Shown here piece by piece: positions 1 to 37,390 of a DNA stretch of 37,390 nt. Each line of letters begins with the position of its first letter. The stretch's first letter is position 1. Position numbers and translations under genes: made by a program. The notes beneath the pieces were generated by a model. It did no database searches and was not told where the DNA came from. It saw only the letters and a list, made by a program, of their open reading frames with translations. Origin of the DNA: Nitrososphaeria archaeon (GTDB lineage: Archaea > Thermoproteota > Nitrososphaeria > Nitrososphaerales > Nitrosopumilaceae); the NCBI GenBank assembly GCA_010028495.1, contig RHCX01000005.1, positions 1 to 37,390 of the forward strand, written 5' to 3'.

Positions 1-291
1 ATCAAACAGCACATTGAAGACCTAAAGACAATGTTTGTTTATGCGCCAGATACGCGAATCGAGGTACATCCAGTCAAAGTCGCATCCGGAGAATGGACCA
101 GTGTCATTGGTGTAATGGAAGGCACATTTACAGAGCCGATGCCAATGCCGGACGGCACTATGATTCCGCCAACAGGTAAGCCATTCAAGATAGTAATGTG
201 CACGGTAGGCCACTGGAAGGACGGAGTAATGGATGAAGAGTATCTGTTTTGGGACAATCTGACTTTTATGAAGCAGATTGGCCTGGCCTAG
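1..291 (+). CDS. SnoaL-like / ester cyclase family protein (5' end outside window)
   Basis: The reading frame is open from base 1, so the gene begins upstream of the window; an internal ATG at 31 is probably not the start. The visible part is the C-terminal half of a SnoaL-like (NTF2-fold) protein: alternating hydrophobic strands, a G-K-P-F-K strand and the closing W-D-N-L-T-F-M-K-Q-I-G-L segment, typical of the polyketide-cyclase/ester-cyclase branch. Such proteins are usually about 130-150 residues, so roughly a third is missing. Substrate cannot be told from this fragment. It ends about 65 bp before the sulfatase gene, which has its own TATA-like box, so the two are probably separate units. 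Confidence 0.65.
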   Translation: MKQHIEDLKTMFVYAPDTRIEVHPVKVASGEWTSVIGVMEGTFTEPMPMPDGTMIPPTGKPFKIVMCTVGHWKDGVMDEEYLFWDNLTFMKQIGLA

Positions 292-355
292 GATTCTGAT
301 TTAGATATATTTTGCTGATTGCGTAATTTTATATCATAATGTGTTCAGAGCGCAT

Positions 356-2440
356 ATGTTGAAGATAATATTTTCATTGCTCATAATTATTATTTTGCTA
401 TCAATGCCGGCTACAACACTTGCACAAATAGACAATACTCTGACATTTAGAGCAAAGGGAATAGTTACCGGAGAGCATTTCAATGGAGGCCGCCTATGGA
501 CATCGATTCAGGGGGATAAAGCTACGACCATTACACAGTGGAGCCTTGGAAGATCATTAATCCATTCTAATGTGATATCGTCGACTGAATGCGAGCCATC
601 CTTTGCAATATGCTTTGAGGCCACAATAACCGATGCAAAAAATACTGCAGCCGTAAAGACTGGGGACAAGTTCCTCATTGGAATCGATCCAGAAAACAAA
701 AAACAGACAATAATTGGCAAGGTTGGATTTTTGGAAAATACTACAGTTGTTTTGACACTGGATAAAATCTACACCAAGACCGTCCACAAAACATCTGTAG
801 TTGATAATAGACCAAACATTCTCGTAGCTGTTCTAGATGATACAGGATTTGCAGATTTGGCATTTACCGGAAGCGAGATTCCAACTCCAACACTTGATGC
901 CCTAAGAAACGAGGGAAAACTATTCACCAATTTTCACACTCTTCCCACATGCTCTCCAACGCGCTCTGTTCTGCTTAGTGGTGTTGACAACCATCTCAAC
1001 GGACTTGGTACGATGGTAGAAGGATTAACAGAAAACCAGAAAGGCAAGCCAGGCTATGAAGGATACCTGAACTACGATGTTGTGACAATACCGCAACTAC
1101 TCCAAGACAGCGGATATCACACATACATGACTGGTAAGTGGCATTTGTCATATGGAATGACTGATCCTGCCAAAAATTGGGAAGAACAGGTAAAATATGA
1201 TCCGCACTCTAGAGGATTTGAAGAAACACTCAGTGTTGAAATTCCAGGTAGTCACTTTACAAATCTAGGTCTTGCACCCACACACTTGCCAATCGCTACA
1301 AGAAACGGCGAGCAGGTAGATTATCCGCAAGGATACATCGATGATGTTTTTACTGATACCATGATACAATTTATTGACAAAAACAGGCAGGACCAAAAGC
1401 CGATGTTCATGTATTTGGCATTTTGGAACAATCACTGGCCAATCCAGGCTCCAACCGAATATATCAAAAAATATGAAGGAAAATACGATGCCGGCTGGGA
1501 CAAGATACGCGAGCAGCGATTTGAAAAACAAAAAGAACTAGGATTAATGCCAAACAACATGATTTTGTCGCCAAGAAATAATGCAGTTCCTGCTTGGGAC
1601 TCGCTAAATGCAACAGAGCAAAAACAGCAAGCAAAAAAAATGGAGATCTATGCCGCAATGCTTGACAGTCTAGACCACAACTTGGGACGAGTCGTTGACC
1701 ATCTAAAAGAGACCGGAGAGTATGACAATACCATTATTTTCGTTTTTGCAGACAATGGAGCTGAGGCAAGCGACCCGACCAAGGCTGCAGGCCATGGAGC
1801 AGACCCTCAAGAATACCATCATTGGGTAGATTCACATTTCAATAACACGTTTGCAAACTGGGGCAACGGAGATTCCATTTTAGGAATAGGCCCTGGCTGG
1901 GCACAGGTAGGAAATACTCCATTATTTAGAGAAAAAGGCCTAGAAACTGAGGGTGGAACACGCGTTCCGATGCTCATAAAGATGACCGGCAAAAGCCAAG
2001 AATCCTCATCAAGTGCATTTACTAGAGTGGCAGACGTTTCTGCCACAATTTTGGATTATGCTAATGTAGTGCATCCAGGAACCACTTACAAGGGCCAAAA
2101 GGTCCATTCAATGGAGGGAAAAACAATCAGGCCGATAATCGACGGCACTGTAGCGCAAATCTATGACGAAGACGAGGCAGTATCTGCAGAATTGTTTGGC
2201 AATTCCGCAGTATACAAGGGAGATTACAAGGCTTTGTTATTGGTTCCTCCGCTAGGGGACGGCAAGTGGAAGTTGTTTGATTTATCACATGATATTGGCG
2301 AGCAAAACGACCTGTCCTCAAAATATCCTGACAAGCTAGACGAGATGGTAAAAGACTATAATGATTATTCTAAACGAGTCGGTGTTGTTCCGCCGCTTGG
2401 TCTGGACCTCTCTGTATTTTCAGCTGGCGACACACAGTAA
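356..2440 (+). CDS. Exported sulfatase of the formylglycine (Cys) type
   Basis: A 694-residue sulfatase/alkaline-phosphatase-superfamily enzyme expected to hydrolyse sulfate esters outside the membrane. ATG 356 is preferred over GTG 341 because it gives a clean signal peptide (a basic residue, then a run of I/L, then an A-L-A type end) and lies 25 nt after TTTATATC (328-335). Residues about 25-145 form a beta-rich N-terminal domain; the catalytic domain begins at R-P-N-I-L-V-A-V-L-D-D with the first metal-binding aspartates. The nucleophile motif C-S-P-T-R is at Cys199, the family C-x-P-x-R signature that must be oxidised to formylglycine. Other active-site motifs are T-G-K-W-H and A-D-N-G-A-E. 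Its stop codon abuts the next ATG, so the two genes are one operon. Substrate unknown; no maturase gene is in the window. Confidence 0.9.
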   Translation: MLKIIFSLLIIIILLSMPATTLAQIDNTLTFRAKGIVTGEHFNGGRLWTSIQGDKATTITQWSLGRSLIHSNVISSTECEPSFAICFEATITDAKNTAAVKTGDKFLIGIDPENKKQTIIGKVGFLENTTVVLTLDKIYTKTVHKTSVVDNRPNILVAVLDDTGFADLAFTGSEIPTPTLDALRNEGKLFTNFHTLPTCSPTRSVLLSGVDNHLNGLGTMVEGLTENQKGKPGYEGYLNYDVVTIPQLLQDSGYHTYMTGKWHLSYGMTDPAKNWEEQVKYDPHSRGFEETLSVEIPGSHFTNLGLAPTHLPIATRNGEQVDYPQGYIDDVFTDTMIQFIDKNRQDQKPMFMYLAFWNNHWPIQAPTEYIKKYEGKYDAGWDKIREQRFEKQKELGLMPNNMILSPRNNAVPAWDSLNATEQKQQAKKMEIYAAMLDSLDHNLGRVVDHLKETGEYDNTIIFVFADNGAEASDPTKAAGHGADPQEYHHWVDSHFNNTFANWGNGDSILGIGPGWAQVGNTPLFREKGLETEGGTRVPMLIKMTGKSQESSSSAFTRVADVSATILDYANVVHPGTTYKGQKVHSMEGKTIRPIIDGTVAQIYDEDEAVSAELFGNSAVYKGDYKALLLVPPLGDGKWKLFDLSHDIGEQNDLSSKYPDKLDEMVKDYNDYSKRVGVVPPLGLDLSVFSAGDTQ

Positions 2441-5400
2441 ATGAACATTACAAAAATTGTACTAATTGGTCTGATTGGAATTTTTGTTTCATCTGGCTTT
2501 GCATCTGCCGAGCAGCCACCGCTTTCTGCAATTATTGTCCAGTCTGATCCATATTATTTTTCCGAGGGCGACTTGGGCCTCAAGCTGCTAAAATTCCTAG
2601 ATGTTCCCCTGACGCCGTATTTAGTTCCAGGTAAGACCACTCAAAACTCTACCCTGCCAGAGATCTCTTCTGCATATAATGAATACATGAAAAACTCTGC
2701 TTCCAAATCCATTGTAAATGACACCAACAGAGCAACTGTGTTTTCAGTGGAATTTTCAAATGGAGAGATCAATGTCCCATACAAGATAGACACTTTTCAG
2801 AAATTCACCCCAATTGACAAAAGCACTCGCAATTCTCCGTATTACTACCAGTCGGTAAAATACGGATTGGAATTGGAATCACTCCCAAGCAAGGACAAGG
2901 CACAATTCTATAATGATCTAGTGATTCCTTCTATCAATTCACAGAAAAAACCAGAGCCATTTGACGTTATAGTATCAATAATTACAGGTGATGGTACCAC
3001 CATACAACAATGGAAGTATCAAAGATGTACCGTTATAGCATACACTCCTTATCTTGATGAAAACCTGGTTCAGCTCAAATTTGTGGGCGAGCTAACATCA
3101 GAGATCAGGGACAAGACTGCACTGGATTGTGACGGATTTTCCCAGGATTTTGCCAAGACGGAGCCCTACAAAAAGGCAAAAACAGTTTTGGCCCCAGCCA
3201 TACCTGAAAAATCAGACAGGGCAGATAGAACAATTGTCCAGTTTTACGATGGCGAGATAAAATCCACAAACACGTTTTATTCATTTTCCAAGTTCATACC
3301 ACTTGCAAAAGACACCGATGCGGAGATACCAATCGCAATTCCTGGAAACATAGTTGGTGAAAAGCCAGCCTTTATGCTAGAATCACTTCCAAGCAAGGAC
3401 AAGGAAAAATACTATGAATTTATCGGTAGATACATCAATGCGGGTGCAGCTCCCCAACCATTTGACGCCACAATACACATCATTTCAGGAGATGGGAAGA
3501 TACTCCAAAGCTGGGATTATTCTGCATGTAATGCAAACAATTACGCAACATTTTTCACTGATAATCTGATTTTATACAAATTCAGACAAGGGGTAAGTGC
3601 CGAGATACGAGAAAAAACATTCTTTGAATGCCAAGGATTGCAGGTAAACTCATCACCCAAGCAAAAAATAGACACTACTCAAACATTTGCCGCAAATAAT
3701 TCAGATGTTGCGCAGATATTTAGAGTTCATTTCCAGGGAGCAGAAATCTCGCCGGAAAAAACAGTCATGTCATTTACCAAGTTTGCTCCAATATCAAATG
3801 AAGAGTTGCAGTTTTTGGTCTCTGGTGCGCCATTTGGAAAAGAACCAAAATTCTACTTGGAGTCTTTGCCAAGCAAGGACAATGCATGGTATTACAATTT
3901 GATGAGTAAATACATCAATGCGGGACAAATTCCAAACCCATTTGATGTTATAGTGGACGTACTTGTAGGAGACGGCACTCAGATTCAGAGCTGGAAGTAC
4001 ACCGACTGCCAAGTTTTGGAATACAAGACGTATCTTGAGGACAGCTTGCTGATAAAGAAATTCACAAACAAGTTTGAAAAAGAGTTCCGTGATAGGACGA
4101 TATTCCAGTGCGTAGGACTAGAATTTGACAGTGCGCCAAAGCAACCAAAAGACATTCCCCAAAAAACACTAGACCATGTAGATTTCATCCCATCTGAAGA
4201 ATCAAGAATAACAAGGATGATCACTACACTATCAGACGGTGAGCTCAAAGAGCCCATAGTCATCAACACAATAGGCAAGTTTACGCCTAAAATCGAGCAA
4301 AGACACCAAACACAAGCACATCTTGTAAAGCTAAGCGTGGCAATCATACCAAATGAAACGCCAAGTAGTGGATCTGCGACGACATATGACAAACCCGAAA
4401 CATGTGGACCTGGAGAAAGCCCACCTGGATGCACCCCATGTCCACCAAACAACCCACATTGCTCAGATGATGGAGATGATGAAGACGACGAAGATGGTGA
4501 AGAGGGTGGAGGCAATGGTGGAGATGATGAAGGTGGAGAAGATATCCCAGAACCACCAGAGGTGCCAGGTATTACAAGCCCACCATTTACAGTTCTAGTC
4601 ACGATGCCGCATTTGTCAGTCATCCAGAAAAACGACTATGTCAAATCTACTGAATTTACCATAAAGTCCCTTCCAAGCAAGGACAAGCTGCCATACTACG
4701 ATATTGTAAGCAAATACATCAACGCCGGCAAAAAACCAGAACCAATTGATGTTGCATTTGATTATTTGAGTGCAGATAACACCATAATTCAATCATGGAA
4801 ATATCATGGATGTGAAATTACTGATTTCAAAATAAAGCGTGATGATGTATTGTTGTATTTCTCACTTAGCGGCACTCCCGGGGTTGCAGATATTGTGGAT
4901 TTGTCTAGCTTCAAGTGCACTGGATTTACAGTCGACTTTGATCAGAAAAAATCAAGCACCAATTCAGAATATGCCGTTCCATCTATGTATGACCGAGCAA
5001 TGATGAACTTGGCACATTGGAGCGGTGGTGAGCTTCAAAACGAGATGACTACTGCTTTGATACAAGAATTCAACACTTTGGATAGCTCCGATGTTGCCTT
5101 TGGTGGACTGCCAAACATACATCATAAAGACATGTACCAGTTTGTTAGCAGATACGTCAATCCTGGAAAAACCCCAGAGCCAATTGACATGCGATTTGAC
5201 ACCGTAACCGGAGACGGTAGTGTTCTGTATTCTACTAAATATCACGACTGTACTGTCAAGGATTCTTCCACATATCTTAGTGATAACATGGCATCAATCA
5301 AGTATGTTCCAGGCCTGAAATCCGAGATTCGAGGTCAGGCAGTGTCTGATTGTGTTGGTACTAGTTTCACCCCATCCCCACAAAATAACCCCAATTTTGA

Positions 5401-6067
5401 GCACGGTAGCCTGAGAAAAATCACGACAAACACTCAGAGAGCAATAGGTGTTCCTTCAGAGGAAGTAACTTGTAAGGACGGACACGAGCTGATGATCAGG
5501 CCTCCAAGCAATGTCCCAGTATGTGTAAAAGATGATCATATTGAAAAATTCGAGGCCCGCGGATGGAAACAGCCAACAACAAAGGAAAAGAAAAACCTAG
5601 TTGATGTGTTGAGACCTATTCTTCCAACAGATAACGAAAGAGCCATATCGTTTACAGTTAGTTTTGAAGGAACTGATATCTCTCCATCAAAGACCAGTAA
5701 TGGATTCTCCAAGTTCTTTCCTACAGAAAATGCAAACGCTGTAATTCCAAGACCAAGAAATTCCCTAGACACATCAAGTAAGGCATTCTACTTGGAATCA
5801 TTGCCAAACAAGGATAATTCGTGGTATTATGAACTAGCAAGTAGGTACACAAATGCGGGTGATAAACCAGAACCATTTAATGTCACAGTTGAGATCAAAG
5901 ACGGTTCTGGAGATGCGCTGCAAACTTGGAAATACAGAGAATGTGAAATCTCTGACTATACAACGCATTATGATGAGAATCTAATGACGTATAAATTCCA
6001 TGGAAAGTGGCAGGCAGAGATCAAAGACAAGTCTTTGTTTAGCTGTGCAGGATTGAAAATTGAATGA
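2441..6067 (+). CDS. Large exported protein with six cysteine-pair repeats
   Basis: 1208 residues with an N-terminal signal peptide (cut near A-S-A-E-Q) and no C-terminal membrane segment. I do not recognise a named family. Six related repeats are visible, each centred on S-L-P-S-K-D-K or a variant, at residues about 148, 316, 476, 744, 890 and 1121. After the core each unit has Y-Y, Y-I-N-A-G-x-x-P-E-P-F-D-V, G-D-G-x-x-x-Q-S-W-K-Y-x-x-C and, 40-50 residues later, E-I-R-D-K-T-x-F-x-C-x-G. Two cysteines per unit suggest one disulfide each. Repeat 4 holds an insert (residues about 654-710) rich in Asp, Glu, Gly and Pro with four extra cysteines. Between repeats 5 and 6 (1011-1042) lies a C-K-D-G-H-E-L ... 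C-V-K ... R-G-W module. Translationally adjacent to the sulfatase; likely a cell-surface protein. Confidence 0.85.
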   Translation: MNITKIVLIGLIGIFVSSGFASAEQPPLSAIIVQSDPYYFSEGDLGLKLLKFLDVPLTPYLVPGKTTQNSTLPEISSAYNEYMKNSASKSIVNDTNRATVFSVEFSNGEINVPYKIDTFQKFTPIDKSTRNSPYYYQSVKYGLELESLPSKDKAQFYNDLVIPSINSQKKPEPFDVIVSIITGDGTTIQQWKYQRCTVIAYTPYLDENLVQLKFVGELTSEIRDKTALDCDGFSQDFAKTEPYKKAKTVLAPAIPEKSDRADRTIVQFYDGEIKSTNTFYSFSKFIPLAKDTDAEIPIAIPGNIVGEKPAFMLESLPSKDKEKYYEFIGRYINAGAAPQPFDATIHIISGDGKILQSWDYSACNANNYATFFTDNLILYKFRQGVSAEIREKTFFECQGLQVNSSPKQKIDTTQTFAANNSDVAQIFRVHFQGAEISPEKTVMSFTKFAPISNEELQFLVSGAPFGKEPKFYLESLPSKDNAWYYNLMSKYINAGQIPNPFDVIVDVLVGDGTQIQSWKYTDCQVLEYKTYLEDSLLIKKFTNKFEKEFRDRTIFQCVGLEFDSAPKQPKDIPQKTLDHVDFIPSEESRITRMITTLSDGELKEPIVINTIGKFTPKIEQRHQTQAHLVKLSVAIIPNETPSSGSATTYDKPETCGPGESPPGCTPCPPNNPHCSDDGDDEDDEDGEEGGGNGGDDEGGEDIPEPPEVPGITSPPFTVLVTMPHLSVIQKNDYVKSTEFTIKSLPSKDKLPYYDIVSKYINAGKKPEPIDVAFDYLSADNTIIQSWKYHGCEITDFKIKRDDVLLYFSLSGTPGVADIVDLSSFKCTGFTVDFDQKKSSTNSEYAVPSMYDRAMMNLAHWSGGELQNEMTTALIQEFNTLDSSDVAFGGLPNIHHKDMYQFVSRYVNPGKTPEPIDMRFDTVTGDGSVLYSTKYHDCTVKDSSTYLSDNMASIKYVPGLKSEIRGQAVSDCVGTSFTPSPQNNPNFEHGSLRKITTNTQRAIGVPSEEVTCKDGHELMIRPPSNVPVCVKDDHIEKFEARGWKQPTTKEKKNLVDVLRPILPTDNERAISFTVSFEGTDISPSKTSNGFSKFFPTENANAVIPRPRNSLDTSSKAFYLESLPNKDNSWYYELASRYTNAGDKPEPFNVTVEIKDGSGDALQTWKYRECEISDYTTHYDENLMTYKFHGKWQAEIKDKSLFSCAGLKIE

Positions 6068-6165
6068 TTCAATTATGTAGCAGATCAGATACATGAAGAT
6101 GTAAGATGAGAATTTCTCGATAAATTGGAAGAATTCTTAATTAATTAGAACAAATCGGTCATACC

Positions 6166-6633
6166 ATGGTAAATCCCCCACAAGGAAGACCTACTGCGAC
6201 AATAGCACTAACTGTGAAAAATTGCGTCGACGCGATTGCTTTTTACAAAAAGGTATTCGATGCGCAGGAACTGCATAGAATGGTAGGGCCTGACGGCAAA
6301 TCCACAATCCATGCTGAAATCAAAATAGGCGATTCCGTGATTATGCTAGGCGACGAATCACCCCAGATGGGAATGATGTCACCGCAATCACTTGGCGGCT
6401 CTGGAAGTGGAGTCTATCTGTATGTCAAAGACGCGGATGAGACACTTGCAAAAGCAGCTTCAAACGGAGCAAAAATAACAATGCCGGCATTTGATGGATT
6501 TTGGGGAGACAGAATGGGCGCAATAACTGATCCGTTTGGCCATAAATGGAGTATTGCAACTCATATCAAGGACATGACCCCAGAAGAGATCGCCAAAGCA
6601 GGCCAAGAATTTATGAAATCAATGTGCAAATAA
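6166..6633 (+). CDS. VOC family protein, PhnB-like
   Basis: 155 residues, matching the single-chain vicinal-oxygen-chelate (glyoxalase/bleomycin-resistance) proteins of the PhnB type: an opening T-A-T-I-A-L-T-V-K-N strand, A-I-A-F-Y-K-K-V-F-D-A, a central V-Y-L-Y-V-K-D-A-D-E strand, and the family ending W-G-D-R-M-G-A-I-T-D-P-F-G-H-K-W-S-I-A-T-H. The C-terminal tail (D-M-T-P-E-E-I) is also common in PhnB-like proteins. Function in this branch is usually unknown; metal binding or small-molecule binding is plausible. ATG 6166 lies about 24 nt after a TTAATTAATT box, so the gene is probably monocistronic and leaderless. A hairpin spans its stop codon. Confidence 0.85.
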   Translation: MVNPPQGRPTATIALTVKNCVDAIAFYKKVFDAQELHRMVGPDGKSTIHAEIKIGDSVIMLGDESPQMGMMSPQSLGGSGSGVYLYVKDADETLAKAASNGAKITMPAFDGFWGDRMGAITDPFGHKWSIATHIKDMTPEEIAKAGQEFMKSMCK

Positions 6634-6656
6634 TTTTTGCACGTTAGAAATTTTTT
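6624..6656 (+). terminator. Hairpin plus T-run at the end of the VOC gene
   Basis: GTGCAAA (6624-6630) and TTTGCAC (6636-6642) form a 7-bp stem with a 5-nt loop that contains the TAA stop. A run of six T follows at 6651-6656. T-runs are the usual archaeal termination signal; the hairpin may only add stability. Confidence 0.45.
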
Positions 6657-6765
6657 CCAAAATTTTGCACTAAAACCATGATCGGGTGTAATTTATCAAA
6701 ACGATGGAAATCGAAAAAGTAAGTAATGTTTTAATACATGGCAATGTCCTTTTCAGAAAGTTAAC

Positions 6766-7014
6766 TTGGCAAAAAAAGAAGTCAAAAAACCAGCTAAAGA
6801 AGCAAAACCTGCAAAAGTAGAGAAAAAGCCAGCTAAAAAGGCAATACCTGCAAAAGTAGAGAAAAAGCCAGCTAAAAAGGCAAAAAAACCCTCTGTGTTT
6901 GCTGATGATGGCTTGGTCATAATAGACGAGGCGATTCAAGAGGACAAGGAAGCCGAAATGGAAGCAAGAAAGGCATATCTTGAAGAAGCTCGATCGCAAG
7001 AAGTCGAAGACTAA
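6766..7014 (+). CDS. Small Lys/Ala/Pro-rich protein with acidic C-terminus
   Basis: 82 residues. Residues 1-45 are almost only K, A, P, E and V, in P-A-K-V-E-K-K-P-A-K-K-A units that resemble the tails of histone H1 and bacterial HC1-like proteins. Residues about 46-82 are acidic and predicted helical. The TTG start at 6766 follows a TTTTAATAC box at about 6729-6737. The basic tail suggests nucleic-acid or ribosome contact, and the acidic part a partner-binding or self-masking segment, but this is inference. The tail is encoded by an internal 39-bp tandem repeat, so its length may vary between strains. No known family recognised. Confidence 0.6.
   Translation: MAKKEVKKPAKEAKPAKVEKKPAKKAIPAKVEKKPAKKAKKPSVFADDGLVIIDEAIQEDKEAEMEARKAYLEEARSQEVED
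6808..6885 (+). repeat. 39-bp tandem duplication inside the Lys/Ala/Pro-rich gene
   Basis: Bases 6808-6846 and 6847-6885 are two copies of a 39-bp (13-codon) unit that begins CCTGCAAAAGTAGAG and differs at a single base near its end. The near identity at synonymous sites points to a recent duplication. Confidence 0.9.
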
Positions 7015-7046
7015 AACTTTATTCGCAATTACACCATACAAGTATA

Positions 7047-7286
7047 GTGCGAGCAGTCTGTCTCATTACAATCAAACCCGGCAAGACCGACAAGGTTTTG
7101 GAGTCATTGCACAAAAAACGCAAGATTCCAAAGGAAATTTTACCGGTAACCGGAAGGGCAGATGTCTGTGTGTTATTACAGGGAACCATAGATGAAATCA
7201 ACAATATGGTTATTGATTTTAAGAAAATCAAGGAAATTGTCACTACAGAAACCCTAATCGAAGTGGAGGTAAACATGGGATGGTAA
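7047..7286 (+). CDS. Stand-alone Lrp/AsnC ligand-binding (RAM) domain protein, first of two
   Basis: 79 residues matching only the C-terminal RAM (ACT-like) domain of Lrp/AsnC regulators: a first strand A-V-C-L-I-T-I-K-P-G, then a helix, then V-T-G-R-A-D-V-C-V-L-L-Q-G and T-T-E-T-L-I-E-V-E-V. There is no helix-turn-helix. Such proteins form oligomers that bind small molecules, often amino acids, and can modify full-length Lrp proteins. The GTG start at 7047 lies about 27 nt after an ACTTTATTC box. It overlaps the next gene by 7 bp, implying coupled translation and possibly a hetero-oligomer. Confidence 0.85.
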   Translation: MRAVCLITIKPGKTDKVLESLHKKRKIPKEILPVTGRADVCVLLQGTIDEINNMVIDFKKIKEIVTTETLIEVEVNMGW

Positions 7287-7498
7287 AGGCAGTGATACTG
7301 GTAAAGTCGCCAAAAAAGCTAATTGCTGCCAAGCTGGCAAAGATGCAGTACGTGTACAATTCGTTTCCAGTATCCGGTCAGTTTGATGCCGTAGCCTTTG
7401 TCAAAGTCGATGATTTGTCGCAAATTCGCGAAGTCACCACCAAAATCCAGATGATCCCAGGGGTTGAGCGAACCGAAACAATGATGGAAATACAATAA
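7280..7498 (+). CDS. Stand-alone Lrp/AsnC ligand-binding (RAM) domain protein, second of two
   Basis: 72 residues with the same RAM fold as the preceding gene: K-A-V-I-L-V-K-S, P-V-S-G-Q-F-D-A-V-A-F-V-K-V and a closing R-T-E-T-M-M-E-I strand. No DNA-binding part is present. ATG 7280 lies inside the end of the upstream gene (7-bp overlap), so it is almost certainly translated with it. The two differ clearly in sequence, which argues against a very recent duplication. Ligand unknown. Confidence 0.85.
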   Translation: MVKAVILVKSPKKLIAAKLAKMQYVYNSFPVSGQFDAVAFVKVDDLSQIREVTTKIQMIPGVERTETMMEIQ

Positions 7499-7551
7499 CG
7501 GGGTTTGGATTCTACAACAAAGCATAAAACATCGTATTGTATAGTCTTCCT

Positions 7552-7965
7552 GTGAATATCAAGCGTGTAGGAAACGTTATTCTGGCAGTCAAGGATTTAG
7601 ACAAATCCCTGGCATTTTATCATGAACTGCTTGGTCTGCCAATCAAGAACCAAAGACGTACATGGATTGACCTTGGCCAAACAGGCGCCTTGCTCAGTCT
7701 TCATCCAACATCAATTACTGCAGATCATTCTGCAAGCAACCTTGAAGGCGGCATAGTAGTTGGATTCCTAGTTGGAGACCTAAAATCAGCCTTGGATGAG
7801 CTCAGATCTAAAAACGTCAAAGTTCATCGTGACGTAATGGATAGAGATGCAGGCAAAAATGCCATTGTTTTGGACCCAGACGGATACATGATTTCTCTGT
7901 TTGAGCCAAAATTCGAAGACCCTGACAAGCAATCAAAAGGCTATCACGGATTCGCTCCGGCCTAA
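7552..7965 (+). CDS. VOC family (glyoxalase-like) protein
   Basis: 137 residues in the vicinal-oxygen-chelate fold: V-G-N-V-I-L-A-V-K-D-L-D-K-S-L-A-F-Y-H-E-L-L-G-L-P, a central G-F-L-V-G-D-L-K strand-helix unit, and D-P-D-G-Y-M-I-S-L-F-E-P near the end with the usual terminal glutamate ligand. The partner substrate is not evident; lactoylglutathione-lyase-like, dioxygenase-like and binding proteins share this pattern. GTG 7552 is chosen over the in-frame TTG 7537 because CATAAAAC (7523-7530) lies about 26 nt before it. Its stop codon interlocks with that of the convergent gene (CTAA, 7962-7965). Confidence 0.8.
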   Translation: MNIKRVGNVILAVKDLDKSLAFYHELLGLPIKNQRRTWIDLGQTGALLSLHPTSITADHSASNLEGGIVVGFLVGDLKSALDELRSKNVKVHRDVMDRDAGKNAIVLDPDGYMISLFEPKFEDPDKQSKGYHGFAPA

Positions 7966-8345
7966 ACAATACTTTTTACTTTTCTTGTTATCTCTTCTAT
8001 GGACTTTGTGCTAGGGTTCACGGAAACATAGTAGATTACATTTCCCTTTTGAATGCAAATGATGTTTGCATTTTTGTGTTTTAGTATGATGTGATCTAGT
8101 GCGCCAAATGCCTTTGCCTGGGAATGACGCAAAGTCATTAAATTTGACACAATAAAGAATTCATTTTTTGCAGATTCTGGAGAAAGTAACGGCTTGAGCC
8201 CGGGTTGGATTATTCCAGTTAGAGTCCTGCCAAACTCGTTAATCACTCCGGCATAGCGGATTGATTTCGATATTTGCAGAATCTTTTGGCAGTCCTTTCT
8301 ATATTGAATGATGGATTCTTTCCATTTTTGTTCTGGAGTTTTCAA
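7962..8345 (-). CDS. Lineage protein resembling DUF6659-type (roadblock-like) proteins
   Basis: 127 residues. After a helical N-terminus the motif I-R-Y-A-G-V-I-N-E-F-G-R-T-L-T-G (from residue about 29) resembles a thaumarchaeal family annotated DUF6659, which has a profilin/roadblock-like strand order. A central helix carries L-R-H-S-Q-A-K-A-F-G, and the strands I-C-I-Q-K-G-N-V-I-Y-Y-V-S-V close the domain. A signalling or scaffold role is possible because roadblock-like proteins often partner GTPases, but nothing nearby supports that. Family assignment is from memory of the motif. Convergent with the VOC gene by a 4-bp stop overlap. Confidence 0.65.
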   Translation of the reverse strand: MKTPEQKWKESIIQYRKDCQKILQISKSIRYAGVINEFGRTLTGIIQPGLKPLLSPESAKNEFFIVSNLMTLRHSQAKAFGALDHIILKHKNANIICIQKGNVIYYVSVNPSTKSIEEITRKVKSIV

Positions 8346-8384
8346 TGATTATTTTTGTGGTTCTAAAGTTAAAAAGAGTTTGTC

Positions 8385-8750
8385 TTAGACTTTTTTGTTC
8401 TTGAATGACTCAATTCGCTTTTTGAGCTCAGCATTTTCTAGTCGTAGTTTGTTAAGCTCTTGCTTGTCCGCATAATCGGTTGCCATTTTATACGACATTG
8501 GATGGCCTGGTGCAAACATTGATGCATTCATGTCCAAAAGGCCTGATGCGTGTTTTAGATACATTTTGTTAAAGTCGTTGATTCTTCCGGTAAATCCAGG
8601 ATTGTCTGCAATCATTTTCTCTTTTAGTTTGGCAGGTCCCATTGGGGCTGTCATTCCTGGTGGATACCTCAATGGTGCAAATGGGCTCAGGCTGAATCCT
8701 AATGGATAGCCGTGCATCTCCATAAACGCCTTGATTTGAGTCTCTTCCAT
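8385..8750 (-). CDS. Hypothetical protein with C-terminal coiled coil
   Basis: 121 residues, family not recognised. Residues about 15-60 are rich in Pro, Gly and Met (P-F-A-P-L-R-Y-P-P-G-M-T-A-P-M) and probably poorly ordered. Residues about 90-118 (K-Q-E-L-N-K-L-R-L-E-N-A-E-L-K-K-R-I) have a clear heptad pattern and should form a short coiled coil, so the protein likely oligomerises. A possible 42-codon reading frame ends 9 bp upstream on the same strand. The ATG at 8750 follows an A-rich stretch rather than a clear Shine-Dalgarno site. Confidence 0.65.
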   Translation of the reverse strand: MEETQIKAFMEMHGYPLGFSLSPFAPLRYPPGMTAPMGPAKLKEKMIADNPGFTGRINDFNKMYLKHASGLLDMNASMFAPGHPMSYKMATDYADKQELNKLRLENAELKKRIESFKNKKV

Positions 8751-8759
8751 GGTTTTTTG

Positions 8760-8888
8760 CTATCTGAAACAGTATTTTTGCTTTGGCATTAGGCGTGAGA
8801 TATACTGCAATGTCAAGTGCGGGTCATTTTTTATCAAATTGAGCTGATCGCAGATCCTTATAGCGATCAGAGATCGGAGGCCAGACAT
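8760..8888 (-). CDS. Possible 42-residue small protein
   Basis: An ATG at 8888 opens a 42-codon frame with protein-like character: S-L-I-A-I-R-I-C-D-Q-L-N-L-I-K, then H-L-T-L-Q-Y-I-S-R-L-M, then a basic K-Q-K-Y-C-F-R end. It stops 9 bp before the coiled-coil gene, so the two could be co-transcribed. Against it: its ATG shares the CATG at 8886-8889 with the opposite-strand microprotein start, no TATA box is visible at the right distance, and it runs through that gene's promoter. It may be a chance frame. Confidence 0.3.
   Translation of the reverse strand: MSGLRSLIAIRICDQLNLIKNDPHLTLQYISRLMPKQKYCFR
8844..8870. promoter_or_regulatory. Inverted repeat flanking a TATA-like box
   Basis: CTGATCGC (8844-8851) and GCGATCAG (8863-8870) are perfect inverted 8-mers. 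The 11-bp spacer holds CCTTATA, about 27 nt before the ATG at 8887. Placement over the core promoter suits a repressor site. The same bases lie within the doubtful opposite-strand frame, so the symmetry may be fortuitous. Confidence 0.4.
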
Positions 8889-9027
8889 GAAGCTAAAGCA
8901 CTGTATCAAGTGCAAGAAAAACATCAGTATGGGTGAGCTACACAAAATTGTAATGTACGTGGTTGCGGAAAAATTCACTGACCATCATTATGAGCACATC
9001 GAGTGCCCTGACAAGTTTACAGTCTAA
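8887..9027 (+). CDS. 46-residue cysteine/histidine microprotein
   Basis: A short gene with H-C-I-K-C (Cys6, Cys9) near the N-terminus and D-H-H-Y-E-H-I-E-C (His33, His34, His37, Cys40) near the C-terminus, a plausible single zinc site. It has a TATA-like CTTATA at 8857-8862 and a GGAGG six bases before the ATG, so both leaderless and Shine-Dalgarno initiation are conceivable. Its TAA interlocks (CTAA, 9024-9027) with the stop of the convergent cyclase gene, which supports its being real. No named family recognised. Confidence 0.65.
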   Translation: MKLKHCIKCKKNISMGELHKIVMYVVAEKFTDHHYEHIECPDKFTV

Positions 9028-9830
9028 TCAATGTGAATCCAGACTGGATATAGAGTTCCATCATCTCGGCGGTATTTCCATTCATTGTTCTTCCAGACTG
9101 CCTTTTCAAATCCCGATTGTATCGTAGGATGAATTCTGGAATAAACATCATCTCCAATTAGGATTTGGTTTGCCTTTGCCATGGATTGTATTTTTGCAGC
9201 AATATTCATCACAGGACCAAGAATATCGACGTGGGATTTTTTGGCATCAGAGCCATATCTAACAATCATGTTTTCTCCATAGTCAATTCCAATTTTGACT
9301 GCCAAATCCGGATAGTCATATTGGTTTAGAATTGGGTTGATTCCCTTTTGTATAACAGAAACCATCGACTTTGCACACATTACTGCATTGTCTGCCGGCT
9401 GGAGCTGGCTTTCATCTGCTGGAAAATATCCAATTACTGCATCGCCTACGAATTTTAGTACCAGTCCACCATGATGTCGGATGGTCTGCGCCATTTCTTG
9501 TGCAAAGCACGTGATGATTATTGCAACCTTGTCTTCTGGCAAGTCCAGCGTAATTTGTGTAGAGCCTACCAAGTCCACGTATATTACAACCATTTTCATT
9601 CTGGAAAAGACATTTTTTCTCAGAAACGCATCAGATTCGTCTTCCTGCGGAGAATATTCGTAGCCGCTTTTTAGTGACTTCCAGACCCGATTCTGAGTTT
9701 CTTTGATCATTGTTTCCGAGTCAACGACTCTATCCGAGGATTTTGACAGCATCATGTCGACGACATCATAGCTTTTTTTGGTCTTTTTTGCAACTGGCTT
9801 TTCTGCTGGGGTTTTCTCAGGAGTGCTCAT
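9024..9830 (-). CDS. Class III nucleotidyl (adenylate/guanylate) cyclase
   Basis: 268 residues: a Lys/Pro-rich N-terminus (1-20), a linker, and a class III cyclase domain from about residue 78. Metal ligands are Asp86 (Y-V-D-L-V-G-S-T) and Asp130 (K-F-V-G-D-A-V). Lys126 and Asp202 occupy the purine-specificity positions expected for ATP. Asn209 is present, but the transition-state arginine four residues later is Lys213 (N-I-A-A-K), so activity may be reduced or the protein may have another role. No membrane segment, so cytoplasmic and probably a homodimer. A zinc-ribbon microprotein gene lies 10 bp upstream on the same strand. Confidence 0.88.
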   Translation of the reverse strand: MSTPEKTPAEKPVAKKTKKSYDVVDMMLSKSSDRVVDSETMIKETQNRVWKSLKSGYEYSPQEDESDAFLRKNVFSRMKMVVIYVDLVGSTQITLDLPEDKVAIIITCFAQEMAQTIRHHGGLVLKFVGDAVIGYFPADESQLQPADNAVMCAKSMVSVIQKGINPILNQYDYPDLAVKIGIDYGENMIVRYGSDAKKSHVDILGPVMNIAAKIQSMAKANQILIGDDVYSRIHPTIQSGFEKAVWKNNEWKYRRDDGTLYPVWIHID

Positions 9831-9840
9831 GATACCAGGC

Positions 9841-9969
9841 CTAATCTAGCGGGAAACTCGTAGAGCATTTTGGACATCGTGCTCTTTTTCCTTTATAAGT
9901 AAAGTCATAATATTCGATGATCTCCACATTGCAATTCATGCATAAAAGCTTGCGTAGTGCCAATTCCAA
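9841..9969 (-). CDS. 42-residue zinc-ribbon microprotein upstream of the cyclase
   Basis: A frame from TTG 9969 (alternative TTG 9963) encodes L-R-K-L-L-C-M-N-C-N near the N-terminus and, about 19 residues later, K-R-A-R-C-P-K-C-S near the C-terminus. This C-x2-C...C-x2-C pattern is a textbook zinc ribbon. An in-frame TAA lies three codons upstream. A TTAAATAC-like box (opposite strand of about 9991-9998) lies about 26 nt before TTG 9969. The stop is 10 bp before the cyclase ATG, so the two probably form an operon. It may regulate or partner the cyclase, or bind nucleic acid; that is inference. Confidence 0.68.
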   Translation of the reverse strand: MELALRKLLCMNCNVEIIEYYDFTYKGKRARCPKCSTSFPLD

Positions 9970-9977
9970 GTAAAATT

Positions 9978-10901
9978 ATGCCTATTTTGTATTTAAGAGA
10001 TTGGTACAAAACAGCACTACAAAGCATTAGGATTTTTAGGCTCACAGAGGGCTTGAGTTTTGTGCGCCTAGGCAGCAAATCAAGTGATGAGTTTTTAGGG
10101 GTTTTATCCCAAAAATCGGAGCAGATTAGCCAGTTGTTCCAAAATAGAATCAACTCCATTGTCAAGCCAATACCCATCAAGGTAATGCTTGGCGATACCA
10201 CAATAATAGACCAGAACACATTTGATCCTCAGGCAGTGGCGGACTTTTTTAGTAAGACTCTCAACAATCTAACCCAATGGAAATCGGAAGGAATCACGAC
10301 AACATCAGATGAGGACCTAAGACGTGTCTTTGTCAAATTAGAAATCCCAGTCAAAAACTATACCATTCTTTGGCACATGGCGTTGCAGTATCATGCGTTA
10401 TTGTATTACAAACCGGACAACAAAGTTCCGCTAGTCCAAAAAGAGCTTGCAGAGATTATGGATAATACAATAAACAAGGAAAAAGAACTGGCAGAACTAA
10501 CTGATTCCATGATACGTGAAAGACTGGCGGCGATGGGCCACAAAGACTTGGACGAGCAAAAACTATTTGAGGTGTTATTTGACAATGACAAGCTCCGAGA
10601 TGAGATAACTACAGAGACGGATAAAAAGACAGATTACGATTTTAAGGCAAAGGATCAGAGAAAAAAAGATCTCTTCAAAGAACTCGATAATTTACTTTTA
10701 GAAGCATACACTACAACATCTGTTCTAATTGACGAAAATAGACTGGTCACTGGAGAAGAAGGATGTGTCTGCACATTTGATTTAGATTTTGTCAAGAACA
10801 AGAAAAAAGAGGCACTCTTTGATCCAAAAAGAATAACACCTGAAACAAAACAGGAAATCACCAAAATTTTAGACGACATAGTATTAGCTCTGAGCAATTA
10901 A
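9978..10901 (+). CDS. Hypothetical helical protein, about 307 residues
   Basis: Not recognised. The start could be GTG 9957, but ATG 9978 fits better with the CATAAAAG box at 9941-9948. The N-terminus (Y-K-T-A-L-Q-S-I-R-I-F) is amphipathic. The middle contains W-H-M-A-L-Q-Y-H-A-L-L-Y-Y and a long charged helical stretch (E-K-E-L-A-E-L-T-D-S-M-I-R-E-R-L). Residues about 200-240 are very rich in Lys, Asp and Glu. Near the C-terminus are G-C-V-C-T-F-D-L-D-F and a final helix. No signal peptide or membrane segment, so probably cytoplasmic. Its promoter overlaps that of the divergent zinc-ribbon gene. Confidence 0.7.
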   Translation: MPILYLRDWYKTALQSIRIFRLTEGLSFVRLGSKSSDEFLGVLSQKSEQISQLFQNRINSIVKPIPIKVMLGDTTIIDQNTFDPQAVADFFSKTLNNLTQWKSEGITTTSDEDLRRVFVKLEIPVKNYTILWHMALQYHALLYYKPDNKVPLVQKELAEIMDNTINKEKELAELTDSMIRERLAAMGHKDLDEQKLFEVLFDNDKLRDEITTETDKKTDYDFKAKDQRKKDLFKELDNLLLEAYTTTSVLIDENRLVTGEEGCVCTFDLDFVKNKKKEALFDPKRITPETKQEITKILDDIVLALSN

Positions 10902-10944
10902 AAAATTTTATAACTCACAAAACAATTACGTTAACGAAGATAGC

Positions 10945-10992
10945 CAAAGGAACAATGAACTACAACTAGTTCAAGGGGAGAACGTTCCTTTG
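10945..10992. other. Nested inverted repeats between 10901 and 11131
   Basis: CAAAGGAAC (10945-10953) pairs perfectly with GTTCCTTTG (10984-10992). Within the 30-nt loop, GAACT (10957-10961) pairs with AGTTC (10968-10972). This is the only structure seen in the 229-bp gap before threonine ammonia-lyase. It could be a small RNA, a 5'/3' end structure or a protein-binding site. It is not tRNA-like. Confidence 0.4.
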
Positions 10993-11130
10993 ACTAACTA
11001 TATGCGATCATCGTCATTATATTTAAGATATGTGCGGTTTTTTGTGCCTGTACTATAACAACCCGAATTTTCCCACTTTGTCAATACATACACGAAATTA
11101 AATATACCAAGGAACAGTCGAGCTATTCTA

Positions 11131-12339
11131 TTGAACCCACGATACGAGGAGATTGTAAAGATTAGGAACTCTTATGGAAACGTAGTCCGCAAGACTCCAT
11201 TAGTATATTCAGAGACATTTAGCAAAATGTCCGGCTCCAAAGTTTACATGAAGGCCGAGTTTGCGCAAAAAACTGGCTCATTCAAGCTGAGAGGCCCGTA
11301 TGCAAAGATACGCTCCATGTCTGTATCAGAAAAAAAACATGGAGTCATTGCAGCCTCTGCAGGAAACCATGCACAGGGAGTTGCATATGCGTCAAAACTG
11401 GAAAAAATTCCATGTACAATAGTTATGCCAATCACTGCATCACCTGCCAAAGTAGCTGCGACCAGAGGATATGGTGCCAAGGTAATCTTGGAGGGAATAA
11501 ACTACGATGAGTCATGGGCAAAGGCTCAGCAGATATCAAAAAAGACAGGTGCAAAGATAATCCATGCATTTGATGATCCACAAATCATAGCAGCGAATGG
11601 TGCAATAGGTCTCGAAATACTAGAGGACCTGCCAGATGTAGATGAAATCTATGTGCCAATTGGAGGCGGAGGACTGGCAGCTGGAATTTTGCTTGCAGTC
11701 AAGACAAAAAAGCCAAACGTCAAAGTAATTGGAGTAGAGTCCAAGGCATTCCCTGCAATGAAAAACTCTATCAAAGCAAAAAGACTCCAGGCAGTAAAAG
11801 GCCAGAGAACCATAGCTGATGGAATCGCAGTAAAGATGCCAGGGAAAAACACGTTTAGAATAATTAGTGAGCTAATCGATGATATCGTAACAGTAGACGA
11901 CACACAGATAGTAAAGACAATGTTTTTGCTGATGGAGCGAGCTAAAATGGTAGTCGAGCCAGCAGGCGTAGTTGCATTGGCCTATCTGCTCAATTCCAAG
12001 CCAGCACCAAACAAAAAAGTCGTACCTGTGTTGGGCGGAGGTAATGTAGACATGTATCTTTTAGGACAAATAGTATCCAAAGGATTAGCCACGATGAGCA
12101 GACTGGTCAAGATGTTCATTTTGCTCAAGGACAAGCCTGGAGCGCTAAAGGAAGTAGTAGACGAGATTGCCTCATTGTCGGTCAACATAGTAGAAGTGAC
12201 ACATGACAGACTAAGCTCGGAAATCGATGCAGGTACAGCCGGAGTTACCCTAAGCTTGGAAATGGAAGGAAAAGAACATGCTCAAAAGCTAGTTGCTCAC
12301 CTAAAATCAAAGAATATTCAATTCAAGATTCTTACTTGA
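11131..12339 (+). CDS. ilvA: Threonine ammonia-lyase with C-terminal ACT domain
   Basis: 402 residues, the length of the ACT-containing threonine ammonia-lyases. It converts L-threonine to 2-oxobutanoate and ammonia, feeding isoleucine synthesis or threonine breakdown. The PLP lysine is Lys52 in G-S-F-K-L-R-G; the phosphate-binding G-G-G-G-L motif follows at about residue 178. Residues about 325-402 (L-V-K-M-F-I-L-L-K-D-K-P-G-A-L) are an ACT domain for amino-acid feedback. The TTG start at 11131 lies about 26 nt after a TTAAATATACC box. The 3' end overlaps the convergent purE by 8 bp. Threonine synthase lies 10 kb away in this window. Confidence 0.93.
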   Translation: MNPRYEEIVKIRNSYGNVVRKTPLVYSETFSKMSGSKVYMKAEFAQKTGSFKLRGPYAKIRSMSVSEKKHGVIAASAGNHAQGVAYASKLEKIPCTIVMPITASPAKVAATRGYGAKVILEGINYDESWAKAQQISKKTGAKIIHAFDDPQIIAANGAIGLEILEDLPDVDEIYVPIGGGGLAAGILLAVKTKKPNVKVIGVESKAFPAMKNSIKAKRLQAVKGQRTIADGIAVKMPGKNTFRIISELIDDIVTVDDTQIVKTMFLLMERAKMVVEPAGVVALAYLLNSKPAPNKKVVPVLGGGNVDMYLLGQIVSKGLATMSRLVKMFILLKDKPGALKEVVDEIASLSVNIVEVTHDRLSSEIDAGTAGVTLSLEMEGKEHAQKLVAHLKSKNIQFKILT

Positions 12340-12898
12340 ATTTTTTTGCGACAAACTTTACCAAGCCAGACTTTTTGAGCTCGTCAGATTCTGCGATAAC
12401 AGACAGGTGTTGTCTTTCTTTGAACTTTTTCAACTTGGGTTTTAGCTCGGAAAATTCTATTGATAGGATCTTGACTGCATAAAGGCCGGCGTTAGCAGCT
12501 TTGTTGACACCGACTGTTGCAACTGGTGAGCCATTTGGCATCTCTACTATAGACAATAATGAATCCATTCCGCCAAACGCAGAAAACTTGAATTCTTTTT
12601 TGTCGGATTTGTCATTATACACCATTATTGGAACTGCAACAACTGGAAGTATAGTATGCGATGCAATCATGCCGGGCAGATGTGCAGAGCCACCAGCTCC
12701 CGCAATTATTACTCGGAATTGGTTTTTTTCTGCATACTTTGCATATTCTTCCAATCTGGTTGGAGTACGATGAGCTGAAACAATTTGATCTTCATGCGGT
12801 ATGCCAAAGTCATCTAGAATTTTTGCTGCATTATGCATTATTTTGCTATCAGAGCTAGAACCCATGATGATTCCGACCAGAGGTTTTTTTGGCAACAT
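12332..12898 (-). CDS. purE: N5-carboxyaminoimidazole ribonucleotide mutase
   Basis: 188 residues. PurE interconverts N5-CAIR and CAIR in purine synthesis. Visible signatures are G-I-I-M-G-S-S-S-D near residue 9, V-S-A-H-R-T-P with the catalytic histidine, and I-A-G-A-G-G-S-A-H-L-P-G-M. The C-terminal roughly 25 residues are Lys-rich and longer than in bacterial class I PurE. ATG 12898 (M-L-P-K-K) is chosen over an upstream in-frame start because homology begins there. It is divergent from purK with 81 bp between starts, each with its own TATA-like box, so the pair is probably co-regulated. Confidence 0.94.
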   Translation of the reverse strand: MLPKKPLVGIIMGSSSDSKIMHNAAKILDDFGIPHEDQIVSAHRTPTRLEEYAKYAEKNQFRVIIAGAGGSAHLPGMIASHTILPVVAVPIMVYNDKSDKKEFKFSAFGGMDSLLSIVEMPNGSPVATVGVNKAANAGLYAVKILSIEFSELKPKLKKFKERQHLSVIAESDELKKSGLVKFVAKKFK

Positions 12899-12979
12899 TA
12901 TCTGAAATGAGGGTTTGGCTACTTTTAACAATATCTGATTACGCAACTATTTTTAGTAGAGTGAACAGGACACAAAACA

Positions 12980-14122
12980 ATGAAGGTCTTGGGACTTATC
13001 GGTGGAGGACAGCTTGGAATGATGATTACAGAAGCTGCTCAAAAAATGCAGGATCATATTTCCAAAGTCGTTGTATTAGACCCGACTCCAAATTGCCCCG
13101 CTGCAAAGGTTGGAGCGGAACAAATCGTGGCTGATTTTAAGGATGAAAAGGCGATTTTGGAGCTTGCCGAGCGATGCGATATTGTAACATATGAAATAGA
13201 ATCAGGAAATAGTGAGATCCTAAAAAAAGCAGAATCAAAGGCCATGATAAATCCATCACCCGAAACGCTTCGAATAATCCAGGACAAGTTTTTGCAAAAA
13301 TCATTTCTCTTACAAAATAATCTCCCGGTTCCGGAATTTGTAGAGATAAATTCACTTGATGATCTCAAAGAGAAAATAAAAAAATTCGGCTATCCTACTT
13401 TGCTAAAGGCAAGACGGGATGCATATGATGGGCGAGGAAATTACAAGATAAAATCCCAAGACGATCTAGAAACGGCATACAACACATTTGCAGGAAAACC
13501 AATGATGCTCGAAAAGTTTGTTGATTTCAAGATGGAAGTATCAGTTATTGCTGCAAGAAATACCAAAGGGCAAATCGTAACATACCCACTAGTAGAAAAC
13601 ATTCATGAAAACAACATTCTAAAAATAACAATAGCCCCTGCCAGAGTCTCAGAATCAGTATCAAAACAGGCAGAAAAAATAGCGCATGACACCATGGCAG
13701 TATTACATGGTGCGGGAGTCTTTGGAATAGAGATGTTTGTTACGCAAGACGACAAAATCATTATAAACGAAATTGCACCGCGAGTGCACAATTCAGGCCA
13801 TCATACACTACAATCAAGTCAGACCTCACAGTTTGAACAACACCTAAGGGCAATACTTGGATTAGAATTAGGAAGCACCAAGTTAATCCATCCAACAATA
13901 ATGTACAACATTTTGGGAACCGATGAATTTTCAGGAAGATACAAGATTGCAGATTTTACAGCAGAAAATCTCTATCTGAAAATGTACGGAAAAGAGGAAT
14001 CAAAGCCGCAACGAAAGCTTGGTCATTTCAATCTAGTTGATTCCAATGACACACTTGGAATCAACGGGCTCTTGGAATTACTCGAGTCAATCAAAAAGCA
14101 AATCAAGTTCATCAAAGTTTGA
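12980..14122 (+). CDS. purK: 5-(carboxyamino)imidazole ribonucleotide synthase
   Basis: 380 residues, usual length. An ATP-grasp enzyme that makes N5-CAIR from AIR, bicarbonate and ATP, handing it to PurE. The N-terminal G-L-I-G-G-G-Q-L-G-M-M motif is diagnostic; A-R-R-D-A-Y-D-G-R-G-N is the glycine-rich ATP loop, and I-N-E-I-A-P-R-V-H-N-S-G-H-H is the metal-binding and substrate-binding strand. ATG 12980 lies about 26 nt after a CTATTTTTAG box. With the divergent purE this completes the two-step bacterial-type route from AIR to CAIR. Confidence 0.95.
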   Translation: MKVLGLIGGGQLGMMITEAAQKMQDHISKVVVLDPTPNCPAAKVGAEQIVADFKDEKAILELAERCDIVTYEIESGNSEILKKAESKAMINPSPETLRIIQDKFLQKSFLLQNNLPVPEFVEINSLDDLKEKIKKFGYPTLLKARRDAYDGRGNYKIKSQDDLETAYNTFAGKPMMLEKFVDFKMEVSVIAARNTKGQIVTYPLVENIHENNILKITIAPARVSESVSKQAEKIAHDTMAVLHGAGVFGIEMFVTQDDKIIINEIAPRVHNSGHHTLQSSQTSQFEQHLRAILGLELGSTKLIHPTIMYNILGTDEFSGRYKIADFTAENLYLKMYGKEESKPQRKLGHFNLVDSNDTLGINGLLELLESIKKQIKFIKV

Positions 14123-14183
14123 CCGATTCATCTACAGAATATGGCTCAAACTAATATACCAGTTTTGTAATGATTTCATACCA

Positions 14184-14999
14184 ATGCAGAACAGGGATGA
14201 GTTAATCACCATGCTAAAGCATTTTGATCTGGATGACATTGACGCCCAGATGTATCTCGGACTACTCCAAGTGGGACCATTATCTGTTGGAAACATATCT
14301 GCGAAACTGGATATTGAGCGAGGCAAAGCATATCGAGCTTTGGAAAAGCTTCGAAGTTTGGGCCTAATCACTACAACCATGACAAATCCCATAATCTGCA
14401 AACCAGTCGAACCACGTGAAGGTTTAACCAATATCATTCAAAGAAAGGAAAATGAGTTTATCACAATGCAAAAGCTGGCAACAAAGCTGAGCGATGATCT
14501 CAAAGATGTTACCAGAAAGCAAACCCCGACTGAGGCTGCAAGTGTCTCAGTAATACAAGGAAGGCACAACATCTATTCCAGAATAGGAAAGCTGTTCTCT
14601 GATTCAGAGTCTATAATTTATCTTGTAACAACTGCAAAAGACCTAATTCGAATGTATCACACATCGATTCCAGAAAAAATCAAAATGTGCAAGACAAACG
14701 GCGGTACTGTACGAATTGTAACCGACACTGAAGAGCCAGAAGTCATCTCAATCATTACAAAACTAGGAGCATCTGAAATCAGAATAGGAAAGCTGCCATC
14801 AAAAAGCAGAATGGTAGTAGAAGAAGCAAAACACCTCATCATGTCTGGCGGGATAAACGAATCAATGGATATGAATGATGATGGAGATTCTGTCCTCGAC
14901 AGTAATTCAATAGAAATGGTTGAAAACATGTACAGTCTTTGTGAGCATTTGTGGAAAAAATCAAAGACTCTGGAACCAATTAAAAAGATAGCAAAGTGA
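14184..14999 (+). CDS. TrmB-family transcriptional regulator
   Basis: 271 residues. The N-terminal 80 residues form a winged helix of the TrmB type: D-A-Q-M-Y-L-G-L-L-Q-V-G-P-L-S-V-G-N-I-S, then I-E-R-G-K-A-Y-R-A-L-E-K-L as recognition helix. A helical dimerisation stretch follows (about 90-125), then a PLD-like C-terminal domain beginning V-S-V-I-Q-G-R-H-N-I-Y-S-R-I. TrmB proteins usually sense sugars or other metabolites; the ligand here is unknown. ATG 14184 is preferred because CTAATATACC (14151-14160) lies about 26 nt upstream; longer in-frame starts would overlap purK. No target operator was identified. Confidence 0.85.
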   Translation: MQNRDELITMLKHFDLDDIDAQMYLGLLQVGPLSVGNISAKLDIERGKAYRALEKLRSLGLITTTMTNPIICKPVEPREGLTNIIQRKENEFITMQKLATKLSDDLKDVTRKQTPTEAASVSVIQGRHNIYSRIGKLFSDSESIIYLVTTAKDLIRMYHTSIPEKIKMCKTNGGTVRIVTDTEEPEVISIITKLGASEIRIGKLPSKSRMVVEEAKHLIMSGGINESMDMNDDGDSVLDSNSIEMVENMYSLCEHLWKKSKTLEPIKKIAK

Positions 15000-15139
15000 C
15001 CTGAAAAGGAAAGATCATGCTGGCATACATTATGAACTGCCAAATATATCATAATTTGCCACAAAAACTGCCTAGTTTTGTATATGATGTTCAAAAAACA
15101 CAAACTCGCCATTAAATCCAAAACATATCAAATGACATC

Positions 15140-15814
15140 ATGGAATTAGAAGTGATTAGAATCACACTAGCTGCAAGCATGCTTGGAATTGCCTGTGTAT
15201 CAGATATCAAAAAGCGAGAGATCAGCGATGTGATATGGATTGTTTTTGGCGCAATCGCTACAATTCTGATTCCATTTAGTCAGGACATGACGAATGATCT
15301 CATCAAAATAGGAATCGCGCTAATCATAGCACCAATTGCAATAATAATCTGGAGATTTGGATTGTTTGGTGGAGCAGACGCATTTGCGCTCATAGTCCTA
15401 GCAGGATTAGCCCCAAGTGTTACATTATCTGATGATACCATAACACCATTTACCACATTGACCAATGCAGTGATACTATCCACAGTACCAATGATTGTTA
15501 ATTTGTCCAGAAATGCAATACTATTAGCAAAAGGTCAAGACATCTTTCAAGGATTCAATGAAACAAAATCAAAAAGAATGTTGGCCATGTTAATCGGATA
15601 CAGGGCAAAGAATCCAAGATTTGGATTCTCAATAGAACAACATCAAGGTAACAACAAAAAGTTAAGCCTTGCTCTACAGCATGCAGAATATGCCGAGTTT
15701 TGCAACACAGAAGACACTTGGATCACGCCAGGCATACCATATATGATATTCATCGCGGCAGGATTTGCAATACAATTGTTCTACGGGGATATTTTGTTTA
15801 GATTCTGGACTTAG
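15140..15814 (+). CDS. Type IV prepilin / preflagellin peptidase (A24 family)
   Basis: 224 residues with about six membrane segments. It is expected to cleave class III signal peptides of archaellins and type IV pilins. The two catalytic aspartates are Asp22 (C-V-S-D-I-K-K-R-E-I) and Asp80 in F-G-G-A-D, the archaeal version of the GxGD motif. The loop at about 130-185 is cytoplasmic and basic. The C-terminus carries W-I-T-P-G-I-P-Y before the last membrane helix. No pilin or archaellum genes are in the window. Its TAG interlocks with the stop of the convergent regulator (TTAG, 15811-15814). Confidence 0.88.
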   Translation: MELEVIRITLAASMLGIACVSDIKKREISDVIWIVFGAIATILIPFSQDMTNDLIKIGIALIIAPIAIIIWRFGLFGGADAFALIVLAGLAPSVTLSDDTITPFTTLTNAVILSTVPMIVNLSRNAILLAKGQDIFQGFNETKSKRMLAMLIGYRAKNPRFGFSIEQHQGNNKKLSLALQHAEYAEFCNTEDTWITPGIPYMIFIAAGFAIQLFYGDILFRFWT

Positions 15815-16188
15815 TGTTTGTTCAAACAAAAATTGCAAGTGCCACTGGCATTTACCAGAACAGCAAATCTGTCCTTGCTAAAAGTAATATGAAATGACTT
15901 TAGCTTGCTTTTGTATAAAAAATTCTTTTTGCCGTTTTCAGCAATTTGTCCGGATATCCTGATCATGTTTTCTTCCAGTAAGTGATGGACCTTGCGGTAT
16001 ATTGTGGTCAGAGGAATCTGCGTCTCCTCAGATATTTGTAAAGCAGATTTTGGATTCTCCATTATTGCAGAAAGTATGATTCTAGTATAATTGTCAGAAA
16101 ATATCTGGAGTGCCTTTTGCTTTTGCTCGTCTTCATCTATTACAATTTCACGCAACGCATCGGTAGACACGGCTGTTGTGGTCATCAT
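15811..16188 (-). CDS. Winged-helix regulator with C-terminal CxxC
   Basis: 125 residues. The core is a winged helix: I-I-L-S-A-I-M-E-N-P-K-S-A-L-Q-I-S-E-E-T-x-I as first helices, P-L-T-T-I-Y-R-K-V-H-H-L-L-E as recognition helix, then wing residues I-R-I-S-G-Q. After strands typical of archaeal ArsR/HTH_20 proteins it ends in G-T-C-N-F-C-L-N-K-H, a Cys pair with a terminal His that could bind metal or respond to redox. Longer frames upstream would overlap the divergent membrane gene, so ATG 16188 (or 16185, or GTG 16170) is preferred. It probably regulates itself and the divergent 16274 operon across an 85-bp gap. Confidence 0.78.
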   Translation of the reverse strand: MMTTTAVSTDALREIVIDEDEQKQKALQIFSDNYTRIILSAIMENPKSALQISEETQIPLTTIYRKVHHLLEENMIRISGQIAENGKKNFLYKSKLKSFHITFSKDRFAVLVNASGTCNFCLNKH

Positions 16189-16273
16189 GTCGTTACTTTT
16201 AAAGATACAACCAGATCCGATTCTAGGATCTGTATTAGTACCGTTTATTAGGAAACTATCCAGAGCCAAGTCA

Positions 16274-16645
16274 ATGGCAATCAAAGCCGCTCTAATAATC
16301 ACTGCAATCTCAATTGCATTGCTTGCAATTTACGGAGCAGACGCCGTATCGAGTCACGGAGTGGAACAAGGATTCATCCCAGTTGATCACAAAGTGCGCG
16401 GAATTGCATTGGGCGGTCCTGCAATGATTTTGCCAATTATCGCATTCTTCATATCAAGAAAAGAATCTTCAAAGCTGCTTGCAATAATGCTGTTTGTTAC
16501 TGGAATAATGATAATAATCGGCGGTGCAGTCTTTATGGCAATGCCGCCATCGAATCAACCAAGAAATGCAATGGCCGAAGCCGGACCATTATTTGGAGTA
16601 GGTGCGTTCCAGATAGCACTAGGCGCAATAAAGCTTAGAAAATGA
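16274..16645 (+). CDS. Small four-helix membrane protein
   Basis: 123 residues, not recognised. Four hydrophobic segments are visible at about 3-24, 42-60, 67-88 and 101-118, linked by short loops; the loop after the first segment has S-S-H-G-V-E-Q-G-F-I-P-V-D-H and the loop after the third P-P-S-N-Q-P-R-N. ATG 16274 places the first helix at the N-terminus; an upstream in-frame ATG would overlap the divergent regulator. The last bases, AAATGA, also form the start of the next gene, so this is the first gene of a tightly coupled set. Confidence 0.7.
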   Translation: MAIKAALIITAISIALLAIYGADAVSSHGVEQGFIPVDHKVRGIALGGPAMILPIIAFFISRKESSKLLAIMLFVTGIMIIIGGAVFMAMPPSNQPRNAMAEAGPLFGVGAFQIALGAIKLRK

Positions 16646-16764
16646 CCATATGCACAAAATGTGGCAAAGAATCAGACGCAACCTACGATTGTACCCATAC
16701 CAATGATTCAGAATACTGTGTAGAGTGTTATACCGAACTGCATTATTACCTGACAGAGAAATGA
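16642..16764 (+). CDS. 40-residue four-cysteine zinc microprotein
   Basis: Starts with ATGA overlapping the stop of the membrane protein and ends in ATGA overlapping the DedA start, so it is embedded in an operon. It carries C-T-K-C (Cys4, Cys7), Cys17 and His19, and C-V-E-C (Cys26, Cys29), a compact zinc-ribbon or treble-clef-like pattern, then an aromatic tail (L-H-Y-Y-L-T). The double 4-bp overlap is strong evidence that it is translated. It may act with the two membrane proteins around it, but no function is known. Confidence 0.75.
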   Translation: MTICTKCGKESDATYDCTHTNDSEYCVECYTELHYYLTEK

Positions 16765-17285
16765 ACGAAGTAGCTAGTATGGCCCAATGGCTAATTGATT
16801 TCGTATCGCAATATCTCTATGCCGGAGTATTTGTCGGCGGCATAATCTGCACCAGTATTCCCATACTTCCAAGTGAAGTCTTGTTTCCACTAGTAGGATT
16901 TACTGCGGCCCAAAGTCACATGAGTGTCTTTGAAGCCATACTGCTTGGAATAATCGGTGGGGCAGGAGCTACCGTTGCATCCATAATACTATATTTTGCA
17001 TCCCTCAAGCTGGGACGAGAAAAGATAGTCAAGTATCTGGCAAAAACTAGGATATCGGAAAAAAAGATTGTAAAAGCCGAACAATGGTTCCAAAAGTATG
17101 GAGAAAAAATGGTGTTTCTATGCAGAATGGTCCCAGTGTTACGAGAACTGATTTCAATTCCAGCCGGCATACTAGGAATGAGACCGGCAAAATATCTGAC
17201 ATACACGTTTGCAGGCTCGTGTATCTGGAGCGTTGCATGGACCCTAGGCGGATATTATTTTGGAAAAAACATTCATCTTTTCTAA
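16761..17285 (+). CDS. DedA / VTT-domain membrane protein
   Basis: 174 residues with the DedA (SNARE-associated/VTT) signatures: P-I-L-P-S-E-V-L-F-P-L near residue 35, a G-G-A-G-A-T helix, and F-L-C-R-M-V-P-V-L-R-E-L-I-S-I-P-A-G near residue 120. Family members are lipid carriers or scramblases, including undecaprenyl-phosphate flippases in bacteria; the archaeal lipid cargo is unknown. ATG 16761 overlaps the microprotein stop (ATGA); ATG 16779 is an alternative. It lies 37 bp before the nucleotidyltransferase gene, which has its own TATA-like box. Confidence 0.85.
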   Translation: MNEVASMAQWLIDFVSQYLYAGVFVGGIICTSIPILPSEVLFPLVGFTAAQSHMSVFEAILLGIIGGAGATVASIILYFASLKLGREKIVKYLAKTRISEKKIVKAEQWFQKYGEKMVFLCRMVPVLRELISIPAGILGMRPAKYLTYTFAGSCIWSVAWTLGGYYFGKNIHLF

Positions 17286-17322
17286 CCATAGATTTTAAGA
17301 CACTATAACACAGCCAAAAGTC

Positions 17323-17997
17323 ATGCAGGCAATCATTTTAGCTGGTGGTCTTGGCAGCAGGCTAAAACCAATTACAGATTATGTCCCCAAACCACTGATT
17401 TCAATAAACAACATTCCTCTAATTGAATGGCAAATTAGACAATTACAAAAATTCAAGATAAATGATTTCATCATATGTACAGGCTACAAGACTGATCAAA
17501 TAGAGGACTATCTCCAGCACAAGGATCATTTTGGTGCAAAGATCCAGTATTCAGTGGAATCTTCCCCATTAGGAACAGGTGGTGCGATAAAAAAAGCAGG
17601 CAAGCTGATCAAAGGAAAGTCATTTCTGGTGACAAACGGCGACGTCATCACTACAATAGACATCAAAAAATTATTCTCCCATCCAAATTCAATTGCGTTA
17701 ATTGAGCTCAGAACAAAGTTTGGTACCGTAGAATTGGATAATTCCAAGATAACAACATTCAGAGAGAAAAAACCACTAGAAAACACTTGGATGAATGCAG
17801 GAATCTATCATCTGCAAAGAACAATACTTGCAGATCTACCTACCAAAGGCGCAATAGAAGAGACCACGTTCCACAAACTAGCAAAGAAAAAGTTACTAAC
17901 AGGGATAAAATTCAAAGACGCGTTTTGGCATTCCATTGATTCTCATAAAGACCTAGAGGAATGTTCAAAGGCATTAAAGGGCAAACACCACAAGTAA
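17323..17997 (+). CDS. NDP-sugar nucleotidyltransferase
   Basis: 224 residues, a compact GT-A fold sugar-1-phosphate nucleotidyltransferase without the C-terminal beta-helix of longer relatives. The N-terminus I-I-L-A-G-G-L-G-S-R-L-K-P is the nucleotide loop, P-K-P-L follows, and V-T-N-G-D-V-I-T holds a metal aspartate. The short length resembles MurNAc/mannose-1-phosphate uridylyl- or guanylyltransferase-like enzymes, but the sugar cannot be read from sequence. ATG 17323 lies about 27 nt after GATTTTAAG. It is followed after 4 bp by the LLM oxidoreductase, so the two are probably co-transcribed although their link is not obvious. Confidence 0.85.
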   Translation: MQAIILAGGLGSRLKPITDYVPKPLISINNIPLIEWQIRQLQKFKINDFIICTGYKTDQIEDYLQHKDHFGAKIQYSVESSPLGTGGAIKKAGKLIKGKSFLVTNGDVITTIDIKKLFSHPNSIALIELRTKFGTVELDNSKITTFREKKPLENTWMNAGIYHLQRTILADLPTKGAIEETTFHKLAKKKLLTGIKFKDAFWHSIDSHKDLEECSKALKGKHHK

Positions 17998-18001
17998 TAC
18001 C

Positions 18002-18964
18002 ATGAAGATATCATACAGTTTAGGCTCGCTGTTATCTGTTGAGGATCTGCTAAAATGCGCACAAAAAGCAGACAAGGGCAAGCCAGATACAATTTGGATT
18101 CCAGAGACATGGGGTATGGAAAATTACGCGATGTTATCAGCTGTTTCCACCAGAACAAAAGCAAAAATCGGCTCTTCCATTATCAACATCTATTCCAGAA
18201 GTCCGTCGCTAATCGCAATGGGTGCTGCAACAATAGACACTCTGTCAAACCAGAGATTTGTTTTAGGACTAGGCACCAGCAGTGTACCAATCATCCAAGG
18301 ATTGCATGGATACGGCTTTGACAAGCCATTACACAGAATGAAGGAAACTGTAGAAATTATCAGGCTGGTCTTGTCTGGAAAAAAAATAGACTACACTGGA
18401 GAGATATTCAAGCTCAGAGGATTTTCATTATTAATAAAACCACCAAGAGCACATATTCCAATCTATATCGCAGCTGTAAACCAAAAGATGACTGATCTTG
18501 TATGGAGAATAGGCGATGGAGTGATTTTCTATCTACGGCCAATATCAGAGATGAAATCTACAATATCCAAAATGCAAAAGAAAAGAAAAATCGATGTTGC
18601 CTGCCAGTTCATCACCAGTATTTCAGAAGATGGAGATTTAGCAAAGGGCCGAGTCAGAAAGACATTATCATTCTATATAGCGGTTGGAGAGATATACAGA
18701 AAGTTCCTTGCAGAAAATGGATTCAAAAAGGAAACAGAAAATATCTATTCCGAATATCAAAAGACAGGACTCAAATCAGTCCACGAGTTAGTCACTGATT
18801 CCATGCTGGAATCACTCACGATTTCAGGCTCACCGCAGGACTGCAAAAAGCAGTTAAAACGAGTCTACGAGGCTGGAATTACACAACCAATAATCCAATT
18901 CAACCCAATTGGCGATGTTTCAAAATCATTTGATTTGCTGATCAAGACATTCAGTGGTGTATAA
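18002..18964 (+). CDS. LLM-class flavin/F420-dependent oxidoreductase
   Basis: 320 residues in the luciferase-like monooxygenase TIM-barrel family; the archaeal branch includes F420-dependent methylenetetrahydromethanopterin reductase. Visible features are I-W-I-P-E-T-W-G-M-E near residue 31, A-K-I-G-S-S-I-I-N-I-Y-S-R-S-P near 55, F-V-L-G-L-G-T-S near 87, and P-I-Y-I-A-A-V-N near 151. Cofactor (F420 or FMN) and substrate are not determined; thaumarchaea make F420, which favours it. Its last base overlaps the thiolase ATG (TAATG), indicating coupled translation with a CoA-dependent enzyme pair. Confidence 0.83.
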   Translation: MKISYSLGSLLSVEDLLKCAQKADKGKPDTIWIPETWGMENYAMLSAVSTRTKAKIGSSIINIYSRSPSLIAMGAATIDTLSNQRFVLGLGTSSVPIIQGLHGYGFDKPLHRMKETVEIIRLVLSGKKIDYTGEIFKLRGFSLLIKPPRAHIPIYIAAVNQKMTDLVWRIGDGVIFYLRPISEMKSTISKMQKKRKIDVACQFITSISEDGDLAKGRVRKTLSFYIAVGEIYRKFLAENGFKKETENIYSEYQKTGLKSVHELVTDSMLESLTISGSPQDCKKQLKRVYEAGITQPIIQFNPIGDVSKSFDLLIKTFSGV

Positions 18965-20067
18965 TGAGAGTAGCAGTTGCAGGATATTCCAATACAAAGT
19001 TCTCACTGGATGAAACCCCGATAGAAAATCTGTTGGTATCGGCCACAAAACAATTATTTCACAATACAAAAAATCTGGAACAAAAAGACATTGACGCAGT
19101 ACTGGTATCAACAAATAATGTAAAGCGATACCTAGCGCCAGTATTATCAGAGCTAGCTGGAATCGCGCCAAAAATATCACACAGTGTGGAAAATATGTGC
19201 AATTCAGGAACAAACGCCATAGTGTCAGGATTTTCATATATTGCATCTGGAATGGCCGATGTTGTGTTGATAACAGGTGCAGAGCAGGCAGAAAATCCAG
19301 GGCAAATCCTAGATTGGGATTCCTCTAGGGGTGAATTTCAGCATCCAATATTTTGGGGTACAATATTTACAAAATCCCACAAGAGAAAGTTTGGCACTAC
19401 AGACGAAGAATTGGCATATGTCTCTGCACTAAATCACAAAAACGCTCAAGACAACCCATATGCGTATAATCCAAAGCAGTACACCATACAGGAAATATCT
19501 GAATCAAAAAGAATCACAGAAGATCTTAGACTGTTGGATTGTTCCCGTTCTTGCACTGGAAGTTCAGCAATTTTATTGGCATCAGAAAACGTGGCAAAAA
19601 AATACACCGACTCGCCAGTGTGGATTGAGGGCATAGGACAAAAAACAACATCTGCAGGTTTTACCAAAAACGACCTGACCAGCATAGAATCCACAATTCA
19701 GGCTGCAAATCAGGCATATTCCATGGCTAGAATCAGACCAAATAACATTGATGTTGTAGAGATTCATGATGCGTTTTCCGTATGCGAGTTAATGATTCTA
19801 GAAGACTTGGGAATTGTACCAAAAGGAAAAGCAGCCAAACTCGTACCAGAATTATACAATACCAATAACAAAAAAATTAATCCAAGAGGAGGACTGATGG
19901 GCGCAGGTCATCCGCTTGGCGCAACAGGAGTTGCACAAATTGCAGAGATAACATCGCAGCTCCAAGGATTATCGCAAAAAAGACAGGTGGAAAATGCAAA
20001 GATTGGACTTGTCCAAAACATGTCAGCAGCTGCCACATCTTCAACCGTATTGGTGCTAAAGAATTGA
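18964..20067 (+). CDS. Thiolase family protein (acetyl-CoA acetyltransferase / SCP-x type)
   Basis: 367 residues. Nucleophile Cys79 sits in V-E-N-M-C-N-S-G-T-N-A. Histidine motifs I-H-D-A-F and G-H-P-L-G-A-T-G are present. The bacterial C-terminal cysteine motif is replaced by N-M-S-A-A-A-T-S-S, as in archaeal thiolases that work with DUF35 and HMG-CoA synthase. Expected reaction: reversible condensation of two acetyl-CoA to acetoacetyl-CoA for mevalonate, or the thiolase step of the 3-hydroxypropionate/4-hydroxybutyrate cycle; other acyl-CoAs are possible. It overlaps the DUF35 start by 4 bp (TTGA) and the upstream oxidoreductase by 1 bp. Confidence 0.87.
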   Translation: MRVAVAGYSNTKFSLDETPIENLLVSATKQLFHNTKNLEQKDIDAVLVSTNNVKRYLAPVLSELAGIAPKISHSVENMCNSGTNAIVSGFSYIASGMADVVLITGAEQAENPGQILDWDSSRGEFQHPIFWGTIFTKSHKRKFGTTDEELAYVSALNHKNAQDNPYAYNPKQYTIQEISESKRITEDLRLLDCSRSCTGSSAILLASENVAKKYTDSPVWIEGIGQKTTSAGFTKNDLTSIESTIQAANQAYSMARIRPNNIDVVEIHDAFSVCELMILEDLGIVPKGKAAKLVPELYNTNNKKINPRGGLMGAGHPLGATGVAQIAEITSQLQGLSQKRQVENAKIGLVQNMSAAATSSTVLVLKN

Positions 20068-20372
20068 ATTTCGAGTCAGAGCTAAAACAAGGACGATTCG
20101 TGGTAGGAAAATGCACAAAGTGTCACAATACAAACTGGCCTCCAAGTGAATACTGTTCAAAGTGTTTTGGTGAGTTATCCTATAGTCCAGTTAAAGAGCC
20201 TGGAATCGTGATAGAGTGGTCCTCAAAAGACGGTCAGACTTTTGGAATAGTGGAATTTGAAGGAATTAGAGTAATGGGAGCAATTCAAGGAACACCAAAA
20301 CAAGGACAAAAGGCAAAGATCACAAATTGTACGTTTGATGGTTCCCCAAAATTCACATTCAGCGTATTTTGA
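20064..20372 (+). CDS. DUF35 zinc-ribbon/OB-fold protein
   Basis: 102 residues. The N-terminal helix is followed by a rubredoxin-like zinc ribbon (C-T-K-C ... Y-C-S-K-C, four cysteines) and an OB-fold domain with G-I-V-E-F-E-G-I-R-V-M-G. In archaea this protein bridges thiolase and HMG-CoA synthase and helps channel acetoacetyl-CoA by binding the CoA part. TTG 20064 overlaps the thiolase stop, which fits a thiolase-DUF35 complex. The HMG-CoA synthase of this window is at 27.4 kb rather than adjacent, so the partner assignment is inference. Confidence 0.88.
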   Translation: MNFESELKQGRFVVGKCTKCHNTNWPPSEYCSKCFGELSYSPVKEPGIVIEWSSKDGQTFGIVEFEGIRVMGAIQGTPKQGQKAKITNCTFDGSPKFTFSVF

Positions 20373-20433
20373 CTAAATGCTTTGATAATACAATAACCCG
20401 GCCTTCTATAAGCACCAAAACCATACAATATAG

Positions 20434-21000
20434 TTGTCAATCACAAAACTGCAAAAACCGATTCAAACAAAGGATAATGTCAAAATTGCAAGAACTAGGC
20501 GCCAGCGAGGATATCATTGGGAGGACACTCTGGTAAAACGATTCAATGGATTAGATAGTTGGAAAGGTTTCAGATTAGGTTCGCCAAGTGTTGGCTTGCC
20601 AGATATCCTAGCAGTAAGCAGCAAACATAGTACCATATTTACAATAGAAGCAAAATCAGGCACGACAAATTCCCTGACAGTACCATTTGATCAAATTATT
20701 CGATGTTTAAAGTGGGTTGACAATTTCGAGTTATACCATACCAGAGAGGTAATCTTTGCATTCAAGTTTTTGTCAAAAAAGAGAATAGGCCTTGGAGAAT
20801 ACGAAAAACGAGAATTACGTGAATACTACAAGGTCTGGGATAAATCAAAAAAGATAACAGACTTTGCATGTAATTACGATGGCACCACCTGGGCAATTAT
20901 TGACGCAAAACGCCAAAGGTTGGATCTCAAGGATTACACAATGCCGTTTACCAGCAGGAATGCCAAGACGGAACAGCCTAGTGATAACAGTACAATTTAG
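20434..21000 (+). CDS. Hjc-like PD-(D/E)XK nuclease (Holliday junction resolvase family)
   Basis: 188 residues. R-R-Q-R-G-Y-H-W-E (Glu30) corresponds to the N-terminal glutamate of archaeal Hjc. L-P-D-I-L-A-V (Asp57) and I-E-A-K-S (Glu72, Lys74) form the metal site, with spacing right for the fold. It is longer than classical Hjc (about 120-140 residues); the extra C-terminal 60-70 residues include K-R-E-L-R-E-Y-Y-K-V-W-D and an Asp/Asn-rich tail. It could resolve four-way junctions or be another structure-specific nuclease. TTG 20434 lies about 26 nt after TTCTATAAG, so it has its own promoter. Confidence 0.78.
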   Translation: MSITKLQKPIQTKDNVKIARTRRQRGYHWEDTLVKRFNGLDSWKGFRLGSPSVGLPDILAVSSKHSTIFTIEAKSGTTNSLTVPFDQIIRCLKWVDNFELYHTREVIFAFKFLSKKRIGLGEYEKRELREYYKVWDKSKKITDFACNYDGTTWAIIDAKRQRLDLKDYTMPFTSRNAKTEQPSDNSTI

Positions 21001-21037
21001 AATAACTCTTTAATTATCCAAACACCATTACAATATC

Positions 21038-21397
21038 ATGAGCTTTGAAGACTTTGTAGACGAGAGAATGCTTGTAAGCCATAACGTATTTGGCGACAAG
21101 GAAATGAAGATAAAGATTCTCGAAGTCTCAGACGAGCACCCTCCGGTACAGTGGAAATTTGGAAATAGGGTCAAGGTGAACAAAATTCTCATCACAATAA
21201 AACACCTGACAAACCAGCAAGTTGAGGAAGGCGAGTTCGATATTGATACAATAGAAAAAGAGCTCAAAGAGCGAAGCCATTATACTTCAACCAACAGATG
21301 GGTCTCAGTAAATGACATCAAAAACGGCTATGTGGTAAATTCAAAGCATGTAAATCTGATCTCAGATGCGGTTGCTCTGGAATACATTACGTTCTGA
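21038..21397 (+). CDS. Hypothetical protein, 119 residues
   Basis: Not recognised. It has alternating strands and helices: D-K-E-M-K-I-K-I-L-E-V-S, W-K-F-G-N-R-V-K-V-N-K-I-L-I-T-I-K-H, then a charged helix and V-N-L-I-S-D-A-V-A-L-E-Y near the end. No cysteines, signal peptide or membrane segment. ATG 21038 lies about 26 nt after TTTAATTATCC. It sits between the Hjc-like nuclease and another small protein but is likely a separate transcript. Confidence 0.65.
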   Translation: MSFEDFVDERMLVSHNVFGDKEMKIKILEVSDEHPPVQWKFGNRVKVNKILITIKHLTNQQVEEGEFDIDTIEKELKERSHYTSTNRWVSVNDIKNGYVVNSKHVNLISDAVALEYITF

Positions 21398-21439
21398 GCT
21401 ACCAAAAACTATAAGAAAGTATTCCAAAATCATCAAATC

Positions 21440-21772
21440 ATGTCTTCAAAGGAAATCTCCATTTCAGGCACGGATTATACTATTACACTAACGGATCAAA
21501 TAGTAAATCAGGTCAACAACCTAAAATCACTATACAGTGCCGCATATGAAGACCCGGAAAGCTTTGAGCAAGTAAGTTCTGAAATCTCATCCACCATTAA
21601 TGACATTGCAGCCCAAGCAGAACCACCCGTATCTGATGATGATTTGGATGGATTCATCCAAGAAATAATCCGAGTGGTAGACAAAAAGGCAGAGGAACTC
21701 AAAGAAGAGTTAGAAGGCAAGACTGCCAAGCCAAAAAAAGAGATCAAGCCTGCAAAAAAGTCAAAAAAATAA
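21440..21772 (+). CDS. Small helical protein with Lys-rich tail
   Basis: 110 residues, not recognised. A short N-terminal beta hairpin (I-S-I-S-G-T-D-Y-T-I-T-L) precedes helices with L-K-S-L-Y-S-A-A-Y and an acidic segment S-D-D-D-L-D-G-F-I-Q-E-I. The last 25 residues (K-P-K-K-E-I-K-P-A-K-K-S-K-K) are a basic tail like that of the 6766 gene, suggesting contact with nucleic acid or ribosome. ATG 21440 follows an AACTATAAG box by about 28 nt. Confidence 0.62.
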   Translation: MSSKEISISGTDYTITLTDQIVNQVNNLKSLYSAAYEDPESFEQVSSEISSTINDIAAQAEPPVSDDDLDGFIQEIIRVVDKKAEELKEELEGKTAKPKKEIKPAKKSKK

Positions 21773-21814
21773 GCATCATTTTAGCAACAAATCAGCAAAA
21801 AACGTGCAGTTTTA

Positions 21815-21826
21815 GTTATATTATAC
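21815..21826 (+). promoter_or_regulatory. TATA-like box of the 21846 microprotein
   Basis: GTTATATTATAC is centred about 26 nt before the ATG at 21846, matching leaderless archaeal promoters. It supports the short gene as real. Confidence 0.5.
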
Positions 21827-21845
21827 TTTGAATTAACTATCCTAA

Positions 21846-21965
21846 ATGAAGTCACATTGCGAATGCGGAATCTGCGGGCATTATGAGGAAAGTGAATGCC
21901 TATCCAAGGAATGCAAGTGTTGCATTAATTTCCATGTCAGGTCCGGCGCAAAAAAAGAAGACTAG
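21846..21965 (+). CDS. 39-residue cysteine-rich microprotein
   Basis: Cysteines at 5, 7, 10, 18, 23, 25 and 26 and a His at 12: C-E-C-G-I-C-G-H, then C-L-S-K-E-C-K-C-C. A strong TATA-like box sits at the right distance. Its TAG interlocks with the stop of the opposite-strand microprotein (CTAG, 21962-21965). The two share the pattern C-x2-C-G ... C ... L-S-K-x-C-x-C, so they look related. Seven cysteines suggest zinc or another soft metal. No named family recognised. Confidence 0.7.
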   Translation: MKSHCECGICGHYEESECLSKECKCCINFHVRSGAKKED

Positions 21966-22060
21966 TTTCTATAGCAACTACAGTTTTTTGATAAATGCCT
22001 TGAGCAGCCAATTATTTTATGATCCTTGCATCCGCACAAAACGCACTTTTTCTCTGACAT
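21962..22060 (-). CDS. 32-residue cysteine-rich microprotein
   Basis: Cysteines at 6, 9, 11, 19, 27 and 29 with His14 and His22: K-C-V-L-C-G-C-K-D-H, then H-L-S-K-N-C-S-C-Y. Its ATG overlaps the stop of the 22467 gene by one base (TAATG), so it is the second gene of that operon. Its stop interlocks with that of the similar microprotein on the other strand. Probably a metal-binding peptide; function unknown. Confidence 0.68.
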   Translation of the reverse strand: MSEKKCVLCGCKDHKIIGCSRHLSKNCSCYRN

Positions 22061-22467
22061 TATCTTAGTATAGTTCGTACATGTTCTAATAGATTATTCT
22101 CTCGAAGTGATCTCAATATTGATAGTCGGAGATTCTTGAGGCGGAGCGGATCATCGGAATACAAGGGTGCCATCGTATCAATTTCTCGGAAAAACTCGTG
22201 ATTTTCCAGGTATAGCCGTATAGGCTTTAACAAGTATTGGTATCCTTCAAGATCCTGTTTGTTTGCCTGCTGCTTGTTTGCTTGTAGTTTGTTTGCCAAA
22301 GCCAACAACAGTCCATTAGTCTTGGCAAGCTCACGCTTTATCGTATCCAAGTCTCCGGATTTATCGGATAAACTCTCCAGCATGTCATACGAATCAGATA
22401 CTTGCTGCAAAACTCTTTTGAAGTAAGCATCCAGTTCTATCATTTTGTTTTGGTATAACACCACCAT
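22060..22467 (-). CDS. Hypothetical helical / coiled-coil protein
   Basis: 135 residues, not recognised. It is nearly all helix: a first helix from I-E-L-D-A-Y-F-K-R-V-L-Q-Q-V, a coiled-coil-like L-A-K-T-N-G-L-L-L-A-L-A-N-K-L-Q with a Gln/Asn/Lys-rich A-N-K-Q-Q-A-N-K-Q stretch, and a C-terminal helical domain L-K-N-L-R-L-S-I-L-R-S-L-R-E-N-N-L-L-E that could be a winged-helix-like unit. ATG 22467 is used; ATG 22443 (M-I-E-L-D) is an alternative. It is followed directly by the 32-residue cysteine microprotein and is divergent from threonine synthase. Confidence 0.65.
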   Translation of the reverse strand: MVVLYQNKMIELDAYFKRVLQQVSDSYDMLESLSDKSGDLDTIKRELAKTNGLLLALANKLQANKQQANKQDLEGYQYLLKPIRLYLENHEFFREIDTMAPLYSDDPLRLKNLRLSILRSLRENNLLEHVRTILR

Positions 22468-22496
22468 TGAAAAAGCTTGGTCCCATACCCTAACAA

Positions 22497-22507
22497 TTCA
22501 AATTTAA
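22497..22507. promoter_or_regulatory. Symmetric AT box between the 22467 gene and threonine synthase
   Basis: TCAAATTTAAA lies about 26 nt before TTG 22528 on the plus strand and about 35 nt before ATG 22467 on the minus strand. Because AAATTT is self-complementary, one box could act as TATA for both directions. Confidence 0.4.
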
Positions 22508-22527
22508 ACCAGTAAATCCGTGGCAAT

Positions 22528-23868
22528 TTGTTGGAAGGCAATGCTTACCTCAAATGCATAGATCCCGCATGCGGGCTAGAATATCCAATCAATTCTAGAA
22601 ATATAGAATGCGAGCGAGGCCACCTACTAGATGTCAAATACAAAAACAAGCCCTCTCTAGAACTAAAAGAGTTATTTTACACCAGACGAAACTCGCAAGG
22701 AAACATTTTCAATGAAAGCGGAGTCTGGCGATTTAGAGAATTATTGAATTTCTGCCAGGTAGATACAGGTAACAAAGAAGAATGCTCCAAGTATTTGGTA
22801 TCTTTAGACGGGGCAGAAGGCAGACAATCAAAACCATACCAAATGTCCAAAGTTGCAGATTTTATCGGAATAAACCATGATGGATTGTGGCTCCAGCCAG
22901 AAGGATACAACCCAAGTGGCTCTTTCAAGGACAATGGTATGTCAACTGCAGTTACACACGCAAAACTAATTGGCGCGAAAAAGGTGATCTGTGCATCCAC
23001 TGGCAATACCTCAGCAGCTGCTGCAATGTATGCAGCAAATGAAAACATGCAATGTGATGTCTACATTCCCGCAGGACAAATCGCGCCAGGAAAACTATCA
23101 CAGGCGTACCAGTTTGGAGCACAAATAGTCCAGGTTCAGGGCAATTTTGATGATGCATTGGCAAAATCGCTAGACGATGCGAAACACCATGACGGCTATA
23201 CGGTGAATTCCGTAAACCCGTTCAGAATTGAAGGACAAAAAACTATTCCGTATAGAGCAATAGAATATCTCAATTGGAATCCACCGGACTGGATTGTATA
23301 TCCAGGCGGAGCTCTAGGAAACATTTCCAGCTGTGGAAAGGCTTTGATGGAATTGTACGAGTGGGGCTGGATTAAAAAAGTGCCAAGAATTGCTGTGATA
23401 AATTCCGAAGGCGCAAGCACATTATATGATTTGTACAATGGCGAGTTCCAAGGAAAAAATCTCCGATGGAATGGAGGAAAACCAGACACTCAGATGATCA
23501 AAGACTATTACTCTCATCTAGACAAGCAAGGAATCAAACCAAAGACAAAGGCAACCGCCATACAAATCGGCAGACCGGCAAACATTCTCAAAGGATTGCG
23601 AGCACTAGAATTCACAAATGGAGTAGTAGAAAAGGTATCAGATGCAGAGATGCTTGATGGCATGTCCATAGTTGGATTAAACGGATTTGATTGCGAAATG
23701 GCATCTGGTGCATCACCGGCTGGCATCAAAAAGCTAGTAGAAAAAGAAATCATCAAAAAAGACGACATCGTAGTCGGAATTCTCACGGGAAGGCAAAAGG
23801 ATTCCAGTTTACCAGTTGATTACCACAACAATCCTCAAAATAGATTTGCAATTCCACCAAGAGACTAG
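22528..23868 (+). CDS. thrC: Threonine synthase
   Basis: 446 residues. Converts O-phosphohomoserine to threonine. The N-terminus has a small cysteine-containing element (K-C-I-D-P-A-C-G-L-E-Y ... C-E-R-G-H) of the archaeal/plant-like class. The PLP lysine is Lys134 in P-S-G-S-F-K-D-N-G, followed by C-A-S-T-G-N-T-S-A-A, the phosphate-binding loop Y-P-G-G-A-L-G-N, and a C-terminal substrate-binding part with G-L-N-G-F-D-C. The start is TTG 22528 (or the adjacent TTG 22531), about 26 nt after an AAATTTAAA box. The product feeds the threonine ammonia-lyase encoded elsewhere in the window. Confidence 0.93.
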   Translation: MLEGNAYLKCIDPACGLEYPINSRNIECERGHLLDVKYKNKPSLELKELFYTRRNSQGNIFNESGVWRFRELLNFCQVDTGNKEECSKYLVSLDGAEGRQSKPYQMSKVADFIGINHDGLWLQPEGYNPSGSFKDNGMSTAVTHAKLIGAKKVICASTGNTSAAAAMYAANENMQCDVYIPAGQIAPGKLSQAYQFGAQIVQVQGNFDDALAKSLDDAKHHDGYTVNSVNPFRIEGQKTIPYRAIEYLNWNPPDWIVYPGGALGNISSCGKALMELYEWGWIKKVPRIAVINSEGASTLYDLYNGEFQGKNLRWNGGKPDTQMIKDYYSHLDKQGIKPKTKATAIQIGRPANILKGLRALEFTNGVVEKVSDAEMLDGMSIVGLNGFDCEMASGASPAGIKKLVEKEIIKKDDIVVGILTGRQKDSSLPVDYHNNPQNRFAIPPRD

Positions 23869-23923
23869 GCACAATTTTACAACATTAGTTTATTAGATGA
23901 CAGACACAACTCTTACCATATAA

Positions 23924-24865
23924 TTGGCAAGTGGTTCTAAGAAGGCAGTCTATGCTGCCCTGTTTGGAAATTTAGGCATAGCAATTACCAAGTTCGTTGC
24001 TGCATTTGTCACAGGAAGTACGGCAATGTGGGCAGAGGCGTATCACTCTGCATCAGATACGTTTAACCAGATTCTGATTCTATTTGGCATCAAAACTAGC
24101 GCCAAGGCGGCAAGTCATCAACACCAGTTCGGACATGGAAGGGAGTTGTTCTTTTGGTCCTTTATTGTGGCTACAATGATCTTTGGTATTTCTGGCATAC
24201 TATCGCTAGACCAGGGCGCAACATCATTACTGAGCGAAATGCACCAGATTAGAAATTCAGAGATAAACTATATCATTTTGGCAATAGCGTTTGGCTTTGA
24301 GGGAAATGCATTACGTGTAGCACTAAAGCAGTTCACTAGAGAAATCCGAGAAAAAGGAGAAAAGATCAGTTTTGGTACAATGGTAGAGCATTTCAAGGAA
24401 AGCAAAGACATTGCGCTTTTGACTGTTATAGTTGAGGACTCGGCAGCAATTCTTGGAATACTTGTTGCCGCGTTGGGGATATTTCTATCCGACGTCACTG
24501 GAAATGCAGTCTTTGATGCAATAGCGTCTTTGATTATTGGTGGAATACTGATGTTCTTTGCGTTTTTCCTGGCAAAGGAAAACCGAGGTCTGCTAATTGG
24601 AGAATCTGTAACAAATCGAGAATACAAAAAAATTGTAAAATCAATCCAGGAGATTCCAGAAGTCAACAGATTAATATCAATGAGAACAATGCATTTGGGC
24701 CCAGAAGATGTCCTAGTGGGATTGCAGGTAAACTTGGTGGATAACCTAGACACTGACAAAATAGAGTCAGTCACAGATGCCATAGAGCAAAAAATCATGC
24801 AGGTGATTCCAAATACGAATCGAGAGCATATTTTTGTTGAAATAGAGCGGGAAAGAAAAACCTAG
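23924..24865 (+). CDS. Cation diffusion facilitator (CDF) family transporter, ZnT9-like
   Basis: 313 residues with about six membrane segments and a short C-terminal cytoplasmic domain. The metal site in TM2 is H-S-A-S-D (His41, Asp45) within A-E-A-Y-H-S-A-S-D-T-F-N-Q. In TM5 the usual HxxxD is replaced by V-E-D-S-A-A, a feature of the SLC30A9/ZnT9-like branch. A loop H-Q-H-Q-F-G-H-G-R-E lies after TM2. Expected to export Zn2+ or another divalent metal in exchange for protons. TTG 23924 is the start. Its TAG interlocks with the GAPDH stop (CTAG, 24862-24865). Confidence 0.88.
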   Translation: MASGSKKAVYAALFGNLGIAITKFVAAFVTGSTAMWAEAYHSASDTFNQILILFGIKTSAKAASHQHQFGHGRELFFWSFIVATMIFGISGILSLDQGATSLLSEMHQIRNSEINYIILAIAFGFEGNALRVALKQFTREIREKGEKISFGTMVEHFKESKDIALLTVIVEDSAAILGILVAALGIFLSDVTGNAVFDAIASLIIGGILMFFAFFLAKENRGLLIGESVTNREYKKIVKSIQEIPEVNRLISMRTMHLGPEDVLVGLQVNLVDNLDTDKIESVTDAIEQKIMQVIPNTNREHIFVEIERERKT

Positions 24866-25914
24866 ACTTTTTTGGCAAAGAATTGTTCCAGTGCCTTTTT
24901 CTTTTCTTCCATGTGAAATAGCGATTCAGTGTGCGCAAACGCCTCATCGTGTGGTCTTTGGAATAACATTGCCTGCATTAGCATGTGATTTTCTGGAATA
25001 ACAATACCAGTTTGATCATCAGAGTAAACCATTTTCACAGTATCACCAATTGTCTCCATCATGTTTGCGTGAATGTGAATCATGTTGGTGTCCTTAAAGC
25101 TAAATTTCATGGATTCTGCGGCATCACGAATTTGTTTGGTTCCTTTTGCAGACCATAATGTAGCTACACCATATTCGTCCTTATACAAGTCCAAAATCTC
25201 AGACGGTTTTGGTGCAGTATCTCTGAATCTGATACTCATCATGTGAACATGCATCTGTCGCGTAGGTACCTTGATTGCCTGGATGAACAGAGGGGTATCT
25301 TTTCCCATGTAGGATTTTACATCGTCTTGGTGGTGTGGGTTTGGAGATAATTCTATGGTATCTGGAACCGACTTGTCTGTCTGCTCAAGGTCTGCCCATC
25401 TCCTAACTAGTATGGCATCAAATCTAACCAACTGAGAGCCGTATTTTTCCCGCAACGGTTGTAGAATTCTTCCCATTCCGGTGACATTGCAACTTCCTTG
25501 CATGACATGTTTTTTTCCAAACGCCTCTTTGTAATTGACACGGGAATTGAATAGTAAATCTGACACACGCTCATCGCCAAAGACAGATTCACCGCCTTGG
25601 TAAATCGCCATTACTCCCTTTGGCTCATATAGTTGCTTTTTGTTGGTGTAACCTGTACCACCTGGTGCGCCATCAATTACCAGATCACAGTTAGATAATG
25701 CATCTTCGATGCTTCCAGCAATTTTATAATTTTTAAAAGAATCAATGTTTTTTTGAGGAACATAAACGTCGAATCCGCGAGAGATTGCGTCATTTACCTT
25801 TTCATCTGGCGAAAACTTGCCGACTCCGATTACCTTGATTTGAGGATCGTCTTTAATGAACTGGGCGATTCTGTTCCCAATGGAACCATACCCATTGACA
25901 AAGACTCGCTTCAT
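24862..25914 (-). CDS. gap: Type II (archaeal) glyceraldehyde-3-phosphate dehydrogenase
   Basis: 350 residues, typical for archaeal phosphorylating GAPDH. The Rossmann motif is V-N-G-Y-G-S-I-G-N-R-I near residue 6, and the catalytic cysteine is Cys142 in M-Q-G-S-C-N-V-T-G. H-H-Q-D-D and R-R-W-A-D are also characteristic of the type II enzyme. It interconverts glyceraldehyde-3-phosphate and 1,3-bisphosphoglycerate with NAD(P), here most likely in gluconeogenesis. ATG 25914 lies about 26 nt after a TAAATAAAT box on the minus strand, so it is leaderless. Confidence 0.95.
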   Translation of the reverse strand: MKRVFVNGYGSIGNRIAQFIKDDPQIKVIGVGKFSPDEKVNDAISRGFDVYVPQKNIDSFKNYKIAGSIEDALSNCDLVIDGAPGGTGYTNKKQLYEPKGVMAIYQGGESVFGDERVSDLLFNSRVNYKEAFGKKHVMQGSCNVTGMGRILQPLREKYGSQLVRFDAILVRRWADLEQTDKSVPDTIELSPNPHHQDDVKSYMGKDTPLFIQAIKVPTRQMHVHMMSIRFRDTAPKPSEILDLYKDEYGVATLWSAKGTKQIRDAAESMKFSFKDTNMIHIHANMMETIGDTVKMVYSDDQTGIVIPENHMLMQAMLFQRPHDEAFAHTESLFHMEEKKKALEQFFAKKV

Positions 25915-25995
25915 GTTATTTTCCGACAGGCCGGGATTTATTTAGATTTCACAAAACTCAAAACAACTAAATGCATCCAGACTGGAATCACATTA

Positions 25996-26715
25996 TTGTT
26001 ACATGCTCCATCTCTAGGAATAGGTGCAGGAATTGCAGCTGCCGTCATTATTGGAGTGTTTTTCGTTCTAAACATGCCGATTACAGATCAAGGCTTTAAG
26101 GTAAATGACATCAAAGAGGTTCAACCAGAACCGCAAGATGCCACACCGCAGCAGGTACAAATGACGGTATTTTCTGAAAACGGCTCACCCATTCTTGGCG
26201 ATGTAAATGCGCCAATTACAATAGTAGAGTTTGGCGATTACCAGTGTTTTTACTGCAACAAGTTTTTCCATGAAACAGAAGACCAGATAAACGAAAACTA
26301 CATCAAGACTGGCAAGGCTAAGCTGATTTTCAAAGACTTTACCATAATTGGTGCAGATTCTATAGTGTCAGCACATGCAGCCCATTGCGCAAACGAGCAA
26401 GGAAAATTCTGGGAATACCACGATACACTATACAAAAACTGGAACGGCGAGAACAATGGATGGGCATCGGCTGACAACCAGTTCAGGTTTGCAAAGGAGG
26501 TAGGACTGGACGAGAACGCATTCACTGAATGCATGTCTAGTGAGAAATACAAGCCAACAATACAAGCAAGCTCAAATGATGCAAAAACGCTAGGCCTGAC
26601 AGGAACGCCGGCCTTCTTTATCATCGGTCCAAACAACAAGATAGTCAAGATCCCAGGTGCGCAACCGTATGACGTGTTTGTAAATATTTTAGACTCTAAC
26701 GACCTTAAAAAATAA
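25996..26715 (+). CDS. DsbA-family membrane-anchored thioredoxin-like protein
   Basis: 239 residues from TTG 25996. An N-terminal hydrophobic segment (residues about 8-27) anchors or exports it. The thioredoxin domain starts at about 65 (I-L-G-D-V-N-A-P-I-T-I-V-E-F-G-D-Y-Q) with the active site C-F-Y-C (Cys84, Cys87). The inserted helical domain contains A-A-H-C-A-N-E-Q-G-K-F-W-E-Y-H-D-T-L-Y, and T-G-T-P-A-F-F-I carries the cis-proline. Such proteins oxidise or isomerise thiols outside the membrane; thaumarchaea carry many. Longer frames would run into the divergent GAPDH gene. TAATG overlap with the next gene. Confidence 0.88.
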   Translation: MLHAPSLGIGAGIAAAVIIGVFFVLNMPITDQGFKVNDIKEVQPEPQDATPQQVQMTVFSENGSPILGDVNAPITIVEFGDYQCFYCNKFFHETEDQINENYIKTGKAKLIFKDFTIIGADSIVSAHAAHCANEQGKFWEYHDTLYKNWNGENNGWASADNQFRFAKEVGLDENAFTECMSSEKYKPTIQASSNDAKTLGLTGTPAFFIIGPNNKIVKIPGAQPYDVFVNILDSNDLKK

Positions 26716-27266
26716 TGGAATTCAAGTGCGTCGATGAATGTTCGCAGTGTTGCATAGAACGCGAGTATTATCCAACAAAAAAATTTGGCAAAATAGGAGT
26801 CTTGGTTTTGCCAGAGGAAAAACAAAGAATAGAATCATTTGCAAAGGATCTTGGAATTCACATCGACATCATACCCAGAATAGGATTATCCAATGGTGGC
26901 AAAGGTCCGGAAAAAATAATCGCGTATCAAATGATGGGAAAAGATCAAAATGGAAACACATGTCCGTTTTTAGACAAGAATGCAAAATCTCCACATGGTG
27001 GATTTGCCTGTAAAATATACAACCAAAGGCCGCTTGCATGTAAAGCATATCCGCTGATTGAGACATCACCAATTACTTTGGACCAAAAATGTAAGTTCTG
27101 CCAGACTTGTCCCACTGCAGATTCCAATCTAAATTCCGAAATAGAATCTCTAATCCAAATACAACATAAAATGAATGCAGATATGCCAACAATATGGCGC
27201 TATGCGACAGGGATAGGAGAGCCAGATGATCTACAGGTCATGAAAAAAGGCTGGATCAAACAATAA
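26715..27266 (+). CDS. YkgJ-type cysteine cluster protein
   Basis: 183 residues. Cysteines occur as C-V-D-E-C-S-Q-C-C near the N-terminus, then T-C-P-F-L, F-A-C-K-I-Y-x-x-R-P-x-x-C-K-A-Y-P and C-K-F-C-x-T-C, the layout of the YkgJ/CxxCxxCC family thought to bind zinc or an Fe-S cluster. The family's molecular role is unknown. It overlaps the DsbA-like gene by one base, so it is translated with it, which may point to thiol or metal handling. Confidence 0.85.
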   Translation: MEFKCVDECSQCCIEREYYPTKKFGKIGVLVLPEEKQRIESFAKDLGIHIDIIPRIGLSNGGKGPEKIIAYQMMGKDQNGNTCPFLDKNAKSPHGGFACKIYNQRPLACKAYPLIETSPITLDQKCKFCQTCPTADSNLNSEIESLIQIQHKMNADMPTIWRYATGIGEPDDLQVMKKGWIKQ

Positions 27267-27280
27267 TATTCAAAACGACG

Positions 27281-27371
27281 AAATCCGCAACATATCAAAT
27301 CCAAGCAAATTCATAGATCTTACTTGATGGTTCAGCGGATTTAGCTAACAACCCTTATATTCAAAAATCCG
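27281..27371. promoter_or_regulatory. Repeated AAATCCG elements around the HMG-CoA synthase TATA box
   Basis: AAATCCGC (27281-27288), GCGGATTT (27335-27342, inverted) and AAATCCG (27365-27371) lie in the 116-bp gap. The last two are an inverted pair that flanks the TATA-like CTTATATTC (27354-27362). ATG 27383 is about 26 nt after that box. A repressor or feedback site is plausible. Confidence 0.4.
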
Positions 27372-27382
27372 AAGCTTAGCTC

Positions 27383-28777
27383 ATGGCAGCAGGTATTGAT
27401 GATATTGCCATTTACATTCCACGCTTGTTTGTAGATTCTACGGATTTTGCCAAGGCACGAGGCGTAGACCCAGTAAAGCTAAAGCAGGGATTAGGTATAT
27501 CACGCATGGCAATAGTGGATTCAAACCAAGACCCAGCATGCCTGGCGGCAAATGCATGCCTCAAGATAATGCAAAGAAACAAGCTCTCGCCAAATGACAT
27601 CGGAAGATTATACGTAGCAACCGAATCATCGCTTGACGAGTCCAAGGCTCTAAACTCGTATGTTATTGGAATGCTAGAGCAGGTCTACGGAGAGGGCTCT
27701 TTTGAACACTGTGGAGGAATAGAATGCAAGTTCGCATGCGTTTCAGGATCATATGCATTATACGATAATGCCAACTGGATCAGAGCAGGAGAGGCGGAGG
27801 GAAAACACGCCCTAGTTGTAGTGTCAGATATTGCAAAATACGACATGGGTTCAACTGGAGAATATACCCAAGGGGCCGGAGCAATCACAATGTTGCTAAA
27901 CGATAATCCAAGACTACTCCAGTTTGATTCCAAGGTTACATCAACTTCGATTAAAAACGAGTACGACTTTTACAGACCATTCGGAAAGGAAACCCCGATT
28001 GTCCACGGACAATACTCTAATCTACTATACCTAATCCAAGTCAAAAAAGCCTTTGAATCATACAAGAAAAAGGCAAACGATATTGGCATGATCACTCTAA
28101 AGGAAGGAGAAACCATATTGGATCATATCGATTATCTCTGCATGCACTTGCCATATGCTAACATGGGCAAAAAGGCTCTATCGTATTTGCTGAGAAGGGA
28201 ATGGCGTAGCCTTCCAAGATGGAAAAGAATTGTAGAGCAGACAGGTATGGAAGAACCAGTACCAAAGGACCCAAGAGGAACAATAGAATCGATTCTTGCT
28301 GACGAAGAATACATGGGCAAGGACCACGAATTCAATAAATTATTCACAAGAACAAAAGAATACCAAGCATTTTACGAGGACAAGCTTGCAAGCTCTTTGA
28401 TTGCATCATCAATGATTGGCAATTTGTACACGGCATCACTGTACCTAGGATTTAGAAGTTGTCTAGAATTTGAATTCCAAAAGGGAGTAGACCTAGAAGG
28501 AAAAAGATTCGGATTTGGTTCGTATGGAAGTGGAAGTAGTGCGATGGTATTTTCAGGCGTAATTCAACCATCATACAAGGAGATTGTAAAGAACATGAAC
28601 TTAGAGGCAGAGATTGGCGAGCGCGTCAAACTATCACTAAAGGACTATGAGGAAATTCATGAAAACAAACGTACACCGACAGAAAGCATGCTGACTGGCA
28701 AAAACGAGTTTGTCCTAGTTAGCGTGGAAAAATCTCCAGAAAGCCGCGGAGAACGTAAGTACGTATTTTGTGAATAA
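27383..28777 (+). CDS. Hydroxymethylglutaryl-CoA synthase
   Basis: 464 residues, the length of eukaryote/bacteria-like HMG-CoA synthases rather than the shorter (about 350) archaeal type. It condenses acetoacetyl-CoA with acetyl-CoA for mevalonate and isoprenoid lipid synthesis. The catalytic residues are Glu81 (A-T-E-S-S-L-D-E-S-K), Cys119 (K-F-A-C-V-S-G-S-Y) and a His in M-H-L-P-Y-A-N-M. The C-terminal G-S-Y-G-S-G-S-S-A motif is present. The thiolase and DUF35 genes at 19-20 kb are likely functional partners. Leaderless start after a clear TATA-like box with flanking inverted repeats. Confidence 0.92.
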   Translation: MAAGIDDIAIYIPRLFVDSTDFAKARGVDPVKLKQGLGISRMAIVDSNQDPACLAANACLKIMQRNKLSPNDIGRLYVATESSLDESKALNSYVIGMLEQVYGEGSFEHCGGIECKFACVSGSYALYDNANWIRAGEAEGKHALVVVSDIAKYDMGSTGEYTQGAGAITMLLNDNPRLLQFDSKVTSTSIKNEYDFYRPFGKETPIVHGQYSNLLYLIQVKKAFESYKKKANDIGMITLKEGETILDHIDYLCMHLPYANMGKKALSYLLRREWRSLPRWKRIVEQTGMEEPVPKDPRGTIESILADEEYMGKDHEFNKLFTRTKEYQAFYEDKLASSLIASSMIGNLYTASLYLGFRSCLEFEFQKGVDLEGKRFGFGSYGSGSSAMVFSGVIQPSYKEIVKNMNLEAEIGERVKLSLKDYEEIHENKRTPTESMLTGKNEFVLVSVEKSPESRGERKYVFCE

Positions 28778-28807
28778 CCACAATTCAGACGCGTGATTTT
28801 TCAAATC

Positions 28808-29344
28808 ATGGATGAGCCAAACCCAATCAAAGATCTTTTGTATAAAACGCTAGATTCCATACCAAACAACATCAAAAGAATCTCAGATGACTCAAAATCT
28901 CTCATAAAAGAGATTTTTACAAATTCCAATATTGATTCGCTTGAAGGGGATAAAACAGAGAACTATGAGAAATTTGCAGAATCATTAATGCATTATCTAC
29001 TCACCAATGCACTAATCCCAAGTCAGAGAAAGATCGCTCCGGCAGAGACAGAACTAGATGTTGTAATACCAGACATCAGAACAATGAGAACGTCAAGTAG
29101 AGACGTCATCATATTGGTATTTCCAAAGACAGATAACAAAAAATCAATAGAGAATAGATTGGAAAAAATCAACATCGTCCAACCTAACAAAGAAAACATC
29201 TGGTTGATTCAAAAATCATCATTTGACTTGCCATACAAAACATACGAGATAGTAGGAAACGGTTCATTTGCCAACATACTTGACGACATCAAGAACTTTA
29301 TGATTGGGAAAACTCAATCAAAATTCAAAATATTCAAAGTCTAG
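28808..29344 (+). CDS. Hypothetical protein, 178 residues
   Basis: Not recognised. ATG 28808 is preferred over GTG 28793. An N-terminal helical half (I-K-D-L-L-Y-K-T-L-D-S-I) is followed by E-S-L-M-H-Y-L-L-T-N-A-L, T-E-L-D-V-V-I-P-D, V-I-I-L-V-F-P-K and L-P-Y-K-T-Y-E-I-V. The D-x-V-I-P-D ... V-F-P-K order loosely recalls a restriction-nuclease-like core, but the acidic residue before the lysine is missing, so I do not assign it. It lies 30 bp after HMG-CoA synthase and probably shares its transcript; its end overlaps bioD by 11 bp. Confidence 0.62.
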   Translation: MDEPNPIKDLLYKTLDSIPNNIKRISDDSKSLIKEIFTNSNIDSLEGDKTENYEKFAESLMHYLLTNALIPSQRKIAPAETELDVVIPDIRTMRTSSRDVIILVFPKTDNKKSIENRLEKINIVQPNKENIWLIQKSSFDLPYKTYEIVGNGSFANILDDIKNFMIGKTQSKFKIFKV

Positions 29345-30011
29345 ACAAGATATTATTTTGCTTCAGTATTTTCGATGCGTCCTCGACCGGATTTTGTGAG
29401 TTCGGGAATTTACATAATACATCAATTCCACTTAACGATGTCAGGTTTGACTCTAGATCGTCCAAACTGTACCCGTCCGCATCAGTCTCACTAAGTACAA
29501 ATCCAACAATCTTGATTCCATATTTTTTGCAAACATTGATTGTAAGCAGAGCATGATTCACACTGCCCATTTTTGTACCAGATACCAAAATCGTTTCAAG
29601 ATTAAGATCTTTTATCAAATCGGCCACAAAATAATCTCGCATTATTGGGGTCATGATGCCACCAATTCCTTCAACCAGCATCACATTGTGTTTGGATTGT
29701 AACTTTTCAAAGATTGACAAGACAACGTCAACATCAATCGTTTTACCAAGTTTTTTTGCTGCCATAAAAGGCGATGTCGGAATTGAAAAAAAGTATGGAT
29801 TTATGAGATTTTGATTATCGACTGAACCAGAATATTTTACAAGCAATTCAACATCTTCGGATTGTATTGTGTGGTTTCTTGTCATCCCGGTTGCAAATGG
29901 CTTCATCACACCAACATCAATTCCGGATTGACGCATGAGGTTTGCCAATGCAGCAGTAAAAACAGTCTTGCCCACGCCCGTATCTATGCCCGTAACAAAA
30001 AATGACTTCAT
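29334..30011 (-). CDS. bioD: Dethiobiotin synthetase
   Basis: 225 residues. Carboxylates and cyclises DAPA to dethiobiotin with CO2 and ATP. The N-terminal P-loop is F-V-T-G-I-D-T-G-V-G-K-T, followed by M-K-P-F-A-T-G, and V-E-G-I-G-G-I-M-T-P is the second signature. ATG 30011 begins directly before the P-loop strand; an upstream in-frame ATG adds six residues. It is divergent from bioA with about 54 bp between starts, which probably share regulation. Confidence 0.93.
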   Translation of the reverse strand: MKSFFVTGIDTGVGKTVFTAALANLMRQSGIDVGVMKPFATGMTRNHTIQSEDVELLVKYSGSVDNQNLINPYFFSIPTSPFMAAKKLGKTIDVDVVLSIFEKLQSKHNVMLVEGIGGIMTPIMRDYFVADLIKDLNLETILVSGTKMGSVNHALLTINVCKKYGIKIVGFVLSETDADGYSLDDLESNLTSLSGIDVLCKFPNSQNPVEDASKILKQNNILSRL

Positions 30012-30032
30012 TACAAAAACCCCACACATTCA

Positions 30033-30041
30033 GGAATTAAT
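30033..30041. promoter_or_regulatory. Shared AT box in the divergent bioD/bioA promoter
   Basis: GAATTAATC lies about 26 nt from the bioD start on the minus strand and about 29 nt from ATG 30066 of bioA. ATTAAT is self-complementary, so a single TATA box may serve both directions. No separate operator was seen. Confidence 0.4.
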
Positions 30042-30065
30042 CTATTTCATCGCTTGATTATTAAA

Positions 30066-31391
30066 ATGAAAATTCTCATCAATACCATGACTGGCTCGAT
30101 TTGGCATCCATATACACAGATGTCAGAATGGAAATCATTTCCAAACATAGTCAAAGGGAATGGATTTTGGTTGGTTGATTCCAATGGGAATAGATACCTT
30201 GATGGTGTGGCAAGCATGTGGTGTAATGTCTGGGGACATTCCAAAAGAGAACTAGTATCCACAATAAACTCACAGTCAAAAAAGATCATCCACTCCTCAT
30301 TGTTTAATCTTACAAATGACCAGGCAGAAACACTAGCCAAAAAGCTGGTCAAAATATCACCAGGAATGAACAAGGTGTTTTATTCAGATAATGGGTCTAC
30401 AGCGATGGAGATTGCCTTCAAAATCGCAATTCAATATTGGCAAAATATTGGCCAAAAAAACAAGACCATGTTTGCCACTTTGCAAAACGGATACCACGGA
30501 GACACATTCGGCACAATGTCCGTAGGATTTGTCCCGTCATTTTTTGCAAAATTTAGAAAAAACATGTACAAAACAATTCAAATTCCATTTGAGAATAGCT
30601 ACAGAGTGTCAAACATTGATGAATATTATTCACAGACACTAAACAAAATAGAAAAACAATTATCAAAAAATCATACCATTGCGGCATTTATTATGGAAAG
30701 TGGTGCTCAGATTGCTGGCGGCGTCAACATATACAAAGATAGATTCCAATCAGCTATAAGCAAGATTTGCAAAAAATACAATGTATTGTTTATTCTAGAC
30801 GAAATAGCGACGGGATTTGGCAGACTAGGATCTCTAGTAGAATACAAGACACAAAAAAGTACACCTGATATTGTTGCGTTTGGAAAAATGCTGACTGCTG
30901 GATATCTCCCAATGGCTGCAACACTCGTGTCAAAAGAGATCTATGATTCGTTTTTAGGAGAATATGGCCAAATGAAGCACCTATACCATGGACACACATT
31001 TACCGGAAATACCATGGCATGTGCCGTCGCAAGCAAAAACCTAGACATGTATCAAAAAACAAAACTCATCTCCAAAGTAAACCAGTCCGCAATACACCTA
31101 CAAAAACGCCTAGAAGAATTCTGGCAAATTGACGCAGTTGGTGACATCAGGCACAAAGGAATGCTTGCGGCAATTGAGCTAGTCTCAGACAGGACAAAAA
31201 AGACGCCAATCTCATTTGCAAAATCTACGAATAAAATAATATTTGATGAGGCAAAAAAGCACAAGATCTACCTAAGAACGCTAGGAAACATTGTCATGAT
31301 AATACCACCTCTGGCAATTCCTCAAAAAGATCTGGACTTTCTCATTGATGGCACTATTCAGACCGTCAAAAACGTATCAAAACAATTGTAA
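30066..31391 (+). CDS. bioA: Adenosylmethionine-8-amino-7-oxononanoate aminotransferase
   Basis: 441 residues from ATG 30066 (TTG 30054 and ATG 30087 are alternatives; the shared promoter box favours 30066). Transfers an amino group from S-adenosylmethionine to KAPA to give DAPA. Family signatures are I-W-H-P-Y-T-Q-M at the N-terminus, D-G-V-A-S-M-W-C-N-V-W-G-H, S-D-N-G-S-T-A-M-E, F-I-L-D-E-I-A-T-G-F-G-R and the PLP lysine in V-A-F-G-K-M-L-T-A-G-Y (about residue 274). bioB follows after 57 bp. Confidence 0.95.
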   Translation: MKILINTMTGSIWHPYTQMSEWKSFPNIVKGNGFWLVDSNGNRYLDGVASMWCNVWGHSKRELVSTINSQSKKIIHSSLFNLTNDQAETLAKKLVKISPGMNKVFYSDNGSTAMEIAFKIAIQYWQNIGQKNKTMFATLQNGYHGDTFGTMSVGFVPSFFAKFRKNMYKTIQIPFENSYRVSNIDEYYSQTLNKIEKQLSKNHTIAAFIMESGAQIAGGVNIYKDRFQSAISKICKKYNVLFILDEIATGFGRLGSLVEYKTQKSTPDIVAFGKMLTAGYLPMAATLVSKEIYDSFLGEYGQMKHLYHGHTFTGNTMACAVASKNLDMYQKTKLISKVNQSAIHLQKRLEEFWQIDAVGDIRHKGMLAAIELVSDRTKKTPISFAKSTNKIIFDEAKKHKIYLRTLGNIVMIIPPLAIPQKDLDFLIDGTIQTVKNVSKQL

Positions 31392-31448
31392 ACCATGCAT
31401 CAGAACCAAGTTAACATTTAAAATCTCTATTAATGAAAACCAACTACA

Positions 31449-32420
31449 TTGTCTTTACAGATACTAGATTTACAAAACAAGGTCCTTGATGGGAAGAAAT
31501 TAACTTCGTCAGAGCTTGAAATTCTTATCAACACATCAGATCTGAAGGCATTATCGGATTCCGCAAATAAAATCACCAGAGCATTTCAGGGAAACAAAGT
31601 TGATGTAGAGCAGCTTGCCAACATCAAAAAGAATTACTGCAGTGAAGACTGCGTTTTTTGTGGCCAGTCAGCGTTTTTCAACACCGGAATAGACAGTTAT
31701 CAATTATTACCTGCAGAGGAAATTTTACAAATGGCAAAAAAAGCAAAAGAGCAAGGAGCGGAGTCATATTGTTTGGTTGCAGCATGGCGACAACCATCGG
31801 ATGTAGATTTTATCAAGGTTTGTGACATCATAGCACAGATCAGAGACACTGTTGGCATCTCAATAGAATGCAGTCTAGGATTTCTGACACAGTATCAAGC
31901 AAAAAGGCTTAAAGAATTAGGAGTCAAAAGATACAATCACAATTTAGAAACAGCGAGATCAAAATTTCCGCAAATATGCACTACCCATACATATCAAGAT
32001 AGATTAGATACGCTAGAGATTGCGCGCAACGCAGGTCTTGAGTTATGCACTGGTGGCATCATCGGCATGGGCGAAACCAGAGCCCAAAGATTGGAGCTGA
32101 TCACAGATCTGGCAAGAATAGAACCAGAAGAAGTGACAATAAACCTCCTAGTGGCCATTCCAGGCACACCCTTGGAGTTGCAGACGCCGATATCGTTTGA
32201 AGAGATATTGCGAGTGTTCGCAGTTACTAGATTTGCATTGCCAAAATCAATCATCAAGATTTCCGGAGGCCGTGAGGTACACTTGGAAGATTCCGGTGAA
32301 GAGTTGCTACTAAGTGGTGCAAACGGCATAATCAGTGCAGGATATCTCACTTTGGGCGGAAATCCGATGAACAAGGACCTCGAAATGATAAGAAAAATCA
32401 ACCTTGAAGCAAAAGCTTGA
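31449..32420 (+). CDS. bioB: Biotin synthase
   Basis: 323 residues. A radical-SAM enzyme that inserts sulfur into dethiobiotin. The Fe-S cluster ligands are Cys64, Cys68 and Cys71 in Y-C-S-E-D-C-V-F-C. Other markers are A-A-W-R-Q-P, S-L-G-F-L-T, Y-N-H-N-L-E-T, G-G-I-I-G-M-G-E-T and S-G-G-R-E with the conserved arginine of the sulfur-donor cluster. The TTG start at 31449 follows a TATTAATG-like box. Its 3' end overlaps bioF by 17 bp. Confidence 0.95.
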   Translation: MSLQILDLQNKVLDGKKLTSSELEILINTSDLKALSDSANKITRAFQGNKVDVEQLANIKKNYCSEDCVFCGQSAFFNTGIDSYQLLPAEEILQMAKKAKEQGAESYCLVAAWRQPSDVDFIKVCDIIAQIRDTVGISIECSLGFLTQYQAKRLKELGVKRYNHNLETARSKFPQICTTHTYQDRLDTLEIARNAGLELCTGGIIGMGETRAQRLELITDLARIEPEEVTINLLVAIPGTPLELQTPISFEEILRVFAVTRFALPKSIIKISGGREVHLEDSGEELLLSGANGIISAGYLTLGGNPMNKDLEMIRKINLEAKA

Positions 32421-33531
32421 CTATATCTCCAAGAAACTGGATGAGCTGAAAAGCCAAAATCTGCATCGCATCTTAAAACACGTCAAAATTAACGGCCCAT
32501 TCATTTCAATAGGTGCAAAAAAACTGGTGAATTTTTGCTCAAATGACTACCTCGGATTATCAAGCGGAAAAATAACACCAAAACAACTCCAGTCAAGCTC
32601 AAGGTTGGTATCTGGAAATGACGAATCATTTCTAAGACTGGAAAAAAAACTCGCCACTCATAAATCCAAGGAATCTGCGCTGATATTCCCAACTGGATAT
32701 ATGGCAAACATTGGCGCAATACCTGCACTTGTCGATAATTCCTCTACAATATTTAGCGACGAGCTAAACCATGCAAGCATTATTGAAGCGTGTCGCCTAA
32801 GTAACGCCAAGGTTATTGTATACAGACACAACAATGTCGAGGATTTAAGAAAAAAAATATCCAAAACCAAAGGAAGAAAATTCATCATAACAGAAGGAAT
32901 ATTCAGCATGGATGGAGATTATGCCAATCTAAATGAGATATCAGAGATTGCGCAAAAAACAGATTCCATTATCATAATGGATGACGCTCATGGTGACTTT
33001 ACCGTGGGCAAGGATGGAAAAGGCACGCCGAATCATTTTGGCGTCAAAAATGTGGACGTGTATGTCAGCAGCCTGAGCAAGGGCCTGGGCTCTTTTGGTG
33101 GATATGTAACGTCAACTGGTCCTGCGATTGATCTATGCATAAACAAGGCTCGTTCTTTTATCTACACGTCTGCATTGCCGTCGTTTTTGGTGGAGCTGTC
33201 AATGTCCAGACTAAAACAAGACAGAAAAAAATCGCAGCAAAAACTGGAACAAAATGTATTACAAGTATCATCCGGATTAAAACAAATCGGATACGATATC
33301 AAATCAAAAACTCACATCATCCCAATTATAATAGGAAATGAGAAAAAAACTATGGAATTCGGCAAATTCATGTATAAGAATGGTATTTTTGCACAGCCAA
33401 TCAGATACCCTACCGTACCAAAAAACAGTGCAAGATTGCGAGTTTCAGTTACTGCGTGGCTTTCAAAAACACAGATTGATGATGCGTTATCAATATTTGA
33501 GAAGGCAGGCAAAAAGTTCGATTTATTCTAG
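32404..33531 (+). CDS. bioF: 8-amino-7-oxononanoate synthase
   Basis: 375 residues. Condenses pimeloyl-thioester with alanine to form KAPA. Family signatures are N-F-C-S-N-D-Y-L-G-L, the glycine-poor G-N-D-E-S-F-L-R-L-E-K-K-L region, D-D-A-H-G-D-F-T-V-G and the PLP lysine Lys226 in S-S-L-S-K-G-L-G. TTG 32404 lies inside the end of bioB, so translation is coupled. No bioC, bioH or bioW for pimelate supply is in the window. Its stop interlocks with a small opposite-strand gene (CTAG, 33528-33531). Confidence 0.94.
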   Translation: MKQKLDYISKKLDELKSQNLHRILKHVKINGPFISIGAKKLVNFCSNDYLGLSSGKITPKQLQSSSRLVSGNDESFLRLEKKLATHKSKESALIFPTGYMANIGAIPALVDNSSTIFSDELNHASIIEACRLSNAKVIVYRHNNVEDLRKKISKTKGRKFIITEGIFSMDGDYANLNEISEIAQKTDSIIIMDDAHGDFTVGKDGKGTPNHFGVKNVDVYVSSLSKGLGSFGGYVTSTGPAIDLCINKARSFIYTSALPSFLVELSMSRLKQDRKKSQQKLEQNVLQVSSGLKQIGYDIKSKTHIIPIIIGNEKKTMEFGKFMYKNGIFAQPIRYPTVPKNSARLRVSVTAWLSKTQIDDALSIFEKAGKKFDLF

Positions 33532-33623
33532 GTAAAGCCCATAAGCGCCGGTGAACCGACATATACAGCAACAGCAATTATGATTCCAAGCGCGATTCCA
33601 ACTATAATGAATCTCTTGTTCAT
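33528..33623 (-). CDS. 31-residue single-TM microprotein
   Basis: M-N-K-R-F, then about 20 hydrophobic residues (I-V-G-I-A-L-G-I-I-I-A-V-A-V-Y-V), then G-S-P-A-L-M-G-F-T: one membrane helix with a basic N-terminus, so the short tail should face outside. A TTTATCTA box on the minus strand (about 33644-33652) lies about 25 nt before its ATG, and its TAG interlocks with the bioF stop. Both support it as a gene. Function unknown; such peptides often join membrane complexes. Confidence 0.6.
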   Translation of the reverse strand: MNKRFIIVGIALGIIIAVAVYVGSPALMGFT

Positions 33624-33714
33624 TATTTTATCAACAAATTAGTTAGATAAAAAGCAATACAACACTTGTAAAATCTGGAACAATGCTTTAATAAAAAAAT
33701 GAAACAATTGTGTC

Positions 33715-34446
33715 ATGGCAGACGTAACAATAGCAATTGCGGCAGTTGCAGGACTAGGTTCGTTTTTAGCTCCGTGCATTTTGCCAGTGATTCCCGCGTT
33801 TTTGGCCTATATTTCTGGGACAACGATTAATGATCTGCAAAAAAATAATGGAACCGTCAATGTGTTATCAAGCAGACTAAACATATTGATGAACACAGTA
33901 TTTTTTGTTCTCGGCTTTTCTGTAGTGTTCTCGGTGTTTGGCGTAATTTTGAACAGTGTTTTATCAAATAACGTAACAGGGTTGACTACGAGTCTCAATC
34001 AGATAGGTGGAATCATCATTATCGGATTTGGCTCGTTCATGATACTATCAAGCAAAATAAACAGATTGAATTTAGAGAAAAAAATTCTTCCAAAAGGAGG
34101 AAAAAGCAGCTATCCGCTGTCATTTGTTTTTGGCTTAGCATTTGCCACAGGTTGGACTCCATGTATTGGACCAATTTTGGGAAGCATACTCACACTTGCG
34201 GCAACTACGCCAGGACATGCATTCACATTATTACTGGCATATTCATTTGGATTAGGAATTCCATTCATCCTGATGGGAGTATTTTTCTCAAGAATGACTC
34301 GAGTAATACGAGCAATAAGTAAACACCTCAGGTATTATTCTTGGATAATGGGCTCTTTTATCATATTATTAGGAGTCCTAGTGCTAACAAACCAGCTTGC
34401 CACAATTGCTAGTTTTCCTATTTTGAATAATGTGTTGTTGAGTTGA
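33715..34446 (+). CDS. CcdA-type thiol-disulfide membrane transporter
   Basis: 243 residues with about six membrane segments. Redox cysteines sit in A-P-C-I-L-P-V-I-P (Cys21) and G-W-T-P-C-I-G-P-I-L-G (Cys150), the two signatures of the CcdA/DsbD-beta family. It moves reducing power from cytoplasmic thioredoxin to extracytoplasmic thioredoxin-like proteins, for cytochrome maturation or disulfide repair. It is 4 bp from the TlpA/DipZ-like gene, its likely partner. ATG 33715 is about 26 nt after CTTTAATAAA. Confidence 0.92.
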   Translation: MADVTIAIAAVAGLGSFLAPCILPVIPAFLAYISGTTINDLQKNNGTVNVLSSRLNILMNTVFFVLGFSVVFSVFGVILNSVLSNNVTGLTTSLNQIGGIIIIGFGSFMILSSKINRLNLEKKILPKGGKSSYPLSFVFGLAFATGWTPCIGPILGSILTLAATTPGHAFTLLLAYSFGLGIPFILMGVFFSRMTRVIRAISKHLRYYSWIMGSFIILLGVLVLTNQLATIASFPILNNVLLS

Positions 34447-34450
34447 TATT

Positions 34451-35530
34451 ATGAAATCCGAGATAAAATCCGCAATAATTATGGGAGTGATAGTAGTCGG
34501 AATAGTGGCAGGTCTTGGTGCCTATTTTATGTCACTAGAGCAGCCAAGCAATACTCAACAAACAACAACAGACAAGTCCGGCTTTAAAAAAGCCCCGGAA
34601 CTACAGGGGATTGCAGGCTATATCAACACAAACGCAGATGAGCTCAAAGAAAAGATCAAGGGCAAAGTCGTTCTATACGATATCTGGACATACAGCTGCA
34701 TAAACTGCCAGAGAACCCTACCGTACATTACAGCATGGGATGAAAAATATTCAGATAAGGGCCTAGTCATCATAGGAATCCATTCTCCAGAGTTTGAGTT
34801 TGAAAAAGACATCACTAATGTGAAATTAGCAACGCAAAAGTTTGGCATCAAGTATCCCGTTGTACTAGACAATGACATGGAAATATGGCACTCATTTGAC
34901 AATCATTACTGGCCAAGAAAATATCTTGCAGATGATCAAGGATACATCAGATACGACCACATTGGCGAAGGAAACTATGACGAAACCGAGAAAAAAATCC
35001 AAGAGCTGCTCCAAGAACGATCACAGAGACTCGGACTGCAGGTTGCACCTCCACAACCACTAGTAAACATCAAAGAGGAGCATCCCGAGACAAACACTCC
35101 AGAGATTTACTTTGGATACAACTATGCATCCGGAAGAAACCAGTTTGGAAATCCAGAAGGATTCAATCCAAACAATGATGTCAAATACACAGTTCCTCAA
35201 AACATACGCCAGAACAATTTCTATCTTGATGGCACGTGGAAGAACTTGGCAGACAAGATGATCCTAGTATCAGATACTGGAAGAATTATTCTGCCATATT
35301 CTGCAAAACAAGTAAACATTGTAGCTGCTGGAAAATCCGATCTGTCAATATACCTAGATGGAAAGCCGCTTGATAAATCAAAATACGGCGCAGACGTATC
35401 ACAGGATGGAATTGTATCAACTACAGATTCCAGACTATACAATATTATCCGAGATACAGAGCAAGTAAATCACGTTCTGGAGATACAAGCAACGTCAGGC
35501 CTTGAAATGTACACATTTACCTTTGGCTAG
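34451..35530 (+). CDS. Membrane-anchored TlpA/DipZ-like thioredoxin protein
   Basis: 359 residues: an N-terminal membrane anchor (about 8-27), a TlpA/AhpC-type thioredoxin domain with W-T-Y-S-C-I-N-C (Cys83, Cys86) and G-I-H-S-P-E-F-E-F-E, and a C-terminal beta-rich domain from about residue 215 (T-P-E-I-Y-F-G-Y ... F-Y-L-D-G-T-W) like the C-terminal carbohydrate-binding-fold domain of actinobacterial DipZ. In DipZ the CcdA part and this part are one polypeptide; here they are two adjacent genes. Likely reduces extracytoplasmic disulfides with electrons from CcdA. Confidence 0.9.
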   Translation: MKSEIKSAIIMGVIVVGIVAGLGAYFMSLEQPSNTQQTTTDKSGFKKAPELQGIAGYINTNADELKEKIKGKVVLYDIWTYSCINCQRTLPYITAWDEKYSDKGLVIIGIHSPEFEFEKDITNVKLATQKFGIKYPVVLDNDMEIWHSFDNHYWPRKYLADDQGYIRYDHIGEGNYDETEKKIQELLQERSQRLGLQVAPPQPLVNIKEEHPETNTPEIYFGYNYASGRNQFGNPEGFNPNNDVKYTVPQNIRQNNFYLDGTWKNLADKMILVSDTGRIILPYSAKQVNIVAAGKSDLSIYLDGKPLDKSKYGADVSQDGIVSTTDSRLYNIIRDTEQVNHVLEIQATSGLEMYTFTFG

Positions 35531-35546
35531 GTGTAACCGCACTGTA

Positions 35547-35579
35547 TTGTAACCAAGGTGACACATACCATGGTTACAA
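35547..35579. promoter_or_regulatory. 9-bp inverted repeat upstream of the CdvB paralogue
   Basis: TTGTAACCA (35547-35555) and TGGTTACAA (35571-35579) are perfect inverted copies with a 15-bp spacer; TGTAACC also occurs as a direct copy at 35532-35538. The repeat lies just before GTTTAAAACT (35584-35593), which is about 27 nt before ATG 35617. That position suits an activator or BRE-adjacent regulator site. Confidence 0.5.
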
Positions 35580-35616
35580 ATTTGTTTAAAACTAATTTTT
35601 CAAGCACATATAGAAT

Positions 35617-36270
35617 ATGGGGTCACTAAGCGACAAATGGAATGATTTTGGACGTTCTGAGAGCCTGACTCAAAAAATAGTAGACAAGGTAAAGCCAGAT
35701 GTACCACTAAAAAACAAAATCGATGTCGCACAAAAAAACCTCCAATTACAAATAGTCAAGCTAGACGGAATCTCCCAGAAAATAAAGCAAAAAAATGACT
35801 ACATTTTCAACAAAATAGTATCTGCACAAAAATCAAACAACAATTTGCACGCAAAGGCGTACGCAACCGAACTATTAGAAATTAGAAAAATGCACAACAT
35901 GGTAAATGGTGCAAAATTAGCACTGGAACAAATCCAGCTCAGACTAAACACAGTATCAGAACTTGGCGACATAGTAGTGACATTGAGTCCATGCATGTCT
36001 GTAATCAAGGGATTAGGCAACTCATTATCTGGAATAATGCCAGAGGCCACATCATCAATGCAGGACTTGTCCCAAATATTGGGAGATGTATTGACTGGAT
36101 CATCAATGAATGCATCAGATACTACAATTTCCACATACAGTGCAAACTCTGACACTTTGGCAATTCTAGAAGAAGCCCAATCAGTCATTGAAGGACAGGC
36201 AAGAGCAAGTATTCCAGAGCCACCAGCAAGCGTTGCAAGCGGCCAAGTGCGAAGAGAATCAATCATTTAG
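35617..36270 (+). CDS. ESCRT-III / Snf7-like protein, CdvB paralogue
   Basis: 217 residues. The basic-amphipathic helical core (P-L-K-N-K-I-D-V-A-Q-K-N-L-Q-L-Q-I-V-K-L ... F-N-K-I-V-S-A-Q-K ... A-K-A-Y-A-T-E-L-L-E-I-R-K-M) matches archaeal CdvB/Snf7 proteins that polymerise on membranes in division. The middle has L-E-Q-I-Q-L-R-L-N-T-V-S-E-L-G-D, followed by an Ala/Ser/Pro-rich linker and a short C-terminal segment R-R-E-S-I-I. cdvA and cdvC are absent here, so this is probably a stand-alone paralogue rather than the core cdvB. Overlaps the convergent gene by 8 bp. Confidence 0.8.
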   Translation: MGSLSDKWNDFGRSESLTQKIVDKVKPDVPLKNKIDVAQKNLQLQIVKLDGISQKIKQKNDYIFNKIVSAQKSNNNLHAKAYATELLEIRKMHNMVNGAKLALEQIQLRLNTVSELGDIVVTLSPCMSVIKGLGNSLSGIMPEATSSMQDLSQILGDVLTGSSMNASDTTISTYSANSDTLAILEEAQSVIEGQARASIPEPPASVASGQVRRESII

Positions 36271-36634
36271 ATTTCTTTTTGCTTTTCTCAATCAGAATTT
36301 TCTTGATTCTAGATATTGTAGGATAGCTGTAGCCTCGTCTTCTGTAATTTGAGATCATCATTTTCCAGTTTTTGAGCCGCCATTGTGCCTGCTCGTTTGT
36401 CACAGAGTGAATCTCTTTTTGGATTATGCTTTTTCTGCCAACCTTTAGAACACCCGCATCTTTTGCAGACCATCGATTTTTTGCAAATTTTAGTCCAGAT
36501 AGTATTTCTTCAATAGGCATTTCTTTGAAACAGTCTTCAATTATGCGCAAATCCGCATCTGATGGCTTTTTTTGCACCGTAAATCGAATTTCGTCCACAT
36601 TAGAAAAGAAACTCTCATTTCTTAATAGAATCAA
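36263..36634 (-). CDS. Hypothetical basic protein, 123 residues
   Basis: Not recognised. Start uncertain: TTG 36634 or GTG 36598 (M-D-E-I-R-F). The N-terminal half has D-L-R-I-I-E-D-C-F-K-E-M-P-I-E-E-I-L and the second half W-R-L-K-N-W-K-M-M-I-S-N-Y-R-R-R-G-Y-S-Y, then a helix of K-K-I-L-I-E-K-S-K-K-K-S-K. The basic, aromatic second half suggests nucleic-acid contact but no DNA-binding fold is clear. Convergent with the CdvB paralogue. Confidence 0.62.
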   Translation of the reverse strand: MILLRNESFFSNVDEIRFTVQKKPSDADLRIIEDCFKEMPIEEILSGLKFAKNRWSAKDAGVLKVGRKSIIQKEIHSVTNEQAQWRLKNWKMMISNYRRRGYSYPTISRIKKILIEKSKKKSK

Positions 36635-36752
36635 GATAAGCTAGTTTTAACAAACTACCCACCAGAAACAATAGAATTGAACATGAAAGATAAAAAAGCG
36701 ATCAACAAATTCTGAGATTGGTTTAATAACCCAGATTAGGCGTAAATTTAAC

Positions 36753-37001
36753 ATGAGTAAGATTATGCATGCAGCAATCTTTTCCATCGTTGTACTGATG
36801 TTTGGAACGATTGTATCTGTAATTGATCCAGTTCCAGATGCATCTGCCCTACAATCACGTGGACATTGGCTAAAAGATGTTGGAACATGGCTAAAACACA
36901 GAGCACCATCAAAAATCTGTGGTGACCAACTTTGCGACTCTCTAAATGGCGCATCAATCGGCCTGAGAAAAGCTCAGATCGACAGAGGATTCCCACGATA
37001 A
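36753..37001 (+). CDS. Small exported protein with CGDxLCD motif
   Basis: 82 residues with a signal peptide (hydrophobic residues about 6-24, likely cut after A-S-A near residue 32). The mature part is about 50 residues: R-G-H-W-L-K-D-V-G-T-W-L-K-H-R-A-P-S-K, then I-C-G-D-Q-L-C-D-S and L-N-G-A-S-I-G-L. The cysteine pair could form a disulfide or bind metal. The same C-G-D-x-L-C-D motif occurs in the convergent neighbour. ATG 36753 is about 26 nt after GTTTAATAAC. Confidence 0.72.
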   Translation: MSKIMHAAIFSIVVLMFGTIVSVIDPVPDASALQSRGHWLKDVGTWLKHRAPSKICGDQLCDSLNGASIGLRKAQIDRGFPR

Positions 37002-37023
37002 ACTAGAATCCCTCTAATCTTAA

Positions 37024-37042
37024 TTTTTAATATAATTAAAAA
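37024..37042. terminator. Bidirectional AT-rich inverted repeat between two convergent genes
   Basis: TTTTTAAT (37024-37031) and ATTAAAAA (37035-37042) form an 8-bp inverted repeat with T-runs on both strands, in the 49-bp gap between convergent genes. T-runs could end both transcripts. It is the only convergent pair here with a real gap. Confidence 0.45.
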
Positions 37043-37050
37043 AATAGGAT

Positions 37051-37323
37051 TTATTGTCCTTTAATTTTCAGTAATTCTGGATTTGTGTAGGTATCATATG
37101 GTGACGTGTGTGTACGATATTTCTGATGCCACTTTGTATATGATGCTCCATCACACAGTTTGTCGCCGCATGCGTCATTTCCGAACCAATACGAATAGTG
37201 GTGTCGGTGTATTTTCTTGACCTGAGACTTCATAGCTTCTGCATACTGTCCAGATTCGACTGCTGTGATTATTGATACTGACAATAATACACTTATTGCC
37301 ATTAATGCTACTAATTTGAGCAT
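37051..37323 (-). CDS. Small exported protein with CGDxLCD motif
   Basis: 90 residues with a signal peptide (hydrophobic 3-20, then A-V-E-S-G). The mature part has H-R-H-H-Y-S-Y-W-F, then A-C-G-D-K-L-C-D-G and an aromatic/Thr-rich tail (Y-R-T-H-T-S-P-Y-D-T-Y). The C-G-D-x-L-C-D motif matches the convergent neighbour. His-rich and Cys-pair segments suggest metal binding. A TTAATTAA box on the minus strand (37344-37351) lies about 26 nt before the ATG. Confidence 0.72.
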   Translation of the reverse strand: MLKLVALMAISVLLSVSIITAVESGQYAEAMKSQVKKIHRHHYSYWFGNDACGDKLCDGASYTKWHQKYRTHTSPYDTYTNPELLKIKGQ

Positions 37324-37390
37324 GTTTTGGCTGAATTTTTTGTATTAATTAACCAATCCATTATTTGATATTTCTAAATTCGAATTTAGA

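Follow-up and report, generated by a model that had tools for sequence, protein, structure and literature searches.

Here we describe two microproteins, A and B, encoded by facing genes in a genome of the Nitrosopumilaceae. Both are real, ancient and conserved genes that evolve as proteins, and they belong to two unrelated families, between which no homology was detected. The two families are new and unnamed and, judging from their sequences, consist of putative metal-binding microproteins. Taken as a whole, our preferred reading, which we hold to be rather probable, is that these ancient families are zinc microproteins that take part in regulation as small interaction modules. The window analysed is the whole contig (C138; 37,390 nucleotides) from a 1.63-Mb genome, and the features of the locus are collected in Table 1.

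Table 1. The A/B locus and its surroundings (positions in the window)
Feature	Position	Strand	Sequence or motif	Remarks
Putative Hjc-like nuclease	20434..21000	+		Pfam Hjc E=0.0044, below cut-off; syntenic
p119, conserved unknown gene	21038..21397	+		syntenic
p110, conserved unknown gene upstream of A	21440..21772	+		syntenic; no family above cut-off
Archaeal TATA-like promoter element of A	21810..21821	+	TTTTAGTTATAT	24 nt before the A ATG
Microprotein A, 39 aa	21846..21965	+	MKSHCECGICGHYEESECLSKECKCCINFHVRSGAKKED	family-wide conservation; nine invariant Cys/His; pN/pS 0.18
Motif of A			CxCGxCxH-x5-C-x4-CxCC-x3-H	
Overlapping stop codons of A and B	21962..21965		CTAG	particular to this genome
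Microprotein B, 32 aa	21962..22060	-	MSEKKCVLCGCKDHKIIGCSRHLSKNCSCYRN	conserved; eight invariant Cys/His; pN/pS 0.20
Motif of B			C-x2-C-G-C-x2-H-x4-C-x2-H-x4-C-x-C	includes the CCHC zinc-knuckle spacing C-x2-C-x4-H-x4-C
D135, 135-aa protein upstream of B	22060..22467	-		function not known; B neighbour across the family
Threonine synthase (thrC)	22528..23868	+		fixed right-hand neighbour

Conservation of A and B

Both genes are found throughout the archaeal family to which Ca. Nitrosotenuis, Nitrosopumilus and Nitrosotalea belong. An earlier note, made from the letters of the window, had named a lack of homologues in close relatives, or cysteines that are not conserved, as grounds against its proposal; neither applies. 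At E<=1, the 39-residue A peptide matches 83 of 121 related genomes and the 32-residue B peptide 76 of 121, the matches to family members lying mostly below E 1e-9, and the ligand cysteines and histidines are invariant in the core alignments. The closest named relatives bearing A belong to Ca. Nitrosotenuis, others to Nitrosotalea, Nitrosopumilus and Nitrosarchaeum. In the core alignment of A (45 sequences), the invariant positions are nine candidate metal ligands (C5, C7, C10, H12, C18, C23, C25, C26 and H30) together with G8, N28, F29, S33 and G34; broader alignments including paralogues still keep all nine ligands and G8, a divergent copy without some of the ligand cysteines (L121:1517-1666) not being part of these alignments. 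In the case of B (35 sequences), eight candidate ligands (C6, C9, C11, H14, C19, H22, C27 and C29) are invariant, as are K4, G10, D13, G18 and K25, and the order-wide alignment retains C6, C9, G10, C11, H14, G18, C19 and H22.

Codon analysis gave pN/pS values of 0.178 for A and 0.196 for B over all sequences, falling to 0.079 and 0.085 within genus, and the nucleotide differences of both genes are concentrated at codon position 3. These low ratios, together with the third-position differences, show that A and B are under purifying selection at the level of the protein.

Layout of the locus and expression signals

Across the family the gene order is the same, namely the Hjc-like gene, p119, p110 and A, followed by the facing B, D135 and thrC. 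According to the hit coordinates of the homologue searches, A and B are convergent in all 68 genomes that have the two no more than 600 bp apart; 12 genomes contain both at separate places, 15 have A alone and seven B alone. The A and B hits of relatives are separated by anything between a few bp and about 480 bp, the gap being 0 to about 50 bp in most of them and about 230-280 bp in one group. In other families of the order, A adjoins thrC at a spot that holds neither B nor D135 (L073-L078).

The structural claims of the earlier note were borne out in the window. Both open reading frames are present tail to tail at 21846-22060, and their stop codons do interlock by the 4-bp CTAG, an overlap that is not conserved and is a feature of this genome alone. 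The TATA box claimed for A corresponds to TTATAT at 21816-21821, and in 48 of the 56 upstream regions TTATAT or TTAAAT stands 22-24 nt ahead of where A begins. A TATA element at this distance is expected for a leaderless archaeal mRNA, and a nearly leaderless mRNA is accordingly predicted for A. The claimed coupling of B to its upstream gene by TAATG likewise agrees with the junction found, in which the B start at 22060 is the last base of the D135 stop (a one-base overlap), and in 32 of 35 loci the B start falls between -8 and +15 nt relative to the stop of D135. Such proximity of stop and start is what coupled translation would lead one to expect.

The larger gap of about 230-280 bp between A and B holds the gene for a third small protein, C (about 74 aa), which this genome lacks. 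Its conserved residues include H-x3-C, HW and C-x2-C. It was seen at L013:1244-1465 (minus strand) and in the A-B spacers of L003, L005, L007-L012, L015, L050 and L066, which covers Nitrosotenuis and two further genera. The spacer of about 250 bp was also tested for an RNA gene or tRNA, and this option was rejected: none is present, and the spacer codes for protein C.

Relationship between A and B

The earlier note took A and B for inverted duplicates of a single ancestral metal peptide, and within this genome there is some resemblance, both being short, cysteine-rich and provided with C-x2-C-G. The shared pattern C-x2-C-G...LSK-x-C-x-C that it described does hold here, but it is mostly particular to this genome: family-wide, the L and S of the LSK of A vary (45-sequence alignment). 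Shuffled peptides attain the pairwise score in 8% of cases (14% when the cysteines are kept fixed), and the profile-profile comparison of A with B gives a probability of 1.2%, with a score equalled or beaten by 54 of 200 column-shuffled profiles, so that the similarity claimed is at the level of chance; with the same tool, the comparison of A with its paralogue family and that of B with its distant relatives reach 98% each. Comparison of the DNA of both genes plus 60 nt upstream gave p about 0.01 in this genome, and was for that reason extended to 31 genomes, among which this value is the lowest. The median p is 0.61, the low value is not repeated in relatives, and, as a control, same-genome pairs are no more similar than cross-genome pairs. 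The two families also differ in distribution and have their own relatives elsewhere, those of B in other families sitting at other genome sites, and A occurs without B. Inverted duplication is therefore rejected by the peptide shuffles, the profile comparison with column shuffles, the DNA of 31 genomes and an inverted-repeat search, and we consider it very improbable indeed; homology that would unite A and B in one family is not detectable by peptide, profile or DNA comparison. As for the proposal of a new family of metal-binding peptides, the peptides are indeed uncharacterised and cysteine-rich, with conserved candidate ligands, but they make up two families rather than one.

Family and fold searches

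Neither A nor B has a match in Pfam, NCBIfam or PHROGs or a useful relative in a sequence search of the PDB, A is without match among the INPHARED phages, and the peptides are not described in the open-licence papers covered by our literature searches. In the case of B, all 35 family members and the distant relatives keep the CCHC zinc-knuckle spacing C-x2-C-x4-H-x4-C unchanged, and B shares with the CCHC zinc knuckle (PF00098; Lin28, RBBP6) the glycine after the second cysteine. It departs from the knuckle in adding the invariant C11 and H22, plus C27 and C29 within its own family, and in standing alone, in an archaeon, with no match to PF00098: this zf-CCHC profile does not find B in the genome even at E<=10, and gives zero matches among 35 plus 10 B members at E<=1. 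Given this non-match and the extra invariant ligands, membership of the knuckle family is not claimed.

The AlphaFold2 model of B is of low confidence (pLDDT 69), and when searched against the PDB with Foldseek at E<=10, all eight matches were CCHC zinc knuckles, from Lin28/TUT4 complexes or RBBP6, each one insignificant (E 4.9-8.4, probability <=0.08). A zinc-knuckle fold for B is conceivable but somewhat doubtful. The model of A is compact, with two short helices (pLDDT 79), and the fold search with it gave no match. It has been reported that AlphaFold2 could not predict zinc coordination in the C(P)XCG microproteins of Haloferax (PMC11241148), and the models of A and B are thus weak evidence.

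Comparison with known metal-binding microproteins

The closest studied counterparts of A and B are the haloarchaeal C(P)XCG microproteins, such as HVO_0758 and HVO_2753 of Haloferax volcanii, described as single-domain proteins of less than 70 aa whose conserved cysteines are thought to hold zinc, a mutant phenotype being known for many of them (PMC6562870, PMC10716476, PMC11241148). In Haloferax volcanii, deletion of one-domain zinc-finger microproteins resulted in a phenotype in 12 of 16 mutants (PMC6562870). A (39 aa) and B (32 aa) fall within this range of length, but neither carries two of the motifs: A has one C-x2-C-G (C7-C10) and a CxCC, B one C-x2-C-G (C6-C9) and a CxC. They use histidine as well, with nine and eight candidate ligands rather than two C(P)XCG pairs. 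As only nine of 14 Haloferax C(P)XCG microproteins tested bound zinc, the other five being zinc-free (PMC11241148), metal binding by A and B, suggested by their conserved residues, is to be regarded as likely rather than certain.

Genomic neighbours and viral copies

The genes for paralogues of A (ending ...DHQGAFGKNR) have TFIIB-like, PII and universal-stress-protein genes in their vicinity. One copy of A itself overlaps the end of a TFB gene. The TFB neighbourhood is mostly that of the paralogue, and largely from one genus, and so constitutes weak evidence for A itself. The loci concerned are L083, L092, L093, L094, L098 and L070, in which A paralogues and one A copy adjoin or overlap TFB (TFIIB) genes and other paralogues adjoin PII and universal-stress-protein genes.

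Homologues of A are also present on six viral contigs (L202-L207, IMG/VR), in one of which (L202) the A-like gene adjoins that of a tailed-virus portal protein; no copy of B on viral contigs was confirmed. Large genes similar to that in L202 are found in L205 and L207.

Further relatives occur in other settings. In another archaeal family, a distant A-like Cys/His segment lies at the C-terminal end of longer proteins for which hydrophobic segments are predicted (L115, L117). One A copy adjoins open reading frames resembling an IS66-type transposase (L086). Relatives of B lie directly upstream of a gene pair encoding a MetF-like protein and methionine synthase (L105, L110, L111 and L112), or have an HD-domain gene on one side and a PhoU gene on the other (L103 and L106).

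Discussion

Two further explanations have to be weighed against our preferred reading. The main rival is that A, and perhaps B, is a metallothionein-like buffer, whose cysteines store or detoxify metal with no specific partner. The high cysteine content, with C-x-C, C-x2-C and C-C, fits such a role, as does the conservation, which is highest at the Cys and His positions, and prokaryotic metallothioneins (PF02069) are likewise small cysteine-rich peptides with C-x-C and C-x2-C. However, A and B have conserved structural residues, non-ligand positions being invariant too (G8, N28, F29, S33 and G34 in A; G10, D13 and G18 in B), their spacing is rigid, unlike that of a typical buffer, and neither has a Pfam match at E<=1, prokaryotic metallothionein included; we regard a buffer as rather unlikely. 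The other explanation places the meaning in the layout itself, with convergent A and B mRNAs overlapping at their 3' ends and controlling each other by antisense pairing or termination. The strict convergence of the adjacent pairs, often within 50 bp, speaks for this, yet the distance reaches about 480 bp, the gene for protein C can intervene, the two genes are split in 12 genomes, and a fixed gene order is enough to explain the orientation. Mutual control of this kind appears decidedly unlikely.

All together, we return to the reading of A and B as zinc microproteins, for which we propose the following model. A, driven by a TATA promoter of its own, would have a nearly leaderless mRNA, and B would be produced by coupled translation at the end of a D135-B operon. 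Each would fold around one or two zinc ions, and the two families would meet in the conserved convergent layout of the ammonia-oxidising archaea. B may work as a zinc knuckle on its own and could bind single-stranded nucleic acid in company with D135. A, with relatives on virus-like contigs and near genes for TFB, PII and universal stress proteins, may contact nucleic acid or the transcription and regulatory machinery. A regulatory role of A and B is quite possible, if short of probable; the most specific version, in which a free-standing B knuckle works with D135 on ssRNA or ssDNA, and a zinc family of A shared by host and virus works on the TFB machinery, is speculative and unlikely.

Little is known about the regulation of ammonia-oxidising archaea, which rank among the most abundant cells on Earth. 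The two families, unnamed, strongly conserved and with a clear layout, are worth annotating, and, at 30-40 aa, they are easy to make and thus direct targets for metal-binding and structural work. If B were a true zinc knuckle, it would represent a nucleic-acid-binding module standing alone in archaea, and should A contact the TFB machinery, the copies carried by virus-like contigs would become candidates for factors of host control.
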